NCBI RefSeq assembly: GCF_003605405.2
Contig: NZ_QYTW02000028.1
Coordinates: 1 to 64,000 of the forward strand
Direction: 5' to 3'
Length of the DNA stretch: 64,000 bases
Origin: Siminovitchia terrae
GTDB taxonomy: Bacteria; Bacillota; Bacilli; Bacillales; Bacillaceae_C
Positions 1 to 64,000 of this stretch are shown piece after piece. Position 1 is the first letter of the stretch; each line of letters begins with the position of its first letter. The position numbers and the translations under genes are program-made. Under the pieces are notes generated by a model. That model saw nothing but the letters and a program-made list of their open reading frames with translations. It was not told the origin of the DNA and ran no database searches.

Positions 1-40
1 ACTTAAGTATTGCTTTCTAGCGGAAATAATTTTCATACAA

Positions 41-98
41 AATTTATCGAGTGAAGATCGATAAAATCTGGGCGCAAATACGCCAAGGCGCATTTGAT
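41..98 (+). repeat. partial copy (right half) of the ~190-bp structured repeat
   Basis: This stretch matches only the right end of the repeat seen complete at 36631, 38978, 47951, 50011 and 53673. It has the TATCGA...TCGATA arms, AAAATCTGGGCGC, and the terminal hairpin AAATACGCC-AA-GGCGCATTT followed by GAT. The left half is missing or diverged beyond recognition. Confidence 0.85.
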
Positions 99-428
99 CG
101 GAGTGTGCTTACACTTGAACTTTTTAGAGTGTCATTCAACCTTTTCAGATGCCTAATTGCTGTAAATGTAAAGCGCAGTATGACCAAAAAGCTATTAGGA
201 ACAATCCATATTTAAGGCCTTTGTAGAAGTACTCGAATCCATTTAATGAAACCATTTACTTGAACCTTTTCATACATCTTGCGAAAATGAACATTATCCA
301 TTTTTTAGCGTATGATGTAAATGGCAGACTAAAAAAACCATTAATTTGTAACAGATTTTGCTTTAAATCCATGAAATATTTTGGTAAAGCGGTATAATGA
401 TGGTATAGGATGTCAAGGAGTGAAATAT

Positions 429-689
429 ATGACCGCTTATATGATCATTGGCGGGGTTATTGTGAGTGTGGCCGCCCTTATTGGAACATTTCTTGTGGGA
501 AGAGATGTTTCAAGGCAAATGAAACAATATGAAGAGGAAGGGGATACGATCGCAAACGAATTGGCGCGTTCCCATGATTACGAAAAGACGTCATTAAAAT
601 ATAACATTAAAAGGCTGTCATGGATGTACGCGGCACTGATGCTCGTTGTGTTCATTGTTTCCATCGCAATAGCCTATTATGGTAAATAA
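429..689 (+). CDS. small two-helix membrane protein, unknown function
   Basis: An 86-residue protein with an N-terminal membrane helix (about residues 4-22) and a second at the C terminus (about 66-83). A charged cytoplasmic-type stretch between them is rich in Glu, Lys and Arg. I chose the ATG at 429 because CAAGGAG lies 9 bases upstream; an in-frame ATG at 381 has no ribosome site. TATAAT at 393-398 may be a -10 box. I do not recognise the family. Confidence 0.7.
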   Translation: MTAYMIIGGVIVSVAALIGTFLVGRDVSRQMKQYEEEGDTIANELARSHDYEKTSLKYNIKRLSWMYAALMLVVFIVSIAIAYYGK

Positions 690-766
690 AGTAAAAACGA
701 TGAACAATCACAAGAGTATCAAAGGGTTGGGGGGCTAACTTTTATTATTTAGCCCCAGATGCAAGA

Positions 767-1077
767 CTTTCACTGAAAGCAGCGACTGCTTTCTCTTCCA
801 ACCGAGCAAAACTAGCTGCAAAGCACGAGATTAAAAACTACAAAGGTACTGAAAAGTAAAACTTAGATTTGCTTTATAAGTTAAGAACCGACAAGCAGCT
901 GCTGTTTCCAAACCAACGGGGAACATGCAGACCGGATCCATTGTCGATTATCTTAAATCAATCAACGTAGATTCTTCATCTGCTAATCGGAAAAAGTTGG
1001 CGGCCAAACACGGCATCAAGAATTACACTGGTACAGAAACGCCAAACACGCAGCTGCTGAAGAAATTGCGTGGTTAA
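767..1077 (+). pseudogene. relic of phage lysin cell-wall-binding repeats
   Basis: Two degenerate copies of one motif are visible in translation. The first, at 794-856, reads SSNRAKLAAKHEIKNYKGT and then hits a stop. The second, at 925-1074, contains SIVDYLKSINVDSSSANRKK, then LAAKHGIKNYTGT, and ends LLKKLRG. This repeat occurs at the C terminus of Bacillus phage N-acetylmuramoyl-L-alanine amidases and related endolysins. No catalytic domain is present and the reading frame is interrupted between the copies, so this is the tail of a deleted lysin. The second copy could still make a 50-residue peptide from ATG 925, but no good ribosome site precedes it. Confidence 0.7.
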
Positions 1078-1121
1078 GAGTATGTTTTAATTAACGCATT
1101 AGGGTATCGATTGCCTAAGAG

Positions 1122-1157
1122 AGCGACCTATCCAATTATGGACGGGTCGCTTTTTTT
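1122..1157 (+). terminator. rho-independent terminator
   Basis: AGCGACC pairs with GGGTCGCT and is followed by seven T. It lies just after the lysin relic and was probably its terminator. Confidence 0.7.
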
Positions 1158-1235
1158 ATTTGTCCAGCCAATTATAAAGACAGGGTGTTTAACCAAAATT
1201 CAAATCTTTACCTACAATAACAAATAAACAAAACT

Positions 1236-1844
1236 TTATGTAAAATACTCTAGTTTTGCTTCGGGGAAATACCGTTGGATATATCCTCCTAATGTGTCTT
1301 TAATTTCTTCTTGTTCCTTGTCTGTATAAACATATTTGCCGATACCATATCTACCCCATTTCCATTTTCGTTTCGCTTCATTTAGTTCAAGTTTTGTCAT
1401 TGGATAATTTTCTTGTATAACACGCTTTGCTGGTTTAGTAAAACGGTGTTGGATCATTTCAAATGTAAGATTTTTTCTTGCAAATGCAGGTAATGCAGAT
1501 CTTAATTTTTCAAACATTTCATGATAGCCATTTTTCCAATCATCATGAATGTAAATAGGGGCCACGATGAACCCTAATGGGTAACCAGCTTCAGCAACCT
1601 TAACAGCTGCATTAATTCGTTCATTTAACCTTGAGGTTCCGGGTTCAAAATATTTAATAATGTAATCGTCGTTTATACTGAATCGAAAGCGAGTTCTTCC
1701 ATTATGCTCTGCATTAAGAAGATGGTCTACATGTTCAAATTTAGTTACAAACCGAAGCTTACCATATTTTGATTTTCCGAAAAACTCAATTGCTTTTTTG
1801 AGCGTATGTGTTAAGTGGTCTATACCAACGATATCTGAAGTGAC
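1236..1844 (-). pseudogene. splB: spore photoproduct lyase, C-terminal part (split by inversion)
   Basis: On the minus strand this encodes the C-terminal ~200 residues of the radical-SAM spore photoproduct lyase, which repairs UV spore photoproduct during germination. It begins at TSDIVGIDHLTHTLKKAIEF and runs through FRFSIN, FEPGTS, QHRFTKPAKRV and WGRYGIGKYVY to the normal C terminus EYFT. The N-terminal part with the CxxxCxxC cluster motif lies on the opposite strand at 2032-2454. The junction falls next to the conserved Cys-Thr-Ser-Asp region. No ribosome site or start fits this half, so it is not expected to be translated alone. Confidence 0.92.
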
Positions 1845-2039
1845 GCACAAGATGTAGCTAATATACAACAAGCTGCTGTTGTACAAAATCCAGACAAGCC
1901 AAATGAATTAGCACTGTTTATACATGAAACTTACTTCCCTCTTACAGATGAATTAGCTGTATTTAAGTCAGAAATGGAGGCGGAACAATTGTTTCATGAA
2001 GCATTTTCCCCATCGGAGGATGGAGACTATTATGGTTAA
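1845..2039 (+). pseudogene. splA: SplA (TRAP-like regulator), C-terminal part
   Basis: Reads AQDVANIQQAAVVQNPDKPN, then ELALFIHETYFPLTDELAVF, and ends at TAA 2037. This matches the C-terminal two thirds of SplA, the small regulator encoded just upstream of splB in Bacillus. It overlaps the start of the splB N-terminal part (ATG 2032), as in an intact operon. The SplA N-terminus lies beyond the right breakpoint on the minus strand. The piece has no start of its own. Confidence 0.85.
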
Positions 2040-2472
2040 ACCTTTTATTCCCAAGCTCATCTATGTCGAACCTCGTGCATTAGAATATCCACTTGGAAAA
2101 GAACTTATTGCCAAGTTTGAACATATGGGAATGGAAATAAGGGAAACAACCTCACATAACCAAATAAGGAACTTACCAGGGGAAAACCATTTTCAAAAAT
2201 ACCGTAATGCTAAATCTACGCTTGTGGTGGGGATTCGTAAAACATTAAAATTTGATACATCTAAGCCTTCAGCAAAATATGCGATCCCTTTTGCAACTGG
2301 CTGTATGGGGCATTGTCATTATTGTTATCTGCAAACAACGATGGGCAGCAAGCCATATATTCGTACTTATGTAAACGTGGATGAAATTTTTGATGCCGCT
2401 GAAGCATATATGAAAGAGCGCGCTCCAGAGTTAACTCGCTTTGAAGCTTCATGTGGGGATTACGAATTATAA
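2032..2472 (+). pseudogene. splB: spore photoproduct lyase, N-terminal part (split by inversion)
   Basis: Start ATG 2032 has GGAGGA 11 bases upstream. It encodes about 141 genuine residues: MVKPFIPKLIYVEP, then the radical-SAM CMGHCHYC motif near residue 90, up to LTRFEASC. At about 2454 the frame leaves SplB and runs on as GDYEL-stop. These last residues come from antisense splA sequence. The protein would keep the cluster ligands but lose the rest of the barrel and the substrate-binding region, so it should be inactive. Confidence 0.93.
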
Positions 2473-2515
2473 TATATACGATTTCCCCTGGAGTAAACGT
2501 TTGATTAGCATCCAT
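2455..2515 (-). pseudogene. splA: SplA, N-terminal part
   Basis: On the minus strand, ATG 2515 has an AGGTGA ribosome site and encodes MDANQTFTPGEIVYIIIRNPH. This is the SplA N-terminus up to the conserved Arg-Asn-Pro-His, after which the sequence switches into antisense splB. Together with 1845-2039 this accounts for a whole splA cut at one point. Confidence 0.82.
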
Positions 2516-2715
2516 TATTTCACCTGATTTCATTAATTTTCCCCTATTATTTCTCAAGTTCATTAGTTTATGTACGAACAATACCTTGTTCATCGAAAGG
2601 TTCTTTTTTTTCTCCGAATGTGGACATTAATCTCAAAGCCCACAGAATAGATTTTGATTCCATCGCCAGTGTTGAATTTACAGAATAGCACTTCACAAAG
2701 AGGGATTTAGAAATA

Positions 2716-2755
2716 AAACAAGCCCGGTTCCTAGACCGAGCTTGTTTACTTTTTA
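2716..2755. terminator. bidirectional terminator-like hairpin
   Basis: AAACAAGC-CCGGT pairs with ACCGA-GCTTGTTT around the loop TCCTAG, with T-rich flanks on both strands. It lies upstream of the splA start. The region between 2516 and 2716 has no supported gene. Confidence 0.6.
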
Positions 2756-3083
2756 GCATCTACCCACGCATTATATTTAGTCAATTAGCCCCAAAAGCAG
2801 CACCAAATCCATGCTTTTTTATACATTATCCTGCAAAATCAGAAATATTACAGAAAACTGGTAAACATTGATACATCAACACTTTTGGAGATTTCGTACT
2901 GGTGTTTACGTCTAAATAATATTATGGTAAATAATCATTGTTTCAATGCTTGATTATTTATTTTATATTATTATAAAGGCTTTCATTCAATGAGGTCGAT
3001 TAACTGGGAAGACCCGCGCTTTTTTCGGGAATGCAATCGCCTAAAAGAACAATATGATGCCTGAAAAAGGCGGTTAATGTGAA

Positions 3084-4749
<1,666 letters not shown>

Positions 4750-4776
4750 TCTCCCTAAAAAGTGGGTGAATAACGA

Positions 4777-6420
4777 ATGATTTTTTCTTCTTTGGCTAGA
4801 CAACAAATTCTGAATGAAATGGCGTCCCGTGAATATGACCTTCTAATTATCGGTGGAGGCATCACGGGGGCTGGTATTGCGTTAGATGCTGCTTCCCGCG
4901 GCATACAAACGGCACTTGTGGAAATGAATGATTTTGCATCGGGTACATCCAGCCGTTCAACAAAATTAATCCACGGAGGGCTACGTTATTTAAAACAGGG
5001 CGAAATAAGAGAAGTGGCTGAACTAGGGAGAGAAAGAGCCATCGTATATAATAATGCACCGCATGTGACAACACCGATATGGATGCTCCTCCCTTTTCAC
5101 AAAACCGGAACGTTCAGTAAATGGACAACTGCTTTGGGTCTAACACTCTATGATGCTTTGGCCAGCGTAAAAAAAGAAGAAAAAAAGAAAATGTTATCGC
5201 CCGCAGAAGCTGTAGAAAAAGAGCCACTATTAAACAAAGATCTGCTGGGAGCGGGTGAATATGTCGAATACCGCACAGATGACGCTCGCCTTACGATAGA
5301 AGTATTAAAAACAGCCGTCCAAAACGGAGCGGATATCGTAAATTATGTGAAAGCGGAATCGTTTATTTATCGTTCAGAGCAAAAAATAAACGGTGCCCAT
5401 GTAAAAGATGTGCTGAGCCAAAAAACCTATAGCATCAGGGCAAAAATTGTTGTCAATGCTGCTGGCCCATGGGTGGACACTATGAGGTCAGCAGATTATG
5501 GTGGCAAAGACATCAAGAAACATTTGAAGCTTTCTAAGGGCGTTCATATCGTCTTTGACAAGCCCAAATTTCCTTTGCAACATGCTGTTTATTTTGATGC
5601 ACCGGATGGTAGATTGATTTTTGCAATCCCCAGAGATGGAAAAACTTATGTGGGGACGACTGACACGTTTTACAACGGGGACCTGTCAATGGTTAAAGCG
5701 GATAAAGAAGATCGTGAATATTTGCTGACCTGCATTGATAACTATTTTCCGGATGTTCAATTAACGATGGCAGATATTGAATCAAGCTGGGCAGGAGTTC
5801 GTCCACTTATTTATGAAAAGGGGAAGGAGTCAACAAAGATTTCCAGAAAGGATGAAATCTGGGAATCTAAATCGGGCCTCATCACAATAGCTGGCGGTAA
5901 ACTGACCGGTTACAGAAAAATGGCTGAAAGAGCAGTTTCGCTTGTTGTAAAAAGGCTACTTTTAGTGGGCAAAAGACCTTTTGGTGCATCCACAACAAAA
6001 AAGTGCGTCTTGTCAGGAGGGGCGGTTGGAGATGCCGAGCAATTTTTACAATTGATTAATAGTTATGCAAGGAAAGCGGTCACCTTTGGTTTAACAGAGC
6101 AGGAAATCCGCTACCTTGTTTCAAAATATGGTTCGAATGTTGACGTACTTTTAAATTGGTCGCTGGAAGCGCGCCCATCAGTAAACCGTCTCTTATATGC
6201 AGAGTTAATGTATGCGATTCATGATGAAATGACTGTATCTCCTGCCGATTTTTTTATCAGAAGGACGGGGGACCTATATTTTAATATCCAAAGGATCAAT
6301 AGGTGTAAAAAAGAAGCGGTTCAATTAATGTCTGATATATTTAAATGGTCAACAGAACAAAAGAGGGCATATGAAGATGAGCTTGATTTGCAGGTAAGAA
6401 AAGCAATCGATTATAAGTAG
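4777..6420 (+). CDS. glpD: aerobic glycerol-3-phosphate dehydrogenase
   Basis: This membrane-associated FAD enzyme oxidises glycerol 3-phosphate to dihydroxyacetone phosphate and passes electrons to menaquinone. The 547 residues include the N-terminal FAD-binding LIIGGGITGAGIALDAASRG (about residue 22), the TSSRSTKLIHGGLRYL signature, YVEYRTDDARLT, and the second flavin contact GLITIAGGKLTGYRKMAE. The start at 4777 gives an N-terminus like B. subtilis GlpD. It forms an operon with glpK, so glycerol uptake products go straight into glycolysis. Confidence 0.97.
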   Translation: MIFSSLARQQILNEMASREYDLLIIGGGITGAGIALDAASRGIQTALVEMNDFASGTSSRSTKLIHGGLRYLKQGEIREVAELGRERAIVYNNAPHVTTPIWMLLPFHKTGTFSKWTTALGLTLYDALASVKKEEKKKMLSPAEAVEKEPLLNKDLLGAGEYVEYRTDDARLTIEVLKTAVQNGADIVNYVKAESFIYRSEQKINGAHVKDVLSQKTYSIRAKIVVNAAGPWVDTMRSADYGGKDIKKHLKLSKGVHIVFDKPKFPLQHAVYFDAPDGRLIFAIPRDGKTYVGTTDTFYNGDLSMVKADKEDREYLLTCIDNYFPDVQLTMADIESSWAGVRPLIYEKGKESTKISRKDEIWESKSGLITIAGGKLTGYRKMAERAVSLVVKRLLLVGKRPFGASTTKKCVLSGGAVGDAEQFLQLINSYARKAVTFGLTEQEIRYLVSKYGSNVDVLLNWSLEARPSVNRLLYAELMYAIHDEMTVSPADFFIRRTGDLYFNIQRINRCKKEAVQLMSDIFKWSTEQKRAYEDELDLQVRKAIDYK

Positions 6421-6454
6421 CAGATATTTTAAATAAGATTGAGATTCTGTTAGA

Positions 6455-7444
6455 ATGAATATAAGCATTCAAATGAAAGCAGTGAGACAATTGAATAGCA
6501 AAAAAAAGCTGATTGTTCTCGTAGGCCCTACGGCAGTTGGTAAAACAAAAACAAGCATTGAGATAGCAAAGGCTTTCAAAGGTGAAATCATCAGCGGTGA
6601 TTCTATGCAAGTATACAAAGGCATGGACATTGGAACGGCAAAAATTCGCTCTGAAGAAATGGAAGGTATTCCCCATCATCTATTGGATATACGGGAGGCC
6701 GACGAGTCTTTTTCAGTCGCTGAGTTTCAATCCGTTGTCAGGCAGAAAATCAATGAGATAACTGCTCGAGGATCTGTCCCGCTCATTGTGGGGGGAACTG
6801 GGCTTTATGTACAATCGGTCCTTTATGACTATCGCTTTTCAGAAGTGGAAGGCGATCCTATATATAGGTCCGAATTGGAGAAAAGGGCTTCTGCAGGTGA
6901 AGGGCCGTATCTATACAAGGAATTGCAGGCTGTTGATCCATCCAGTGCCAAGGACATTCATCCGAATAATGTGAAAAGGGTTATCCGCGCTTTGGAAATC
7001 CATCATTTGACTGGGACAAGAAAGAGTGACCAGCCAAAAGCCCAAAATCACGAACTATTATATGATGCTGCATTAATCGGGTTAAGCATGGACCGGGAAG
7101 TCCTGTATAAACGCATCAATAAACGGGTAGATATGATGATGGAAGAGGGTCTTTTAGAAGAGGTGAGATATTTCTACGATAACGGCCTGCGTGATGCTCA
7201 ATCTGTTCAGGCGATCGGGTATAAGGAATTATACGAATACTTTGCAGGCAACCTGACATTAGAGGCAGCAGTCGATTTGTTAAAGAAAAATACCCGGCGG
7301 TATGCCAAGCGGCAATTTACCTGGTTTCGCAATAAAATGGATGTCTCCTGGTTTGATATGACGGATGAAGGGGAACACTTGAACAAAATAAAACAAATTA
7401 TTAATTTTATTGCAGGAAAGCTAGAATTAAAATCGAATACATAA
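6455..7444 (+). CDS. miaA: tRNA dimethylallyltransferase
   Basis: MiaA adds the dimethylallyl group to N6 of A37 in tRNAs that read codons starting with U. The 329-residue ORF has the P-loop GPTAVGKT (about 24-31), the [15 protein letters not shown] motif, GGTGLYVQ, and the C-terminal [15 protein letters not shown]. The exact start is unsure: ATG 6455 adds about 15 residues beyond the family core, and ATG 6473 is an alternative. It is followed by hfq, as in most Bacillus. Confidence 0.97.
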
Positions 7445-7473
7445 CTAATAGAGAAAAAGAGGAGGCCATAAGA

Positions 7474-7704
7474 TTGAAACAACCTGTCAATATTCAAGAT
7501 CAATTTTTAAATCAATTGCGCAAAGAAGGAATCCCTGTTACTGTTTTCCTCTTAAACGGTTTTCAGCTTCGCGGGCAGGTGAAGGGGTTCGACAACTTCA
7601 CCGTATTATTCGAAACAGAAGGCAAACAGCAGTTAGTATTCAAACATGCGATTTCAACATTCTCCCCTCAGAGGAACGTTCAAATAAACTATGAGGAACA
7701 GTAA
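7474..7704 (+). CDS. hfq: RNA chaperone Hfq
   Basis: A 76-residue Sm-like protein that forms hexamers and binds RNA. The Sm1 motif region is [18 protein letters not shown] and the Sm2 region is FKHAISTF. The start is TTG 7474, chosen because AGGAGG lies 7 bases upstream. The next gene belongs to a different unit, separated by a strong terminator. Confidence 0.97.
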
Positions 7705-7720
7705 AATAAATAATCAAAGT

Positions 7721-7763
7721 AAAAAAAGCGCGCCAGAATGCATTTTGGTGCGCTTTTTTATTG
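7721..7763 (+). terminator. terminator of the glp-miaA-hfq unit
   Basis: AAAAAAGCGC(g)CCA pairs with TTGG(t)GCGCTTTTTT directly after hfq, giving a long stem and a T run. Confidence 0.9.
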
Positions 7764-7797
7764 GGGAAAAACTTAGCATATTCAAAAGACTAACACA

Positions 7798-7840
7798 ACC
7801 GAACACAAAATGCATCTAGTGATGCGATTTGTGTTCGGTG
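7798..7840. promoter_or_regulatory. inverted repeat upstream of the sigma-54 promoter (candidate enhancer site)
   Basis: CCGAACACAAA-TGCATC pairs with GATGC(g)ATTTGTGTTCGG. A third copy of the half, TGTGTTCGA, is at 7865-7873. The repeat centre lies about 105 bp upstream of the -24/-12 promoter, a usual distance for sigma-54 activator sites. It could also act as a second terminator after hfq, since T-rich sequence follows. Confidence 0.5.
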
Positions 7841-7920
7841 TTTTTGTTTAAACGATGCAATATGTGTTCGATAGCGTCTAAAAAGTGTACACAAATGTTG
7901 TAAACGGTTCCATTGGTGCG

Positions 7921-7936
7921 TGGCACAGATTTTGCA
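7921..7936 (+). promoter_or_regulatory. sigma-54 (SigL) -24/-12 promoter
   Basis: TGGCACAGATTTTGCA matches the sigma-54 consensus TGGCAC-N5-TTGCA exactly, with the invariant GG and GC at the right spacing. It is 44 bp ahead of the first gene of an operon whose last gene is a sigma-54 activator. Confidence 0.92.
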
Positions 7937-7979
7937 ATTGTATTGTAATGAAACGAATTACTGATCAGGAGGGCTATGA

Positions 7980-8129
7980 ATGGGAGAACTGATTTTTACC
8001 TTTTGTTATGGCGGTGCATTGATTGCAGCAGGAATTCTCGTAAAAGTAATGACATCCAGGCAAGTAGCAGGGCATGTAAAAAGAGAAGAAGTAATGAGCA
8101 AAAGCAGGAAGCAAGGGAGTGTGATTTAA
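7980..8129 (+). CDS. small symporter-associated membrane peptide
   Basis: A 49-residue peptide, MGELIFTFCYGGALIAAGIL..., with one N-terminal membrane helix and a basic C-terminus. An AGGAGGG ribosome site precedes it. Its stop is one base before the symporter start, so the two are probably translationally coupled. Small peptides in this position occur beside sodium:solute symporters in other Firmicutes. A role in symporter assembly is inferred from context only. Confidence 0.75.
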   Translation: MGELIFTFCYGGALIAAGILVKVMTSRQVAGHVKREEVMSKSRKQGSVI

Positions 8130-8130
8130 A

Positions 8131-9738
8131 ATGGCTTTTTCAATCGGTATTTTAGTCTCTTTTATTATATTCATCGTCATTGGGATTGGTATTTCTAGAA
8201 AAGTATCGAGCGTTGAAGAGTACTATGTAAGCGGCAGGAACGCTGGTACGCTTTTAATTACAGGATCCCTTGTTGCTTCCTTTTTAAGTACTGTCGCTTT
8301 CATGGGGGAGGTTGGATTCTCTTATGACGGTTATCCGATTTTATTATTGATTTTAACTATTTTTAATGCAAGCGGGTATGTTTTTGGAGTGCTATTTTTC
8401 GGTAAATATTTACGTCGGAGCAAAGCGCTTACACTACCTGAATACTTTGGAAAAAGATATAATTCTTCAAAAGTAAGAACATTGACAGCTGCAACGACCA
8501 TTATTGGCGTTTCTGCCTATTTGATTGCCGTTACCCAAGGAGGAGCAGTATTATTGGCGGAAATCCTCGGAGTGAAATATGGTGTTGCACTCATATTAAT
8601 GTGGATTGTATACACCTCTTTTACCACTTTGTCAGGAGCGAAAGGAGTTTTAGTAACTGATACGTTTATGTTCCTGCTCTTTTCAATTGCAACATTCATT
8701 TCAATTCCGCTTATCATTAAAGCTGTTGGCGGCTGGCCAGGGGCGATGATGGATGGCGCTTCATTGGCTGCAAGGCCAGACTTGTTAAGCTGGCATGGCA
8801 TCACAGGAGAAGGAGCCTATATGGGGACGCCTGGAGAAGCACTTGCCTGGGCAATTATTATGGGGCTTGTTTGGGGATTTGTGATAGCTGTTTCTCCATG
8901 GCAGACAAGTCGTTATCTGATGGCTAAAAATGAGCATGTTGCCATCCGTTCAGGCGTAATTGCAATGATTTCATTAATTACACTTTATTTGTTCTTGCAA
9001 ATCGGTACATCACTAGTTTCTGTAGTTAATCCAGATATAGTTCCATCGGAAAAAGTGTTCATTTGGGCCGCGCAAAACCTGCTGCCTACAGGTGTTGGGG
9101 TTGTAGCTGTAAGCGGAATATTAGCTGCTGCGATTTCTTCCTGTTCCACTTTCCTTCAATTAATCGGAAACAGTGTGACACGTGACCTTCTTCCAAAAGC
9201 ACAGGAGGGACAATTGCCCAATAAGCAAGCATTAAAGTTGAGCCGCATATCGATGTTCGGTGTAAGCGTCATTATCTTGCTGATTACATTCTGGCAGCCG
9301 CCATCTGTCATGTGGATTGGCTATTTTGCAGCAACACTATTTGCTGCATCATGGGGTCCAGCAGCCTTTTTCAGCATTTATTCAAAAAAGGTAACAAAAA
9401 CAGCGGCGTTTTGGAGCATTATTTTTGGATTTATTGGTGTTGTTGGTGGTGAGGTGTTCAAATTGTTGGGAGTAACACTTCCAATTTATCTTCATCCGGC
9501 TATTATTGGATTTTCGCTGAGTACGATCACAATTATTGTTGTCTCCCAATTTACAGCAGTTACCAAAGAGGAACGCACTTTTCAGGCTCATTTAAGGAAA
9601 ATCCCTGTCGAAGAATTGGACAGCAAAGAACAAAAGCTGACGGGAAGATATCCTTATCTTCTTATGGCGAGCGGTATCTTGATCATACTGATTACATTCA
9701 TCTTTTATTATCTTCCAATTTCAAAGATTGCACTTTAA
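8131..9738 (+). CDS. sodium:solute symporter (SSS family)
   Basis: A 535-residue polytopic membrane protein of the SSF/SSS family, with about 13 helices. The N-terminal SSVEEYYVSGRNAGT and the motif region GSLVASFLSTVAFMGEVGF are typical of PutP/pantothenate-type sodium symporters. Gene context (sigma-54 operon with ETF and a DgcA/StcD-type demethylase) suggests that it imports a methylated amino acid such as a betaine, N-methylproline or sarcosine. The substrate cannot be read from sequence. The start ATG follows a GGGAGTGTG ribosome site inside the preceding small gene. Confidence 0.9.
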   Translation: MAFSIGILVSFIIFIVIGIGISRKVSSVEEYYVSGRNAGTLLITGSLVASFLSTVAFMGEVGFSYDGYPILLLILTIFNASGYVFGVLFFGKYLRRSKALTLPEYFGKRYNSSKVRTLTAATTIIGVSAYLIAVTQGGAVLLAEILGVKYGVALILMWIVYTSFTTLSGAKGVLVTDTFMFLLFSIATFISIPLIIKAVGGWPGAMMDGASLAARPDLLSWHGITGEGAYMGTPGEALAWAIIMGLVWGFVIAVSPWQTSRYLMAKNEHVAIRSGVIAMISLITLYLFLQIGTSLVSVVNPDIVPSEKVFIWAAQNLLPTGVGVVAVSGILAAAISSCSTFLQLIGNSVTRDLLPKAQEGQLPNKQALKLSRISMFGVSVIILLITFWQPPSVMWIGYFAATLFAASWGPAAFFSIYSKKVTKTAAFWSIIFGFIGVVGGEVFKLLGVTLPIYLHPAIIGFSLSTITIIVVSQFTAVTKEERTFQAHLRKIPVEELDSKEQKLTGRYPYLLMASGILIILITFIFYYLPISKIAL

Positions 9739-9751
9739 GGAGGGTTTTACA

Positions 9752-10756
9752 TTGACGGTATGTTATGTACCCCTTTTGAATGGAAAACAAATTAAATCAT
9801 CAGCATCAGGCCTTCTGGAACAGGCCAAGAAGCTGAATGACAAAGTGATTGCGTTAATCGTCCATAGTGGGATAAATGAAGTCAATCTCCAGTTGGATTG
9901 TGATGAAATTCATCTCATAGAACTGTCGGAAGAAATGTGGCCAATAGCATCTAATCATATTGCGGCATTTGAAAAATTTCAAAAAGACCGTACGGAGGAA
10001 GCCGTTTTATTTAGCGCTTCTCCTCTGGCCAATGAGATAGCGGCCGGACTGGGATTCAAATTGAACCGTCCGATTGTTAATCAAGTGATGGAAGCTGCTC
10101 GTAAGGACCAGTATTTGTCTATCAAGAAAGAAATCTATGGAGGAAAAGCTTGTTTATATGAAGAAACTGCACTTGGCAGCATCATCACATATGATCCAGT
10201 ATTCCTGCCGCATATGAAAAATAGTGTGAACAGGAAAATTCCGAATTTCCATCCGATTATGAATATAATGCCGAGCAAAAATATCAAGTTTGTCGAAAGT
10301 AAGAAATTGAGCTGGGAAGAGATCGGTTTGACAGAGGCTACATGTGTGATTGGAGTGGGAAGGGGAGTATACAGCGCTGGTGGCGGCAGTCAGTTAAAGC
10401 AGATCGAAGAACTGGCAAAAATATTAAATGCCCCCATTGGGGGAAGCAAAGTGGCCGATGAACTGAAGCTCATCCCGAGAGAAAGACGCATTGGGTCAAG
10501 CGGCGTCTCTTTGGATCAGGCAGATATTTACATAGCTATTGGAATATCGGGTTCGTCACAGCATTTGGATGGAATTAAAAATGTCAAACATGTTCTGGCC
10601 ATCAACAATGATGCAGCGGCCCCCATTTTCAAACGCTCCGATCTTGGAATCGTGAGTGATTTTGAAACAGCGATTCCTCTCTTGGTCGACATTATAAAGG
10701 ACAAAAGTGGAGTGAAGTACAGTGAGAATACTAGTTATCGTGAGGCAAGTGTATGA
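9752..10756 (+). CDS. etfA: electron transfer flavoprotein, alpha subunit
   Basis: A 334-residue FixB/EtfA-type protein. The C-terminal FAD domain is clear: GVGRGVYSAGGGSQLK, GGSKVADE, IGSSGVSL, YIAIGISGSSQHLDG and INNDAAAPIF. The start is TTG 9752, with AAGGAGGG upstream. It overlaps etfB by 35 bp. It should accept electrons from the flavin demethylase encoded downstream and pass them to the membrane Fe-S proteins of the same operon. Confidence 0.93.
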   Translation: MTVCYVPLLNGKQIKSSASGLLEQAKKLNDKVIALIVHSGINEVNLQLDCDEIHLIELSEEMWPIASNHIAAFEKFQKDRTEEAVLFSASPLANEIAAGLGFKLNRPIVNQVMEAARKDQYLSIKKEIYGGKACLYEETALGSIITYDPVFLPHMKNSVNRKIPNFHPIMNIMPSKNIKFVESKKLSWEEIGLTEATCVIGVGRGVYSAGGGSQLKQIEELAKILNAPIGGSKVADELKLIPRERRIGSSGVSLDQADIYIAIGISGSSQHLDGIKNVKHVLAINNDAAAPIFKRSDLGIVSDFETAIPLLVDIIKDKSGVKYSENTSYREASV

Positions 10757-11531
10757 GCAGAAATCTATTCACTGGGATTATGAAAATAATGAATTTAGGA
10801 ACAGGAAGGCCACAATCAATCAGGCAGACTTGAGTGCTCTGCAATGGGCTAGCGACTATTCAAAAGAACACAATGCTTCTATTGATGTATACATTTTGGC
10901 AGAGGAAGAGTGCAATGAAACTTTAAAAGGCAAATTGGAAAAATTTCCGTTGGAAACATGTACCCATTTTCCAACAAGCGGAAATGAGCAGGAGGACGCC
11001 CGCTATCTTGCAACCTTTATCGACCAAAGCATGTATGACTTGGTTCTCTGCGGTGATGAAACCGAAGATGAACACAATTCATGTTTGCTTCCGCTGTTGG
11101 GATATTCTCTTGGCATGGATGTTTTGACCTCTGTACACCAAATTAAAGTGAAGGGGTCACAACGACTGCTTGCTCACCGTAAAGAGGAAAGAGGCGCGAC
11201 GCAAATATTCAATATCAAACTTCCAGCTGCCTTGTCTCTTAAAACGCAAATCAGTAGGTTGAGATACAGTAGAAAACCAAAATATGAAATAAATATTGTT
11301 AAAGAGGAACGAGTTGAAGAAACAATCAGATCGAATAGAAGGATTGGCGCGCCTGAACCCATTATTACTCTCGGACATGTGCCTACGGATGAGAACCCTT
11401 TGAATCGTTTAATACATGTAATGGGATTTTCAAAAAACAGTGATGCCGGTTTGTCGCAGCAAACAAAGGCATTAACAGAGGAGCATCTTCATTTCACAGC
11501 AGAGCGACTGATGAAATGGCTAAAGGAGTAG
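10722..11531 (+). CDS. etfB: electron transfer flavoprotein, beta subunit
   Basis: A 269-residue FixA/EtfB-type protein. Start is GTG 10722, reading MRILVIVRQVYE. The nucleotide-binding fold region contains YDLVLCGDETEDEHNSCLLP and LGMDVLTSV, followed by the typical PAALSLKTQISRLRY. The alpha-before-beta order and the 35-bp overlap suggest tight coupling. Together they form a dedicated ETF distinct from any housekeeping fatty-acid ETF. Confidence 0.9.
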   Translation: MRILVIVRQVYEQKSIHWDYENNEFRNRKATINQADLSALQWASDYSKEHNASIDVYILAEEECNETLKGKLEKFPLETCTHFPTSGNEQEDARYLATFIDQSMYDLVLCGDETEDEHNSCLLPLLGYSLGMDVLTSVHQIKVKGSQRLLAHRKEERGATQIFNIKLPAALSLKTQISRLRYSRKPKYEINIVKEERVEETIRSNRRIGAPEPIITLGHVPTDENPLNRLIHVMGFSKNSDAGLSQQTKALTEEHLHFTAERLMKWLKE

Positions 11532-11537
11532 GACGAA

Positions 11538-12782
11538 ATGGAAATAAGAAGAGATACCTTTTGGAATATTTCATCAGATATGCAAATTTGGTTTTATATC
11601 CTTGCTGGTGTCGCAAGTGTCATTTTTTTCTACGGATTTTATCGTAGATACAGACTTTGGAATAGAGGGCGGAAAGAAAAGATTCAGTGGAAAAATATAA
11701 AAGAGAACTTTGGGTATTTTTCACATCTTGTCATCAGGCAAACAAAATTAAAAAAAGACAAAGTAGCCGGAGCGATGCATAAAATGATCGCCTACGGTTT
11801 TACGGCTCTATTTATCGGTACAGTCCTTGTTTTTATCGACGAAGACTTCAGAATTCCCATTTTGCAAGGGAAGTTTTATTTGATCTATGAACTGGTTCTG
11901 GATATTTTCGGCCTGGTATTCATGGTGGGGATTGTTGCTTTGCTTTTCATTAGGGGAGGAAAGTTCAGAAAGAGAATGCTGCAAAGTAAAATGGATTACC
12001 TGTTCCTCATTTTATTCATTTTGATTGGAATCGGCGGCTATATAGCGGAAGGAATCCGCTTGAGTGAGACGAATATCCATTACGCTCATTGGTCACCTGT
12101 TGGATATGTATTAAGCCATCTATTTTCAGGGAGCCGGTTGTTTAATGGAGATACGTATTTGTTCTGGTGGCTTTCTCATAGTTTATTTGCATTTGTTTTA
12201 ATTGCCATTATTCCCTTTACAAAACTGCTGCATGTGATTACGGCGCCGTTGAATATTTTGATTTCACCTGTAAAGCGGACAGGTGATTTTGATGCGGTAG
12301 TGCTAATGAAGGATGATCAAAAGGACCGGATCGATGTTAGACATATTTATGATTTTACAAACTTGCAGCTTTTAAGCATAGATGCCTGTACGGAGTGCGG
12401 CAGGTGCGATCATGTATGTCCGGCCAAATTAAGCGGAAAGGATTTGGCACCAAGAAACATCATTATGAAAATTCGTGATAACATGCTTGAAAATAAGGTG
12501 ATTTCCTCATTTATCTCAACAGAGGAATTAAAGCAATGCACAAACTGCAGCGCTTGTGTCGAAGCCTGTCCGGTATCGATTAATCACGTTGATTTGATAC
12601 TTGCCATGCGCAGAGGAGCTTTGCCGGAAGAATTGTTAAACCCGCATGCGGAAGAGGCGCTTGTACATTTAGAACATGATGAAAATATCTGGGGATCCCC
12701 ATGGTCTGAAAGGGAAGATTGGACGAAGGGTCTTAATATTCCAGTCTTAAGAAATGCTGAAAAAACATCAAGGGAGGCATAA
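11538..12782 (+). CDS. membrane 4Fe-4S protein (DgcB N-terminal type)
   Basis: A 414-residue protein. The first ~250 residues hold about five membrane helices of the nitrate-reductase gamma / heme-b type, with His residues in the helices. Two ferredoxin motifs follow: CTECGRCDHVCP and CTNCSACVEACP. The arrangement matches the first half of DgcB-like and heterodisulfide-reductase-like proteins that link ETF to quinone. The second half of such proteins (the CCG domains) is encoded separately by the next gene. It begins 6 bp after etfB. Confidence 0.87.
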   Translation: MEIRRDTFWNISSDMQIWFYILAGVASVIFFYGFYRRYRLWNRGRKEKIQWKNIKENFGYFSHLVIRQTKLKKDKVAGAMHKMIAYGFTALFIGTVLVFIDEDFRIPILQGKFYLIYELVLDIFGLVFMVGIVALLFIRGGKFRKRMLQSKMDYLFLILFILIGIGGYIAEGIRLSETNIHYAHWSPVGYVLSHLFSGSRLFNGDTYLFWWLSHSLFAFVLIAIIPFTKLLHVITAPLNILISPVKRTGDFDAVVLMKDDQKDRIDVRHIYDFTNLQLLSIDACTECGRCDHVCPAKLSGKDLAPRNIIMKIRDNMLENKVISSFISTEELKQCTNCSACVEACPVSINHVDLILAMRRGALPEELLNPHAEEALVHLEHDENIWGSPWSEREDWTKGLNIPVLRNAEKTSREA

Positions 12783-12786
12783 CAAC

Positions 12787-13524
12787 ATGGAAGTTTTATT
12801 TTGGGTAGGGTGTGCAGCTGCTTACGACTCGCGGCTCAAAAGAATTGCTGCCGCATTTGCAGATATTATGAATAAAGCAGGAGTCAGCTTCGCTATTTTG
12901 GGTAACGAAGAACGATGTACCGGAGATATTGCCAGAAGAATGGGCGATGAAGACCTGTATGAAAATCTCGCAAGAACAAATATAGAAACATTGAATAGAC
13001 AAGGTGTGACATCCATCGTCACTACCTGTCCTCACTGTTTCAATATGTTCAAAAATGAATATCCAAAGCTGGGCGGAATCTTTGAAGTCGAACATTATAC
13101 TACATTCATTTATAAGCTTATTGACACCGGAAGATTAAAAGTTCCTAAAATCGAAAAGAAAGAAATCATTACTTATCATGATCCGTGCTACCTCGGAAGA
13201 CAAAACGGTATTTTTGAAGAGCCGAGAAGTATTCTAGAAATTCTTGGATATGAAATAAAAGAAATGGAACATACGAAAGAAAAGTCTTTTTGCTGCGGAG
13301 CAGGCGGCGGAATGATGTTCCAAGATGTGAACAAGGGTGAAAGAATTAATAATATCAGAGCAAAGGAAGCTGTATCGACTGGGGCATCGACGACTGCAAC
13401 AGGCTGCCCGTTTTGCCTCGTCATGATGGAAGAAGCGATTGGCGCCATCAATCAAAAGGATGGGACAAATTATTTTACACGTGATATTGCGGAAATCGTT
13501 AATGAGTTAACAGAAGGGAGATAG
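12787..13524 (+). CDS. CCG-domain Fe-S oxidoreductase subunit
   Basis: A 245-residue protein with the CCG domains of heterodisulfide reductase subunit B, GlcF and DgcB: CPHCFNMFKNEYP, HDPCYLGRQ, FCCGAGGGMMF and GCPFCLVMM. The start is ATG 12787, behind AGGGAGGC; an upstream in-frame start overlaps the previous gene. It probably partners the preceding membrane protein, together equalling one DgcB-like quinone reductase. Confidence 0.87.
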   Translation: MEVLFWVGCAAAYDSRLKRIAAAFADIMNKAGVSFAILGNEERCTGDIARRMGDEDLYENLARTNIETLNRQGVTSIVTTCPHCFNMFKNEYPKLGGIFEVEHYTTFIYKLIDTGRLKVPKIEKKEIITYHDPCYLGRQNGIFEEPRSILEILGYEIKEMEHTKEKSFCCGAGGGMMFQDVNKGERINNIRAKEAVSTGASTTATGCPFCLVMMEEAIGAINQKDGTNYFTRDIAEIVNELTEGR

Positions 13525-13530
13525 CGTGAA

Positions 13531-15480
13531 ATGTCGACGTTCAAATATTTGTTTACCCCCCAGAAAATAGGTGCCACCACGGTAAAAAACCGCATTTTCA
13601 GTACAGGGCATATGACAACATATGTAGAAAATGGACTGCCGACAAAGCAGTTAATTGCTTATCACCGGGAGCGCGCAAAAGGCGGTGCAGGGCTTGTGAT
13701 CGTTGAGGCGAATGCGGTACACCCGTCCGCAGCTTTTACTTCAAATACTCTGAGTGCGTACACAGACGAAATTATTCCTCATTACAGAAGTATGGGAGAA
13801 GCAGTACATGAATTCGGCTGCAAGATGTTCGTCCAACTGTTCCATCCGGGCAGAGAGGTGTTCCCTTCCGGCACTTCCGTGGCAGTAGCACCCTCGATGG
13901 TTCCGACTGACCGTTTCGGGGTAATGCCGAAAGCTTTGGAAAAAGATGAAATCAAAGATATTGTCAAGGGTTATGCGGAAACAGCACTTCGTGTTAAAAA
14001 GGGAGGGCTTGATGGAGCCGAAATTGTTGCTTCTCACGGCTATTTAGCAAGTCAATTTTGGTCTCCTCGATTAAACCTGAGGGATGATGAGTATGGAGGA
14101 TCGTTTGAGAATCGCCTTCGCTTCCTAACTGAAGTGATTGATGCAATTCGGAAGAAAGTAGGACCTGATTTTACTGTAGGACTTCGTCTGAGTGTGGATG
14201 ATTTCGAAAGAGAAGGATCGACCTTCGATGAAGTTGTAGATATTCTAAAATATATTGACAATGATATCGGCGGGTTGGATTATTTCAATTTAATAGGCGG
14301 AAGCTCGGCTACTCTTGCAAGCTCTGTATTCATCGTTCCTCCTGCAACGATTCCTCCTGCACACTTTGCCCCTCATGCGGCAAAAATACGTGAGGCTGTT
14401 TCCATACCTGTTATGGTTGGTTCGAGAATCAATGATCCGGTGATTGGAGAAAAAATATTGGCAAGCGGTCAGGCGGATATGGTAGCGATGACAAGAGCCA
14501 TGATTTGTGATCCACATATGCCGAATAAGGCTTTGCGTGAGGAGTTTGATCGGATCCGCGTTTGTATCGGGTGTAATCAGGCATGTATCGGCCATATGCA
14601 TGACAACATCCCAATCAGTTGCCTGCAGAATCCTGTCACAGGGCGTGAAATTCAGTACTCGGTAATAGCTAAAGCAGATCAGAGGAAAAAAATAGTTGTG
14701 GTAGGTGGTGGTCCTGCTGGAATGAAAGCAGCTGTCATCGCGGCTGAGAGAGGGCATCATGTCTCCTTATACGAAAAGAGCGGTGAATTGGGAGGCCAAG
14801 TAAAGCTTGCCAGAAAAATTCCAACTAGAGAGGAGTTTGGCGAACTGGTACCTAATCTGAAACGAGAACTTGACTATTATCGGGTGAATGTGGTATTGAA
14901 TAAAGAAGTGACTAGCGAACTTTTACAAGAGGAACAGCCTGATGAAATTATCTTAGCTGTAGGTGGAAAACCATTCTACCCGAATGCGGAAGGTCTAGAA
15001 TCTTCGCATGTGCTCAATACATGGGAAGTTTTGGAAGGTACGGACCAAATCAGCCGAAAAGTTGTCATTGCTGACTGGAAAGGTGATATGCCTGGCATTG
15101 GTGTTGCCCTTTATCTGGCTGAAAAAGGGCACGAAGTCGAGTTGGTCACAAACTCAGTCCATGCAGGTTTTTCCTTGCAGCAGTATGTTAGAGATATGCT
15201 TCTTGGACGTTTGGCAATGAAAGGTGTAATGGTAACTCCTCAACATAAGCTTTTGAAAGCCGAACCGGGCAAGGCCATTTTCGAAAACATATATACGGCG
15301 CAAAAACTTGAGAGGGAAGCCGATACGCTGGTCCTTGCGTATGGACATATCCAGGAAGCAGACTTATACAACGATTTGAAAGAAAAATTTACAAATGTGA
15401 AAAGAATTGGCGATTGCATGGTTCCCCGCACAGTGGAAGAAGCGATACTGGAAGGGTTTGAATATGCGGCAAGCCTATAG
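13531..15480 (+). CDS. FMN/FAD/4Fe-4S oxidoreductase of the DgcA/StcD demethylase family
   Basis: 649 residues. The N-terminal old-yellow-enzyme barrel (about 1-370) reads FSTGHMTTYVENGLPT, then FVQLFHPGRE and VASHGYLASQFWSPRLNLR. A 4Fe-4S site follows, CIGCNQACIG...CLQNP, then an FAD/NAD domain starting IVVVGGGPAGMKAA. The layout is shared by trimethylamine dehydrogenase, 2,4-dienoyl-CoA reductase, dimethylglycine demethylase DgcA and N-methylproline demethylase StcD. Linkage to a dedicated ETF and DgcB-like genes favours an N-demethylase rather than dienoyl-CoA reductase. The substrate is inferred, not proven. Confidence 0.85.
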   Translation: MSTFKYLFTPQKIGATTVKNRIFSTGHMTTYVENGLPTKQLIAYHRERAKGGAGLVIVEANAVHPSAAFTSNTLSAYTDEIIPHYRSMGEAVHEFGCKMFVQLFHPGREVFPSGTSVAVAPSMVPTDRFGVMPKALEKDEIKDIVKGYAETALRVKKGGLDGAEIVASHGYLASQFWSPRLNLRDDEYGGSFENRLRFLTEVIDAIRKKVGPDFTVGLRLSVDDFEREGSTFDEVVDILKYIDNDIGGLDYFNLIGGSSATLASSVFIVPPATIPPAHFAPHAAKIREAVSIPVMVGSRINDPVIGEKILASGQADMVAMTRAMICDPHMPNKALREEFDRIRVCIGCNQACIGHMHDNIPISCLQNPVTGREIQYSVIAKADQRKKIVVVGGGPAGMKAAVIAAERGHHVSLYEKSGELGGQVKLARKIPTREEFGELVPNLKRELDYYRVNVVLNKEVTSELLQEEQPDEIILAVGGKPFYPNAEGLESSHVLNTWEVLEGTDQISRKVVIADWKGDMPGIGVALYLAEKGHEVELVTNSVHAGFSLQQYVRDMLLGRLAMKGVMVTPQHKLLKAEPGKAIFENIYTAQKLEREADTLVLAYGHIQEADLYNDLKEKFTNVKRIGDCMVPRTVEEAILEGFEYAASL

Positions 15481-15493
15481 AGGTGAGAGCTTT

Positions 15494-17275
15494 ATGACAG
15501 ATTATCCAGCTTCATTAATTCATAAAGAGATGCGGCTTGGAGAATTGAGAAAACTGGCTGATTCAGCCGGTTTTCCAGCTTTATTAATAAATCATGATAA
15601 AGAGAGCGTAGAGGGTGTCATTTCCGAGTTTGCTTATTGGCGGTCACTTGCCATATATGGAGAAGAGGCATTTGTGGATCTGAGTATCAATAAAAATTTT
15701 AAAATGGTCAATGAATTAGCTGAAATTCAAAATTCGGCTTTTTTTTCTGCCGAGTTTTTTATTGTCCCAGACTCTTCTGGAGGATTTTTTGTATACGAAA
15801 AAGACCAGTTAAAAAATGTCTGGTTGAAAGAACAGTTATATAGTACGGAAAGAATGAATGATCTATTAAAAGAAGAAATATATATTTTGCAGAAAAAGGT
15901 GGTAGAGCTTGAACAGGTTATCAATACATCATATGATGAGATATTTGTAACAGATGGTGAAGGCAAAGTTCTTTTGGTTTCTGATGCCTGTCAAAGGATG
16001 ACAGGTGTTCCTAAGGAAAGATTCTTAGGGGAAAATATTTATAATCTTGCAAAAGCAGGTTTAATCAATAATAGTGTCACCATTGATGTTTTAAAGAAAA
16101 AGAAAATGGTGTCCGCCAAACAGAGCTATCCGAATGGTGTTCAAGTAGTTGCAACTGGAATCCCCATTTTTGATCATGAGGGGAACATCTATCGTGTGAT
16201 TACAAATTCAAGAGATATTACAGAGTTGGTGCAGCTCAAAAATGAACTGGCAGAAGCAAAGTCCATTTTAAACGAAAGGTCAGCAGAGGATCTTGAGAGA
16301 GGGAAAGGTCCTTTGTTTACTCATAATGATGATATGCTGGCTTTGATTGATATGGCGAAGAAAGTAGCGGTGACAGAATCAACTATTCTTATTCAAGGTG
16401 AATCTGGAGTCGGAAAAGGCATACTTGCCAAAATAATCCATGAGGAAAGCTTAAGAAAGGATCGTTCTTTTGTATCAGTGAATTGCGGGGCCATCCCCTT
16501 GTCGCTGATAGAGTCAGAGCTGTTTGGATATGAATCAGGAGCATTTACAGGGGCGAAAACAAAAGGAAAGGCGGGGCTTGTGGAACTAGCGGATGGAGGG
16601 ACGCTTTTTCTTGATGAAGTGGGTGAACTCCCCCTAGAAATACAAGTCAAGCTCCTACACCTTGTCCAAGAAAAGACATTCAGACGAGTAGGCAGCAATC
16701 AATTAAGAAAAGTCAATATTCGTATTATATCGGCAACGAATAAAGATTTAAAGTCCATGATGGAAAAAGGCCTGTTCAGGGAGGATCTTTATTACCGACT
16801 CCATGTTGTTCCATTAAACATATTGCCGCTTAGAAAGCGTGTTGAAGACATTCCTTTTCTTCTCCAATTATTCTTGGAAGAGTTCAATGAAAAATATGAC
16901 CGCAATGTCATTATATCCGATGAATCGCTTGCTGCCCTCCGATCATATAGCTGGCCAGGGAATGTCAGGGAGCTTGAGAACATGGTGGAGCAGCTGGTCG
17001 TTACTGCCAGTACCGATATTGTTTTTTTGGATTGCCTGCCAGATCAAGTTAAAAGCGGGAACGGAAAGCCGCTTGTCGTCATGAAAGGAATCATTCCATT
17101 AAACGATGCAGTGGAAAGCGTTGAGAAACAATTATTAAACACCGCAATCGACAAATATAAAACTTCCAGAAAAATAGCAGCAGCTCTTAAAGTGAATCAG
17201 ACTACTGTGATCAGGAAACTGAAAAAATACGGATTAAGTACTACAGGCATACATCCATTTAGTGATCTTAAATAG
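15494..17275 (+). CDS. sigma-54-dependent transcriptional activator with PAS domain
   Basis: 593 residues from ATG 15494 (GAGGTGAG upstream). In order: an N-terminal sensory region (1-130), a coiled linker, a PAS domain (about 150-260), an AAA+ domain with Walker A GESGVGKG, the sigma-54 loop ESGAFTGA and Walker B GGTLFLDEVGELP, and a Fis-type HTH at the end (SRKIAAALKVNQTTVIRKLK). It is the last gene of the operon that starts with a sigma-54 promoter at 7921, so it most likely activates its own operon in response to substrate. Confidence 0.95.
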   Translation: MTDYPASLIHKEMRLGELRKLADSAGFPALLINHDKESVEGVISEFAYWRSLAIYGEEAFVDLSINKNFKMVNELAEIQNSAFFSAEFFIVPDSSGGFFVYEKDQLKNVWLKEQLYSTERMNDLLKEEIYILQKKVVELEQVINTSYDEIFVTDGEGKVLLVSDACQRMTGVPKERFLGENIYNLAKAGLINNSVTIDVLKKKKMVSAKQSYPNGVQVVATGIPIFDHEGNIYRVITNSRDITELVQLKNELAEAKSILNERSAEDLERGKGPLFTHNDDMLALIDMAKKVAVTESTILIQGESGVGKGILAKIIHEESLRKDRSFVSVNCGAIPLSLIESELFGYESGAFTGAKTKGKAGLVELADGGTLFLDEVGELPLEIQVKLLHLVQEKTFRRVGSNQLRKVNIRIISATNKDLKSMMEKGLFREDLYYRLHVVPLNILPLRKRVEDIPFLLQLFLEEFNEKYDRNVIISDESLAALRSYSWPGNVRELENMVEQLVVTASTDIVFLDCLPDQVKSGNGKPLVVMKGIIPLNDAVESVEKQLLNTAIDKYKTSRKIAAALKVNQTTVIRKLKKYGLSTTGIHPFSDLK

Positions 17276-17400
17276 CCTACCATATTTCTCTGGTAATCAA
17301 GCACCCTTATGCCGAATATAATAAAGTGAGCCAGAGTGGGTTTAAGGAACACAATTACATAACTGGGCGTATACTGTGTCTGAATGAGAGGTGAGAAGCT

Positions 17401-18345
17401 GTGGATGAGCCAATCAAGATGAAGAATAACGGTCAGATCAGTATAATGCTCAATATGCAGAAACGCGATCAGTCAAGGCGATTGGAAGGAAGACCGACTG
17501 TTTCTACTCCTTTGTCGAGCCAGCATGCGATATTAAAAGAAATTGAAGAGGAAATGAATGCTCTTGTAGGGATGCAGGATGTGAAAAAAACACTTAAAGA
17601 AGTTTATGCATGGATTTATATCAATAAGAAACGGGAAGCTGCCGGGCTCAAGACGAGCCCACAAGCGCTGCATATGATGTTCAAGGGAAATCCGGGAACT
17701 GGTAAAACGACAGTTGCTCGTCTGATTGGAAAGCTTTTTCAAAAAATGGGCGTCTTGCCAAAGGGGCATTTAATAGAAGCGGAAAGAGCCGATCTTGTTG
17801 GAGAGTATATCGGTCACACAGCTCAAAAAACTCGTGATTTGGTAAAAAAAGCGGCAGGTGGAATTTTATTTATAGATGAGGCTTATTCCCTCGGGCGCGG
17901 GGGAGAAAAAGACTTTGGTAAAGAGGCGATCGACACTCTTGTAAAACATATGGAAGACAAACAACATACATTCATATTAATATTGGCAGGATATTCCAAG
18001 GAGATGGACTATTTTTTGAGTTTGAATCCCGGGCTCCAGTCTCGTTTTCCATTGGTGTTTGAGTTTCCGGATTACACGGTGAATGAACTGATGGAAATAG
18101 CCGCCCGAATGTTAAAAGAAAAGCAATATGAACTGAGCCGGGAAGCCGGATCAAAATTAAAGGATCATCTGATCTATGTGAAAGCGCAAAAAAAACCTTC
18201 ATTTTCCAACGGAAGATATGTCCGGAATATGATTGAAAAAGCAGTGAGATCTCAGGCGATGAGGCTTTTGACGGAGCCCCATATTAACCGTAAAGATTTG
18301 ATGATGCTGCTCAGCAATGATTTTAAACTTAGCAAAAATACTTAG
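17401..18345 (+). CDS. spoVK: stage V sporulation protein K, AAA ATPase
   Basis: A 314-residue CbxX/CfxQ-type AAA ATPase, needed for spore maturation in B. subtilis. Walker A is GNPGTGKT and Walker B is GGILFIDEAYSL; the sensor region LQSRFPLVFEFPDY is present. The start is GTG 17401, and GAGAGGTGAG upstream supports it. It lies directly before hflX as in B. subtilis. About 125 bp separate it from the demethylase operon; I could not firmly read a sporulation promoter there. Confidence 0.93.
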   Translation: MDEPIKMKNNGQISIMLNMQKRDQSRRLEGRPTVSTPLSSQHAILKEIEEEMNALVGMQDVKKTLKEVYAWIYINKKREAAGLKTSPQALHMMFKGNPGTGKTTVARLIGKLFQKMGVLPKGHLIEAERADLVGEYIGHTAQKTRDLVKKAAGGILFIDEAYSLGRGGEKDFGKEAIDTLVKHMEDKQHTFILILAGYSKEMDYFLSLNPGLQSRFPLVFEFPDYTVNELMEIAARMLKEKQYELSREAGSKLKDHLIYVKAQKKPSFSNGRYVRNMIEKAVRSQAMRLLTEPHINRKDLMMLLSNDFKLSKNT

Positions 18346-18352
18346 CTTGAAA

Positions 18353-18378
18353 CCGCCTTCGGGCGGCTTTTCTTTTTT
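18353..18378 (+). terminator. terminator after spoVK
   Basis: CCGCC-TTCG-GGCGG followed by CTTTTCTTTTTT. Confidence 0.9.
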
Positions 18379-18435
18379 GAAATCAAACAACATTTGCTAT
18401 GATGAGAGAATAATGCAAAGAAAGCAGGGGATGTT

Positions 18436-19686
18436 GTGCCATCATCAGAGAAAGAAAAAGTGATCCTCGTTGGCTGTCAGTTGAATGACAACGATCAGAA
18501 ATTCCAATATAGTATGGATGAGCTTTCTTCGTTAACATCTACCGCCCGCGGAGAGGTCATTGCCCAAATTCAGCAAAAGCGGGAACGCCTGCACCCGGCG
18601 ACGTATATTGGCAAGGGTAAATTGGAAGAGCTGCATCAGCTTGAAAAAGAACTAGAGCCTGATTTGATCATTTTTAATGACGAACTAAGCCCGACTCAAT
18701 TGCGAAATTTGCAAAGTGTACTGTCAAGCAGGGTAATAGACCGTACACATTTAATTCTTGATATTTTTGCACAGCGTGCAAAATCAAAAGAAGGGATTCT
18801 ACAGGTCGAACTAGCCCAACTACAGTACTTACTGCCCCGGTTAGCGGGACAGGGGACGGCTCTTTCAAGACTTGGAGGCGGAATCGGTACAAGAGGGCCG
18901 GGGGAAACCCAGTTGGAAACGGACCGCCGCCATATCAGAAGACGGATCGATGATATCAAAAGCCAATTGCAGACGATTGTCAAACATCGCGAGAGGTATC
19001 GCAAAAGGCGAAAAAGGAATAACACTTTCCAAATTGCAATCGTCGGCTACACGAATGCTGGAAAATCCACATTGTTCAACCGGTTATCAATGGCAGAATC
19101 TTTTGAGGAAGATAAGCTATTTGCGACCCTTGATCCTATGACTAGAAGAGTCGTACTGCCAAGCGGTTATTCCGAATTGATAACAGATACCGTTGGATTT
19201 ATTCAGGATCTGCCTACGACCCTTATTGCCGCTTTCCGTTCCACTCTGGAAGAGGTGAATGAAGCAAATCTTCTGATTCATGTCGTTGACAGCTCCAATC
19301 CAGATTATTTCAGCCATGAAAGGACAGTAAATGAGTTGCTAAAGGAGCTGGATATGGAGCATCTCCCGCAGTTGCTCGTGTATAATAAAGCGGACGAAGT
19401 ACGTTCTGATTTCGTTCCAAGCTCTGGAGAAATAATGTTGATCAGTGCATTTGATGAAGAAGACAGAAACCGATTAAAGAAAAAAATCGAAGACATGTCT
19501 ATTGCTTCCATGGAGTATTATCACGTAATTGTCCCTTCTGATGAAGGCCGTCTACTCTCGGTTTTAAAAAGCGAAACTATTTTACGTGAGCTCGTTTTTC
19601 TTGAAGAGAAGCAGGCCTACAGATGTAAGGGTTATGTTCTTCCAAATCACCCAATTATCGGGTCTTTAAAATTATTTGAAATTTGA
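18436..19686 (+). CDS. hflX: ribosome-associated GTPase HflX
   Basis: A 416-residue GTPase that splits or rescues stalled ribosomes. The N-terminal HflX domain has HPATYIGKGK and FNDELSPTQLRNL. The middle part has the glycine-rich GGGIGTRGPGETQLE. The G domain has G1 GYTNAGKST, G3 DTVGFIQDLP and G4 NKAD. The start is GTG 18436 with CAGGGG upstream. Confidence 0.96.
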   Translation: MPSSEKEKVILVGCQLNDNDQKFQYSMDELSSLTSTARGEVIAQIQQKRERLHPATYIGKGKLEELHQLEKELEPDLIIFNDELSPTQLRNLQSVLSSRVIDRTHLILDIFAQRAKSKEGILQVELAQLQYLLPRLAGQGTALSRLGGGIGTRGPGETQLETDRRHIRRRIDDIKSQLQTIVKHRERYRKRRKRNNTFQIAIVGYTNAGKSTLFNRLSMAESFEEDKLFATLDPMTRRVVLPSGYSELITDTVGFIQDLPTTLIAAFRSTLEEVNEANLLIHVVDSSNPDYFSHERTVNELLKELDMEHLPQLLVYNKADEVRSDFVPSSGEIMLISAFDEEDRNRLKKKIEDMSIASMEYYHVIVPSDEGRLLSVLKSETILRELVFLEEKQAYRCKGYVLPNHPIIGSLKLFEI

Positions 19687-19704
19687 AGGGGTATTGAAAG
19701 CAAA

Positions 19705-20976
19705 ATGTATAATTATTTACAGCATGAAAAGACGTTAAGGCCTTTGATTGAACAAGCTGAAGAAAAAGTAGCCGACATACACCGAAAGATTGAGCGCATC
19801 ATTGAAGAAAACCAGTATAAAGTGTTGCGAAGCTTTCAGAAGCATCAGGTGGCGGAATTCCATTTTACTCCGTCAACAGGTTATGGATACAATGATTTAG
19901 GTCGAGAAACTCTTGAAAAAATTTACGCTGATGTGTTTGGCGGGGAAGCAGCCCTTGTCCGGCAGCAAATTGTTTCAGGCACCCATGCAATTTCTATAGC
20001 TTTATTCGGCGTATTGCGTCCTGGCGACGAGCTATTGTATATTACGGGAAAACCGTACGATACACTGGAAGAAGTGGTAGGGATCCGCGGAAATGGGAGC
20101 GGGTCGCTGAAGGAATTTGGAATTAGTTATAACGCAGTACCGCTTATGGAGAACGGAAAGGTGGACTTTGAAGCCGTATCGCAAGCGATGAAGCCGAATA
20201 CGAAAGTTATTGGCATTCAGCGTTCAAAAGGCTATGATGACCGCCCGTCATTTACAATCAAGGAAATTGAAGAAATGATCCGTTTTGTAAAGGAAATTGA
20301 TCCAAAGGTCATCGTTTTCGTTGACAACTGCTACGGGGAATTCGTAGAAACATTAGAACCATGTAATATCGGGGCTGATTTGATGGCTGGTTCCCTCATT
20401 AAAAACCCCGGTGGCGGCTTGGTAAAAAGCGGCGGCTATATTATTGGAAAAGAAGAGCTGGTCGAAGCTTGTTCATACAGGATGACGTCTCCGGGACTGG
20501 GAGTCGAATCAGGAGCTTCCTTATATACTCTTCTGGAAATGTACCAAGGGTTCTTTTTGGCGCCTCATGTGACAGGCCAAGCCGTAAAGGGTGCAGTATT
20601 CACCTCAGCCTTATTGGAATTAATCGGACTTCAAACGACGCCTAAATGGGATGATTTCCGGACTGATTTGATTCAAGCGGTTCAATTTTCAAATGCTGAC
20701 ATGATGACAGAGTTTTGCCAGGCCATCCAGGCTGCATCGCCAGTTGATTCACACGTTACTCCTTTTCCAAGTGAAATGCCGGGCTATAATGACCAAGTCA
20801 TTATGGCGGCTGGAGCATTTATCCAAGGAGCAAGCATTGAACTATCGGCTGACGGTCCCATCAGGCCTCCGTATTCTGCCTATGTTCAGGGCGGGCTGAC
20901 ATACGCCCATGTAAAGATTGCCATCGCCTCTGCGGTAGACCGTTTAATTGAAAAAGGTTTGATCAAGCTAAATTAA
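19705..20976 (+). CDS. ynbB: PLP-dependent protein of the methionine gamma-lyase / aluminium-resistance family
   Basis: 423 residues and full length for the YnbB family. The pyridoxal-phosphate fold includes GYGYNDLGRETLEKIYADVF, the VDNCYGEFVE aspartate region, and AGSLIKNPGGGLVKSGGYI with the likely Schiff-base lysine. The name aluminium resistance protein is historical; the reaction is not established. It starts 18 bp after hflX and is probably cotranscribed with it. Confidence 0.9.
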   Translation: MYNYLQHEKTLRPLIEQAEEKVADIHRKIERIIEENQYKVLRSFQKHQVAEFHFTPSTGYGYNDLGRETLEKIYADVFGGEAALVRQQIVSGTHAISIALFGVLRPGDELLYITGKPYDTLEEVVGIRGNGSGSLKEFGISYNAVPLMENGKVDFEAVSQAMKPNTKVIGIQRSKGYDDRPSFTIKEIEEMIRFVKEIDPKVIVFVDNCYGEFVETLEPCNIGADLMAGSLIKNPGGGLVKSGGYIIGKEELVEACSYRMTSPGLGVESGASLYTLLEMYQGFFLAPHVTGQAVKGAVFTSALLELIGLQTTPKWDDFRTDLIQAVQFSNADMMTEFCQAIQAASPVDSHVTPFPSEMPGYNDQVIMAAGAFIQGASIELSADGPIRPPYSAYVQGGLTYAHVKIAIASAVDRLIEKGLIKLN

Positions 20977-20990
20977 GTGTATATATATAA

Positions 20991-21018
20991 ATGACAGCAT
21001 TTTACTGCTGTCATTTTT
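20991..21018 (+). terminator. terminator after ynbB
   Basis: ATGACAGCA pairs with TGCTGTCAT and is followed by TTTTTT. Confidence 0.92.
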
Positions 21019-21029
21019 TGAAAAAAAAC

Positions 21030-21071
21030 TTGACAGATGAAAACGTGGGAATTATATTACTAAAGTAATAT
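21030..21071 (+). promoter_or_regulatory. sigma-A promoter of glnA with overlapping inverted repeat
   Basis: TTGACA (21030-21035) and TATATT (21053-21058) have a 17-bp spacer. The repeat ATATTAC-TAAA-GTAATAT (21054-21071) covers the -10 and start region and could be an operator. It does not fit the GlnR/TnrA pattern TGTNAN7TNACA, and I saw no such box in this gap. Confidence 0.75.
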
Positions 21072-21136
21072 TTTTCTCCGCAGATCTTGTCATGGCTGCA
21101 GAGTGATTCTGCTTCACACGGGAGGAATTTTGTTCG

Positions 21137-22471
21137 ATGGGAATATTTACGAAAGAAAGTATTGCACAGCTTGCTGAAGAGCAAAATGTAAAGTTTGTAA
21201 GACTCCAATTCACTGATATCGTTGGTACGGTCAAAAATGTGGAAATCCCGATCAGTCAATTGGAAAAGGCTCTCGATAATAAGATGATGTTTGATGGATC
21301 ATCAATAGAAGGCTTTGTACGGATCGAAGAGTCTGATATGTACCTGGTGCCGGATCTTGATACGTGGGTTATTTTCCCATGGACTGCCGGAAAAGGCAAA
21401 GTGGCTAGAATGATTTGCGATGTCTATCATAAATCCGGCGAGCCATTCTTAGGTGACCCGAGAAGCAATTTGAAAAGAGTTTTAAAAGAAATGGAACAAT
21501 ACGGATTCACAGACTTCAATTTGGGTCCTGAGCCTGAGTTCTTTTTATTCAAGCTGGATGAAAAAGGCGCTCCAACTCTTGAGTTGAATGATAACGGTGG
21601 TTACTTTGACTTGGCCCCTACGGACCTTGGAGAAAATTGCCGCCGCGATATCGTGCTTGAACTTGAAGAGATGGGATTCGAAATTGAGGCATCCCACCAT
21701 GAGGAAGCACCTGGCCAGCACGAAATTGACTTTAAATATGCGGACGCAGTTACTGCGTGTGACCATATTCAAACATTTAAGCTGGTTGTTAAAACAATTG
21801 CACGGAACCATGGTCTTCACGCCACATTTATGCCAAAACCATTATTTGGCGTCGCAGGCTCCGGAATGCATTTTAACATGTCCCTGTTCAGAAATGGGAA
21901 AAATGCTTTTTATGATACAAACGGAGAACTGGAATTAAGCGAGACGGCGTACCAGTTCATGGCAGGGGTTATCAAGCATGCTCCTGGCTTTACGGCCATC
22001 ACCAACCCGACCATCAACTCCTATAAGCGTCTTGTGCCAGGTTATGAAGCACCTTGCTATATCGCTTGGTCTGCACAGAACCGCAGCCCGCTTGTCCGGG
22101 TGCCTTCATCAAGGGGACAAAGCACACGGATTGAGCTCAGAAGCGTGGATCCAACCGCTAACCCATATTTAGCGATGGCAGTCCTGTTACAGGCAGGTTT
22201 AAGCGGGATCAAGGATCAATTGACACCACCGCATCCTGTTGATCGGAATATCTATATCATGAATAAGCGTGAGCGTGAGGAAGAAGGCGTTGTAGATCTG
22301 CCGCATAACCTCGAAGAAGCACTCCAAGAATTGAAAAACGATGAAATCATCAAGGACGCTTTGGGTAAGCACATCTTTGAAAACTTCATCGAAACGAAAG
22401 AGATTGAATGGGAAATGTTCCGGACCCAGGTTCATCCTTGGGAGAGGGAACAATATATGACCCTTTATTAA
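21137..22471 (+). CDS. glnA: glutamine synthetase, type I-alpha
   Basis: 444 residues, the size of the feedback-inhibited GSI-alpha of Firmicutes. GlnA condenses glutamate and ammonia to glutamine with ATP. Visible are the [17 protein letters not shown] region, [27 protein letters not shown], the ATP-site [26 protein letters not shown], and the C-terminal [24 protein letters not shown] site precedes the ATG. In B. subtilis glnR sits directly upstream in the same operon; here ynbB is followed by a terminator and glnA stands alone. Confidence 0.98.
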
Positions 22472-22490
22472 GTTTGATATAACAGCATTT

Positions 22491-22592
22491 GTGTTTGGGG
22501 TGAGTGGTGGAAATGATTCGGATAAATACCTTCACCCCAAAAAATTAAAATATCACTTAAAAATACTGTCCATGGGGCAGTATTTTTTTTGT
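22491..22592. terminator. two hairpins downstream of glnA
   Basis: First, TTTGGGGTGA (22493-22502) pairs with TCACCCCAAA around 22540, without a T run. Second, AAAATACTG-TCCATGGGG-CAGTATTTTTTTT (about 22560-22590) is a good terminator on the plus strand and also usable on the minus strand for the integrase relic. Confidence 0.65.
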
Positions 22593-22593
22593 C

Positions 22594-22790
22594 CATTTTT
22601 TTTGAAACATGAGAATATATATCGTAAGTGATCTGCATGCTGCGATGACCTAATCTTTCTTGTATGAATTTCATATCTGTCCTAGCTTCCAGAAGCAGCA
22701 CTGCATGGATGTGACGTAAACAGTGGATGGGAGCTTTGGCAAACCGGCCCGTTTTAAGATTCGCTCAAATGCGTTGAAAAGGGTAGACTT
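22594..22790 (-). pseudogene. phage/ICE tyrosine recombinase, C-terminal relic
   Basis: The minus strand encodes HCLRHIHAVLLLEA, then IQERLGHRSMQITYDIYSHV. These carry the catalytic HxLR, the LGH histidine and the active-site Tyr region of a Tn916/phage-type integrase. The frame upstream contains a stop and the first ~300 residues are gone. It marks a former integrated element just downstream of glnA. Confidence 0.8.
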
Positions 22791-23400
22791 TTGGGTGTAG
22801 TTTCCGTGTTTTTACTTTAAGTAGGATTTTTTTACATCATTAGAATCATTTAAATGAAATTTTGTCATTCAGGAGGGAATGGGGGTTTTATTTAAACCAA
22901 ATGTAGTAAGTAAAGGAAAAAATTCAGAGCTGACAATAAAATTTTCGGCTGAAAAAAAGGCATTGAACCAACCTGTCCATTTCTAGAAACGGTTGAAAGA
23001 TCAACAGCATTCAGCTTTTAGGTTATAAGCTCTTTTTTGCTGTAGAGTTGGTGGCTATGGTTGTGCATCCACCAAATGCACAATTTTTCTCGCTTTATTA
23101 TGCTGTTTTTTCGGAACTTCTATAAATTACTCCAGGAAAACTCAGGGTAAACAGGCTTGTTTCGTTGTATTCCAATTCTATTATAAAACATCACGGAGTG
23201 CCCGATCAGGAAGGTTGAAAAATACAGAAATGTATCGCCGATGTGGTATTTTTTTCAGCCAAGTCGTTATTGACTTTGTTTTTTGTAAGGAGTGTTTGGA
23301 GGTTCTCCTGCAACAAATCTAGAGTGAGAAAAAAGTAGAAAAAAAGTGGGACCAAAAGTAGTTTGATTCGTATTAGATATTAATGACAACTACGAAAAAG
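22791..23400. other. 610-bp stretch without a supported gene
   Basis: AT-rich DNA. The only structure I see is a terminator-like repeat near 23219-23257 (AAAAATAC...GTATTTTTTT) and T-rich blocks. No open frame with a ribosome site was found on either strand. Confidence 0.5.
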
Positions 23401-23417
23401 AGAAAAGAGGTTTTTGC

Positions 23418-23978
23418 ATGAAAAGTAATAGTTTCAGAATATCATTAATTATTACTGCGATCTTAGGATTGCTTTTCCTTTCAGGATGTAATTTTTTCAG
23501 TAATGAGGTAGGGAAAATGAAGGAGGCCCTAAAGGGCCGCGAAGTAGTCATCCAAACATATGATGAAGACAGTAATATCATTGATCGTATTCAAGGTAAG
23601 TCTGTCAGTATTGGTGCTGATAAGAAGTTTGATTTAACCGATAGCGAAGGAAAGACCGTGGAAAAGTCCTCAGTTATTGGTTTTACGGTTGGCGGTGAAT
23701 CGGTTGTCCATGTGGGCAGCAGCTTGATTATGTATGAAACAGGACTGGAAAATGTATTCGAAGAGTATTCAAAAAAGGTTGATATTGAAAATATTGACCG
23801 GTCAGTCCCGTTTGTTAATCGGCTTGTTAATGATATGAAGAATATCACTACAGGTAAAAGTAAAGTCATTTTAATTCGATCGCAATCAGGTAAACCATTA
23901 GCTACATTCGTGGGTGACAAAGTCTCATATTTTGCGACCGATATAGATAAATCAACAGGAATTTTAACGATCTTCTAA
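23418..23978 (+). CDS. DUF5052-type lipoprotein
   Basis: A 186-residue protein with an N-terminal signal and the lipobox LFLSGC (Cys about residue 24), so it should be anchored outside the membrane. The mature part is the conserved DUF5052 fold found in Firmicutes, with the motif VIQTYDEDSNIIDRIQGKSV. AGAGG precedes the ATG. Function is unknown. The TnpB element begins immediately after its stop codon. Confidence 0.85.
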   Translation: MKSNSFRISLIITAILGLLFLSGCNFFSNEVGKMKEALKGREVVIQTYDEDSNIIDRIQGKSVSIGADKKFDLTDSEGKTVEKSSVIGFTVGGESVVHVGSSLIMYETGLENVFEEYSKKVDIENIDRSVPFVNRLVNDMKNITTGKSKVILIRSQSGKPLATFVGDKVSYFATDIDKSTGILTIF

Positions 23979-24124
23979 AAGAAGTCCCCTACTTCAATCG
24001 GCGATAGCCGGTAAGTGGGGGATGAATTTTAGTTTGGCGAAGCCAAAAAGGTAAGAACACTTGTTTTCTATCGAACCAAAAGATAAAATAAATATAATCG
24101 AAATATTTAGAAAGGAAGATCATT

Positions 24125-25294
24125 GTGTTCAGAACTCTAAAAGTCGGATTCAAAGCAAACAAGCAAATCATTGACCAATTGTTTGATATCCGTCGTACTT
24201 GCGGGCAGGTCTGGAATGACTGTGTGAGCCTTGCTAGATATTATCACCGCCTCGGCGGTAAATGGATCACTAAAACTCAACTACAAAAAGAATTGAAAGG
24301 TCTATATCCCATCCATAGTCAAACGATACAAGCAGTGGCTCACAAATTTTTGGATGCCCGTGAAGGAACGTTAGAAGCCAGGAAAAAGGGCCTGAATCCC
24401 CGTTACCCTTGGAAGTTCAAAAACCAATTCAACCCCAAATGGGTGGACGAATCTTTTTCCATCAAAGGTAAGAAACTGACGCTTAGCCTCGGTAATTGGA
24501 ACGGCAAACGTCAGAAAGCTTTAGTGCTGACGCTGGCAAAGAGCATTCCGTTCGAGGTGAAAGAAGTCGAATTGGTATTTGACCAAAATCTCTACATTTG
24601 CCTCTCTTACGACGATGGAAAAGAAACAGAAGAAAACAGCAACACTCAAACAGCAGCTGTGGATCCAGGGGAAATCCACACCATTGCATCTGTTCACGAA
24701 AATGGAAACAGCATTATTATTACTGGAAGGAAACTGAGAAGCATTCACAGACTGCGAAACAAAAAACTAAGGGAACTACAAAAATTAATGTCTCGATGTA
24801 AGAAGCACAGCCGACAGTGGAAAAAATATAACAGAGCGAAGCAATATATCCTTTCAAAGAGCGAAAAGCAGCTAAAATATCACCTGCACAAAACAACGAA
24901 GCAATTTGTAGAGTGGTGCGTAGAAAATAATACAAAAACTATTTTGATAGGGGACACCGAAGGTGTCCAAAAGAATACCAAAAAGAAAAGAAAAACAAAC
25001 AAAAACTTGCGCCAAAAACTATCCAACTGGAGTTTTGGAAAAATCAATCATTACATCAAATATAAAGCTGAAACTTATGGCATAGAAACCATCAAACGAA
25101 AAGAACATTATACGTCGCAAGAATGTCCTTCTTGCGGGAATCGCAAAAAAACAAAAGGCCGAGTTTATAAATGCCGCTGCGGTTATGAATGTCACCGTGA
25201 TCTCCACGGTGCGGGGAACATCTTAACGGAGTACCTTTACGAAAACTTCCGGGTAATCAAACACAAAGATCACATATATCTACGGGCCTCCTAG
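24125..25294 (+). CDS. tnpB: TnpB, RNA-guided nuclease of IS200/IS605 element
   Basis: 389 residues from GTG 24125 behind GAAAGGAAG. It has the N-terminal HTH/WED-type region (FRTLKVGFKANKQIIDQLFD) and a split RuvC domain whose three acidic residues all appear intact: Asp180 in VDPGEIH, Glu279 in GDTEGV and Asp359 in CHRDLHGAGNIL. The zinc ribbon is CPSCG...CRCG. TnpB proteins cut DNA next to a short target-adjacent motif using an omega RNA from the element's right end, which favours persistence of the element. Length and motifs suggest that it is functional. Confidence 0.95.
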   Translation: MFRTLKVGFKANKQIIDQLFDIRRTCGQVWNDCVSLARYYHRLGGKWITKTQLQKELKGLYPIHSQTIQAVAHKFLDAREGTLEARKKGLNPRYPWKFKNQFNPKWVDESFSIKGKKLTLSLGNWNGKRQKALVLTLAKSIPFEVKEVELVFDQNLYICLSYDDGKETEENSNTQTAAVDPGEIHTIASVHENGNSIIITGRKLRSIHRLRNKKLRELQKLMSRCKKHSRQWKKYNRAKQYILSKSEKQLKYHLHKTTKQFVEWCVENNTKTILIGDTEGVQKNTKKKRKTNKNLRQKLSNWSFGKINHYIKYKAETYGIETIKRKEHYTSQECPSCGNRKKTKGRVYKCRCGYECHRDLHGAGNILTEYLYENFRVIKHKDHIYLRAS

Positions 25295-25581
25295 AAAATC
25301 GCTGATTTTCCGGGAAGAAGTAGTAGACGGGCAGAACCGCCCTAGAAGGAGAAGCTTTCATCGTTCGTACTTCTGTTGCCGAAGGTGGGAGCCCGCTTTG
25401 CAGGTGCTCAACCACTATAATGTCTTACGGACATGATCTGGTATCGCAACACCATTTTTCTGCCCTTCGGGCAACGGCCGCTCCCTTGGAGTCGCTGGCG
25501 AAAACTGGATGTCGCGCAGGCCAGCGGAAACCCCCACTTCTAGACGATTTGTTTTTTAATCGGCTAAGTGAGGGAGGTTCA
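25295..25581 (+). ncRNA. candidate omega RNA of the TnpB element
   Basis: The GC-rich, non-coding tail after tnpB has several hairpins, including GGGCAGAACCGCCC, CTGCCCTTCGGGCA and the terminal stem at 25534-25570, and ends GGTTCA. In related elements this segment is the guide scaffold and the bases just outside the element act as guide. The predicted guide would start at about 25582 (TTAGATGGACAGTACTTATT). The boundaries are inferred from family pattern. Confidence 0.65.
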
Positions 25582-25679
25582 TTAGATGGACAGTACTTAT
25601 TCATTTATCGTTGTGACTATACAATCTATGATGCGAGCCTGTTGAACTAAAAACAAATATCACTAAATGGGTGCAGATT

Positions 25680-25886
25680 ATGAAAAAACATTCAAGTCAT
25701 TCCAGAGGTACCAAACTAATGATATGGATAATGTTAGTGTTAACGGTAGCAATGCTTATTTTTTTTATCAATAATATCGTGAATGATTTGTATTATCAAC
25801 CAGTCAACTATACAAGTGCTTTGGGACTAGCTTTTGGAGTATACCTATGTGTATATGCTCTATTCGCCCTTAAATCAAAAAGGTAA
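25680..25886 (+). CDS. two-helix membrane protein, paralogue of a candidate bacteriocin immunity protein
   Basis: 68 residues from ATG 25680 (an upstream in-frame GTG 25671 is less likely). A basic N-terminus is followed by two membrane helices, IWIMLVLTVAMLIFFI and LGLAFGVYLCVYALFAL. It is closely similar to the protein at 59502-59714, sharing the block VNYTSALGLA(F/L)GVYLC(V/I)YALFALKSK. That copy lies directly behind a secreted toxin-like gene; this one has no such partner, so it may be an orphan immunity gene. Confidence 0.7.
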   Translation: MKKHSSHSRGTKLMIWIMLVLTVAMLIFFINNIVNDLYYQPVNYTSALGLAFGVYLCVYALFALKSKR

Positions 25887-25929
25887 AGATGCGATCTTTT
25901 TTCTGATGTGCCAAGATACACGAATAACT

Positions 25930-26117
25930 TCTTGATGGTTACTGGGACGATCCAGCTTTTTTTCCGAAGATATACTACGATTCTACCCTGATGAATGGAA
26001 CGAAATGTACTTTATTGATTTTGCCGCCAGCCCTTCGAATCGCCCGTTTACAAGAAAAGGGCTTTTCTTTATGAGAATGGGTCGCTTTATTTGCTTAAAA
26101 GACTTAAAATTTGAGTA
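25930..26117 (+). pseudogene. frameshifted relic of an unknown protein
   Basis: One frame reads LDGYWDDPAFFPKIYY. The adjacent frame continues RFYPDEWNEMYFIDFAASPS and then NRPFTRKGLFFMRMGRFI to a stop at 26117. The two segments look like one protein joined by a frameshift near 25980. I do not recognise the family. Confidence 0.4.
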
Positions 26118-26144
26118 ACTAAATAAAACAAGAGGATGAGTAAT

Positions 26145-26576
26145 ATGAACAGAATAAATTTGATAACACTTGGTGTAAAAGATATGGATGACTCTTTAAA
26201 ATTCTATAGGGACGGTCTTGGTTTTGAAACGATGGTGGATGAAGATAATCCAGGAATTGTGTTCTTTAATAATGGGGGAAGTAAATTAGCATTATATCCT
26301 TTACATGAGTTGGCAAAAGATATCAATGAACAGGAAGCCCCGGTTAGAACAGGTTTACCAGGTATTACTCTTGCTTATAACGCAAAATCCGTTGAAGAAG
26401 TTGATCGGATTTTTGAAAAAGCCGAACGAGCTGGAGGGACAATTGTCAAAAAACCTCAAACTGTTTTTTGGGGCGGATATAGCGGATACTTTTCAGACCC
26501 TGATGGCTATTATTGGGAGGTTGCTTATGGGGAAGATTGGCAGTTTGATGAAAATGATATGTTAATTATTGAGTAA
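26145..26576 (+). CDS. glyoxalase/bleomycin-resistance (VOC) family protein
   Basis: A 143-residue single-domain VOC protein. It opens MNRINLITLGVKDMDDSLKF with the typical YRDGLGF, and the C-terminal half has GGYSGYFSDPDGYYWEVAY, which carries the usual metal-ligand Glu. ATG 26145 is favoured over 26136 because the AGAGG ribosome site abuts the latter. The substrate is unknown; such proteins include metal-dependent lyases and dioxygenases. A terminator follows. Confidence 0.87.
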   Translation: MNRINLITLGVKDMDDSLKFYRDGLGFETMVDEDNPGIVFFNNGGSKLALYPLHELAKDINEQEAPVRTGLPGITLAYNAKSVEEVDRIFEKAERAGGTIVKKPQTVFWGGYSGYFSDPDGYYWEVAYGEDWQFDENDMLIIE

Positions 26577-26596
26577 AAAAATTCCCTATCCACGAA

Positions 26597-26630
26597 AAAG
26601 CCCGGTGCTGACCCGACCGGGCTTAAAATG
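26597..26630 (+). terminator. terminator after VOC gene
   Basis: AAGCCCGG pairs with CCGGGCTT around TGCTGACCCGA. The T run is weak. Confidence 0.7.
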
Positions 26631-26681
26631 ATCACCGTAATGTTTTTGCGACTGAAATATTAGCCTATGAATTATATCTCT

Positions 26682-26888
26682 TTAAAAAAGTGTACCTTTA
26701 AATTTCTCCGGTTTTTTTACATAGCTTTCAATTATAAATCCACAATCAGTACAAATAACATATTCAACATCTGAGCCCAGGCCCATCTTACCATCCGGGT
26801 ACATAACTCCATACCCTGTATGCTTACCCTTGCCCAATTCTTTTCCACCACATTTTGGGCATTCTGCTACTTTTGTAGATTTTTCCAT
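26682..26888 (-). CDS. small zinc-ribbon protein
   Basis: 68 residues with CPKCGG near residue 10 and CTDCG near residue 46, a two-knuckle zinc ribbon. A GGAGG ribosome site precedes the ATG at 26888. Proteins like this are often annotated by default as transcription factor-like; no function is established. The next 440 bp (26890-27330) hold no gene I can support. Confidence 0.75.
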   Translation of the reverse strand: MEKSTKVAECPKCGGKELGKGKHTGYGVMYPDGKMGLGSDVEYVICTDCGFIIESYVKKPEKFKGTLF

Positions 26889-27337
26889 TTTGAAAACCTC
26901 CGTTTAAGGTTCGGGTTTGATTGTCCAAAGTTCTAATACAGGTTCGCGTGCTTAAGCAAGTAGGAATACGAAAAAATTTTTAATGACATAGATATTGAAA
27001 CGATCTTCTTAGTCAAGGAAGATATAAAACAAATAATCCCAACTTGTATAAACAAGAGTTAACCAACAAATGACCAATCCAATAATGTTTGTTTTGATTT
27101 ATTATCTCTATTTTATCATTTCCTGACAGACAGACCGTAAGTATGTTAAGTGGGAGTAGTTCAAAAAGAGTCATATTCCACATTTAGATCATTCATAGGA
27201 AGGGGGAAATTATAGGATATGTTATACATAATAGCATCTTTGCAGGTAAACGGTGAAAAATAAGCTCCGAACAGAGTTGATAACTTGAATCATCCTGAAA
27301 AACTCTAATATCTCTTCAACGTTCCTGCTTTGCTTGA

Positions 27338-27357
27338 AAGAAAAGCCCGAAAGGGCA
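27338..27357 (-). terminator. terminator of the DUF898 gene
   Basis: On the minus strand GCCC-TTTC-GGGC is followed by TTTTCTTTC, just past the stop of the gene at 27363-27698. Confidence 0.75.
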
Positions 27358-27362
27358 GGGCA

Positions 27363-27698
27363 TTAATTAACAAAAGTAGTATTACGAGCTTTCCAGTCTT
27401 CTAATTTTATAAATACCCAAAATCCATAAATACCCAATGTAATGACTGTAAAGAACCACCATTTAATCCAATGTCCGAATAATCCAATTGCAGAACCATG
27501 AAATTGCATTCGCTTACCTTCGATGACAGTGTGATTAATTTTCCATCCATAGATCATGGTGATAGACCATGGATAGCAAATACCGAAGGTGCAAATCGTT
27601 ACAAGCGTACCAAGAATAGCCCAACCTATGTACTGTAATAGTCCTCCGTCAAAATAAGATGTTCCTCCTTTACGTGTTTCAAGCTTTTCCGTTTGCAC
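27363..27698 (-). CDS. DUF898-like small membrane protein
   Basis: 111 residues with two long hydrophobic segments, LQYIGWAILGTLVTICTFGICYP and WIKWWFFTVITLGIYGFWVF. The aromatic-rich pattern TLGIYGFW and the spacing WxxT...YGWKI are typical of DUF898/YjgN-type proteins. It is half the usual length and resembles one repeat of the domain. Start ATG 27698 has GGAGGGG upstream. Confidence 0.75.
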   Translation of the reverse strand: MQTEKLETRKGGTSYFDGGLLQYIGWAILGTLVTICTFGICYPWSITMIYGWKINHTVIEGKRMQFHGSAIGLFGHWIKWWFFTVITLGIYGFWVFIKLEDWKARNTTFVN

Positions 27699-27936
27699 GT
27701 ATACCCCTCCATTTTTGGATTATGCAAGTTAGTTTTCCGCGAGGAATCAAGTCTTTCTACCAATTCATATTGGATGTACCTTTACTTTTTCTAACCCCAG
27801 CCATTCTATCTCCATTATAGGAATCGACAAGTTTTTATCTACACCCGATATCTTTTTCAGAAACGCTTCGTTGGAAATGTTTAACTTTAAGGTGCATACG
27901 AGGAGATAAAAATGAGCTGCTGCAAATTTTCAGCGG

Positions 27937-28107
27937 TTATTTATTCCGTTTCTTTTTTTCTAGGAAAATCCAACAATAGTATGTAATCCAAAAACCAAGA
28001 ATCGCCAAGAATGCGTAAAATGTACGATGATCTGGGAGTATGATAATTAGGACAATCCCCAGAATAAGAAACGGGGGGAAAAGTATAAAGTATTTCTTTT
28101 TATCCAT
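27937..28107 (-). CDS. small hydrophobic membrane protein (56 aa)
   Basis: On the minus strand, ATG 28107 is preceded by AAGGAGGA. The protein starts MDKKKYFILFPPFLILGIVL, has two membrane helices, and ends with a basic tail (EKKKRNK). The excellent ribosome site supports it as real. The family is not recognised. Confidence 0.65.
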   Translation of the reverse strand: MDKKKYFILFPPFLILGIVLIIILPDHRTFYAFLAILGFWITYYCWIFLEKKKRNK

Positions 28108-28340
28108 TTTCATCCTCCTTGAATAGGTAAATAAATCCTATCATTTTATTTCTTAGAAAGGAAGTAATTGCTGTATTTGCTTAATTAGAGAGATAACGGA
28201 GGGGGAACTCGTTGAAAGATTGTCAGCGGTTATTTTAGTGAAGGATGCACTAGGGATCTACATCCACTTAATGGTTACCTAATATTAAAATGATACATAT
28301 TATTCGTAAGTTTAAAACGATGCGGGAGGTGCTTCAAGCA

Positions 28341-28460
28341 ATGATTAAAAGGATCTTTAATTTATTTAAAGGTAGAAAATCAAATTCCGAAGAGCCCCAA
28401 AAGCTTGAATCAGTATCAGACCTGAAGACAGACATTATTTTTATAAAGCTTGGGGCTTAA
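28341..28460 (+). CDS. putative 39-aa basic peptide
   Basis: The ATG lies behind GGGAGGTGCTTCAAGCA. The peptide begins MIKRIFNLFKGRKSNSEEPQ. No membrane helix; an amphipathic basic N-terminus. Support rests on the ribosome site only. Confidence 0.4.
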   Translation: MIKRIFNLFKGRKSNSEEPQKLESVSDLKTDIIFIKLGA

Positions 28461-28496
28461 ATCAAACATATTGTAGTGCCCTAACTAACAGCGGGA

Positions 28497-28868
28497 TTAT
28501 TTAATCCATTGAAGGAATTCCAAGCGATTACCGAATGGGTCATTTACATAAAAACGTTTAGCGCCTTCGAGTGGTTCATCTTCAATGACTTTGATCCCTT
28601 TATTGATTATCTGCTCGCGCAGCCCTTCTAAATTTTCAACGTGGAAAGCTGGATGTGCCTTTTTGGCCGGTATAAAGTCTTCCTGAATTCCTATATGAAG
28701 TTGATGCGCTCCACATTTAAACCAAACACCGCCACGTTTCACCAAGTTTTCGGGCTTCGGGATTTCCTCCATGCCAAGAACACCATTGAAAAAACCACGT
28801 GCTATATTTTCGCTTCCTTTTGGTGCAACTAATTGAACATGATCAATTCCAGTGAATGAATACAACAT
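28497..28868 (-). CDS. VOC family protein
   Basis: A 123-residue single VOC domain. It has FTGIDHVQLVAPKGSENIAR with the N-terminal metal-ligand His, HQLHIGIQEDF in the middle, and the C-terminal FYVNDPFGNRLEFLQW with the metal-ligand Glu. It resembles the glyoxalase subgroup that includes YwkD-like proteins. It stands alone, with no clear operon partner. Confidence 0.87.
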   Translation of the reverse strand: MLYSFTGIDHVQLVAPKGSENIARGFFNGVLGMEEIPKPENLVKRGGVWFKCGAHQLHIGIQEDFIPAKKAHPAFHVENLEGLREQIINKGIKVIEDEPLEGAKRFYVNDPFGNRLEFLQWIK

Positions 28869-29017
28869 AATAAAACACCATCCTTCTCCAATTCGTCTCC
28901 CAACTAAAAGTATAACTTGGACTATTAATACTTAAAATTATTCATTCCATATAAATGTCAATAAGCATTTCTTATCGTATTTTTAATAGATCCAATCTTA
29001 TCCATGTTTAATGATCT

Positions 29018-29221
29018 TCAACAAAATGGCCCGATCCCGATGGGTAAAGTATATGTCTTAAAATCATCATCCGAAGGTTGAATATTGCTCGCCAGAACCA
29101 GTATGATCTTTTGCTCCACAACACCGAGCTTATAGTTGGCTTCAATCAGGACATTGGACTTAGTGACAATATTATCCTTACTCGGCTCAACCAATTCAAT
29201 GGATGCCATGAACAATGACAT
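29018..29221 (-). pseudogene. N-terminal relic of a Rep_3 plasmid replication initiator
   Basis: The minus strand reads IVTKSNVLIEANYKLGVVEQ, then KIILVLASNIQPSDDDFKTY. This is the hallmark N-terminus of RepB/Rep_3 initiators of Gram-positive theta plasmids. It ends after TLPI with a few unrelated residues, so about 75% of the protein is lost. Iteron-like repeats upstream support a former plasmid origin. Confidence 0.82.
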
Positions 29222-29235
29222 TATGACAAACTTTT

Positions 29236-29441
29236 TACTATAACAAAAGAAAAATATTGTTATATTTCATTTCATAATGGCTAAACACACCAAAGATGTT
29301 ATCTTTCAATGAGATGGGGAGCCTCAATACCGTTTCGCATCCGGTGATAATCCACACCATGTCTTGTAGGCGGAACCAAAAATGTTATAGTTCGCACCAT
29401 TTTTGTTATAGTTAAGTGCTGAAAGGCTTGATATAACAACA
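29236..29441. repeat. iteron-like TGTTATA/TATAACA repeats (relic plasmid origin)
   Basis: ACTATAACAAAAG (about 29237), ATTGTTATATTT (29255), AAATGTTATAGTT (29381), TTTTGTTATAGTT (29401) and GATATAACAACAA (29430) lie upstream of the truncated rep gene, where Rep_3 plasmids carry their iterons. The two copies at 29381 and 29401 are direct repeats 20 bp apart. Confidence 0.55.
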
Positions 29442-29621
29442 AATTTCGACGCGGAAAACAATAGAACAAGGAAAACATCTAAAACAAAATAATAGTAAAA
29501 CACAAAACAAAGCGTGAAGTTGTCTTTTTGTCAGAAAAAGTCTTATTCCACAGGTAAGTGATAGAAACAAATCGTCTTCTCTCCACCGGAAAAATTGTCC
29601 CTATTCTCAAGGCCTCGCCAC

Positions 29622-30182
29622 CTATAAGTGTTTCGGCACAAGCTCAAAAATATCGTGGTTTTCAAATGCTTCGACCACTCGGTCAACCCATTCGTAATAA
29701 TGATATGCATACTCCAATTTATCAATGTCTATCATGGCAAGTTCTTTGATTTCCGAGCTAATATTTTCATCTTCAACCAGCTTTTTCAATTCCGCCAGTG
29801 ATTTTTTTATCGCAGTAAGATGCATGGAAACAGCGTTCCTCCACTTGATGGAAAATAAGTCTATGAAACCCTGGTACCAGTCTTCCTCTACTTGGTACAG
29901 GTCTTTTCTGACACCCTTTTTCCAGACCCGCTCCACCTGCTTGATATCGGACAGGGCTCTGACAGCTGTGCTCATACTTGTCTTGCTCATTCCCAATTCT
30001 TCTTTCATCTCATCCAGCGTCAACGGTTTACTATGGAAAAACATCGTTCCATATAATCTTCCAGCAGAATGTGTCATTCCGTACAAGTCAATATTTTTAG
30101 CGATAACTTCGATAATCCGCTCCCGAGCTTTTTCAAGTTGTTCTCTGCCCTCCAAAACACTCACATCCTCAAAATTTCTCAC
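29622..30182 (-). CDS. GbsR/OpcR-type MarR-like regulator
   Basis: 186 residues. It has the GbsR-family N-terminus (EVIAKNIDLYGMTHSAGRLYGTMFF), a winged helix (LTLDEMKEELGMSKTSMSTAVRALSDI), and the VWKKGVRKDLYQVEEDW strand typical of the choline/betaine repressors of Bacillus. It is divergently transcribed from the opuA glycine betaine transporter, with a perfect palindrome between them, so it probably represses opuA and perhaps itself. Confidence 0.9.
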   Translation of the reverse strand: MRNFEDVSVLEGREQLEKARERIIEVIAKNIDLYGMTHSAGRLYGTMFFHSKPLTLDEMKEELGMSKTSMSTAVRALSDIKQVERVWKKGVRKDLYQVEEDWYQGFIDLFSIKWRNAVSMHLTAIKKSLAELKKLVEDENISSEIKELAMIDIDKLEYAYHYYEWVDRVVEAFENHDIFELVPKHL

Positions 30183-30288
30183 GCTAATTCTTAATTACAT
30201 TATTACAGATTGTTTGTAAAGTAAAGAATTCAATGGGGTAGGATACAACAGGAAAGCAGAGCATTTGTAAGCATGCCATTCATTTTTC

Positions 30289-30310
30289 GTGTACAGTTTA
30301 AACTGTACAC
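30289..30310. promoter_or_regulatory. 22-bp perfect palindrome, candidate operator of opuA
   Basis: The half-site GTGTACAGTTT is followed by its exact inverse complement. It lies 86 bp upstream of opuAA and about 105 bp upstream of the divergent regulator start. A GbsR-type regulator is the obvious ligand. The distance to the start codon leaves room for a promoter within 30310-30380. Confidence 0.7.
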
Positions 30311-30396
30311 ACTTTATAAACGTTATGTGCTGAATACCATGTTTGAGTCGATATGCTGTTTCCCCTACACTTGTAATATAGCTAAGGGGTGAAAAA

Positions 30397-31647
30397 ATGA
30401 ATGAGAAAAAGTCATATAAGAAAATAGAAGTTAAAGATGTGACTAAAATTTTTGGCAAACATCCAAAAAAAGCGTTGCAGCTTTTGGATGCCGGAAAAAC
30501 CAAAGCAGACATCCTGGAGTCAACGGGTGCAACTGTCGGGGTCAAAAATGCAACATTCGATGTCTATGATGGTGAGATATTTGTCATCATGGGGCTTTCC
30601 GGCAGTGGAAAGTCGACTCTTGTCAGGATGCTGAATCGACTGATCGAACCGACGGCAGGACATGTATTCCTGGACGGCGCGGATATCGTATCCCTGAATA
30701 AGGAAGAACTGCGGAAAGTAAGAAGAGAAAAGATCGGCATGGTCTTTCAAAAATTCGCACTCTTCCCTCACCGAACCATACTGGAGAACACGGAATATGG
30801 GTTGGAGGTCCAAGGGGTGAGCAAAGAAGCACGGGATATAAAGGCAAGAGAGTCATTGAAACTCGTTGGACTCGAAGGTTATGAAAGCCAGTATCCAGAT
30901 CAACTGAGCGGCGGAATGCAACAGAGAGTCGGACTTGCAAGAGCGCTTGCCAATGACCCGGATATTTTGCTCATGGACGAGGCATTCAGTGCACTCGACC
31001 CGCTGATTCGGAAAGATATGCAAAACGAATTGATTCAATTACACGATGAAATGGGCAAAACAATCATTTTCATCACACATGATCTGAATGAAGCGCTGCG
31101 GATTGGTGACAGGATCGCATTGATGAGAGACGGACAGATTGTCCAGATAGGCACACCAGAAGAGATATTGATGAATCCATCCAACAAATATGTTGAGCGG
31201 TTCGTCGAGGATGTGGACCTCTCCCGTGTATTGACAGCGAGCCACATCATGAAACAGGCGGAAAGTGTACAATTGGACAGAGGACCAAGGGTTGCTCTAA
31301 GACTAATGAAGCACCATGGCATTTCTTCCATCTATATAGTCGATAAACAAAATCGCTTGCTCGGAGCAGTGACCGCCCAGGATGCCAATAAAGCATTTGA
31401 ACAGGGCAAGTCGCTGAAGGATGTCCTCATTGAAAACATTCCTGCCGTGAAGGTAGACACCCTCCTTTCTGATCTCTTCAATCTCGTTTCAACCGCATCA
31501 ATTCCTGTTGCTGTAGTAGATGAGAAACATAGACTGCAAGGGATCATTATCCGCGGAGCCCTCATCGGCGCCATGTCTGGTGATAATGAGTTTATTAATG
31601 AACAATCCGAATCAATGGACAGCATTCATATGCGGGAGGTGCATTAG
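30397..31647 (+). CDS. opuAA: glycine betaine ABC transporter, ATP-binding subunit
   Basis: 416 residues. The ABC ATPase has Walker A GLSGSGKST, signature LSGGMQQRVGLARAL and Walker B ILLMDEAFSALDP. Two C-terminal CBS domains follow (about 280-395, including GISSIYIVDKQNRLLGAVTA). The CBS pair senses ionic strength in OpuA systems. It belongs to the glycine betaine/proline (ProV) subfamily. AAGGGGTG precedes the ATG. It is the first gene of opuAA-AB-AC. Confidence 0.96.
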   Translation: MNEKKSYKKIEVKDVTKIFGKHPKKALQLLDAGKTKADILESTGATVGVKNATFDVYDGEIFVIMGLSGSGKSTLVRMLNRLIEPTAGHVFLDGADIVSLNKEELRKVRREKIGMVFQKFALFPHRTILENTEYGLEVQGVSKEARDIKARESLKLVGLEGYESQYPDQLSGGMQQRVGLARALANDPDILLMDEAFSALDPLIRKDMQNELIQLHDEMGKTIIFITHDLNEALRIGDRIALMRDGQIVQIGTPEEILMNPSNKYVERFVEDVDLSRVLTASHIMKQAESVQLDRGPRVALRLMKHHGISSIYIVDKQNRLLGAVTAQDANKAFEQGKSLKDVLIENIPAVKVDTLLSDLFNLVSTASIPVAVVDEKHRLQGIIIRGALIGAMSGDNEFINEQSESMDSIHMREVH

Positions 31648-33413
<1,766 letters not shown>

Positions 33414-33441
33414 TGATGAAAGGAGCTCCCTTTTAATATGG

Positions 33442-33494
33442 AACCTGTAGTTAGGACACTTGAAAAAGAGTGTTTTATCTACAGGTATTTTTTT
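33442..33494 (+). terminator. terminator of opuA operon
   Basis: AACCTGTAG...ACACT pairs with AGTGT...CTACAGGT, followed by ATTTTTTT. Confidence 0.9.
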
Positions 33495-33534
33495 ATATAC
33501 TTGAATTTCAAGATATGGGGAATAAGGGGACAAC

Positions 33535-33729
33535 ATGAGTAAGATAACATTTACACCTAGAGAGATAAAAACACTTCAAAATTCAAGATACAGTGAAGGA
33601 AGTCAAATATTTATTAATAAAATTGGCGAATTAACCGAAGCCAAAAGAAGAAGAAAGTCGGAAAGCCGTATTAGGAGAAACAGGACAAGGAATTGCCCTC
33701 TTGTCCGGCTTAGTAAGGTGGAACCCTGA
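33535..33729 (+). pseudogene. N-terminal relic, transposase-like
   Basis: MSKITFTPREIKTLQNSRYS resembles the N-terminus of helix-turn-helix proteins that accompany IS3-type transposases in Bacillus. After about 30 residues the reading becomes a low-complexity Arg/Lys/Ser stretch, and the ORF ends. Probably a decayed IS fragment. Confidence 0.4.
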
Positions 33730-33788
33730 AACACGAGGAAAAAAGGCAATATCCAACTCCTGTTTTTTACTCTTCGGGTAACTCTGAA

Positions 33789-34658
33789 CTAATCGTTGTT
33801 TTTCGCATATTGCTTCGGAGATTTGCCGATTGCTGCTTTGAAATCTTTGCTAAAATGGGCTTGATCGAAATAGCCGAGATCCATCGCCAATTGAGTCATA
33901 TCCGCTCCACGTTCTATTAACTCGATCGCCTCATGCATTCGATAACGCCGAATAACCCATTTAGGGCTCACACCTATATATTGATTGAACCAACGTTGTA
34001 ATGTCCTCTTGGAAATGCCGAACTGATCGACTAAGTGTTCGACTTTAGTGATGTCAGCATTATAAACGATCTTATCAATCACTTCATTCAGTAAGTCAAC
34101 CGTTTTATCATGTTCAGGCATACTTTGCTGTAATAACTGTTCAACGATCACAATCTTCTCTTCTTTATTCTTAAGTGCAAATAGTTGCTCTTCAAAAGTA
34201 TTAATATCTAAGTTAAAGTAATCGGAAATATTGACGACTTGATCTGTAAGTGTAGAAACAGGCGCTTGGACATAGCAATGAAAAGCTCCAGGTCTAAAAA
34301 GAACGCCTACAATCTGTCCTTGATCTTGTAAAATATTTACAGATTTTCTGCTTTCTATTCCGCATATGTACGAATTGCCAGGCTGGAAAACCACGTTTAC
34401 TCCCGGATGCTGTAAAACTTCTTGGGTATAGGGGGAATGTTCTCGTAAGTCCCACTCGACAAGCCAGTAATGTTGTATAAAAAATTTGAGACTGTCGGAC
34501 GGAGCGTGACGGGTAATTGAAAACTTATTTTTGCCCGTTTCATAATTCAAAATCCCCATATTCGGATTGCGATTGTTTTTCACTTGATTCAGCCCCTGAT
34601 ACGAATTTTTTGCATTCATGGGTTGGCGCGATTTTACAATAATTAATGGCTGACACAT
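33789..34658 (-). CDS. AraC family transcriptional regulator
   Basis: Up to 289 residues. An N-terminal sensing domain (IQHYWLVEWDLREHSPYTQE, GVNVVFQPGN, VGVLFRPGAFHCY) is followed by two HTH motifs (ADITKVEHLVDQFGISKRTL with QRWFNQYIGVSPKWVIRRYR, and MTQLAMDLGYFDQAHFSKDF). Starts further in, such as MNAKNS or MGILNY, are equally possible. It is divergent from the SRPBCC gene at 34756, which it may regulate. Confidence 0.88.
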   Translation of the reverse strand: MCQPLIIVKSRQPMNAKNSYQGLNQVKNNRNPNMGILNYETGKNKFSITRHAPSDSLKFFIQHYWLVEWDLREHSPYTQEVLQHPGVNVVFQPGNSYICGIESRKSVNILQDQGQIVGVLFRPGAFHCYVQAPVSTLTDQVVNISDYFNLDINTFEEQLFALKNKEEKIVIVEQLLQQSMPEHDKTVDLLNEVIDKIVYNADITKVEHLVDQFGISKRTLQRWFNQYIGVSPKWVIRRYRMHEAIELIERGADMTQLAMDLGYFDQAHFSKDFKAAIGKSPKQYAKNND

Positions 34659-34755
34659 GTTATGATTTCATTATAAACCACAATTGATCCTAACGGACGA
34701 AGCAAAAGTCATTAAATGAGCAGAAAATATTAGTTTATAGTGGGAGGAATTAAAC

Positions 34756-35205
34756 GTGAAATTGGAGTATGTATTTTATATCGATACGAATCCTGAGCAA
34801 GTGTGGGATGTTTTGGTTAACCCGGAGAAATCAGTCAAAGCATTCATGGGTGGAGTTATCCAATCAACATATCAGGTGGGCGATGATATTCAATTTATAG
34901 GACCGGGTGCCGATGGAGATGAGACTGTTCACATTTATGGCAAACTACTTCAATATGAACCGAACCGAATTTTGAGCTACACGGATCACCCTGGTCCTTC
35001 TCACTACGCTGAACATGCCCAGATGGAAAGTCGAGTTACCTTATCTTTGGAATTAGTAGGCGCATGTACAAAACTCCATCTTATTAATGATCAATGGACA
35101 GAGAACAATCCTCTCTTCAGTAAAACAGATCAATACTGGTGGATGATACTAAGTAACATTAAAACTATTGCGGAAACTGGAAGATCTCTGGATTTAGTTT
35201 TCTAG
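34756..35205 (+). CDS. SRPBCC/AHSA1-like START-domain protein
   Basis: 149 residues with the AHSA1 fold: LEYVFYIDTNPEQVWDVLVN at the N-terminus, GDDIQFIGPG, YGKLLQYEPNRILSYTD, and a C-terminal amphipathic helix (WWMILSNIKTIAETG). Such proteins bind hydrophobic ligands or act beside ArsR/AraC regulators. TGGGAGGAAT precedes the ATG. Confidence 0.82.
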   Translation: MKLEYVFYIDTNPEQVWDVLVNPEKSVKAFMGGVIQSTYQVGDDIQFIGPGADGDETVHIYGKLLQYEPNRILSYTDHPGPSHYAEHAQMESRVTLSLELVGACTKLHLINDQWTENNPLFSKTDQYWWMILSNIKTIAETGRSLDLVF

Positions 35206-35357
35206 CCAAAGAGCGTTATTGTGCACCTGTTTTAAGAAATATTTTGCATTATAAGTGAAAATAAAAAAAGCTATACTAGCTACTTTAATGGAGCAATAAA
35301 AAAGCATAGCCGCAGATTTGCAATAATTAAAGTATTCGTGTGGCGATTGCCAAAAAA

Positions 35358-35390
35358 AGGCGGCCTATCTATTTTAGATAGGCCGTATTA
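35358..35390 (+). terminator. terminator-like hairpin
   Basis: GGCGGCCTATCT pairs with AGATAGGCCG(t) around ATTTT. It lies between the SRPBCC gene and the next ORF. Confidence 0.65.
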
Positions 35391-35428
35391 CATAGACAAA
35401 ATAATAAATGGATTGAATAGGTGATAAA

Positions 35429-35863
35429 ATGAGAGTATTTCGTACCAGATTTCGGCGTATATTAAGGTTGCATAATATTGAATTCTTTCAAATTGTTCTA
35501 AGCGATGACGATAGAGGAGCATTTTTATTGGTTTATGATGAGGAACGTGTAGCACAGAAGCCAGACGATGGAAATCATATAAGATTGTTTTTGATTTCAA
35601 ATTTTGAGCTGTCAGATTCATCCTGCCAAGATGTTTTAAGTTTTAATGATGATCTTTTGGGAATGAAGCCTAATTGTTCATATTTTATGGACATTTTGCG
35701 TGTAGAAGAGGAATTTGATTATGATTTTCCATTTCATATGCTTGCAGTACGTGACTATATTCAAGAAATATTATCTACTGTAGGTATTGATGAGAAGCTT
35801 CCAAACTTAAAAAATACTGATTTTAATTACTTATCTCAGGATAGATCATGCCATATCCAGTGA
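35429..35863 (+). CDS. hypothetical protein, soluble, unknown family
   Basis: 144 residues from ATG 35429 with TAGGTGA upstream. An Arg-rich N-terminus (MRVFRTRFRRILRLHN) precedes an acidic body with FFQIVLSDDDRGAFLLVYDE. No membrane segment or signal is apparent. Base composition is more AT-rich than the core genes nearby, suggesting acquisition. I cannot assign a function. Confidence 0.65.
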   Translation: MRVFRTRFRRILRLHNIEFFQIVLSDDDRGAFLLVYDEERVAQKPDDGNHIRLFLISNFELSDSSCQDVLSFNDDLLGMKPNCSYFMDILRVEEEFDYDFPFHMLAVRDYIQEILSTVGIDEKLPNLKNTDFNYLSQDRSCHIQ

Positions 35864-35920
35864 TTTAAGCATGATGAACGAGACGCTTTTCTTGGCTCAT
35901 CATTTAACACATCGATAAAA

Positions 35921-35949
35921 CAAACCCGGCGTTTGTCCGGGTTTTATTT
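35921..35949 (+). terminator. terminator
   Basis: AACCCGG-CGTTTGT-CCGGGTT followed by TTATTT. It serves the hypothetical gene upstream, and possibly the minus-strand small gene as well. Confidence 0.75.
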
Positions 35950-35963
35950 ACGTTTAAAAGTAA

Positions 35964-36137
35964 TTAGGGAAGCAAGCTGCGAATCAAGAATGGTGCTTCT
36001 TCTTTTGGCATAAGGGGTGGCGTGCCTGCCTCAGGTAGAAAATAGATACTTATGTAAATTATGATGAACGGAGTAACAAAGCATAACAAAAATAATACAG
36101 ATATGAATCCTGCAATGGACATGTTTAAGAACTTCAT
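35964..36137 (-). CDS. small membrane protein (57 aa)
   Basis: On the minus strand, ATG 36137 follows GAAAGGAAG. It starts MKFLNMSIAGFISVLFLLCF and has one long helix (to about residue 32), then a short outside-facing Pro-rich tail (FLPEAGTPPLMPKEEAPF). Not recognised. Confidence 0.6.
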   Translation of the reverse strand: MKFLNMSIAGFISVLFLLCFVTPFIIIYISIYFLPEAGTPPLMPKEEAPFLIRSLLP

Positions 36138-36375
36138 ATCCTATTACTTCCTTTCATAATAAATATAAAGTGAAGATATCTCGAACAAGGGAAGGTAGCA
36201 AGTCAGGCTGAATGAAATTTTTCAATATCACTGCTGTTGTGAACATTAAATTCATATTTCTTTTTTTAACATAAGTATACATGCTGATTAAATACAGATG
36301 AAAGTGAAATTTGGTCTACTCCCGGTTGTTATAATGGGTTTCTGAATAAATTCGGAACTTCGGGAGGTCAGAATA

Positions 36376-36606
36376 TTGATTTCAATACGAAAGCAGGGAC
36401 TGGTTGCTTTTTCTATTCTGCTGCTTGCAGCATGCAGTCCTGCTCAGGAAAATGCTTTAAACGAATTTCTCTCTGAAAATCAGAAAAAAACAACTGAATC
36501 TAATCAAAGTGTAGAAGAGCATCCAGCGTGGAACGACAGTCCGGCTGAGCCAGTGATTGGCGAAAGTACTGTCGAAGCGCCAATAAGCAATAAAAAAAGT
36601 GATTAA
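36376..36606 (+). CDS. small lipoprotein
   Basis: 76 residues from TTG 36376, with GGGAGG upstream. The signal peptide ends in the lipobox LLLAACS (Cys about 20), followed by a hydrophilic, probably disordered, Glu/Ser/Asn-rich tail. No domain is recognised. It is followed within 25 bp by a copy of the structured repeat. Confidence 0.7.
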   Translation: MISIRKQGLVAFSILLLAACSPAQENALNEFLSENQKKTTESNQSVEEHPAWNDSPAEPVIGESTVEAPISNKKSD

Positions 36607-36630
36607 CAATACTGGCTATGTAAGAGTTTT

Positions 36631-36824
36631 TTTAACTTCATTCAGCAGAAGTCTCCCACTTCTGTAAGTGGTGAGATGAATGCGTATTGGTATTCCATTC
36701 AGTGGGGGTTCAAACCCCGGATGAATAAAGTTAAGCCTCCGGCGGATGCCACAGATTTTCAGAGGTAATTTATCGAGCGGAGCTCGATAAAATCTGGGCA
36801 CAAATACGCCAAGGCGCATTTGAT
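36631..36824 (+). repeat. structured repeat, copy A
   Basis: A full copy from TTTAAC to GCGCATTTGAT. Parts in order: left hairpin (CAGAAGTCTCCCACTTCTG with CCACTT/AAGTGG alternative), hairpin ATTCAGTGGGGGTT...AACCCCGGATGAAT, inverse motif of the left tip (AAAGTTAA), CCTCCGGCGG, the TATCGAGC/GCTCGATA palindrome, and the right hairpin AAATACGCC-AA-GGCGCATTT. Confidence 0.9.
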
Positions 36825-36866
36825 AATGCCTGAAAGGCTGCTATTGGTTTCATTTTCTTTTACGGG

Positions 36867-36990
36867 TTAGGTTGCTTTAAGGTCTGAACAAAATAATAGG
36901 TCTATCATTTTGTTCATCCTTTGCTGTTCTTCGGGGGTTAGGATATCAAGTATAGATTTGATATTGAAATTATTGTCAAATATTTTTTGT
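36867..36990 (-). pseudogene. C-terminal relic, possibly MarR-family regulator
   Basis: The minus strand has NNFNIKSILDILTPEEQQRM and then NKMIDLLFCSDLKAT-stop without a start. The LTPEEQQ...LL pattern is like the last helix of MarR-type regulators. Weak assignment. The region 36991-37175 has no gene. Confidence 0.35.
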
Positions 36991-37175
36991 CAACAATAGC
37001 TCTTACAACATCTCAAGTACCATTTATTTAATATATAATCGGAAAATAGTAAGAAATTTTCTTTTGGCAGACTTTGTTAAAACTAATGAACCCGTTCGTC
37101 AAATAATTTTTGTCCTATCATTCAGACCGTTTTAAATAATTGGGGGAGGTCACTTCACGTATAAAAATTATTGCG

Positions 37176-38339
37176 TCATAGTGGTCTTGTAGATAAATAA
37201 GGGTAAAGGCCTGAAAATCCGGATTCCAATAACCACCATCTTCTTTTGAACCACCTTTTTTTATCGATGATTTGTTTTTTTACATCCAATGGAAGAAATA
37301 AGTCTGATTCTAATGTCTCATAAAGTAATGACTCTAAATGACTTTTTTTTCTTAATATCTATTTCTAATTCAACCCGTAATTGCGTTGCAAATTCTCCAC
37401 TACCAGCATAAAGCCCAATTGCATAAATGTCTTCAGGATACTTTTTTGCAACCAATACCCGACCGATCTAATTCCTAATAATTTTGCAATCAGGGCTCGT
37501 CTTTTTCGTATATGAAAATTATGAGCCCAAACAATAATCTTTTCATTTTTATAATAGTGATTCATCAACCACTCTAAATTTTGAAACATATTAAACTCTC
37601 GTTGGATCCCAGAAGACAGATAACTTTTTAAATTCACCTGTAACCATTGCAACCTATTTTGCATGCCCCGTTGGATTAATAGAAACATCCTTTGTACTTC
37701 AGGATTCGTGTAGTTTTTCCGTTTGATTTCTATAAATTTTAATACGTTTTCATATTCTTGAATGGCAACTTTCATTCTCTTTTTTAAAGATTTTGTTATC
37801 TTTATCAACATTTCATCTTGCAATTCAAAATAATGTTCTTCAACAGTTCTCATAGATTCATATAACTCTTAATCCGTATGATTTTTTATCCAATCTAACA
37901 TAAGTTCAGATGTTAAAGGATAAGTAGGCTGGGGATCCATTCCACTAAGTGTTATAGTCTGAGCCCATTCCTCGGAAAACAGTGCCTTCATTTCTTCATT
38001 ATGGTAAATATCTAATAAGCTATTTTGGATTTGTTTCTCAGGAGAGTCATTACTTAAAAACTGTTTGCACAAGGTCGCTTCCAAAAGACCGCTTTCAAGT
38101 ACAACAACATGAAACTCGTGATATTGGTGTAAATAACGGATTAAGTCAGTTTTGATCGTGAAATAGTCTGCTATTCCGTGTGAATTTTCACCAAGAAGTA
38201 TAATTCGCTTATCTTTTATAAAATGTTCGATAAATGAAAAGTCATTACCTTCTTTTATTTCAGAAGCAGTTCTTTTAATTTGTTCCTTCCAGCGATTTCT
38301 TGTTTTTTCTCTGACAAAATTCATCATTTCATCCCTCAT
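37176..38339 (-). pseudogene. erythromycin esterase family protein, broken
   Basis: On the minus strand, ATG 38339 opens a frame with the family motif IILLGENSHGIADYF (first catalytic-site His/Glu), VVLESG and SGMDPQP. An in-frame TAA at 37869-37871 stops it after 156 residues. The same frame continues to WAHNFHIRK (second conserved His). Near 37445 a one-base shift in an A run throws it off; the correct frame then reads KYPEDIYAIGLYAGSGEF and onwards towards 37176. Family members hydrolyse macrolide lactones or unknown esters. Two lesions make this inactive. Confidence 0.88.
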
Positions 38340-38977
38340 TTAGCAATGACTGTATCGGTAGTTACACAAGAAAATTTAGCAAATGTCTTCCATAGAATAA
38401 TCCGAATATCTCGATGCAGTACAAGTACCATAACGAGGAGTATCTTTTTTCATATTTCATAACACTTTTTCCATACATTTGGGAAGTATATGTATCCCAT
38501 TTTTGTTCGTTAGACTATTTTAGTTTTTTTACAACGTAACAAATGTATTAGATTGATGATACCTCAATACTACTATTGTTTCATCTAATACTCCACTGAA
38601 TAGTCAGATTTATACATTAATTATTATTTAACTATTAAAAAGGTAATTCCACATTTTTAATACACTAATCGCCTTGCAGGAATACTAGAATGTGTAAAGA
38701 TTAAGTGAAGTACTTAGGACCGAAGAAACCCCTCGAGCATCTGTCGCCCTAACGTTACCTGCAAGAGTGAAGATTTATAGTCTGATACTCCAAGGTAAAT
38801 CGGAAAGGTATTTCAATCGGCTACCAAAATATAAATCGAAAGTAAGAGAGAGGGATAGAAGGCTTTTACAGAAAAGTTAGAATTGGGTCAATCAACATTT
38901 AATTACCGGTGAAATGCCGTTTTTGTTATAATCTTGATGGGCGGTATCATTATTGAACTGCACCGTCGAGTGGCTGT
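38340..38977. other. 640-bp intergenic region, no gene seen
   Basis: AT-rich with no ORF that has a ribosome site. A GC-richer block at about 38705-38880 has no recognisable coding or RNA family signal. Confidence 0.45.
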
Positions 38978-39172
38978 TTTAACTTCATTCAGCAGAAGTC
39001 TCCCACTTCTGTAAGTGGTGAGATGAATGCGTATTGGTATTCCATTCAGTGGGGGTTCAAACCCCGGCTGAATAAAGTTAAGCCTCCGGCGGATGCCACA
39101 GATTTTCAGAGGAAATTTATCGAGCTTAAGCTCGATAAAATCTGGGCACAAATACGCCAAGGCGCATTTGAT
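38978..39172 (+). repeat. structured repeat, copy B
   Basis: A full copy with all the hairpins listed for copy A. Here the internal palindrome is perfect: TATCGAGC-TTAA-GCTCGATA. Same orientation as copy A, 2.35 kb apart, flanking the esterase pseudogene. Confidence 0.92.
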
Positions 39173-39312
39173 AAAGGGTTATCTGCCCGGATCCGTAATC
39201 GGACAGGGACAGAAGGATGAAAAGCATACGTGTAAAATCAGGATCCTTCTGCCTTCTTGCCGGGATTCTTTTTTGATTTATGAATCCATTTGGAGTAACA
39301 GGAGGAATGAAT

Positions 39313-39696
39313 ATGTACAGAACAATGATGAATGGAAAAATCCATCGTGCACAAGTGACTGAGGCCAATTTAAATTATGTAGGCAGTATAACGATTGACG
39401 CAAATATTTTGGATGCAGTCGGCATGACAGCAAATGAAAAAGTGCAGATTGTAAACAATAACAACGGTGCCCGCTTGGAGACGTATATCATTCCGGGCGA
39501 AAGGGGGAGCGGGATCATCTGCTTAAACGGAGCTGCCGCCCGCCTTGTACAAGAAGGTGATATCGTAATCATTATTTCCTATGTTCTTGTCCCAGAAGAA
39601 AAAGTAGCTTCACATCAGCCGAAAGTGGCCATTATGGATGAAAACAACCGTATTAAAGAAATTCTAACGGCTGAACCGGAAAATACAATATTGTAA
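39313..39696 (+). CDS. panD: aspartate 1-decarboxylase
   Basis: PanD makes beta-alanine from aspartate for pantothenate and CoA. The 127-residue proenzyme self-cleaves at Gly24-Ser25 (YVGSITID), giving the pyruvoyl group on Ser25. Other family motifs are [20 protein letters not shown] and NGAAARL. Start ATG 39313 has GGAGG upstream; the longer ORF from 39280 has no support. panB and panC are not adjacent, unlike the usual panBCD operon. Confidence 0.95.
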
Positions 39697-39699
39697 TCG

Positions 39700-39746
39700 A
39701 ACACTTACGCCAACAGCTTGATATTCGTTGGGCGTAAGTGTTTTTG
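39700..39746 (+). terminator. terminator of panD
   Basis: AACACTTACGCC pairs with GGGCGTAAGTGTT, then TTTT. Confidence 0.93.
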
Positions 39747-39913
39747 TATGGAATGAAACGCCAAATAACTTTTCTAAGGATGCTTTACTCATGAATTTTT
39801 TAGCGTATTATCGGTAGTCACGCGAGATAAAATTTGACAAATCAATAATAATTTAATGATAAACATTAAATTATTATTGATTTAAATTAGTACAATTATA
39901 TTGTGAAAGGGGA

Positions 39914-40555
39914 ATGTATAATGAGACAGCCACAACCAAACATTTTATGAAATTCGTCAAGTTATTGATTATTGTTTTAAACATCCTGTTATTTTCATGC
40001 CTTCTTGGGATGACGTTGATTGTTGTGTCGCTGTTTGCCATTGGCTTTTTCCCAATAGAAACGGTACAGAGTGTATTAGTAAAGGAAAGCATTCATTTAT
40101 CCATTCATATAGAGGCCTTTAAAATAATCGTGGATCAAGATTTTGTGCGTCATTTTCTCCATGAAAAGCGTTATCTCGTTCAAATTTTGCTTATCGTGAT
40201 GATATTGATAGGTATTGTTTTCATTATTCTTTGGCAACTGCGTACATTAGTTTAAAATATTCGAAACGGAATGATTTTCTCTGGGCGAAATAGTAAACAG
40301 ATGAAATGAATTGCTTATATGATTATCTTTTTAAGTATTACGATTCGGCCGCTAAAGACGTATTTTCTCTATTCAGTTGGAAAAATGGTGTCTTTGGATA
40401 TACTGCTGACACAAGTTGAGTGGATTCATAGCATTCAATATCAACTATTTGGCATTGATTGGTCCTTGTTACTATCTGGAGCCTTATTATGGATTTTTTC
40501 AAAAATCTTTAGTTACGGTGCTTTTTTGCAGGAAGAATATGACGCTACTGTGTAG
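39914..40555 (+). pseudogene. DUF2975 membrane protein, interrupted by two in-frame stops
   Basis: One frame encodes a four-helix DUF2975 (YoaS-like) protein but carries TAA at 40253 and TGA at 40307. The pieces match in order: LLIVMILIGIVFIILWQLRTLV, stop, NIRNGMIFSGRNSKQMK, stop, IAYMIIFLSI... and the family C-terminus GIDWSLLLSGALLWIFSKIF, then YGAFLQEE. Each stop needs only one base change. The downstream Cro/CI-type gene is the usual partner of DUF2975 genes. Confidence 0.85.
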
Positions 40556-40568
40556 GAAGTGATGAGTT

Positions 40569-40790
40569 GTGTCAATTATTGTTCGGTTAGACCGCGTCTT
40601 GGCGGATCGCAAAATGCAGTTGAATCAATTAGCGGAAAAGGTAGACATATCAATTGTGAATCTTTCCAACCTGAAGACTGGGAAAGTGAAAGCGATTCGC
40701 TTTTCAACATTAAATGCGATTTGTAAAGCATTGGACTGTCAACCTGGTGACATTTTGGAATATGTGGAAGATATTGAGGAAAGCAAATAG
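40569..40790 (+). CDS. YozG-like Cro/CI helix-turn-helix regulator
   Basis: 73 residues from GTG 40569. The HTH runs MQLNQLAEKVDISIVNLSNL (about 17-36), and the tail FSTLNAICKALDCQPGDILEY is typical of small XRE-type regulators paired with DUF2975 proteins (YoaS-YozG in B. subtilis). It sits 14 bp behind its broken partner. It remains intact although the partner is not. Confidence 0.88.
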   Translation: MSIIVRLDRVLADRKMQLNQLAEKVDISIVNLSNLKTGKVKAIRFSTLNAICKALDCQPGDILEYVEDIEESK

Positions 40791-40853
40791 AAGAAAGTTG
40801 AGTCAGGGGATTGTCTCATCTAAAAAAATATAACCAATAAAGGAGGCAATTAT

Positions 40854-41465
40854 ATGGCTATACTTATTAGTGCTTTTATACAGTTATTCATTTTTACCTC
40901 CGTCCCATTCTTGTGGTGGTTGATTGTGAATAAACGACGCCAGCCATTTTTCGTCTGGATCGGGTTGAAAAAGCCAATGATTGATGACAAAAAACAATGG
41001 TGGATTACATTTACGGCAACATTGTTATTATTATGCGGCCCTTTATTTTTCATCCTAACCACGCGTGTGGATACAATGGCTGTAGCAGCATCTCAGTTTG
41101 CCGGTCTTGGGGCAAAAGCAATAATACCTGCATTCATCTTTTCCTATTTGCAAACCGGTTTGTCTGAGGAAATCCTTTTTCGTGGATTTTTAGGCAAACG
41201 TTGCATTCACGCATTTGGATTTGCCATAGGGAACTTCATTCAGGCGACATGCTTTGGACTTGTACACGGCTTGATGTTTTTGTTTCTAACGGATATAGCC
41301 GGGACGATTGTAATCATTTTCGTCACAGGTACTGCCGGTTGGCTTATGGGTTGGATAAATGAAAAATTATCAAAGGGATCCATTGTCTCTAGCTGGTTGC
41401 TCCATGGCAGTACGAATATGATTTCGTGCATCCTCATGATGTTCTCTCTTATCGGTTCAAATTAA
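40854..41465 (+). CDS. CPBP-family intramembrane metalloprotease
   Basis: 203 residues with about six helices. Motif 1 is EEILFRGFLGKR (Glu-Glu and Arg) and motif 2 is FGLVHGLMF; a later His is in SSWLLHGSTNM. These match the CAAX-protease/bacteriocin-processing (Abi) family. AAAGGAGG precedes the ATG. Substrate unknown; members process bacteriocins, confer immunity to them, or act in stress signalling. Confidence 0.88.
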   Translation: MAILISAFIQLFIFTSVPFLWWLIVNKRRQPFFVWIGLKKPMIDDKKQWWITFTATLLLLCGPLFFILTTRVDTMAVAASQFAGLGAKAIIPAFIFSYLQTGLSEEILFRGFLGKRCIHAFGFAIGNFIQATCFGLVHGLMFLFLTDIAGTIVIIFVTGTAGWLMGWINEKLSKGSIVSSWLLHGSTNMISCILMMFSLIGSN

Positions 41466-41615
41466 AATCAGAAAATAAATTACGAGAAAATTAGAAATCT
41501 TTATGACAAATTATTAAAAGCTCCTGTCCTCAACCCGCTTAATTCCACATATTTCTAGCTTTATTACAAAAATAATAGTTTAATAGAGATAATAATTGAA
41601 AAAGGAGATGTACAT

Positions 41616-42062
41616 ATGGACCTTTCTTATCATGAAATTATTGTTGCTATTGATGGGTCGAAGCCTTCGGACTGGGCATTCAAAAAAGCGATTGAGGTAG
41701 CCAAAAGAAACGATGCAACCTTGAATCTAGTTCATGTAGTAGATACAAGTTATTACCGCGGTATTGAAATGTACGATATGAATTTTACTAAGAAGGCCCT
41801 TGGTCAAGCCCAGGAGCTTCTAGATCGCTATGCTCAACAGGCAAAGGAACAAGGCCTTGACAAAGTGGAAACTATCGTTGAAGAGGGTTCTCCAAAAACA
41901 GTTATTACAAAACACGCAGCAAAAAAAGTCAATGCAGATTTAATCATATGCGGGGCAACAGGAATCAATGCAGTGGAAAGAATGTTCCTTGGGAGTGTTT
42001 CCGAGCATATTACTCGCCATGCTAAGTGTGATGTTCTCGTCGTTAGAACTGAGAAAGAATAA
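41616..42062 (+). CDS. universal stress protein, UspA family
   Basis: 148 residues with the Usp alpha/beta fold: IIVAIDGSKPSDWAFKKAIE at the N-terminus, LNLVHVVDTS, and the ATP-binding signature GATGINAVERMFLGSVSEHI (Gly-2x-Gly-9x-Gly-Ser). AAAAGGAG precedes the ATG. It is a single gene between terminators. Confidence 0.93.
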   Translation: MDLSYHEIIVAIDGSKPSDWAFKKAIEVAKRNDATLNLVHVVDTSYYRGIEMYDMNFTKKALGQAQELLDRYAQQAKEQGLDKVETIVEEGSPKTVITKHAAKKVNADLIICGATGINAVERMFLGSVSEHITRHAKCDVLVVRTEKE

Positions 42063-42086
42063 ACAGATCAGATAAACCGAGCCATT

Positions 42087-42121
42087 AGAGATCACCTAAA
42101 AAATAAGGTGGTCTCTTTTTG
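42087..42121 (+). terminator. terminator of the usp gene
   Basis: AGAGATCACC pairs with GGTGGTCTCT around TAAAAAATAA, followed by TTTTT. Confidence 0.9.
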
Positions 42122-42144
42122 TTTTATATTTTGAAAATTTAGTA

Positions 42145-42173
42145 TTGACAATAAATTTATCCCTGTATATAAT
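42145..42173 (+). promoter_or_regulatory. sigma-A promoter of the xdh operon
   Basis: TTGACA (42145-42150), a 17-bp spacer and TATAAT (42168-42173), both consensus. It starts a leader that carries the purine riboswitch 45 bp downstream. Confidence 0.88.
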
Positions 42174-42217
42174 GAAGGCGAAATCATCAAGTTCAGGCTG
42201 ACTTTTTAAATAGGCCA

Positions 42218-42327
42218 TTTTCGTATAACCCCGCTGTTTGGTGTGGGGGTTTCTACAGGGAACCGTAAACCTTGGCTACGAAAAGGCGCTTTCTTAATTT
42301 TGAAGGCTCCTTTTTGTAGCTTTTTTT
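42218..42327 (+). promoter_or_regulatory. purine riboswitch with overlapping terminator, predicted ON switch
   Basis: Aptamer 42218-42284: P1 TTTTCG/CGAAAA, J1/2 TATAA, P2 CCCCGC/GTGGGG, L2 ending TGG, J2/3 GTTTCTA, P3 CAGGG/CCTTG, L3 AACCGTAAA (CC available for the GG of L2), and J3/1 GCTA. The base equivalent to position 74 is C (42276), the guanine-type specificity base. The terminator stem GCTACGAAAAGG (42275-42286) / CCTTTTTGTAGC (42309-42320) plus seven T reuses J3/1 and the 3' strand of P1. Ligand binding should therefore prevent termination and switch the xdh operon on. Confidence 0.9.
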
Positions 42328-42436
42328 ATTTCCGGCTTCGGGTGTCAACCTTACTCGGTTCCTTCAGTAACTCCCCACATTACGACTTCATGTAACGTAA
42401 AGTAGCTCTATACAAAAATATATGGAGGTTGATCTC

Positions 42437-42922
42437 TTGAAAACGATCAAATTCAAGGTTAATGGCCAGGATGTCTCTGTAACCTGTCCGCCCAGCCAGC
42501 CGCTCCTTGACGTTCTGCGCAATGAATTGCAATTAACCGGAAGTAAGGAATGCTGCGGTAAAGGAGAGTGCGGTTCATGTACTGTGCTGGTCAATGATGT
42601 TGCCATCTGCTCTTGTCTTATGTTGATAGGACAAATTGAAAATGATAGCGTTGTCACGATTGAAGGAATCGGACAGACAGCAATCATGGATCCTATTCAA
42701 CAGGCTTTCTGCGACGAGGGAGCTACCCAATGCGGTTACTGCACACCAGGGTTCATCGTCATGGCCAGATCGTTTTTAGACAGTATCGATCATGTACCGA
42801 CCGCGGACGAAGTTATGAAGGCATTAAGCGGAAACCTTTGCCGGTGCACAGGGTATACAAAAATCATCAAAGCTGTACAGGCAGCGGCTAAAAAACAGTT
42901 ATTTCAGGAGATTTCCAATTGA
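42437..42922 (+). CDS. molybdenum hydroxylase, 2Fe-2S subunit (xanthine dehydrogenase type)
   Basis: 161 residues. The plant-type 2Fe-2S site is CCGKGECGSC with a later Cys (AICSC). The second, helical 2Fe-2S site is QCGYCTPGF...CRCTGY. The start is TTG 42437, with GGAGG 8 bases upstream; the in-frame ATG 42422 overlaps that ribosome site. It is the first gene behind the purine riboswitch. Electrons pass from the molybdenum site through these clusters to FAD. Confidence 0.93.
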   Translation: MKTIKFKVNGQDVSVTCPPSQPLLDVLRNELQLTGSKECCGKGECGSCTVLVNDVAICSCLMLIGQIENDSVVTIEGIGQTAIMDPIQQAFCDEGATQCGYCTPGFIVMARSFLDSIDHVPTADEVMKALSGNLCRCTGYTKIIKAVQAAAKKQLFQEISN

Positions 42923-43533
42923 ATTTTAAAACCGCAGGTCTACTGTTGGCAGCCGGGCTATCCAGCCGTATGGGGAAATTAAAAGCATTGCTTCCATGGG
43001 AAGGAATGCCTTTGATCCAATACCAGATTGAACAAATGAAACAGGCAGGTATTGATGAAATAATCGTAGTCCTTGGTTACAAGGCAGAATATCTGCAAAA
43101 AATAATTTCGACTTTTGAGATTAAAGCAGTAATAAATAAAAATTATGAATACGGAAAGAGTTCATCCATCCGAAAGGGGATTTCCAGCCTTCATAAAGAG
43201 GTGGATGGGATTTTTATCTCTGCAGTTGACCAGCCTGTACCTTCAGCCATTTTGAAAAAAATGAAGGCCCATCTGGAAGAAAACGAGGCAGCAGTTGTGA
43301 TTCCGACATATGAAATGAAGAGGGGCCACCCTATTTTGTTACATGCATCTACCAAGAATGATCTGCTGTTGGTAAATGAAGAGACATTGGGACTCAGAAG
43401 CGTAATTCGCAAGTACCAACAACAAATTGCTTACTTGGAGGTCAATGACCCATCCATTCTTTTAAACTTCAATAAACAGGAAGACTACGATAAAAGCGAT
43501 AGGGAGGCTTCAAATGAAAATTTCCGAGATTGA
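42919..43533 (+). CDS. molybdopterin cytidylyltransferase-like protein (MocA/PucB type)
   Basis: A 204-residue nucleotidyltransferase. The signature LLLAAGLSSRMGKLKALLPW is the NTP-binding loop, followed by VVLGYKAEYL, SAVDQP and RGHPILL. Members add CMP to the molybdenum cofactor for xanthine dehydrogenase-type enzymes. The start is TTG 42919 overlapping the previous stop, with AGGAGA upstream. Being inside the operon, it provides the dedicated cofactor form. Confidence 0.9.
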   Translation: MNFKTAGLLLAAGLSSRMGKLKALLPWEGMPLIQYQIEQMKQAGIDEIIVVLGYKAEYLQKIISTFEIKAVINKNYEYGKSSSIRKGISSLHKEVDGIFISAVDQPVPSAILKKMKAHLEENEAAVVIPTYEMKRGHPILLHASTKNDLLLVNEETLGLRSVIRKYQQQIAYLEVNDPSILLNFNKQEDYDKSDREASNENFRD

Positions 43534-44392
43534 TATGGTCACTCCGAAATCAGTAGAAGAATGCCTTTATTTTTTGAGTGATCAGGAAAAAGAGGTCCGA
43601 CTGATAGCTGGCGGAACGGATGCTGTCGTGCGGATGAAAGACGGCATTGGCAGGCCTGAGACCTGGATCAGCATAAAGGGGATGGATTCACTTAGATATA
43701 TTCGGGAAGAAAGCGATGGGATCCATATTGGGCCTTTGACGACACATACTGATATGATCCATTCACAGCTTTTATGGAAAAAAGCCGACGTACTGGCATC
43801 TGCTTCAAACGAAGTCGGCGCTATCCAGATTCAGAATATGGGGACAATCGGAGGTAATCTGGGGACAGCATCGCCGGCAGGTGATACGATTCCTCCTCTA
43901 TTTGTACTCGATGCCCGAATCGAACTAAGCTCCATTAAGGGAAAGAGGATCGTTCCCATAACGGAATTTTTCAATGGACCCGGCCATACGATACAGAAGC
44001 CAAACGAGATGATCACTGATATCAATATCCGTCCTCAAGAGGAAAATGAAATGGGCACCTTTGAAAAGCTTGGCCCTAGAAAAGCGCAGTCCATTTCAAT
44101 TGTCAATGTGGCCATGTCATTAAAAATGGGAGAAGGTCAGCGCGAGTGTCTCGAAGGGAGGATCGCTTTCGGTTCAGTAGGGCCTACAGTCATCCGAGCA
44201 TCTAAATGTGAAAGAATGCTCACTCTCAGCTCTCTTACTGATGATACGATCAAAGATGTAGCTGATATTGCATGGAAGGAAGTCATGCCGATCACGGACG
44301 GAAGAGCAACGGCGAAATACAGAAGAAGCATGGCGAGCGCTCTATTAGCTCGGGGACTATACCGGCTAATGAAAAGGTGGGATGAAAAGTGA
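43514..44392 (+). CDS. molybdenum hydroxylase, FAD-binding subunit
   Basis: 292 residues of the CoxM/XdhB type. FAD contacts are LIAGGTDAVVRMKDG and IQIQNMGTIGGNLGTASPAG. The C-terminal domain ends ATAKYRRSMASALLARGL. It overlaps the end of the cytidylyltransferase gene by 20 bp. GGGAGG precedes the ATG. Confidence 0.93.
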   Translation: MKISEIDMVTPKSVEECLYFLSDQEKEVRLIAGGTDAVVRMKDGIGRPETWISIKGMDSLRYIREESDGIHIGPLTTHTDMIHSQLLWKKADVLASASNEVGAIQIQNMGTIGGNLGTASPAGDTIPPLFVLDARIELSSIKGKRIVPITEFFNGPGHTIQKPNEMITDINIRPQEENEMGTFEKLGPRKAQSISIVNVAMSLKMGEGQRECLEGRIAFGSVGPTVIRASKCERMLTLSSLTDDTIKDVADIAWKEVMPITDGRATAKYRRSMASALLARGLYRLMKRWDEK

Positions 44393-46734
44393 GACGACAA
44401 ATAAAGGGGCTGAAAAAGTCGGGTACTGATGAAATGTTAAAATGGGTCGGAAAACCAGTCAATAGAATTGATGGTCCTGAAAAAGTAACTGGAGAGCAAA
44501 AATATATGACAGATTATCATTATCCTGACATGACGTTCGGAAAAGTCCTCCGTTCCAAATATCCATTTGCCAAAATAAAATCTATCGATACATCAAATGC
44601 TAAGGCACACCCTGAGGTAATCTGTGTTTTAACGCATGAGGATGTCCCTGGATTTAATGGATTTGGAATCGTCACACCCGATCAGCCTGTGTTATGTGAA
44701 GATATTGTCAGATGCACTGGAGATGCAATTGCTCTTGTTGCCGCGGAAACTCTTGAAGCTGCTGAAGAAGCGCTGGGCCTGATTGAGGTGGATTATGAGC
44801 CATTAGAAGCCGTGACTGACCCTGAAAACGCCATGGTTCAGGGGGCGCCGCAGCTGCACCCGGAAGGAAATATTCATAGCCATGTCGTCATAAAAAGCGG
44901 TGACATCGACAAAGGATTTGAAGAGGCTGACTTCATCTTTGAAAATACATTTTATTCCCCGAGGCAAATGCATGCCTTCCTGGAAACCGAAGGTGGATGG
45001 GGAAAGGTTGATGAAAATGGCTCTCTGACCATTCAATGCCCTAGCCAATATGGCCATCGCGATAAGCTTCAAATCGCACGAGCCCTAGCGTTGAACCCAC
45101 AGCGCATTCATGTCCATTCCAGCCCGAATGGCGGGGGCTTCGGCGGAAAAGACGAAATTACCGTCCAAATCTATCTAGCATTGTTGGCTTTAAATACGAA
45201 TGGAAGGCCGGTGAAGCTTCATCTGTCACGAGAAGAATCAGTAGTTGCCGGCATTAAACGCCACCCATTTAAAGTTACAGTGAAAACGGGGGCGAAAAAA
45301 GATGGAACCATCGTAGCCCACAAAGTCCGTGCAGTGGCTGATACCGGGGCTTACGCTTCATTGGGAGGGGCAGTGGTCGCATTGGCCATTGAACATGCAG
45401 CAGGTCCTTATAAAATAGAGAATGTCGACATGGAAGGCTTTTGTGTTTATACAAATAATGGTATCTCTGGTGCATTTCGCGGATTCGGTGTCAACCAGGT
45501 GTGCGTTGGAATTGAGACACATATTGATATGCTGGCGGAAAAAATAGGGCTGGATCCGATTGAAATTAGAATGAAAAATGCTTATCGTCAAGGCGATGTC
45601 TCTAGTCTGGGCCATGTTGTAAAATCAAGTGTCGGTACCATGGAGACCCTTGAAAGGGCGCAAGCAAGCGATCTTTGGGCAAATCGCGATCTTTATAAAG
45701 TGCAGGCAACGGAGCCTTGGAAAAAGCGCGGAGTGGCTCTTGCAACTTCGTTTCATGCTGTTGGAATGGGTCTCCGGACTCCGGATTATGGAGCATCCTC
45801 CATTGAACTATTGGAAGATGGGAGATTCAAAGTCGGTTTAGCCATTGAAGAAATCGGTACGGGAAACGGGACAGTGTATGCACAGGTGGCAGCCGAGTGC
45901 TTAAAGTGCGATATCGATCATATTGTGGTCATACAAGGAGATACGAAAGAAACTTTGGACAGCGGAACGATTTCGGCTTCAAGGTCAACGTATACTGGTG
46001 GCCGAGCCATCGCGACAGCCGCAATCAATATGGTCAGCTTGCTTTCTGAAACAGCGGCAGAAATATTGGGAGCATCGGTGGATCAAATTGTTGTTTCGCA
46101 GAATAAGCTGACTGCATCCTCAAGTGAAAGCCGTTCTGTTTCCTATAAAGAAATGTATCAGGCGCTGAAGGAAAAAAATCAATCCACCCGTGTTGAAGGG
46201 CATTTTTATTTTCCTCGTGAAAAAAAAGAATTGAAAAATTCCGGTGGAGCACCCCATCATTTATATGGCTATATGACCCATGTTGTAATGGTTGAAGTAG
46301 ACACTTTAACGGGAGAAACGGACGTTTTGAAAGTAGTCGCCATTCCTGATGTGGGAAAGGTGTTGAATCCACAGGGACTGGAGGGACAGACGGAGGGGGG
46401 AGCCATTATGGGGATCGGCTACACTTTGTATGAAGATGTCATCATGAAAAATGGTTATCATCAAACGAGAAATCTCACAGATTACATCATCCCGACAATC
46501 AGGGAAACTCCGGTGATTGAAACAATTCCGGTTGAATCAATGGAAGCATCCGGACCATTTGGCGCAAAGGGGGTTGCCGAGGTTGTGATGATTCCGATCA
46601 TTCCAGCGATTTTGAATGCCATCTATGATGCAGTAGGTGTCAGAATAAAGAAGCTTCCAGCCAAACCGGAGCAGATTTTCCAAGCAATTCAGGAGTCAAA
46701 GTCACATGAACTTATTTCGGGTGATGCATATTGA
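44389..46734 (+). CDS. molybdenum hydroxylase, molybdopterin-binding catalytic subunit
   Basis: A 781-residue CoxL/XdhA-type subunit. Motifs are KVTGEQKYMTD, the molybdopterin contacts NGGGFGGKDE and SGAFRGFGVNQ, SASRSTYTGGRAIA, and a C-terminal active-site Glu in GPFGAKGVAEVVMIP. The GTG 44389 start overlaps the FAD gene by 4 bp; ATG 44434 is an alternative. The riboswitch points to a purine (hypoxanthine/xanthine) substrate, but the specificity of this family cannot be fixed from sequence alone. Confidence 0.92.
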   Translation: MRRQIKGLKKSGTDEMLKWVGKPVNRIDGPEKVTGEQKYMTDYHYPDMTFGKVLRSKYPFAKIKSIDTSNAKAHPEVICVLTHEDVPGFNGFGIVTPDQPVLCEDIVRCTGDAIALVAAETLEAAEEALGLIEVDYEPLEAVTDPENAMVQGAPQLHPEGNIHSHVVIKSGDIDKGFEEADFIFENTFYSPRQMHAFLETEGGWGKVDENGSLTIQCPSQYGHRDKLQIARALALNPQRIHVHSSPNGGGFGGKDEITVQIYLALLALNTNGRPVKLHLSREESVVAGIKRHPFKVTVKTGAKKDGTIVAHKVRAVADTGAYASLGGAVVALAIEHAAGPYKIENVDMEGFCVYTNNGISGAFRGFGVNQVCVGIETHIDMLAEKIGLDPIEIRMKNAYRQGDVSSLGHVVKSSVGTMETLERAQASDLWANRDLYKVQATEPWKKRGVALATSFHAVGMGLRTPDYGASSIELLEDGRFKVGLAIEEIGTGNGTVYAQVAAECLKCDIDHIVVIQGDTKETLDSGTISASRSTYTGGRAIATAAINMVSLLSETAAEILGASVDQIVVSQNKLTASSSESRSVSYKEMYQALKEKNQSTRVEGHFYFPREKKELKNSGGAPHHLYGYMTHVVMVEVDTLTGETDVLKVVAIPDVGKVLNPQGLEGQTEGGAIMGIGYTLYEDVIMKNGYHQTRNLTDYIIPTIRETPVIETIPVESMEASGPFGAKGVAEVVMIPIIPAILNAIYDAVGVRIKKLPAKPEQIFQAIQESKSHELISGDAY

Positions 46735-47576
46735 TGAGCAAACAAATGTATGCGAAGCTTTTGAAGTCTATTAAGGACGGTCAAAAAGACATCGCTCTTG
46801 TTACCATTACGAAGCATTTTGACGAATCGTTGATTGGCTCAAAGATTCTATTTCAGGAAAACGGAGTCCTCCTTGCCGATCCGGGGCTGTCAAAAGGGTT
46901 CCAAGCTGTAATTCTTGAAAAAGTTTTGCCATTTTTTGAAAAAGGTGTTACAAAAGCTGTGCAGTTTGAATACGGGGATTGCCAATTTGAATGCTATATG
47001 GAAGTGTTTCCGGTACCGCCGCGTCTAATTGTGGCGGGAGCAGGTCATGTATCTGAGCCAGTGGTGAAAATCGGCAAAATGACAGGCTTCCATGTAACGG
47101 TCATAGATGATCGTCCTGATTTTGCAAACAAAGAGCGGTTTCCCACAGCAGACGAAGTTGTCTGTGCACCGTATGTCGAATTCTTTAAGGCGCTCCATGT
47201 CAGCCCAGGTACATTTATTGTATTGCTTACAAGAGGGCATAAATTTGATGTTGTCAGCCTGCAGGAACTATTAAGAAGGGAGGAGGCCATTCCTAAGGAA
47301 GATCGGACGGCCTATATCGGAATGATTGGAAGTAAGCGCCGGATTGCTGGAGTTTTCGAGCAATTGAAAAATGAATTTTCTGATCATAGTTTTACGAATA
47401 TTTATTCTCCTGTAGGACTTGATATCGGAGGACAGACACCTGCTGAAATTGCTGTCAGCATCATGGCTGAAGTTTTAAAAGTGAAAAACGGAAAAAGCGG
47501 AAATTCATTAAAGGAGAAAATTTCGAGCTATTCGCAATTGAAGTTTAGGGAGAGAGTGAAAAATGAGCACTCTTGA
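46734..47576 (+). CDS. XdhC/CoxI-family protein, Rossmann part
   Basis: About 280 residues. The Rossmann core begins RLIVAGAGHVSEPVVKIGKM and includes VTVIDDRPDFANKERFP, VLLTRGHKFD, YIGMIGSKRR and SPVGLDIGGQTPAEIAVSIM. XdhC proteins load and sulfurate the molybdenum cofactor for xanthine dehydrogenase. Starts at 46731 (TTG) and 46734 (ATG) both fit GGGTGA. The classical N-terminal CoxI segment is encoded separately by the next gene. Confidence 0.88.
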   Translation: MSKQMYAKLLKSIKDGQKDIALVTITKHFDESLIGSKILFQENGVLLADPGLSKGFQAVILEKVLPFFEKGVTKAVQFEYGDCQFECYMEVFPVPPRLIVAGAGHVSEPVVKIGKMTGFHVTVIDDRPDFANKERFPTADEVVCAPYVEFFKALHVSPGTFIVLLTRGHKFDVVSLQELLRREEAIPKEDRTAYIGMIGSKRRIAGVFEQLKNEFSDHSFTNIYSPVGLDIGGQTPAEIAVSIMAEVLKVKNGKSGNSLKEKISSYSQLKFRERVKNEHS

Positions 47577-47880
47577 ATTTTTCGAAAAGGTTATGTCTAT
47601 ACGAGAAAGAGGCAGCTGTGCAGCTGTCGCGACGGTCATTCGAACTAAGGGATCCACGCCAAGAGAAACTGGTGCGAAGATGCTTATTTATCCGGACGGT
47701 CAAATATTCGGAACGATCGGGGGCGGCTGCGGTGAAGGTGAAGTGATTGAAAAAGCTTTAATCGTTATGGATAGAGGAATCCCGCTGCACCATCAAGTTG
47801 ATTTGACAGAAGGTTTAATGTATGAGGACGGCGGCATTTGTGGAGGAATTATGGATGTGTTTATTGAGCCGGTGACATAA
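47563..47880 (+). CDS. XdhC/CoxI N-terminal-domain protein
   Basis: 105 residues covering only the CoxI-type N-terminal domain: CAAVATVIRTKGSTPRETGA, GGGCGEGEVIEKAL and ICGGIMDVFIEP. The conserved Cys residues for cofactor handling are present. It overlaps the end of the Rossmann-part gene by 14 bp. Together the pair equals one normal XdhC with its domains in reversed gene order. A terminator follows. Confidence 0.87.
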   Translation: MSTLEFFEKVMSIRERGSCAAVATVIRTKGSTPRETGAKMLIYPDGQIFGTIGGGCGEGEVIEKALIVMDRGIPLHHQVDLTEGLMYEDGGICGGIMDVFIEPVT

Positions 47881-47882
47881 GC

Positions 47883-47923
47883 AAGCCCCTGCGAACGGTT
47901 TTTTCCGGGAGCAGGGGCTTTGC
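47883..47923 (+). terminator. terminator of the xdh operon
   Basis: AAGCCCCTGC pairs with GCAGGGGCTT around an 18-base loop, followed by TGCT. Very stable stem, weak T run. Confidence 0.85.
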
Positions 47924-47950
47924 TGGTAGACTTGTCCTCTGTACAATTGA

Positions 47951-48133
47951 TTTAACTTCATTCAGCAGAAGTCTCCCACTTCTGTAAGTGGTGAGATGAA
48001 TGCATATTGGTATTCCATTCAGTGGGGGTTCAACCCCCGGCTGAATAAAGTTAAAGCCTCCGGCGGATGCCACAGATTTTATCGAGCAGAGCTCGATAAA
48101 ATCTGGGCGCAAATACGCCAAGTCGCATTTGAT
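47951..48133 (+). repeat. structured repeat, copy C
   Basis: A copy with a 12-bp deletion (CAGAGGAAATTT missing) between ACAGATTT and TATCGAGC. The tip reads GTCGCATTTGAT instead of GGCGCATTTGAT. It was inserted right after the xdh terminator; the upstream bases are GATTTAAC. Confidence 0.9.
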
Positions 48134-48234
48134 AGCCCTGAGCAACTTGGAACGGTCACATAGAAGGGCTTTATACGCTTAAAAATACCAGTTATTACGG
48201 TTGGAATAGGAGTTCATTCACTCTCTATAACGGT

Positions 48235-48735
48235 TTATTCAGCAGGGGCACTCCTTTTTCCTAGTTCATTTTCATAGATGAACAGGGCATTTTGATCATT
48301 ACCAATACGTTTCAGATATTCGATATGAGTTTCAAAGGAAGCTTCTTCTTCGACCTGCTCGTCCAAGAACCATCTTAGGAACGAAATCGTTGCATGTTCT
48401 TTATGCTCCCATGCCAAATCTGTCAAATCGTAAATATTTTTTGTTACTTCTTTTTCTTGCAGCAAAGCTTTTTCAAAAGTATCAAAAATGGAAGTATAGT
48501 CGGTTTCAGGTTCAGCCAAAGCGGAAAACTTCACATGCACCCCACGGTCATTTAAATACTTATATATCTTCATGCCATGAGCGCGTTCCTCTTCTGCCTG
48601 CTGAAGATAGAAATGGGCGAACCCAAGATAATTGTTATGCTCGGAGTATGCAGCCATCGCCATATAGCTATGTGCTGAATAAAATTCGTTGTTCATTTGT
48701 TTGTTTAATGCTTCCGCTAATTTCTCGTTGAACAT
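48235..48735 (-). CDS. ferritin (bacterial non-heme)
   Basis: 166 residues. The four-helix ferritin has the ferroxidase residues NNEFYSAHSYMAMAAYSE, QQAEEERAHGMK and FLDEQVEEEASF. It stores iron as ferrihydrite in 24-mers. The start at 48735 has GGAGGG upstream. Not in an operon. Confidence 0.95.
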   Translation of the reverse strand: MFNEKLAEALNKQMNNEFYSAHSYMAMAAYSEHNNYLGFAHFYLQQAEEERAHGMKIYKYLNDRGVHVKFSALAEPETDYTSIFDTFEKALLQEKEVTKNIYDLTDLAWEHKEHATISFLRWFLDEQVEEEASFETHIEYLKRIGNDQNALFIYENELGKRSAPAE

Positions 48736-49070
48736 GTCTATCCCTCCATCAGTTAGTATACAGACATCGTAACCGAAAAAACTTTAATAGTCACGAAAAA
48801 TGGGCTGGACTGATTACCTTAGGTATCTTCTCTTAAAATATCCAATTTTCCCATCGGTCGACTCTTGTTTACCTTTCACTTAGCACGCTACTGGAAGAGA
48901 TTTGAGTTCATTTACAAATCAGACAATTATAGCGTTAAAAAAAGATGGCTGTTACTTAAATATTTTTAGCTTGGCCCTGGTAAGACAAAGGAGGCGAGTC
49001 TAATAGAGATAAAAGGTCATCAATTATCAGGCTGAAAAATTATATGTAGAAGTGTCAGCAAGCGAATCTC

Positions 49071-49208
49071 TTATTCCCTAGTTAATAATTCGAGCTTTTG
49101 AGCAATATAAATTAGAACCATGGTACTTATTCCTTCCCACATTCCTCCGAAAAAGAAGCCAATAATTCCCCCAATCGCTATGTACAATGCAAGATATTTA
49201 TCTACCAA
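49071..49208 (-). CDS. small membrane protein (45 aa)
   Basis: On the minus strand, TTG 49208 has AGGAGGGTG upstream. The peptide has one glycine-rich helix (YLALYIAIGGIIGFFFGGMW) and a second hydrophobic stretch (ISTMVLIYIAQKL). Support comes from the strong ribosome site. The flanks 48740-49070 and 49210-49480 hold no other gene. Confidence 0.5.
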   Translation of the reverse strand: MVDKYLALYIAIGGIIGFFFGGMWEGISTMVLIYIAQKLELLTRE

Positions 49209-49491
49209 ATGATCACACCCTCCTATTATTTATTACCCATCACCAATCAGAAATTCCATCATATAAATACTTATATTACTAGATATTCAATGTATTAGGA
49301 AAAAAACAGAGAATATTTTCGTACTATGGATCAAGAAGTATCGATTTTGAAATCCTGATTATGATTTGCAGCAGTGGGGTTCAGATACAATGTCATTATA
49401 ACTCTGACAGAATATACGTTCTGTTTTTCTTGTGCACAATAGTGTTATTGACTATACTTAAACCACTAAAATACATTGGAGGGTAAAGATC

Positions 49492-49986
49492 ATGTTGGCT
49501 GATACCTTAAGACCTTCAGTTGCACTGGTTGAGTACACCGAAGAACACGATGAACAATTAACCAATTACCACCTGTCAGAAGAACAGCTTCAATTTACCA
49601 GTATGCCTTTGGATAAAATAAATGATCCTACTGTTTCTAACAGTGCTAAACATGTATTAATCCTTGCTAGTACTGTTCCCGTAGGTTACTTTGCATTAGA
49701 AGATGGTGAAAGACTTTTAAGGTATAGCAATAATTCTAGTGCTCGTTTGTTGACAGCTTTCTCAATTGATTCAAGAAATCAAGGAAAGGGATTAGCAAAG
49801 ATAGGACTTCAGCTTTTACCAGAATTCGTTAGAAATAATCTTCCTGGAACTAACGAAATTGTCCTTGGTGTCAATAAGAGAAACGCACCTGCTTATAATC
49901 TTTATTTAAAAACAGGATTTAAAGACGAAAACGAGTTTTATGAAGGGACAAGAGGTCCTCAACATATTTTGCATTTGAGAATCTAA
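49492..49986 (+). CDS. GNAT family N-acetyltransferase
   Basis: 164 residues. The acetyl-CoA-binding motif A is TAFSIDSRNQGKGLAKIGLQ and motif B is LGVNKRNAPAYNLYLKTGFK. TGGAGGG precedes the ATG. The substrate is unknown. A copy of the structured repeat in reverse orientation starts 24 bp after the stop. Confidence 0.9.
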   Translation: MLADTLRPSVALVEYTEEHDEQLTNYHLSEEQLQFTSMPLDKINDPTVSNSAKHVLILASTVPVGYFALEDGERLLRYSNNSSARLLTAFSIDSRNQGKGLAKIGLQLLPEFVRNNLPGTNEIVLGVNKRNAPAYNLYLKTGFKDENEFYEGTRGPQHILHLRI

Positions 49987-50010
49987 TGTTAAGAATCGAC
50001 ATAGCTAAGG

Positions 50011-50204
50011 ATCAAATGCGCCTTGGCGTATTTGCGCCCAGATTTTATCGAGCTCCACTCGATAAATTTCTTTGAAAATCTGTGGCATCCGCCGGAGGCT
50101 TTAACTTTATTCAGCCGAGGTTTGAACCCCCACTGAATGGAATACCAATACACATTCATCTCATCACTTACTGAAGTGGGAGATTTCTGCTGAATGAAGT
50201 TAAA
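50011..50204 (-). repeat. structured repeat, copy D (reverse orientation)
   Basis: Full copy on the minus strand: ATCAAATGCGCC at the left, GAATGAAGTTAAA at the right. This is the only copy in the window with this orientation. It lies just after an acetyltransferase stop codon. Confidence 0.92.
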
Positions 50205-50328
50205 GATTTCAATTGCAAAATAATTTTTACTTCCTAGATTCCATGGACTTATGAGAGTTCATGGAATTTTTATATTCATAGACTCTCATCATTTTCATAT
50301 AAATGAATAAACATGTAAAAAATAAAGG

Positions 50329-51420
50329 ATGAAAATGATGCTAAAACTTGCAGCTAAATTCTTTGTAACTGTCACTGCTCTATTTTGTCTAGTTTCCGCC
50401 ATTGCTTTTTCAAGTGTAAAAATCAGTTTGCTGTCATTTATTTCCAGCGACCCTACAAGAACAGATTCCTTACTATACGTCATGTCTATGGAAAACCAGG
50501 CTTTAAAGAGCATTCTACCAGAAGGATATGAGAGATCGTTTGGGAGAGATGCATTGGAGTTGTTCACGAATATTAATCTAAGAAACATGAAATCTTTCTT
50601 GATTAGTGAGATACCTGGGTTGAATGCGGCCACTCCCAAAATCATAGTAGCAGGAAAAGGAACAGATTTTACAAACTTACCTATTGAATCCCCGCCACCT
50701 GCTAATTTTGATGTCTATGAAGGAGAGGAGTATACAGAAGAAAAGCCGGCCGAGGTGCCACAAACAAAGGATCAAGCCGTTTTTATCTATTCGACACATT
50801 CTACAGAATCCTATTTGCCAATGCTGCCAGGGGTGACTGATCCGAATCTTGCGTGGCATAAAGAAAAAAATGTGACTCTATTAGGAAAAAGGCTTGGGGA
50901 GAAGCTTGAGGAAAAAGGTATCAAAACGTTGGTGAATAATAAAGATATTCAAGGAATTCTTAAAAAAAGAGGGATCGGTTATGAACAATCTTATGTGGCA
51001 TCAAGAGAGGTAGTAGTGGAAGCAATGAAACAAAACAAACAGATCCAATATTTTATTGATATCCACCGCGACTCCCTAAGGAAAGGAAAAACCACTACTA
51101 CGATTAATGGTAAAAAGTACGCCAAGTGCTTGTTTGTTGTCGGTGAAGCTCATCCGAATTATGAAAAAAACTCTGAATTTGCGACGAATCTCCATCACGC
51201 CATTCAAAATAAATACCCGAGTCTTTCTCGAGGAGTATTTGGGAAATCGAAGGCAGGTGGCAATAATGGCATTTACAATCAGGATTTGGCTGAAAACTCA
51301 ATATTAATTGAGATTGGCGGAGTGGATAACACAAAAGAAGAATTGGATAGGACAGTCGACGCACTTGCTGATGTAATCAGTGAATATTACTGGGGTGAAA
51401 CAACGGAGGTAAATAAATGA
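50329..51420 (+). CDS. SpoIIP-type stage II sporulation amidase/endopeptidase
   Basis: 363 residues. One N-terminal membrane helix (about 5-28) is followed by the SpoIIP peptidoglycan hydrolase domain: VFIYSTHSTESYLPM with the metal His/Glu, YFIDIHRDS, and NSILIEIGGVDNT with the catalytic Glu. SpoIIP digests septal peptidoglycan during engulfment. The position next to lexA differs from the classic gpr-spoIIP pair, so this may be a second paralogue. Starts at 50329, 50335 and 50338 are all possible; the AAAGG site fits the later ones best. Confidence 0.9.
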   Translation: MKMMLKLAAKFFVTVTALFCLVSAIAFSSVKISLLSFISSDPTRTDSLLYVMSMENQALKSILPEGYERSFGRDALELFTNINLRNMKSFLISEIPGLNAATPKIIVAGKGTDFTNLPIESPPPANFDVYEGEEYTEEKPAEVPQTKDQAVFIYSTHSTESYLPMLPGVTDPNLAWHKEKNVTLLGKRLGEKLEEKGIKTLVNNKDIQGILKKRGIGYEQSYVASREVVVEAMKQNKQIQYFIDIHRDSLRKGKTTTTINGKKYAKCLFVVGEAHPNYEKNSEFATNLHHAIQNKYPSLSRGVFGKSKAGGNNGIYNQDLAENSILIEIGGVDNTKEELDRTVDALADVISEYYWGETTEVNK

Positions 51421-51483
51421 TAAGAGGACTTCTTCAAAGCAATCCCATCAAAGTACAGGCATTCCACATTAATCTTTAATCTA

Positions 51484-51506
51484 AAAAAGAGCCTGTTACA
51501 GGCCCG
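51484..51506 (-). terminator. terminator of lexA
   Basis: On the minus strand GCCTG-TAA-CAGGC is followed by TCTTTTTTAG, 4-26 bp past the lexA stop. Confidence 0.85.
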
Positions 51507-51509
51507 GGT

Positions 51510-52133
51510 TTAATGAATATCTCGTCTATAAAGACCCACGACTTTTCCGAGGATGGATACGTTTTGTACGATAATCGGCTCCATATTTGAGTTCTCCGGC
51601 TGGAGTCGAAAATATCCATTCTCTTTATAAAATCTTTTGACAGTTGCTTCATTCTCTTCCGTCATTGCTACAACGATATCTCCGTTGTTCGCTGTTTTTT
51701 GTTGTCTGACAATCACGTAATCTCCGTCGTGAATCCCGGCTTCGATCATACTTTCACCGACTATTTCAAGAATGAAAACCTGCTCATCGGAGGGGATCAA
51801 CTGTTCAGGAAACGGGAAGTACTCCTCGATATTCTCTACAGCAGAGATAGGTACTCCGGCAGTAACCTTTCCAACAAGAGGAAGATTGACTGTGTTTTTG
51901 ACTGCGATAGCTGTTTCTTCTTGATCAAGTATTTCTATCGCTCTTGGCTTGGTCGGGTCCCTTCTGATTAGACCTTTGCTTTCCAGCCTTTCCAAATGTC
52001 CATGTACAGTGGAGCTGGAAGCCAAACCTACGGCTTTCCCGATTTCACGTACAGATGGAGGGTAACCCTTTTTTTTCACTTCGTCCTTAATGAAGGTTAA
52101 AATATCTTCCTGCCTTTTCGAAAGCTTGGACAT
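51510..52133 (-). CDS. lexA: LexA repressor
   Basis: 207 residues. The N-terminal winged helix ([37 protein letters not shown]) is followed by the autocleavage domain: Ala-Gly cleavage site GKVTAGVPI, catalytic Ser in [10 protein letters not shown], and catalytic Lys in [13 protein letters not shown]. It represses the SOS regulon. SOS boxes lie in the divergent promoter of yneA, so it controls the downstream operon and probably itself. Confidence 0.97.
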
Positions 52134-52220
52134 TGTTTCACACCCTTTAATCTCTATTATGAATTATCCATATTATAGCATGCTGTTTCTGTTAATACAA
52201 ACGTAAGTTCGAATTTGCAT

Positions 52221-52278
52221 TTGACACAAACCTATGTTCTGGTTATAATATTTTTACATAAACACGAACAAACATTCG
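52221..52278 (+). promoter_or_regulatory. yneA promoter with two LexA (SOS) boxes
   Basis: TTGACA (52221), a 17-bp spacer and TATAAT (52244) form a consensus promoter. Box 1, CAAACCTATGTTCT (52227-52240), fills the spacer. Box 2, CGAACAAACATTCG (52265-52278), lies just downstream. Both fit the Bacillus pattern CGAAC-N4-GTTCG with one or two mismatches. Confidence 0.9.
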
Positions 52279-52292
52279 GGAGGATGATATTT

Positions 52293-52493
52293 ATGTTGGC
52301 AATCTTAAGGAATCATTCTTTTATAGTTATTTTCTTTATACTTTCAACTTTAATGGGCTTATTATTCATATTTAACTTAACGGAAGAGGAACAGTCCCCG
52401 GAGAATATGATGGGAAACAAACAAGATATTTTTTTGGAACAGACTCAGAACAGTCATGGGTTGATCGTAGAAGGCGACCAAGTGTTAGAATAG
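52293..52493 (+). CDS. yneA: YneA-like SOS cell-division suppressor, short form
   Basis: 66 residues from ATG 52293 (GGGAGGA upstream). An N-terminal membrane helix (SFIVIFFILSTLMGLLFIF) is followed by a short acidic tail. Position between lexA and yneB and two SOS boxes identify it as the YneA locus. B. subtilis YneA is about 105 residues with an extracellular LysM domain; this protein ends before any LysM. Confidence 0.8.
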   Translation: MLAILRNHSFIVIFFILSTLMGLLFIFNLTEEEQSPENMMGNKQDIFLEQTQNSHGLIVEGDQVLE

Positions 52494-52521
52494 AGAAGAA
52501 AACGCCATTGGAGTGGTTTGA

Positions 52522-53181
<660 letters not shown>

Positions 53182-53256
53182 CACTCCCTTATTGTTTTCA
53201 AACTGTTTTTTTAGTAGTATTGACTTGCGACAAAATGAAAACAAAGGAGTTTTTTT

Positions 53257-53490
53257 ATGGTTTCAAAAGAAAAACTCGATAGGATCAATCAACTCGCAAA
53301 AAAAGCAAAAAGCACCGGTTTGACAAAAGAGGAAGCAAAAGAACAGTCGAAACTCAGAGGTGAATATCTACAGTCTTTCCGTGCTAAAATGAGAGAGACG
53401 ATTGAAAATGTCCGAGTGTTCGATCCGAACGGAGATGAAGTGACACCTTTAAAGGTGCGAAAAATCCAAGAGAATAAGAAGTTACATTAG
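53257..53490 (+). CDS. ynzC: YnzC, DUF896 small protein
   Basis: 77 residues, entirely helical: the motif LDRINQLAKKAKSTGLTKEE, then EQSKLRGEYLQSFR, which defines DUF896, and the end IENVRVFDPNGDEVTPLK. AAAGGAG precedes the ATG. It follows yneB as in B. subtilis. Function unknown. Confidence 0.92.
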   Translation: MVSKEKLDRINQLAKKAKSTGLTKEEAKEQSKLRGEYLQSFRAKMRETIENVRVFDPNGDEVTPLKVRKIQENKKLH

Positions 53491-53672
53491 TCTTCGTAAG
53501 AAGAAGCGGGCGTCATTTAAGTTCTTTTCTGGAATAATGACTATCCAGAATGTATAGTATCTCGATAAAGCTGGCTTAAGAAGAACTTCGAAGTTGGAGG
53601 TTGAAGTCTCATCATCTGATTTGTGTGCCAACCATTCAACTTGAGTGTCGAAGAACAGGCGCCGCGCGTTTT

Positions 53673-53867
53673 TTTAACTTCATTCAGCAGAAGCCTCCCA
53701 CTTTTGTAAGTGGTGAGATGAATGGATATTGGTATTCCATTTAGTGGGGGGTCAAACCCCGGCTAAATAAAGTTAAAGCCTCCGGCGGATGCCACAGATT
53801 TTCAAAGGAAATTTATCGAGTGGAGCTTGATAAAATCTGGGCGCAAATACGCCAAGGCGCATTTGAT
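53673..53867 (+). repeat. structured repeat, copy E
   Basis: Full copy between ynzC and tkt, slightly more diverged: the inner palindrome has become GAGTGGAGCTTGA, and TGAATGGATATTGG replaces TGAATGCGTATTGG. Its right tip ends 70 bp upstream of tkt. The interval 53491-53672 holds nothing else. Confidence 0.9.
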
Positions 53868-53936
53868 AAAAAGTTGTTTAATTTTATCAACCTCATTATG
53901 ATAAGAATGATGAACATTTGGGAAGGGAAGAATAAG

Positions 53937-55952
53937 ATGGCAAATCAACATTTAAAAGAACTCGATGCGCTTTCGATCAATACGATCAGAACGTTGTCGA
54001 TAGATGCTATTGAAAAAGCAAATTCCGGGCATCCTGGCTTGCCAATGGGGGCAGCTGCCATGGCATATGCATTATGGACAAACCATATGGAGCATAATCC
54101 GAAAAATCCAGAGTGGTTCAACCGCGACCGTTTTATCTTATCAGCTGGTCATGGCTCCATGCTTTTATACAGCTTGCTTCATTTATCAGGCTACGACGTT
54201 ACAATGGAAGATATTAAAAACTTCCGCCAATGGGGAAGCAGGACGCCGGGACATCCAGAATACGGCTATACTCCGGGTGTTGAGGCTACAACAGGACCGT
54301 TGGGACAAGGTGTCGGTATGGCTGTAGGAATGGCTATGGCAGAACGCCATTTGGCTGCAACATACAATACAGACGATTTCAACATCATTGATCATTATAC
54401 ATATGCATTATGCGGTGACGGAGACTTGATGGAAGGTATAGCTTCTGAAGCAGCGTCTCTTGCTGGCCATTTAAAACTCGGAAAATTGATCATGTTGTAT
54501 GATTCCAATGATATTACACTTGATGGAGATCTTTCTCAATCGTTCTCCGAAAATGTGGGAGGACGCTTTGAAGCATACGGTTGGCAATATATCCGCGTAG
54601 AGGATGGAAATGATGTCGAAGAAATCGGAAAAGCGATAGAAGAAGCGAAAGCAGATCAATCGCGCCCAACTCTTATTGAAGTGAAGACAGTCATTGGATA
54701 TGGCTCTCCAAATAAATCCGGAAAATCCGATGCGCATGGCAGCCCGCTAGGTGAAGCGGAAATGAAATTGGTAAAGGAATATTACAAGTGGACATACGAA
54801 GAAGACTTTCATGTACCTGAGGAAGTCTATGAACATTTTGAAAAAACAACGATCAGCCGGGGTGCAAACAAAGAGGCTGAATGGAACGAACTATTCAATG
54901 AATATAAAAAGTCTCATCCAGAGCTGGCCGAGCAGCTGGAGAACGCGGTAGAAGGCAAGCTTCCAGAGGGTTGGGATAAAGATATTCCTGTTTATGAAGA
55001 AGGAACAAGTTTTGCGACAAGGGCTTCAGGCAGTGAAATCATGAACAGCATTGCCAAGAATCTTCCTTCTTTATTCGGCGGTGCTGCAGACCTTGCCAGC
55101 TCAAACAAAACGATGATTAAAGGCGAGCAGGACTTCAGTGCGGAAAATTACGCTGGAAAAAATATTTGGTTTGGTGTCCGTGAATTTGGAATGGGCGCTG
55201 CTTTGAATGGAATGGCTCTTCATGGAGGATTAAAAGTATTCGGCGGAACATTCTTCGTCTTTTCCGATTATCTTCGTCCAGCTATCCGCCTTGCAGCATT
55301 GATGGAAGTACCTGTCACATACGTATTTACACATGACAGTATTGCTGTTGGAGAAGATGGACCGACGCATGAACCGATCGAACAGGTGGCTTCTTTAAGA
55401 GCAATGCCGGGCGTTTCAGTTATGAGGCCGGCTGATGCAAACGAGACTGCAGCAGCATGGAAACTGGCGATTGAAAGTGACAAACAGCCGACCGCTTTGA
55501 TCTTAACAAGGCAGAATCTGCCGACGCTTTCCAAGTCATCAGAATTGGCGAAATCCGGGGTGGAAAAGGGTGCTTATGTCATTTCCCCGGCGAAAAAAGA
55601 TCAGGCTGATGTGCTACTCCTTGCAACTGGTTCAGAAGTGAGCCTCGCGATTGAATCACAAAAAGCACTAAACGCGCAAGGCATTGATGCAGCAGTTATC
55701 AGTATGCCGTCATGGGATCGATTTGAAAAACAATCAAAAGAATATAAACAATCCGTTCTTCCTTCCTCAGTGAAAAAACGCTTGGCGATTGAAATGGGAG
55801 CTTCACTTGGCTGGAAAAGATACACTGGAGATGAAGGGGATGTATTGGCGATCGACCGCTTTGGAGCTTCGGCACCTGGCGGCAAGGTAATAGAAGAGTA
55901 TGGATTTACTCCAGCAAATGTGGTGGAAAAAGTAAAAGCACTCTTGAAATAA
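53937..55952 (+). CDS. tkt: transketolase
   Basis: 671 residues. A thiamine-diphosphate enzyme of the non-oxidative pentose phosphate pathway. N-terminal: [18 protein letters not shown]. ThDP site: [20 protein letters not shown]...NDITLDG. Pyr domain: [19 protein letters not shown] and [19 protein letters not shown] chose ATG 53937 ([21 protein letters not shown] upstream); the frame is open further upstream only because it runs through repeat copy E. Confidence 0.97.
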
Positions 55953-55960
55953 TGATGTAG

Positions 55961-55986
55961 AAAGAGGGGGATTTCCCCTCTTTTAA
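55961..55986 (+). terminator. terminator of tkt
   Basis: GAGGGGG-ATTT-CCCCTC followed by TTTTAAAC. Confidence 0.85.
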
Positions 55987-56006
55987 ACATGTAAGAAAGA
56001 AAAAAA

Positions 56007-56107
56007 TTGGCTATGTCCAGCTCCAGTGTCCATTTGACAAGCAGGTTTCGAGCCTTCTCCTGATAAGTCAAACATCGGCTTTGATGGTAGATATTGCGCT
56101 TTTCTTA
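56007..56107 (+). repeat. degenerate copy of a common Bacillaceae intergenic repeat
   Basis: TTGGCTATGTCCAGCTCCAG near the start, and GATATTGCGCTTTTCTTA at the end, resemble the TGTCCAGCTCCAGC...GCGCTTTTCTT family of intergenic repeats known from many Bacillaceae. It is unrelated to the hairpin repeat described elsewhere in this window. Assignment is from memory of that pattern. Confidence 0.45.
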
Positions 56108-56268
56108 CTTTTTGTTTGCCTAATGATATAAAAATACTCATAATGGAACTATCAATCGTTGCAGCTTTCAGAAAGAGCAGAAAAAAAGCTGGTCATTACA
56201 GTAATTGACAAACTTTTCTTTTTTCTTTCACTATAATAAGGGAAAACTGGCAATGGAGTGAAGTTCCT

Positions 56269-56706
56269 ATGAGAACATACTTTATTTATTTGATAAAAGC
56301 TGAATTCGCTGACTATTTTTATGGACGTGAAAGCCGATTTTTTCAATTATTTGCCGGCAGTCATTCCGCCAATGGAAATCTTCAGGAAATCATACACAAG
56401 CAAATAGATTATATTACTGAACCTTTGCCATATTTGGATTTACATAAATTGTTCTCTCAAGCTGTGCAGAACCAGCAAATTTATATAAAAGGAAAGGTAT
56501 ATTGCATGGGGCGCGGAAAAGATAAGGGTGGAGCGGAATTAGCCATTGAGGAAGATTGGCTGCAGTTGAACGCATGGGGCAGCTTTGAATCCGAAACAAT
56601 CTTTTTTGAAGCGCTTAGAAAATTCCGTGGACATTTTTTTGCTGTTGATATAGAAAATGAAAGATATGGCTGGGTAAAACCGGTTAAAGAAAGAAAATAC
56701 ATATGA
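56269..56706 (+). CDS. sirA: sporulation inhibitor of replication SirA
   Basis: 145 residues matching YneE/SirA: MRTYFIYLIKAEFADYFYGR, then ESRFFQLF, and the C-terminal FFAVDIENERYGWVKPV. SirA binds DnaA domain I during sporulation to stop new rounds of replication. Position between tkt and yneF is that of B. subtilis. A Spo0A-driven promoter is expected, but I could not firmly read a 0A box. Confidence 0.92.
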   Translation: MRTYFIYLIKAEFADYFYGRESRFFQLFAGSHSANGNLQEIIHKQIDYITEPLPYLDLHKLFSQAVQNQQIYIKGKVYCMGRGKDKGGAELAIEEDWLQLNAWGSFESETIFFEALRKFRGHFFAVDIENERYGWVKPVKERKYI

Positions 56707-56783
56707 AATCGTGTCACAAGTATTGTATAATATTCGGGGATTCAGTAAACTGAAGTGAGACAACATGAAGGAGGAGTTTTTGG

Positions 56784-57008
56784 ATGGTTTGGTGGCAATT
56801 GATTTTAACGGGTGCGATCGCTCTATTAGCTGGAGTGGCGCTTGGATTCTTCATCGCCCGTAAATATATGATGGATTACCTAAAGAAAAACCCGCCAATT
56901 AATGAACAAATGTTACGTATGATGATGATGCAAATGGGAATGAAACCTTCGCAAAAGAAAATCAACCAAATGATGGGTATGATGAAGAAAAACATGGACA
57001 GCAAGTAA
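56784..57008 (+). CDS. yneF: UPF0154 membrane protein YneF
   Basis: 74 residues. One N-terminal helix ([20 protein letters not shown]) is followed by a Met/Lys-rich cytosolic tail with [26 protein letters not shown] precedes the ATG. The last 80 bp of the gene are repeated at 61315-61394, showing that an integrative element inserted here and supplied a replacement 3' end, leaving the protein intact. Confidence 0.95.
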
Positions 57009-57010
57009 GC
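56931..57010 (+). repeat. attL: yneF 3' end next to integrase
   Basis: Starts CAAATGGGAATGAAACCTTC and ends GCAAGTAAGC. It differs from attR at three positions. It lies inside the functional yneF copy. Confidence 0.9.
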
Positions 57011-57143
57011 GTTGGTATAACAACATTTATGGGAGGTTTCATCAAGCTTCAAGGGTTGATGGATTACATTAATTAGATTGATTTGTGAATCTTTCTCCAT
57101 GATATTATGCAATTATATGGTGAATCTTTCTTTTTTCCGAAAA

Positions 57144-57192
57144 AGACCACTTAATTCGTTGGAAAATAAACCAATGAAGGGGTGGTCTTTTT
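57144..57192 (+). terminator. hairpin between yneF and the integrase start
   Basis: AAAGACCAC pairs with GTGGTCTTT, followed by TTT and then directly the integrase GTG codon at 57193. It may end yneF transcripts, or occlude the integrase start. A matching hairpin precedes the second integrase relic at 61522. Confidence 0.75.
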
Positions 57193-58104
57193 GTGTTGCT
57201 TGAAGATGTGGTCAAAGAGTACGAATACGATTGTTTAGCAAAAGGATTCACAGAAAAAACGTTGATAAATAAACGGCAGGAACTTAAACAACTACTAAAA
57301 TTTTTAGACGAAAAACGTGCCGTACATCGTTTAGAAGGTGTATCCTTCCATGACTTAAAGGCATATGCAAGGTTTAAACAACAGTCAGGATTGCAGCCAC
57401 AAAGTATTGTTGCAATGTTAAAGGTAATTCGTGCCTTCTTTAATTGGTGTGTAAGGGAGGAATATCTTAAAGAAAATATTGCTCGTAAAGTTGATCTTCC
57501 TAAACAACCAAAGAAAGTATTAAAAGGATTTACCACCAAAGAAGTTGATAAGATGATCAATTCCTTTAGTTACAAAACGTATTTTGAAGCACGTAATAAA
57601 GCAATGGTTGCTATGCTTTCAGATTGTGGCTTGAGAGCAAAAGAATTGCGAGAATTGGAGGACAAAAATGTTAAGGAAACAACTATACTTGTCAACGGTA
57701 AAGGCAACAAAGAAAGGTATATCTTTATTTCACCCGCATTGAAAAAGATTTTAATTCGCTTTGAACGGATTAAAAAAGAATATTTTAATGGCAAATATTT
57801 TAACCCAAACTATTATTTCTTGTCTTACAAAGGTGATTTACTTTCGCATGTTGGTTTAGATAAGGTCATTAAAGAAGCGGGTAGACGCGCAGGGATAGAG
57901 GATAAGAGGATTAGCCCACACAGTTTTAGGCATTTCTTTGCGGTTCAATCAATTTTGAATGGGATTGATATTTTTACATTATCAAAATTACTGGGACACA
58001 GTGAAATTAGTACCACACAACGGTATTTACAGTCATTAGAGGATTTTGAATTAATTAAGAAAGCAATGCCATCAAGCCCGCTTATGAATCTACACAAAAA
58101 ATAA
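57193..58104 (+). CDS. int: tyrosine recombinase (integrase)
   Basis: 303 residues. A SAM-like N-terminal domain (YEYDCLAKGFTEKTLINKRQ) is followed by the catalytic domain with all residues visible: Arg in SDCGLRAKELREL, Lys in VNGKGNKERY, HxxR in SPHSFRHFF, His in LLGHSEISTTQRYL, and the nucleophile Tyr in that last motif. The start is GTG 57193 inside the T run of a hairpin. As the first gene after attL, it is the obvious enzyme for insertion at yneF. Confidence 0.93.
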   Translation: MLLEDVVKEYEYDCLAKGFTEKTLINKRQELKQLLKFLDEKRAVHRLEGVSFHDLKAYARFKQQSGLQPQSIVAMLKVIRAFFNWCVREEYLKENIARKVDLPKQPKKVLKGFTTKEVDKMINSFSYKTYFEARNKAMVAMLSDCGLRAKELRELEDKNVKETTILVNGKGNKERYIFISPALKKILIRFERIKKEYFNGKYFNPNYYFLSYKGDLLSHVGLDKVIKEAGRRAGIEDKRISPHSFRHFFAVQSILNGIDIFTLSKLLGHSEISTTQRYLQSLEDFELIKKAMPSSPLMNLHKK

Positions 58105-58131
58105 AAAATAATCAATCAGGAGGGACAAGCC

Positions 58132-58341
58132 ATGCAAACTATGCAAACAAACCAGTACGAACAAAAAGTAATGGACTGGATCAAGGATAAATTTGACATG
58201 GATTCCATTGTCATTGAGGATTTCAACGTTATGCCTTATGGCAAAAGAATTATGGACATGCACGGTCAAGAAATGGCTGTATTTTTCGATTACTGGACTG
58301 ATCAAGTCAAACACATCTTACCCCAAGAATGTAGCTACTAA
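58132..58341 (+). CDS. small acidic protein of the yneF element
   Basis: 69 residues, no membrane segment: it begins MQTMQTNQYEQKVMDWIKDK, then FDMDSIVIEDF. AGGAGGGACAAGCC precedes the ATG. It is the first of three small genes behind the integrase and is similar in style to phage/plasmid accessory proteins. Not recognised. Confidence 0.7.
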   Translation: MQTMQTNQYEQKVMDWIKDKFDMDSIVIEDFNVMPYGKRIMDMHGQEMAVFFDYWTDQVKHILPQECSY

Positions 58342-58370
58342 TCAAATTTAAATAATCAGGAGGAATTACA

Positions 58371-58604
58371 ATGCCAACAATCACAAAAAACAAATATACT
58401 GTCCAATCTGAGGTTAGCTTAATAATTACAACTGAGGTTTACGCCCAGAATGAAGAAGAAGCACATACAACGGCTCAAATGGAGTTAGACGATATGTTAG
58501 CAATTGAGAAAGTTCATATGTTAATGGAGCATGTTGAAGGCAAAGTAATCAAGCCTAAAGTGAATGATTTTTGGATTAAAGTTTCAGAAGTACACGAGGG
58601 ATAA
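58371..58604 (+). CDS. small soluble protein of the yneF element
   Basis: 77 residues with alternating strand/helix pattern (KYTVQSEVSLIITTEVYAQN, then EEEAHTTAQMELDDML). The repeated leader ATAATCAGGAGGAATTACA gives a strong ribosome site, like that of the previous gene. Not recognised. Cotranscribed with 58132-58341. Confidence 0.7.
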   Translation: MPTITKNKYTVQSEVSLIITTEVYAQNEEEAHTTAQMELDDMLAIEKVHMLMEHVEGKVIKPKVNDFWIKVSEVHEG

Positions 58605-58646
58605 CCGAGTGATTTAATGTCACATAGTGGAAGGAGGTTATTCTAT

Positions 58647-58847
58647 TTGGGATCATTAATCTTTAGCTTAATATTTTTACCTTTGTCATTGTTGGGCTTG
58701 CTGGCCATCAATTTATGGCTATATGGGATAGATGGCATTAAAAAAGAGTTTATCAGTATTCGCCGTACCGAAACTCAGTTCACATTAACCATACCCAATA
58801 CAATTGAATATGGCATACCCTACCTTTATATTATCGGAAAAAATTAG
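58647..58847 (+). CDS. small membrane protein of the yneF element
   Basis: 66 residues from TTG 58647, chosen because GGAAGGAGG lies 8 bases upstream (ATG 58617 has no ribosome site). A long N-terminal hydrophobic stretch (SLIFSLIFLPLSLLGLLAIN) precedes a soluble tail. Not recognised. Confidence 0.55.
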   Translation: MGSLIFSLIFLPLSLLGLLAINLWLYGIDGIKKEFISIRRTETQFTLTIPNTIEYGIPYLYIIGKN

Positions 58848-58886
58848 ATAATTCAAGGATTATTAAGTATTGTCTTTTTTAGGTAT

Positions 58887-59460
58887 GGTATCCAGTGTGG
58901 GATGCCGATTAAACACACTTTAATAAACATCGTCAGGATTGACCCTCCAACGCAATAAAAGGGGATAGGCAACAAGCGACATTACCCTGTTTATGTCCGT
59001 TGCTAAAAATGGTACGACCGACCATAACGGTTCGGCGGAAAGTTTGAGGTAGATATACCTGCAAGACAAGTCACATTTTCCTGTCATGGGCAAACTTTTG
59101 ACAGTAGGCTTGTTTGGATTAATAGTCCACGACTAAATAGGGGCTAAACAATACGGACTTCATAACCCGATATACTGGAATGTCAACACTAAACTGAACA
59201 ATTATTTTAAGGAACATAGACCTGTTTAAGGTATTGAATATCTGAAGCTTTAATGAAAGATAGTGCGTGCAGTTTGTTACTTGACTTGGAGCCTCTGCAG
59301 GCAGGATGTGGTTAAATATGTTGAAACTAATACCAACTATCTATATGTTACGTCCACTGTAAATGGCATAACATCAGGATTTATCAATCACTGTTATACT
59401 CGTTGCTAATAAAAATACGATTTTATGATTTTATATAGATCCCATTACTATTATCATATA
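58887..59460 (+). ncRNA. candidate structured RNA within the yneF element
   Basis: No gene is supported on either strand for about 600 bp, yet hairpins are dense: GGTATCC/GGGATGCC (58887/58900), GGCAAC...GACAT/ATGTC...GTTGC (58968-59003), CCGACC/GGTTCGG (59018/59029), AGGT/ACCT (59047/59057), ACAAG enclosing CCTGTCA/TGACAG-AGG and closed by CTTGT (59066-59113), and AGTCC/GGACT (59124/59155). Base composition is less AT-rich than the element's other spacers. A terminator closes it at 59465. The RNA class is unknown to me. Confidence 0.45.
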
Positions 59461-59464
59461 CATT

Positions 59465-59491
59465 AAGGCTATCGAGATTTTCGATAGCCTT
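59465..59491. terminator. bidirectional terminator
   Basis: AAGGCTATCGA-GATTT-TCGATAGCCTT. It ends plus-strand transcription through the structured region and minus-strand transcription of the immunity gene. Confidence 0.85.
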
Positions 59492-59501
59492 AAAAATTAT
59501 C

Positions 59502-59714
59502 TTATTTTTTTGATTTAAGGGCGAATAGTGCGTATATACATAGGTATACTCCTAAAGCTAGCCCCAATGCACTCGTATAGTTGACTACTTGCGAACGTAC
59601 ACCATTCACGATATTACTGATAAAAAAAGCAAGCATCGATACTGACAAGATTAACATTCCCCATATAATTAGCTTAGTACTCCTTGAATTTTTTGAATCC
59701 TTGTCATTACTCAT
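59502..59714 (-). CDS. two-helix membrane protein, candidate bacteriocin immunity
   Basis: 70 residues. ATG 59714 overlaps the stop codon of the upstream toxin-like gene (ATGA), indicating translational coupling. A charged N-terminus is followed by helices LIIWGMLILSVSMLAFFI and LGLALGVYLCIYALFAL. A close paralogue is at 25680-25886. Position behind a secreted protein and its small two-helix form suggest an immunity role; this is inference. Confidence 0.75.
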   Translation of the reverse strand: MSNDKDSKNSRSTKLIIWGMLILSVSMLAFFISNIVNGVRSQVVNYTSALGLALGVYLCIYALFALKSKK

Positions 59715-60508
59715 TTGTACCAATACGCTTTCCCCGGAATTCTATTAAAAGCTTTTACTGCTTTATCGTAAGTATAAACATAGTTTATCAGCGAATAAAT
59801 TGTACCAATACCAGGTATTTTACCCCCGAATTTCTTTATTGCTTTCTTCACAACGGCTGGAGTAAGTTTTTTTTGACTTAAAAACCATACTATGGACTCT
59901 ATCGTTCCAATTGGTCCTATTGATAAAAGAGCGTCTTGTTGAATGGAAACAAGACTATCTACTTGCTTTGCATAATTATCAAAATACTTGTTAGGTATCT
60001 TAATTTTCTTTTCGCTCCTTGTGAATCTTGCATATCCTACTTTTTTCTTATAATCTTTTTTATAGCTCATTTTTACCCATGAGTTTTTCCAAAATCCCGA
60101 TAGAGACCGTGCTGCTAACATCTCACTGTTGTTGCTAGTTGGTTCGTTATTTTCAATATAGTCTCTAAAGTAATCTGTATCTGTGCCTGAATCATTTTGA
60201 GTGATTTCTAATTGATCTCCATCAGCAACTATTTTAGTAGTTATAGTATCTACCAAAATTCTATTCTCACCATTAATTTCATATACCTCTGTTTCAATAA
60301 TATCGCTTGATATAAGCTCAACGTATTCATAGATTTTATCATCTACTTCTATTTGAGTGACCATTTTATCGTCACTATCTTCAATCACTTTAGTATTAGA
60401 ATTATCGAAAATCTGCTCCTCGTTATTATTTGCATTAGATGTAATTGGTGTTAAAGAAAATGTCAACTAAACTACCGAAATTAAAATGAAAAATGACTTT
60501 TTGAACAT
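59711..60508 (-). pseudogene. secreted bacteriocin-like protein with stop codon in signal peptide
   Basis: ATG 60508 (AGGGG upstream) opens a signal peptide MFKKSFFILISVV, then TAG at codon 14, then LTFSLTPITSNA, a good cleavage region. 250 further codons are open. The mature part is acidic at first, later Lys-rich with a Gly-rich hydrophobic C-terminal segment (LSIGPIGTIESIVWFL; KKFGGKIPGIGTIYSLINYV). Size and layout recall large non-modified bacteriocins of the geobacillin-26 type. The TAG should block secretion, unless read through or bypassed by TTG 60466, which would remove half of the signal. Confidence 0.7.
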
Positions 60509-60539
60509 AGAATGACCCCTTTTTGTTTAATTATGTTAA

Positions 60540-60990
60540 TATTAAGAAAAACAAAAAATATTTTCTTTCATGTACCCCCTCCTTTTTCCATATAATAACA
60601 TTTTTTTGAATATTCTTGCAATAAAATCATTTGGCTAAAATATAGGAAAGATGATAATTAAGTTTAATGATTTTAGATCGTGGTAATTATTTATTTTATA
60701 TTAAAAACAAGATTAGTATAATGTGAAATGAGTATAAAATAACAGTTGACATAGGATAAGCCTATAAATCAATCTAAACTGGATCATAATTTATAAAGTT
60801 GAAAAATTATATTTGTAATATGCGTCTGAATTGTGAATTAAATGCAATTTATTGGTAAAAAAATATTGGGTGGATACAAAACCCTAAGAGCTATATAGTG
60901 AGCGGTATAAAAAAGATTGTAATAAGTAACTGTTAGGAAAAAATGCGAGAAAACAAGGCTTTTGCGATACTATATTAATAGTGGGGAGGA
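60540..60990. other. 450-bp AT-rich spacer in the yneF element
   Basis: Very AT-rich. It should contain the promoter of the minus-strand pair. No gene seen. Confidence 0.5.
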
Positions 60991-60991
60991 A

Positions 60992-61143
60992 ATGCCGATA
61001 TTTTCGAAAAAAAGTGTCAAAAACAATACTCTAAATCTGTACAGGATAATGATTTAAATAGAAGAAAATTTGATGTAAATGCCCAATTTGAATTGATTGG
61101 AAAAGAATGGAAGGTATTACAGGATGATTTAACAAAAGTTTGA
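60992..61143 (+). pseudogene. frameshifted small gene of the yneF element
   Basis: ATG 60992 (GGGGAGG upstream) reads MPIFSKK and meets a stop after 22 codons. A shift of one base in the A7 run leads into an open frame: CQKQYSKSVQDNDLNRRKFD, then VNAQFELIGKEWKVLQDDLT. One base change in the A run is the simplest explanation. Family unknown. Confidence 0.4.
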
Positions 61144-61314
61144 ATCATGATATTGACTTGTGAGAGGGTTGTTTGATATAGGAAGATTAACCATATTTTT
61201 TTACCTTTTTGATAATTAAGGTGGACAATTAGATATTAATAAGGTAAATTCTTCATAAGCGAATTAAGCGGTCAAAAAATCAATCTAATCCCTTGTGTAT
61301 GAACGTTATTGATA

Positions 61315-61394
61315 CAAATGGGAATGAAACCTTCGCAAAAGAAAATCAACCAAATGATGGGCATGATGAAGAAAAACATGGATACCAAGTAAGC
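61315..61394 (+). repeat. attR: duplicate of yneF 3' end
   Basis: Copy of the last 80 bp of yneF including the TAA, without promoter or start. It marks the right boundary of the inserted element. Confidence 0.9.
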
Positions 61395-61521
61395 TGTATC
61401 AAGGGTTTGAGTGGGAAAATGAGTAGTATTTGCAGGGGGATTTTCTCTACATTTTGTTGCAGAGTGAATTTCTCATACTACTTTGTCTTATTTCTGCTTT
61501 ATCTTTCATCTAACTAATCCG

Positions 61522-61667
61522 AAACCACTTTTTCTATTGGAAACTAAACCAAAGAAAGGTGGTTTTTTGTATTATTCGAGGAAGAATTGGAAGAGTACAT
61601 GTACCACTGCCAAGTCAGAGGATTTAAACTAGACTCTCAATTGATTTTACACTCTTTTTTAGATTAA
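61522..61667 (+). pseudogene. N-terminal relic of a second yneF-type integrase
   Basis: Hairpin AAACCAC...GTGGTTT with T run, then LFEEELEEYMYHCQVRGF, aligned with LLEDVVKEYEYDCLAKGF of the intact integrase. The start codon has become GTA. After about 24 residues the frame runs SQLILHSFLD-stop, so the rest is deleted. The layout (yneF 3' end, hairpin, integrase start) exactly repeats the left junction of the intact element. Confidence 0.8.
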
Positions 61668-61668
61668 A

Positions 61669-62046
61669 ATGGAAGAAAAACGAGCGGGGAAACGAATGTA
61701 CTTTTTAGTTGGATTAGGTGTTGCCTTCTTATCTATTTTTGTTACGGTATGGTATTTCTCATTGAAGTATCAAAACATCGAATGGATTGAGACGAACGCC
61801 AAAATTATTAAAAGTGAAGTTTCGCATCGGACAGCAGGCCATGATGTTGCGTATGCAAGAGGGGAGTCACGTCGAAGAATTACATTAACGGTGCAATTTT
61901 CGTCATTACAAAAAGGAGAAATCACCGTCACAAACAAGGTTTGGACATATACGAAGAATCGCTCCTACTTTGAAGAAGGAAAATGGGTGACCATTCAATA
62001 TAATAAAAAGAAACCGCAGCAGTTTAAACTCAAATATCAAATATAA
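61669..62046 (+). CDS. membrane-anchored DUF3592-like protein
   Basis: 125 residues (ATG 61696 is an alternative start). One helix (FLVGLGVAFLSIFVTVWYFS) is followed by an extracytoplasmic beta-rich domain: ETNAKIIKSEVSHRTAG, ITLTVQFSS, and the closing FEEGKWVTIQYNKKKPQQF, which is like DUF3592. Function unknown. The ribosome site is weak. Confidence 0.65.
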   Translation: MEEKRAGKRMYFLVGLGVAFLSIFVTVWYFSLKYQNIEWIETNAKIIKSEVSHRTAGHDVAYARGESRRRITLTVQFSSLQKGEITVTNKVWTYTKNRSYFEEGKWVTIQYNKKKPQQFKLKYQI

Positions 62047-62167
62047 GGGATGGGTTCTAGCAGGCCTTCATCATTAAATCTTCCATTGCCCCCTGGAATT
62101 CTTACGTGTAGCAGAAAAATGAAGTTAAGTTCTAATGACGGGATCAGTTATGTTGAACAAACTCGAA

Positions 62168-62200
62168 AAAAACCGGCTAACCCTGTGTCAGCCGGTTTTT
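62168..62200 (+). terminator. terminator
   Basis: AACCGGCT pairs with AGCCGGTT around AACCCTGTGTC, followed by TTT. Confidence 0.85.
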
Positions 62201-62205
62201 CTATG

Positions 62206-62379
62206 TTAATTAGCGGTTTGCTGCAAATCATGAGAAACGATGTTGTCATATTGATTTAATAATAAATCCAGTTCTTCGCTGTATTGAAGTGCTAATCTTG
62301 ATGTGAGGCTTGTGCTTTTTGTAACTTCAAATAATTCTTCCCGCTTTTTCTCGATTTCCTCACGCAAATAGTCTTTCAC
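62206..62379 (-). CDS. Spo0E-like aspartyl-phosphate phosphatase
   Basis: 57 residues from GTG 62379 (AGGAAAGGAAGAG upstream); ATG 62412 would add 11 residues. Two helices match the Spo0E family: VKDYLREEIEKKREELFEVT, and the signature SEELDLLLNQYDNI (S-x-x-L-D-x-L-I/L-x-x-Y). Such proteins dephosphorylate Spo0A~P and delay sporulation. Confidence 0.85.
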   Translation of the reverse strand: MKDYLREEIEKKREELFEVTKSTSLTSRLALQYSEELDLLLNQYDNIVSHDLQQTAN

Positions 62380-62617
62380 CTGAAACTCTTCCTTTCCTAA
62401 AAAAACTTGCACCTATATATTTAAATTAAATGTTTGTCTTTTTTATTATAGCAAATATATATCCAACTTTTCTACCATTATTCTGAAAATATGACCTCCT
62501 TTTTTCGACTAATTCTGAATATTTTATGTAAAAACTTGACAAAAAACCTTTGGATAGACTTCACTTTTTGGTATATAATTGGGTAGTAAAAAACTATCAT
62601 ATTAAGGGATGACTGGC

Positions 62618-63100
62618 ATGAGCATTATTTTTTCTACTGTGGCCGCTCTTTGCATGGGGGTTCTAGCCATTTTTGTACGCATGAAAGCATCTCAGAAACC
62701 AGTATCTCCTAAGAAAATTCTTCTACCGCCAGTTTTTATGAGTACAGGAGCTTTAATGTTCCTTCATCCTTATTTCCGTGTGACTGCGACGGAAGTTTTG
62801 GAGGCTGTGATTGTCGGTATGCTGTTTTCCATTCTGCTTATAAAAACTTCCAAGTTTGAGCTCCGGGAAGAGGCCATTTACCTAAAACGTTCAAAAGCAT
62901 TTGGAGTCATATTGATTGGTCTTTTGCTTATTCGTTTGCTGTTCAAGTCCTTTCTCAGTCAATCGGTTGATGTAGGGGAGTTAAGCGGAATGTTTTGGAT
63001 ATTGGCGTTTGGCATGATTGTCCCTTGGCGTCTGACCATGTATTTTCAATATAAAAAGCTGAGTTTAAAATTGAATCAGAACCAATCAGTGTCCATTTGA
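62618..63100 (+). CDS. ccdC: CcdC/YneJ membrane protein
   Basis: 160 residues from ATG 62618 (AAGGGATG upstream). Four to five helices: MSIIFSTVAALCMGVLAIFV, then RMKASQKPVSPKKILLPPVF, with GVILIGLLLIRLLF later. It matches CcdC (YneJ), linked to cytochrome c biogenesis. In B. subtilis ccdA and yneI lie between yneF and this gene; here they are absent and the mobile element sits in the gap. Confidence 0.88.
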   Translation: MSIIFSTVAALCMGVLAIFVRMKASQKPVSPKKILLPPVFMSTGALMFLHPYFRVTATEVLEAVIVGMLFSILLIKTSKFELREEAIYLKRSKAFGVILIGLLLIRLLFKSFLSQSVDVGELSGMFWILAFGMIVPWRLTMYFQYKKLSLKLNQNQSVSI

Positions 63101-63189
63101 TCCACTATGAAAATCCCCTGAAGGGGATTTTTTTTAACTCTTAAAAAGTTGGCTTACTATGAGAATTAGAGAGATTACACCTGTAAGAT

Positions 63190-63600
63190 GCAGGGGAGCT
63201 TCCTAGAATTGGTACAGCGTGTGAATAAGGAATTATATGCTCATTGAACCAGGTAAAAGGAACATCACCTGAATCAACAACGCAAAACATTAGTACTAAT
63301 GGGGCATGATGGACATTCGACATTTCTTGTTGCAGAAAATATGGATAAAGAACTAGTGGGCTATCAGGCAGCTTTCGGTAGTAATGCCAGAAGGACCAAA
63401 CAGCTTATCTAGTATAGGTATTATCAAAGTTTGCCAAGGGCAAGGGATTGAGACGAAGCTTTTTCAGAAGATGAAACGTGGGCGATAAATCAGGGGTTCG
63501 TCCATTTGGAATTGACGGTTTTTTTGTCAAATCTAGCTGCAATAGCTCTACATAAAAAATGGGTTTTGAGATTGAGGAGACGAAAAAACTTCGATTATGA
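63190..63600 (+). pseudogene. GNAT acetyltransferase, multiply frameshifted
   Basis: Fragments of a GNAT protein appear in different frames: LVLMGHDGHSTFLVAENMDK, then ELVGYQAAFGSNARRTK, a QGQGI-like motif broken near 63445, then WAINQGFVHLELTVFLSNLA followed by AIALHKK. At least three frameshifts or stops. No function expected. Confidence 0.75.
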
Positions 63601-63639
63601 TTGACGAGATCCCATAATCAACTCGTGATGTCCAAATTG

Positions 63640-63993
63640 CTATAGATTGTCCCCTGATATATAGCCAAGAAATGCAAGCAGAATGCCTCCGAAATAGCTG
63701 AGAAGCATGTAAGCTAGCGCCGGCTTCCATTTCTTTTCTTGAAATTGACGAATCATCTCAACTTTAAACGTAGAGAAGGTTGTATAGGAGCCTAGAAAAC
63801 CTACACCGATGAATAAGGCCCATTTTGTTGGAGGCATAATCCCCATTAAGAAACCAAGCACAAAAGATCCGGTCAGGTTGACAAAAAAAGTGGCGGAAGG
63901 AAAAGTGCCTTTTATTAGGGGGATTTTATTTGCAATAAAATATCTAGTAATCGCTCCAAAAAAGCCGCCAATAGCAATGAGCAGGATATTCAA
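63640..63993 (-). CDS. crcB: fluoride ion channel CrcB/FluC
   Basis: 117 residues, four helices. Motifs are GGFFGAITRYFI at the N-terminus, the central ATFFVNLTGSFVLGFLMG with the conserved Asn, and GFLGSYTTFSTFKVE with the Phe/Thr-Ser track. Dual-topology dimers export fluoride. The start is close to the window edge; a second crcB often lies next to it and may be outside. Confidence 0.95.
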   Translation of the reverse strand: MNILLIAIGGFFGAITRYFIANKIPLIKGTFPSATFFVNLTGSFVLGFLMGIMPPTKWALFIGVGFLGSYTTFSTFKVEMIRQFQEKKWKPALAYMLLSYFGGILLAFLGYISGDNL

Positions 63994-64000
63994 CCGTTCG

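Follow-up and report, generated by a model that had tools for sequence, protein, structure and literature searches.

In the window, the whole 64-kb stretch of DNA that was analysed, a purine aptamer follows a consensus promoter and precedes a xanthine-dehydrogenase-type operon of six genes, which raises the questions of whether it turns the operon on or off and which purine it would recognize. The initial annotation had described a purine switch ahead of xanthine dehydrogenase-type genes; that observation is confirmed, and the interpretation attached to it is supported in part. The explanation that is considered very probable is a purine riboswitch that activates transcription of the operon, with a 6-oxopurine as its ligand.

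Architecture of the aptamer

A cmscan search gives an RF00167 (Rfam Purine) match at 42201-42298 (52.9 bits, E 3.6e-6, gathering score 37), the sole match to any Rfam family at gathering level in the window. With U51 and C74 (42276) both present, the assignment to the guanine type of purine aptamer holds. P1 comprises 8 bp (42218-42225/42277-42284) and is extended by GCC/GGC out to 42214 and 42287. The elements of the leader up to this point are listed below; positions 22, 52 and 73 are given the structural roles usual in purine riboswitches.

42145..42173, + strand: promoter-like site TTGACA-17-TATAAT (12 of 12 consensus positions; predicted, consensus match only)
42214..42225, + strand: P1 5' strand, GCC, bulged A, UUUUCGUA (sequence; pair counts)
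42226..42228, + strand: J1/2, UAA, with U22 at 42226 (cmscan alignment)
42229..42248, + strand: P2 and L2, 6 bp, L2 GG complementary to L3 CC (both-sided changes at 3 of 6 P2 pairs)
42249..42256, + strand: J2/3, GUUUCUAC, with U51 and A52, of guanine-I length (sequence, alignment of relatives)
42257..42273, + strand: P3/L3, AGGG-AACCGUAAA-CCUU, 4 bp with a 9-nt loop, 3' strand 2 bases shorter than the Rfam consensus (cmscan, alignment)
42274..42276, + strand: J3/1, a variable base (G in the window, A or U in relatives), an invariant G and C74 (alignment)
42277..42287, + strand: P1 3' strand, doubling as part of the terminator left arm (cmscan, folding)

Covariation in the helices of the three-way junction, by which membership of the RF00167 superfamily is judged, is present. 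In an alignment of 14 aptamers linked to xanthine dehydrogenase-type genes (xdh-linked; 13 distinct), fitted to the structure beforehand, 98.1% of the helix cells pair and both-sided changes occur at seven of 21 pairs. The core is well conserved among the seven Siminovitchia-group and Virgibacillus copies, with a mean column identity of 94%.

Terminator and direction of control

The aptamer is followed by a single overlapping element:

42274..42327, + strand: intrinsic terminator, 13 bp, a C/U mismatch and 6 bp, with an 8-nt loop and a U-run (-27.5 kcal/mol; z -7.05 against 200 shuffles, terminator folded alone)

This had been annotated as a 12-bp terminator built from J3/1 and P1. The overlap is exact, but the stem is longer, with 13 bp (42274-42286/42309-42321) before the mismatch and six pairs beyond it. 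The left arm begins in J3/1 (42274) and takes all 8 bases of the P1 3' strand, so that aptamer and terminator are mutually exclusive in an ON arrangement, as had been proposed. Folding of the growing transcript places P1 at 0.97-0.98 up to about nt 42310 and the terminator at 1.0 by 42322, and forcing P1 in the full leader costs 9.5 kcal/mol in the window (7.0-14.2 kcal/mol over seven sequences). The same order of folding is obtained in all seven sequences computed, window included, with the V. indicus terminator peaking at 0.91. Downstream re-pairing of 7-8 of the 8 P1 3' bases is found in 13 of the 14 xdh-linked leaders (for L084 and L088 the U-run behind the re-pairing stem was judged by eye), the sole exception being L085 (genome G128), where no clear terminator is seen. 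In the seven close-copy terminators 97.7% of the cells are paired; both-sided changes occur at none of the 19 pairs, no better than shuffles, and the case for terminator pairing is thus one of conservation and energy.

An OFF design is ruled out because the terminator itself contains the P1 3' strand, and translational control is not favoured because the Shine-Dalgarno sequence lies about 100 nt beyond the terminator. A transcriptional ON reading is strongly supported. RNA begun near 42180 would fold the three-way-junction aptamer first. A 6-oxopurine (xanthine, hypoxanthine or guanine) would then pair with C74 and be held by U51, locking P1; its 3' strand and J3/1 would be barred from the terminator and the operon would be read. 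The ligand would have to lock P1 before the terminator can form. With no ligand, P1 would yield to the terminator before polymerase had gone more than about 10 nt further, and transcription would stop ahead of the operon. The pbuE adenine riboswitch of B. subtilis is likewise an ON switch whose terminator overlaps P1, but it carries U74 and responds to adenine, whereas the window has C74.

The junction variant

The initial annotation had position 73 as G instead of the usual A. G does adjoin C74, but a plain A73G substitution is ruled out once relatives are aligned; the real difference, visible only in that alignment, is in the length of J3/1. Ahead of C74, all seven close copies read CCUU-N-G-C74, where N (42274) is G in the window, A in five copies and U in one, the G at 42275 is invariant (7/7) and J2/3 keeps the guanine-I length. 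With P3 taken as AGGG/CCUU, this pattern gives J3/1 one additional base and leaves the P3 3' strand two bases shorter. Judged by its sequence, the aptamer is a distinct junction variant, with one extra J3/1 base and P3 shortened on its 3' side. U51 is present in all 14 xdh-linked aptamers.

The guanine-I consensus has A73 directly 5' of C74; all seven close copies have G there instead. Across the 14 xdh-linked aptamers the adjoining base is G in nine, U in three, C in one and A in one, and it differs from A in six of seven lineages. Of 63 background aptamers, 62 have A there, one of the 62 with U74 (some rows read by eye); this background comprises 40 of about 150 listed RF00167 matches of the family and all 23 non-xdh matches of the genus. 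Fisher values for the comparison (1e-12 by row; 4e-7 by lineage, with A in 1/7) serve as guides only, given the relatedness of the rows and a background selected by hand. However, this base had to be given up as a marker for xdh switches: 30 of the 44 non-xdh aptamers found with model R1 also lack A before C74 (4/16 in the order set and 26/28 in the class set; L078 by eye), a biased rate since R1 itself rewards G there. The genes behind them encode an amidohydrolase, an FAD-oxidoreductase, a permease and others, and a non-A base is therefore no mark of an xdh ligand.

Distribution of the aptamer

The same arrangement, which the initial annotation had suggested looking for upstream of other xdh genes, was found in the genus, in Virgibacillus, in other genomes of the order and in the class. 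The 14 xdh-linked aptamers come from five genus genomes, two Virgibacillus, six other order genomes and one class genome. Aptamer and orthologous operon occur together in five of six genus genomes (L005 and L025-L028; 51-53 bits); the sixth, G028, has no aptamer, and its sole Mo-subunit match is distant (31%). Named orthologues in Siminovitchia, S. fortis and S. fordii among them, are 89-92% identical. The named loci L029, L030, L031 and L034 have aptamers identical to those of L027, L026, L028 and L025, respectively; they therefore probably represent the same genomes and were counted once. In the two Virgibacillus the aptamer again precedes the operon, with a Mo subunit 78-80% identical. In L034 (2491-2578) and L029 (1137-1225) the xdh-linked aptamer is preceded, at a distance of about 1.2 kb, by a pan-motif RNA (RF01749), which is absent from the window.

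The aptamer goes with one enzyme clade. Across 397 genomes of the order, the clade of the FeS subunit has ten members (61-100% identity, the window's included; support 98/94), of which seven have a purine aptamer just upstream (six of nine leaving out the window's own). None was found within 8 kb upstream of the other three members, nor at the 20 next FeS genes (44-52%), 11 of which were covered by an Rfam scan and nine by a loose motif scan alone; the one motif match among these 20, L095, received no support from Rfam and was discarded. Within the clade the best tree implies four riboswitch gains or losses, and a single event appears in 0 of 200 bootstrap trees; a single origin is compatible with the well-supported branches taken alone.

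Model R1 matched 22 of the 397 order genomes at E 1e-7, the 22 loci consisting of six xdh-linked (own included) and 16 ahead of other genes. In the class sample 62 of 398 genomes matched, and the 29 loci read besides the window's contained one more xdh-linked aptamer (L121).

The operon and its enzyme

The features downstream of the terminator are the following:

42424..42428, + strand: Shine-Dalgarno-like GGAGG, start TTG at 42437 (sequence; GGAGG and TTG also in relatives)
42437..42922, + strand: [2Fe-2S] subunit, PucE/XdhC-like (TIGR03198 166 bits, cut-off 254; Pfam Fer2_2)
42919..43533, + strand: MocA/PucB-like molybdenum cofactor nucleotidyltransferase (profile matches)
43514..44392, + strand: FAD subunit, XdhB/PucC-like (profile matches)
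44389..46734, + strand: molybdopterin subunit, PucD-like (TIGR03196 697 bits, cut-off 784)
46731..47576, + strand: XdhC-family maturation factor, Rossmann half (Pfam XdhC_C)
47563..47880, + strand: XdhC/CoxI N-terminal half, a separate gene (Pfam XdhC_CoxI)

That the genes belong to the xanthine dehydrogenase family is upheld: the best NCBIfam match of the Mo subunit is pucD (697 bits, below the cut-off of 784), and this subunit is the best of three matches to TIGR03196 in the genome, the other two scoring 325 and 315. Three points count against the proposed explanation. The subunit scores fall below the NCBIfam equivalog cut-offs; the nearest PDB entries to the Mo subunit by sequence are 4-hydroxybenzoyl-CoA reductase and nicotinate dehydrogenase, which makes the purine substrate a putative one; and the genome contains no match to urate oxidase (TIGR03383). 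The description of the enzyme as purine-catabolic is likewise putative. The surroundings of related operons support a purine substrate: Xan_ur_permease adjoins the operon in V. indicus, V. alimentarius and G274, and the V. indicus operon also neighbours an adenine deaminase and, upstream, an amidohydrolase above the NCBIfam cut-off for 5'-deoxyadenosine deaminase.

The XdhC maturation factor (46731-47880) is split into two overlapping genes whose order is reversed relative to the single-protein profile; the Virgibacillus counterparts, judged by likeness, are similar.

A dispersed repeat of about 190 bp occurs in the window at 47948-48134 and 38975-39173. At least 40 near-full-length copies, 90-100% identical, are present in the genome; this is a floor, as 40 of 594 candidates were scored and the second copy in the window falls outside these 40. 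A similar stretch lies behind the xpt-like switch L003. The repeat matches no Rfam family at gathering level, and our guess is that it is a non-autonomous mobile element.

Other purine switches in the genome and its relatives

The statement that guanine-type switches usually turn genes off fits three other switches of this genome, which look OFF-type by eye and precede genes that we take to be pbuG-like, purE-like and xpt-like. It does not fit L004 of the same genome, a C74 aptamer that precedes an MFS pump and whose terminator looks ON-type by eye, and the ON design is thus not unique to the xdh copy. L004 and L020-L024 are all C74 guanine-type aptamers with an ON-type terminator by eye, and their MFS pump resembles PbuE, which in B. 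subtilis is served by an adenine switch.

Several further groups were seen. L110-L119, from one large-genome genus, have U at position 24, G before C74 and ON-type terminators (by eye), and precede amidohydrolase genes (named from a Pfam run on L110 only); we presume that they could belong to the 8-oxoguanine riboswitch class, on which the literature search returned no paper. L123, L124 and L127-L137, from three genera of the class, are purine aptamers followed by a gene resembling FAD-dependent oxidoreductases (judged from L128, the one locus given a Pfam run), with GG before C74 in all except L137. L066, L072, L074, L076, L079 and L126 are U74 adenine-type aptamers, presumably ahead of adenosine deaminase-like genes.

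Comparison with known riboswitches

The window aptamer shares with guanine-I (RF00167, xpt type) the three-way junction, U22, U51, A52, C74, the length of J2/3 and the L3 CC. It differs in being an ON rather than the usual OFF switch, in standing before an oxidising enzyme and in its extra J3/1 base, the G before C74 and a P3 3' strand two bases shorter.

An ON switch before xanthine dehydrogenase had been presented as a departure from the guanine type. It does reverse the usual OFF arrangement, but a precedent with another pocket, xanthine-II, has already been published (PMC9295807). As described in the available text of that paper, xanthine-II carries U51G, a two-base J2/3 insertion and a J3/1 insertion, is consistent with ON control and has xanthine dehydrogenase among the genes of its 34 representatives. 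The window aptamer resembles it in scaffold, ON-consistent design and link to xanthine dehydrogenase (the enzyme name being below the NCBIfam cut-off). Unlike xanthine-II it keeps U51 and has no two-base J2/3 insertion, and it occurs in lineages other than Paenibacillus, Propionispira and Clostridium, which that text names for the three groups of xanthine-II. The J3/1 insertion may be a further likeness: J3/1 has one extra base if P3 is AGGG/CCUU, a comparison made with the published insertion by text description only. A pattern search for U51G in 250 class genomes gave no xanthine-II among the 33 matches listed, read by eye, which comprised purine switches with U51 along with unrelated sequence; because exact flanks were required by the pattern, true cases may have escaped it, and the published variant is therefore compared by text only.

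Guanine-II, in the same text, has U51 and a one-base J2/3 insertion, is predicted to be ON and mostly precedes phosphoribosyltransferases. The window variant shares with it U51, C74, the predicted ON control and a J3/1 change that the text implies, but lacks the J2/3 insertion and precedes xdh instead of phosphoribosyltransferase genes. The nucleoside hydrolase link of 2'-dG-III (PMC9295807) is missing at the window operon. As the text of PMC9295807 describes them, the window variant fits none of these three classes. Xanthine-I (NMT1), according to the text seen of PMC7373994, shares the link to purine oxidation but has another fold and is an OFF switch, likely acting on translation initiation.

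In a literature search that took in few subscription papers, PMC9295807 alone joined 'guanine riboswitch' with 'xanthine dehydrogenase'; in the available text of PMC13328217, 'purine riboswitch' and 'xanthine dehydrogenase' both occur only in the reference list. The search gave nothing useful on A73.

Ligand and implications

Two readings of the ligand are nested within the activating riboswitch proposed here. According to the first, which falls a little short of probable, a guanine-I aptamer has been put to use as an ON switch, with guanine as natural ligand and with the J3/1 and P3 changes due to drift or to service in the terminator. U51, A52, C74 and the guanine-I length of J2/3 are all kept, an invariant C of the terminator is the pairing partner of the G before C74 (and this pairing may be why the G is kept), a C74 ON-type switch precedes the MFS pump in the same genome, and a non-A base is also found at non-xdh genes (30/44 with R1, which rewards G). 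The guanine-I pocket, moreover, favours guanine over hypoxanthine and xanthine by only about 10-fold in the account available from PMC9295807. Against this, A precedes C74 in only one of 14 xdh-linked aptamers as opposed to 62 of 63 in the background, and the ON-type switches before the MFS pump retain A, so that the ON design does not force the base change.

The second reading, which is possible though doubtful, is a class of its own in specificity, with a preference for xanthine or hypoxanthine and an origin apart from xanthine-II. The gene link, ON design and probable J3/1 insertion recall what the text of PMC9295807 gives for xanthine-II, in another pocket context, and a non-A base precedes C74 in six of seven xdh-linked lineages. 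However, the U51G and two-base J2/3 insertion of xanthine-II are missing, the base before C74 varies (G, U, C, A) across the lineages with no single signature, and G at this position is common at other genes.

A decayed aptamer, with a terminator that is now constitutive or controlled otherwise, is very unlikely: P3 is short, L2 of V. alimentarius is without the usual GG and the ligand-free terminator wins by 7.0-14.2 kcal/mol in all seven sequences, but the core is conserved in seven copies (94% mean column identity) with paired helix changes.

For an activating riboswitch with a 6-oxopurine ligand, the finding would mean that the pocket of the guanine riboswitch has probably been turned to the induction of purine oxidation, in an RNA whose junction differs from those of the variants in the text of PMC9295807. 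It is conceivable, if rather unlikely, that the locus represents a further natural specificity class on the purine scaffold, for xanthine or hypoxanthine, which keeps U51, lengthens J3/1 and shortens P3 and which came independently to the task that xanthine-II performs, the induction of xanthine dehydrogenase by its substrate; it would be spread over the Siminovitchia group, Virgibacillus and other Bacillaceae-like lineages, the junctions of these last being different. That G stands before C74 in many aptamers ahead of varied genes suggests further ligand or design groups inside RF00167. If the ligand is xanthine or hypoxanthine, the scaffold would have reached such a specificity by a second route, and the variant would offer a test of the part played by J3/1 and P3 in ligand choice.
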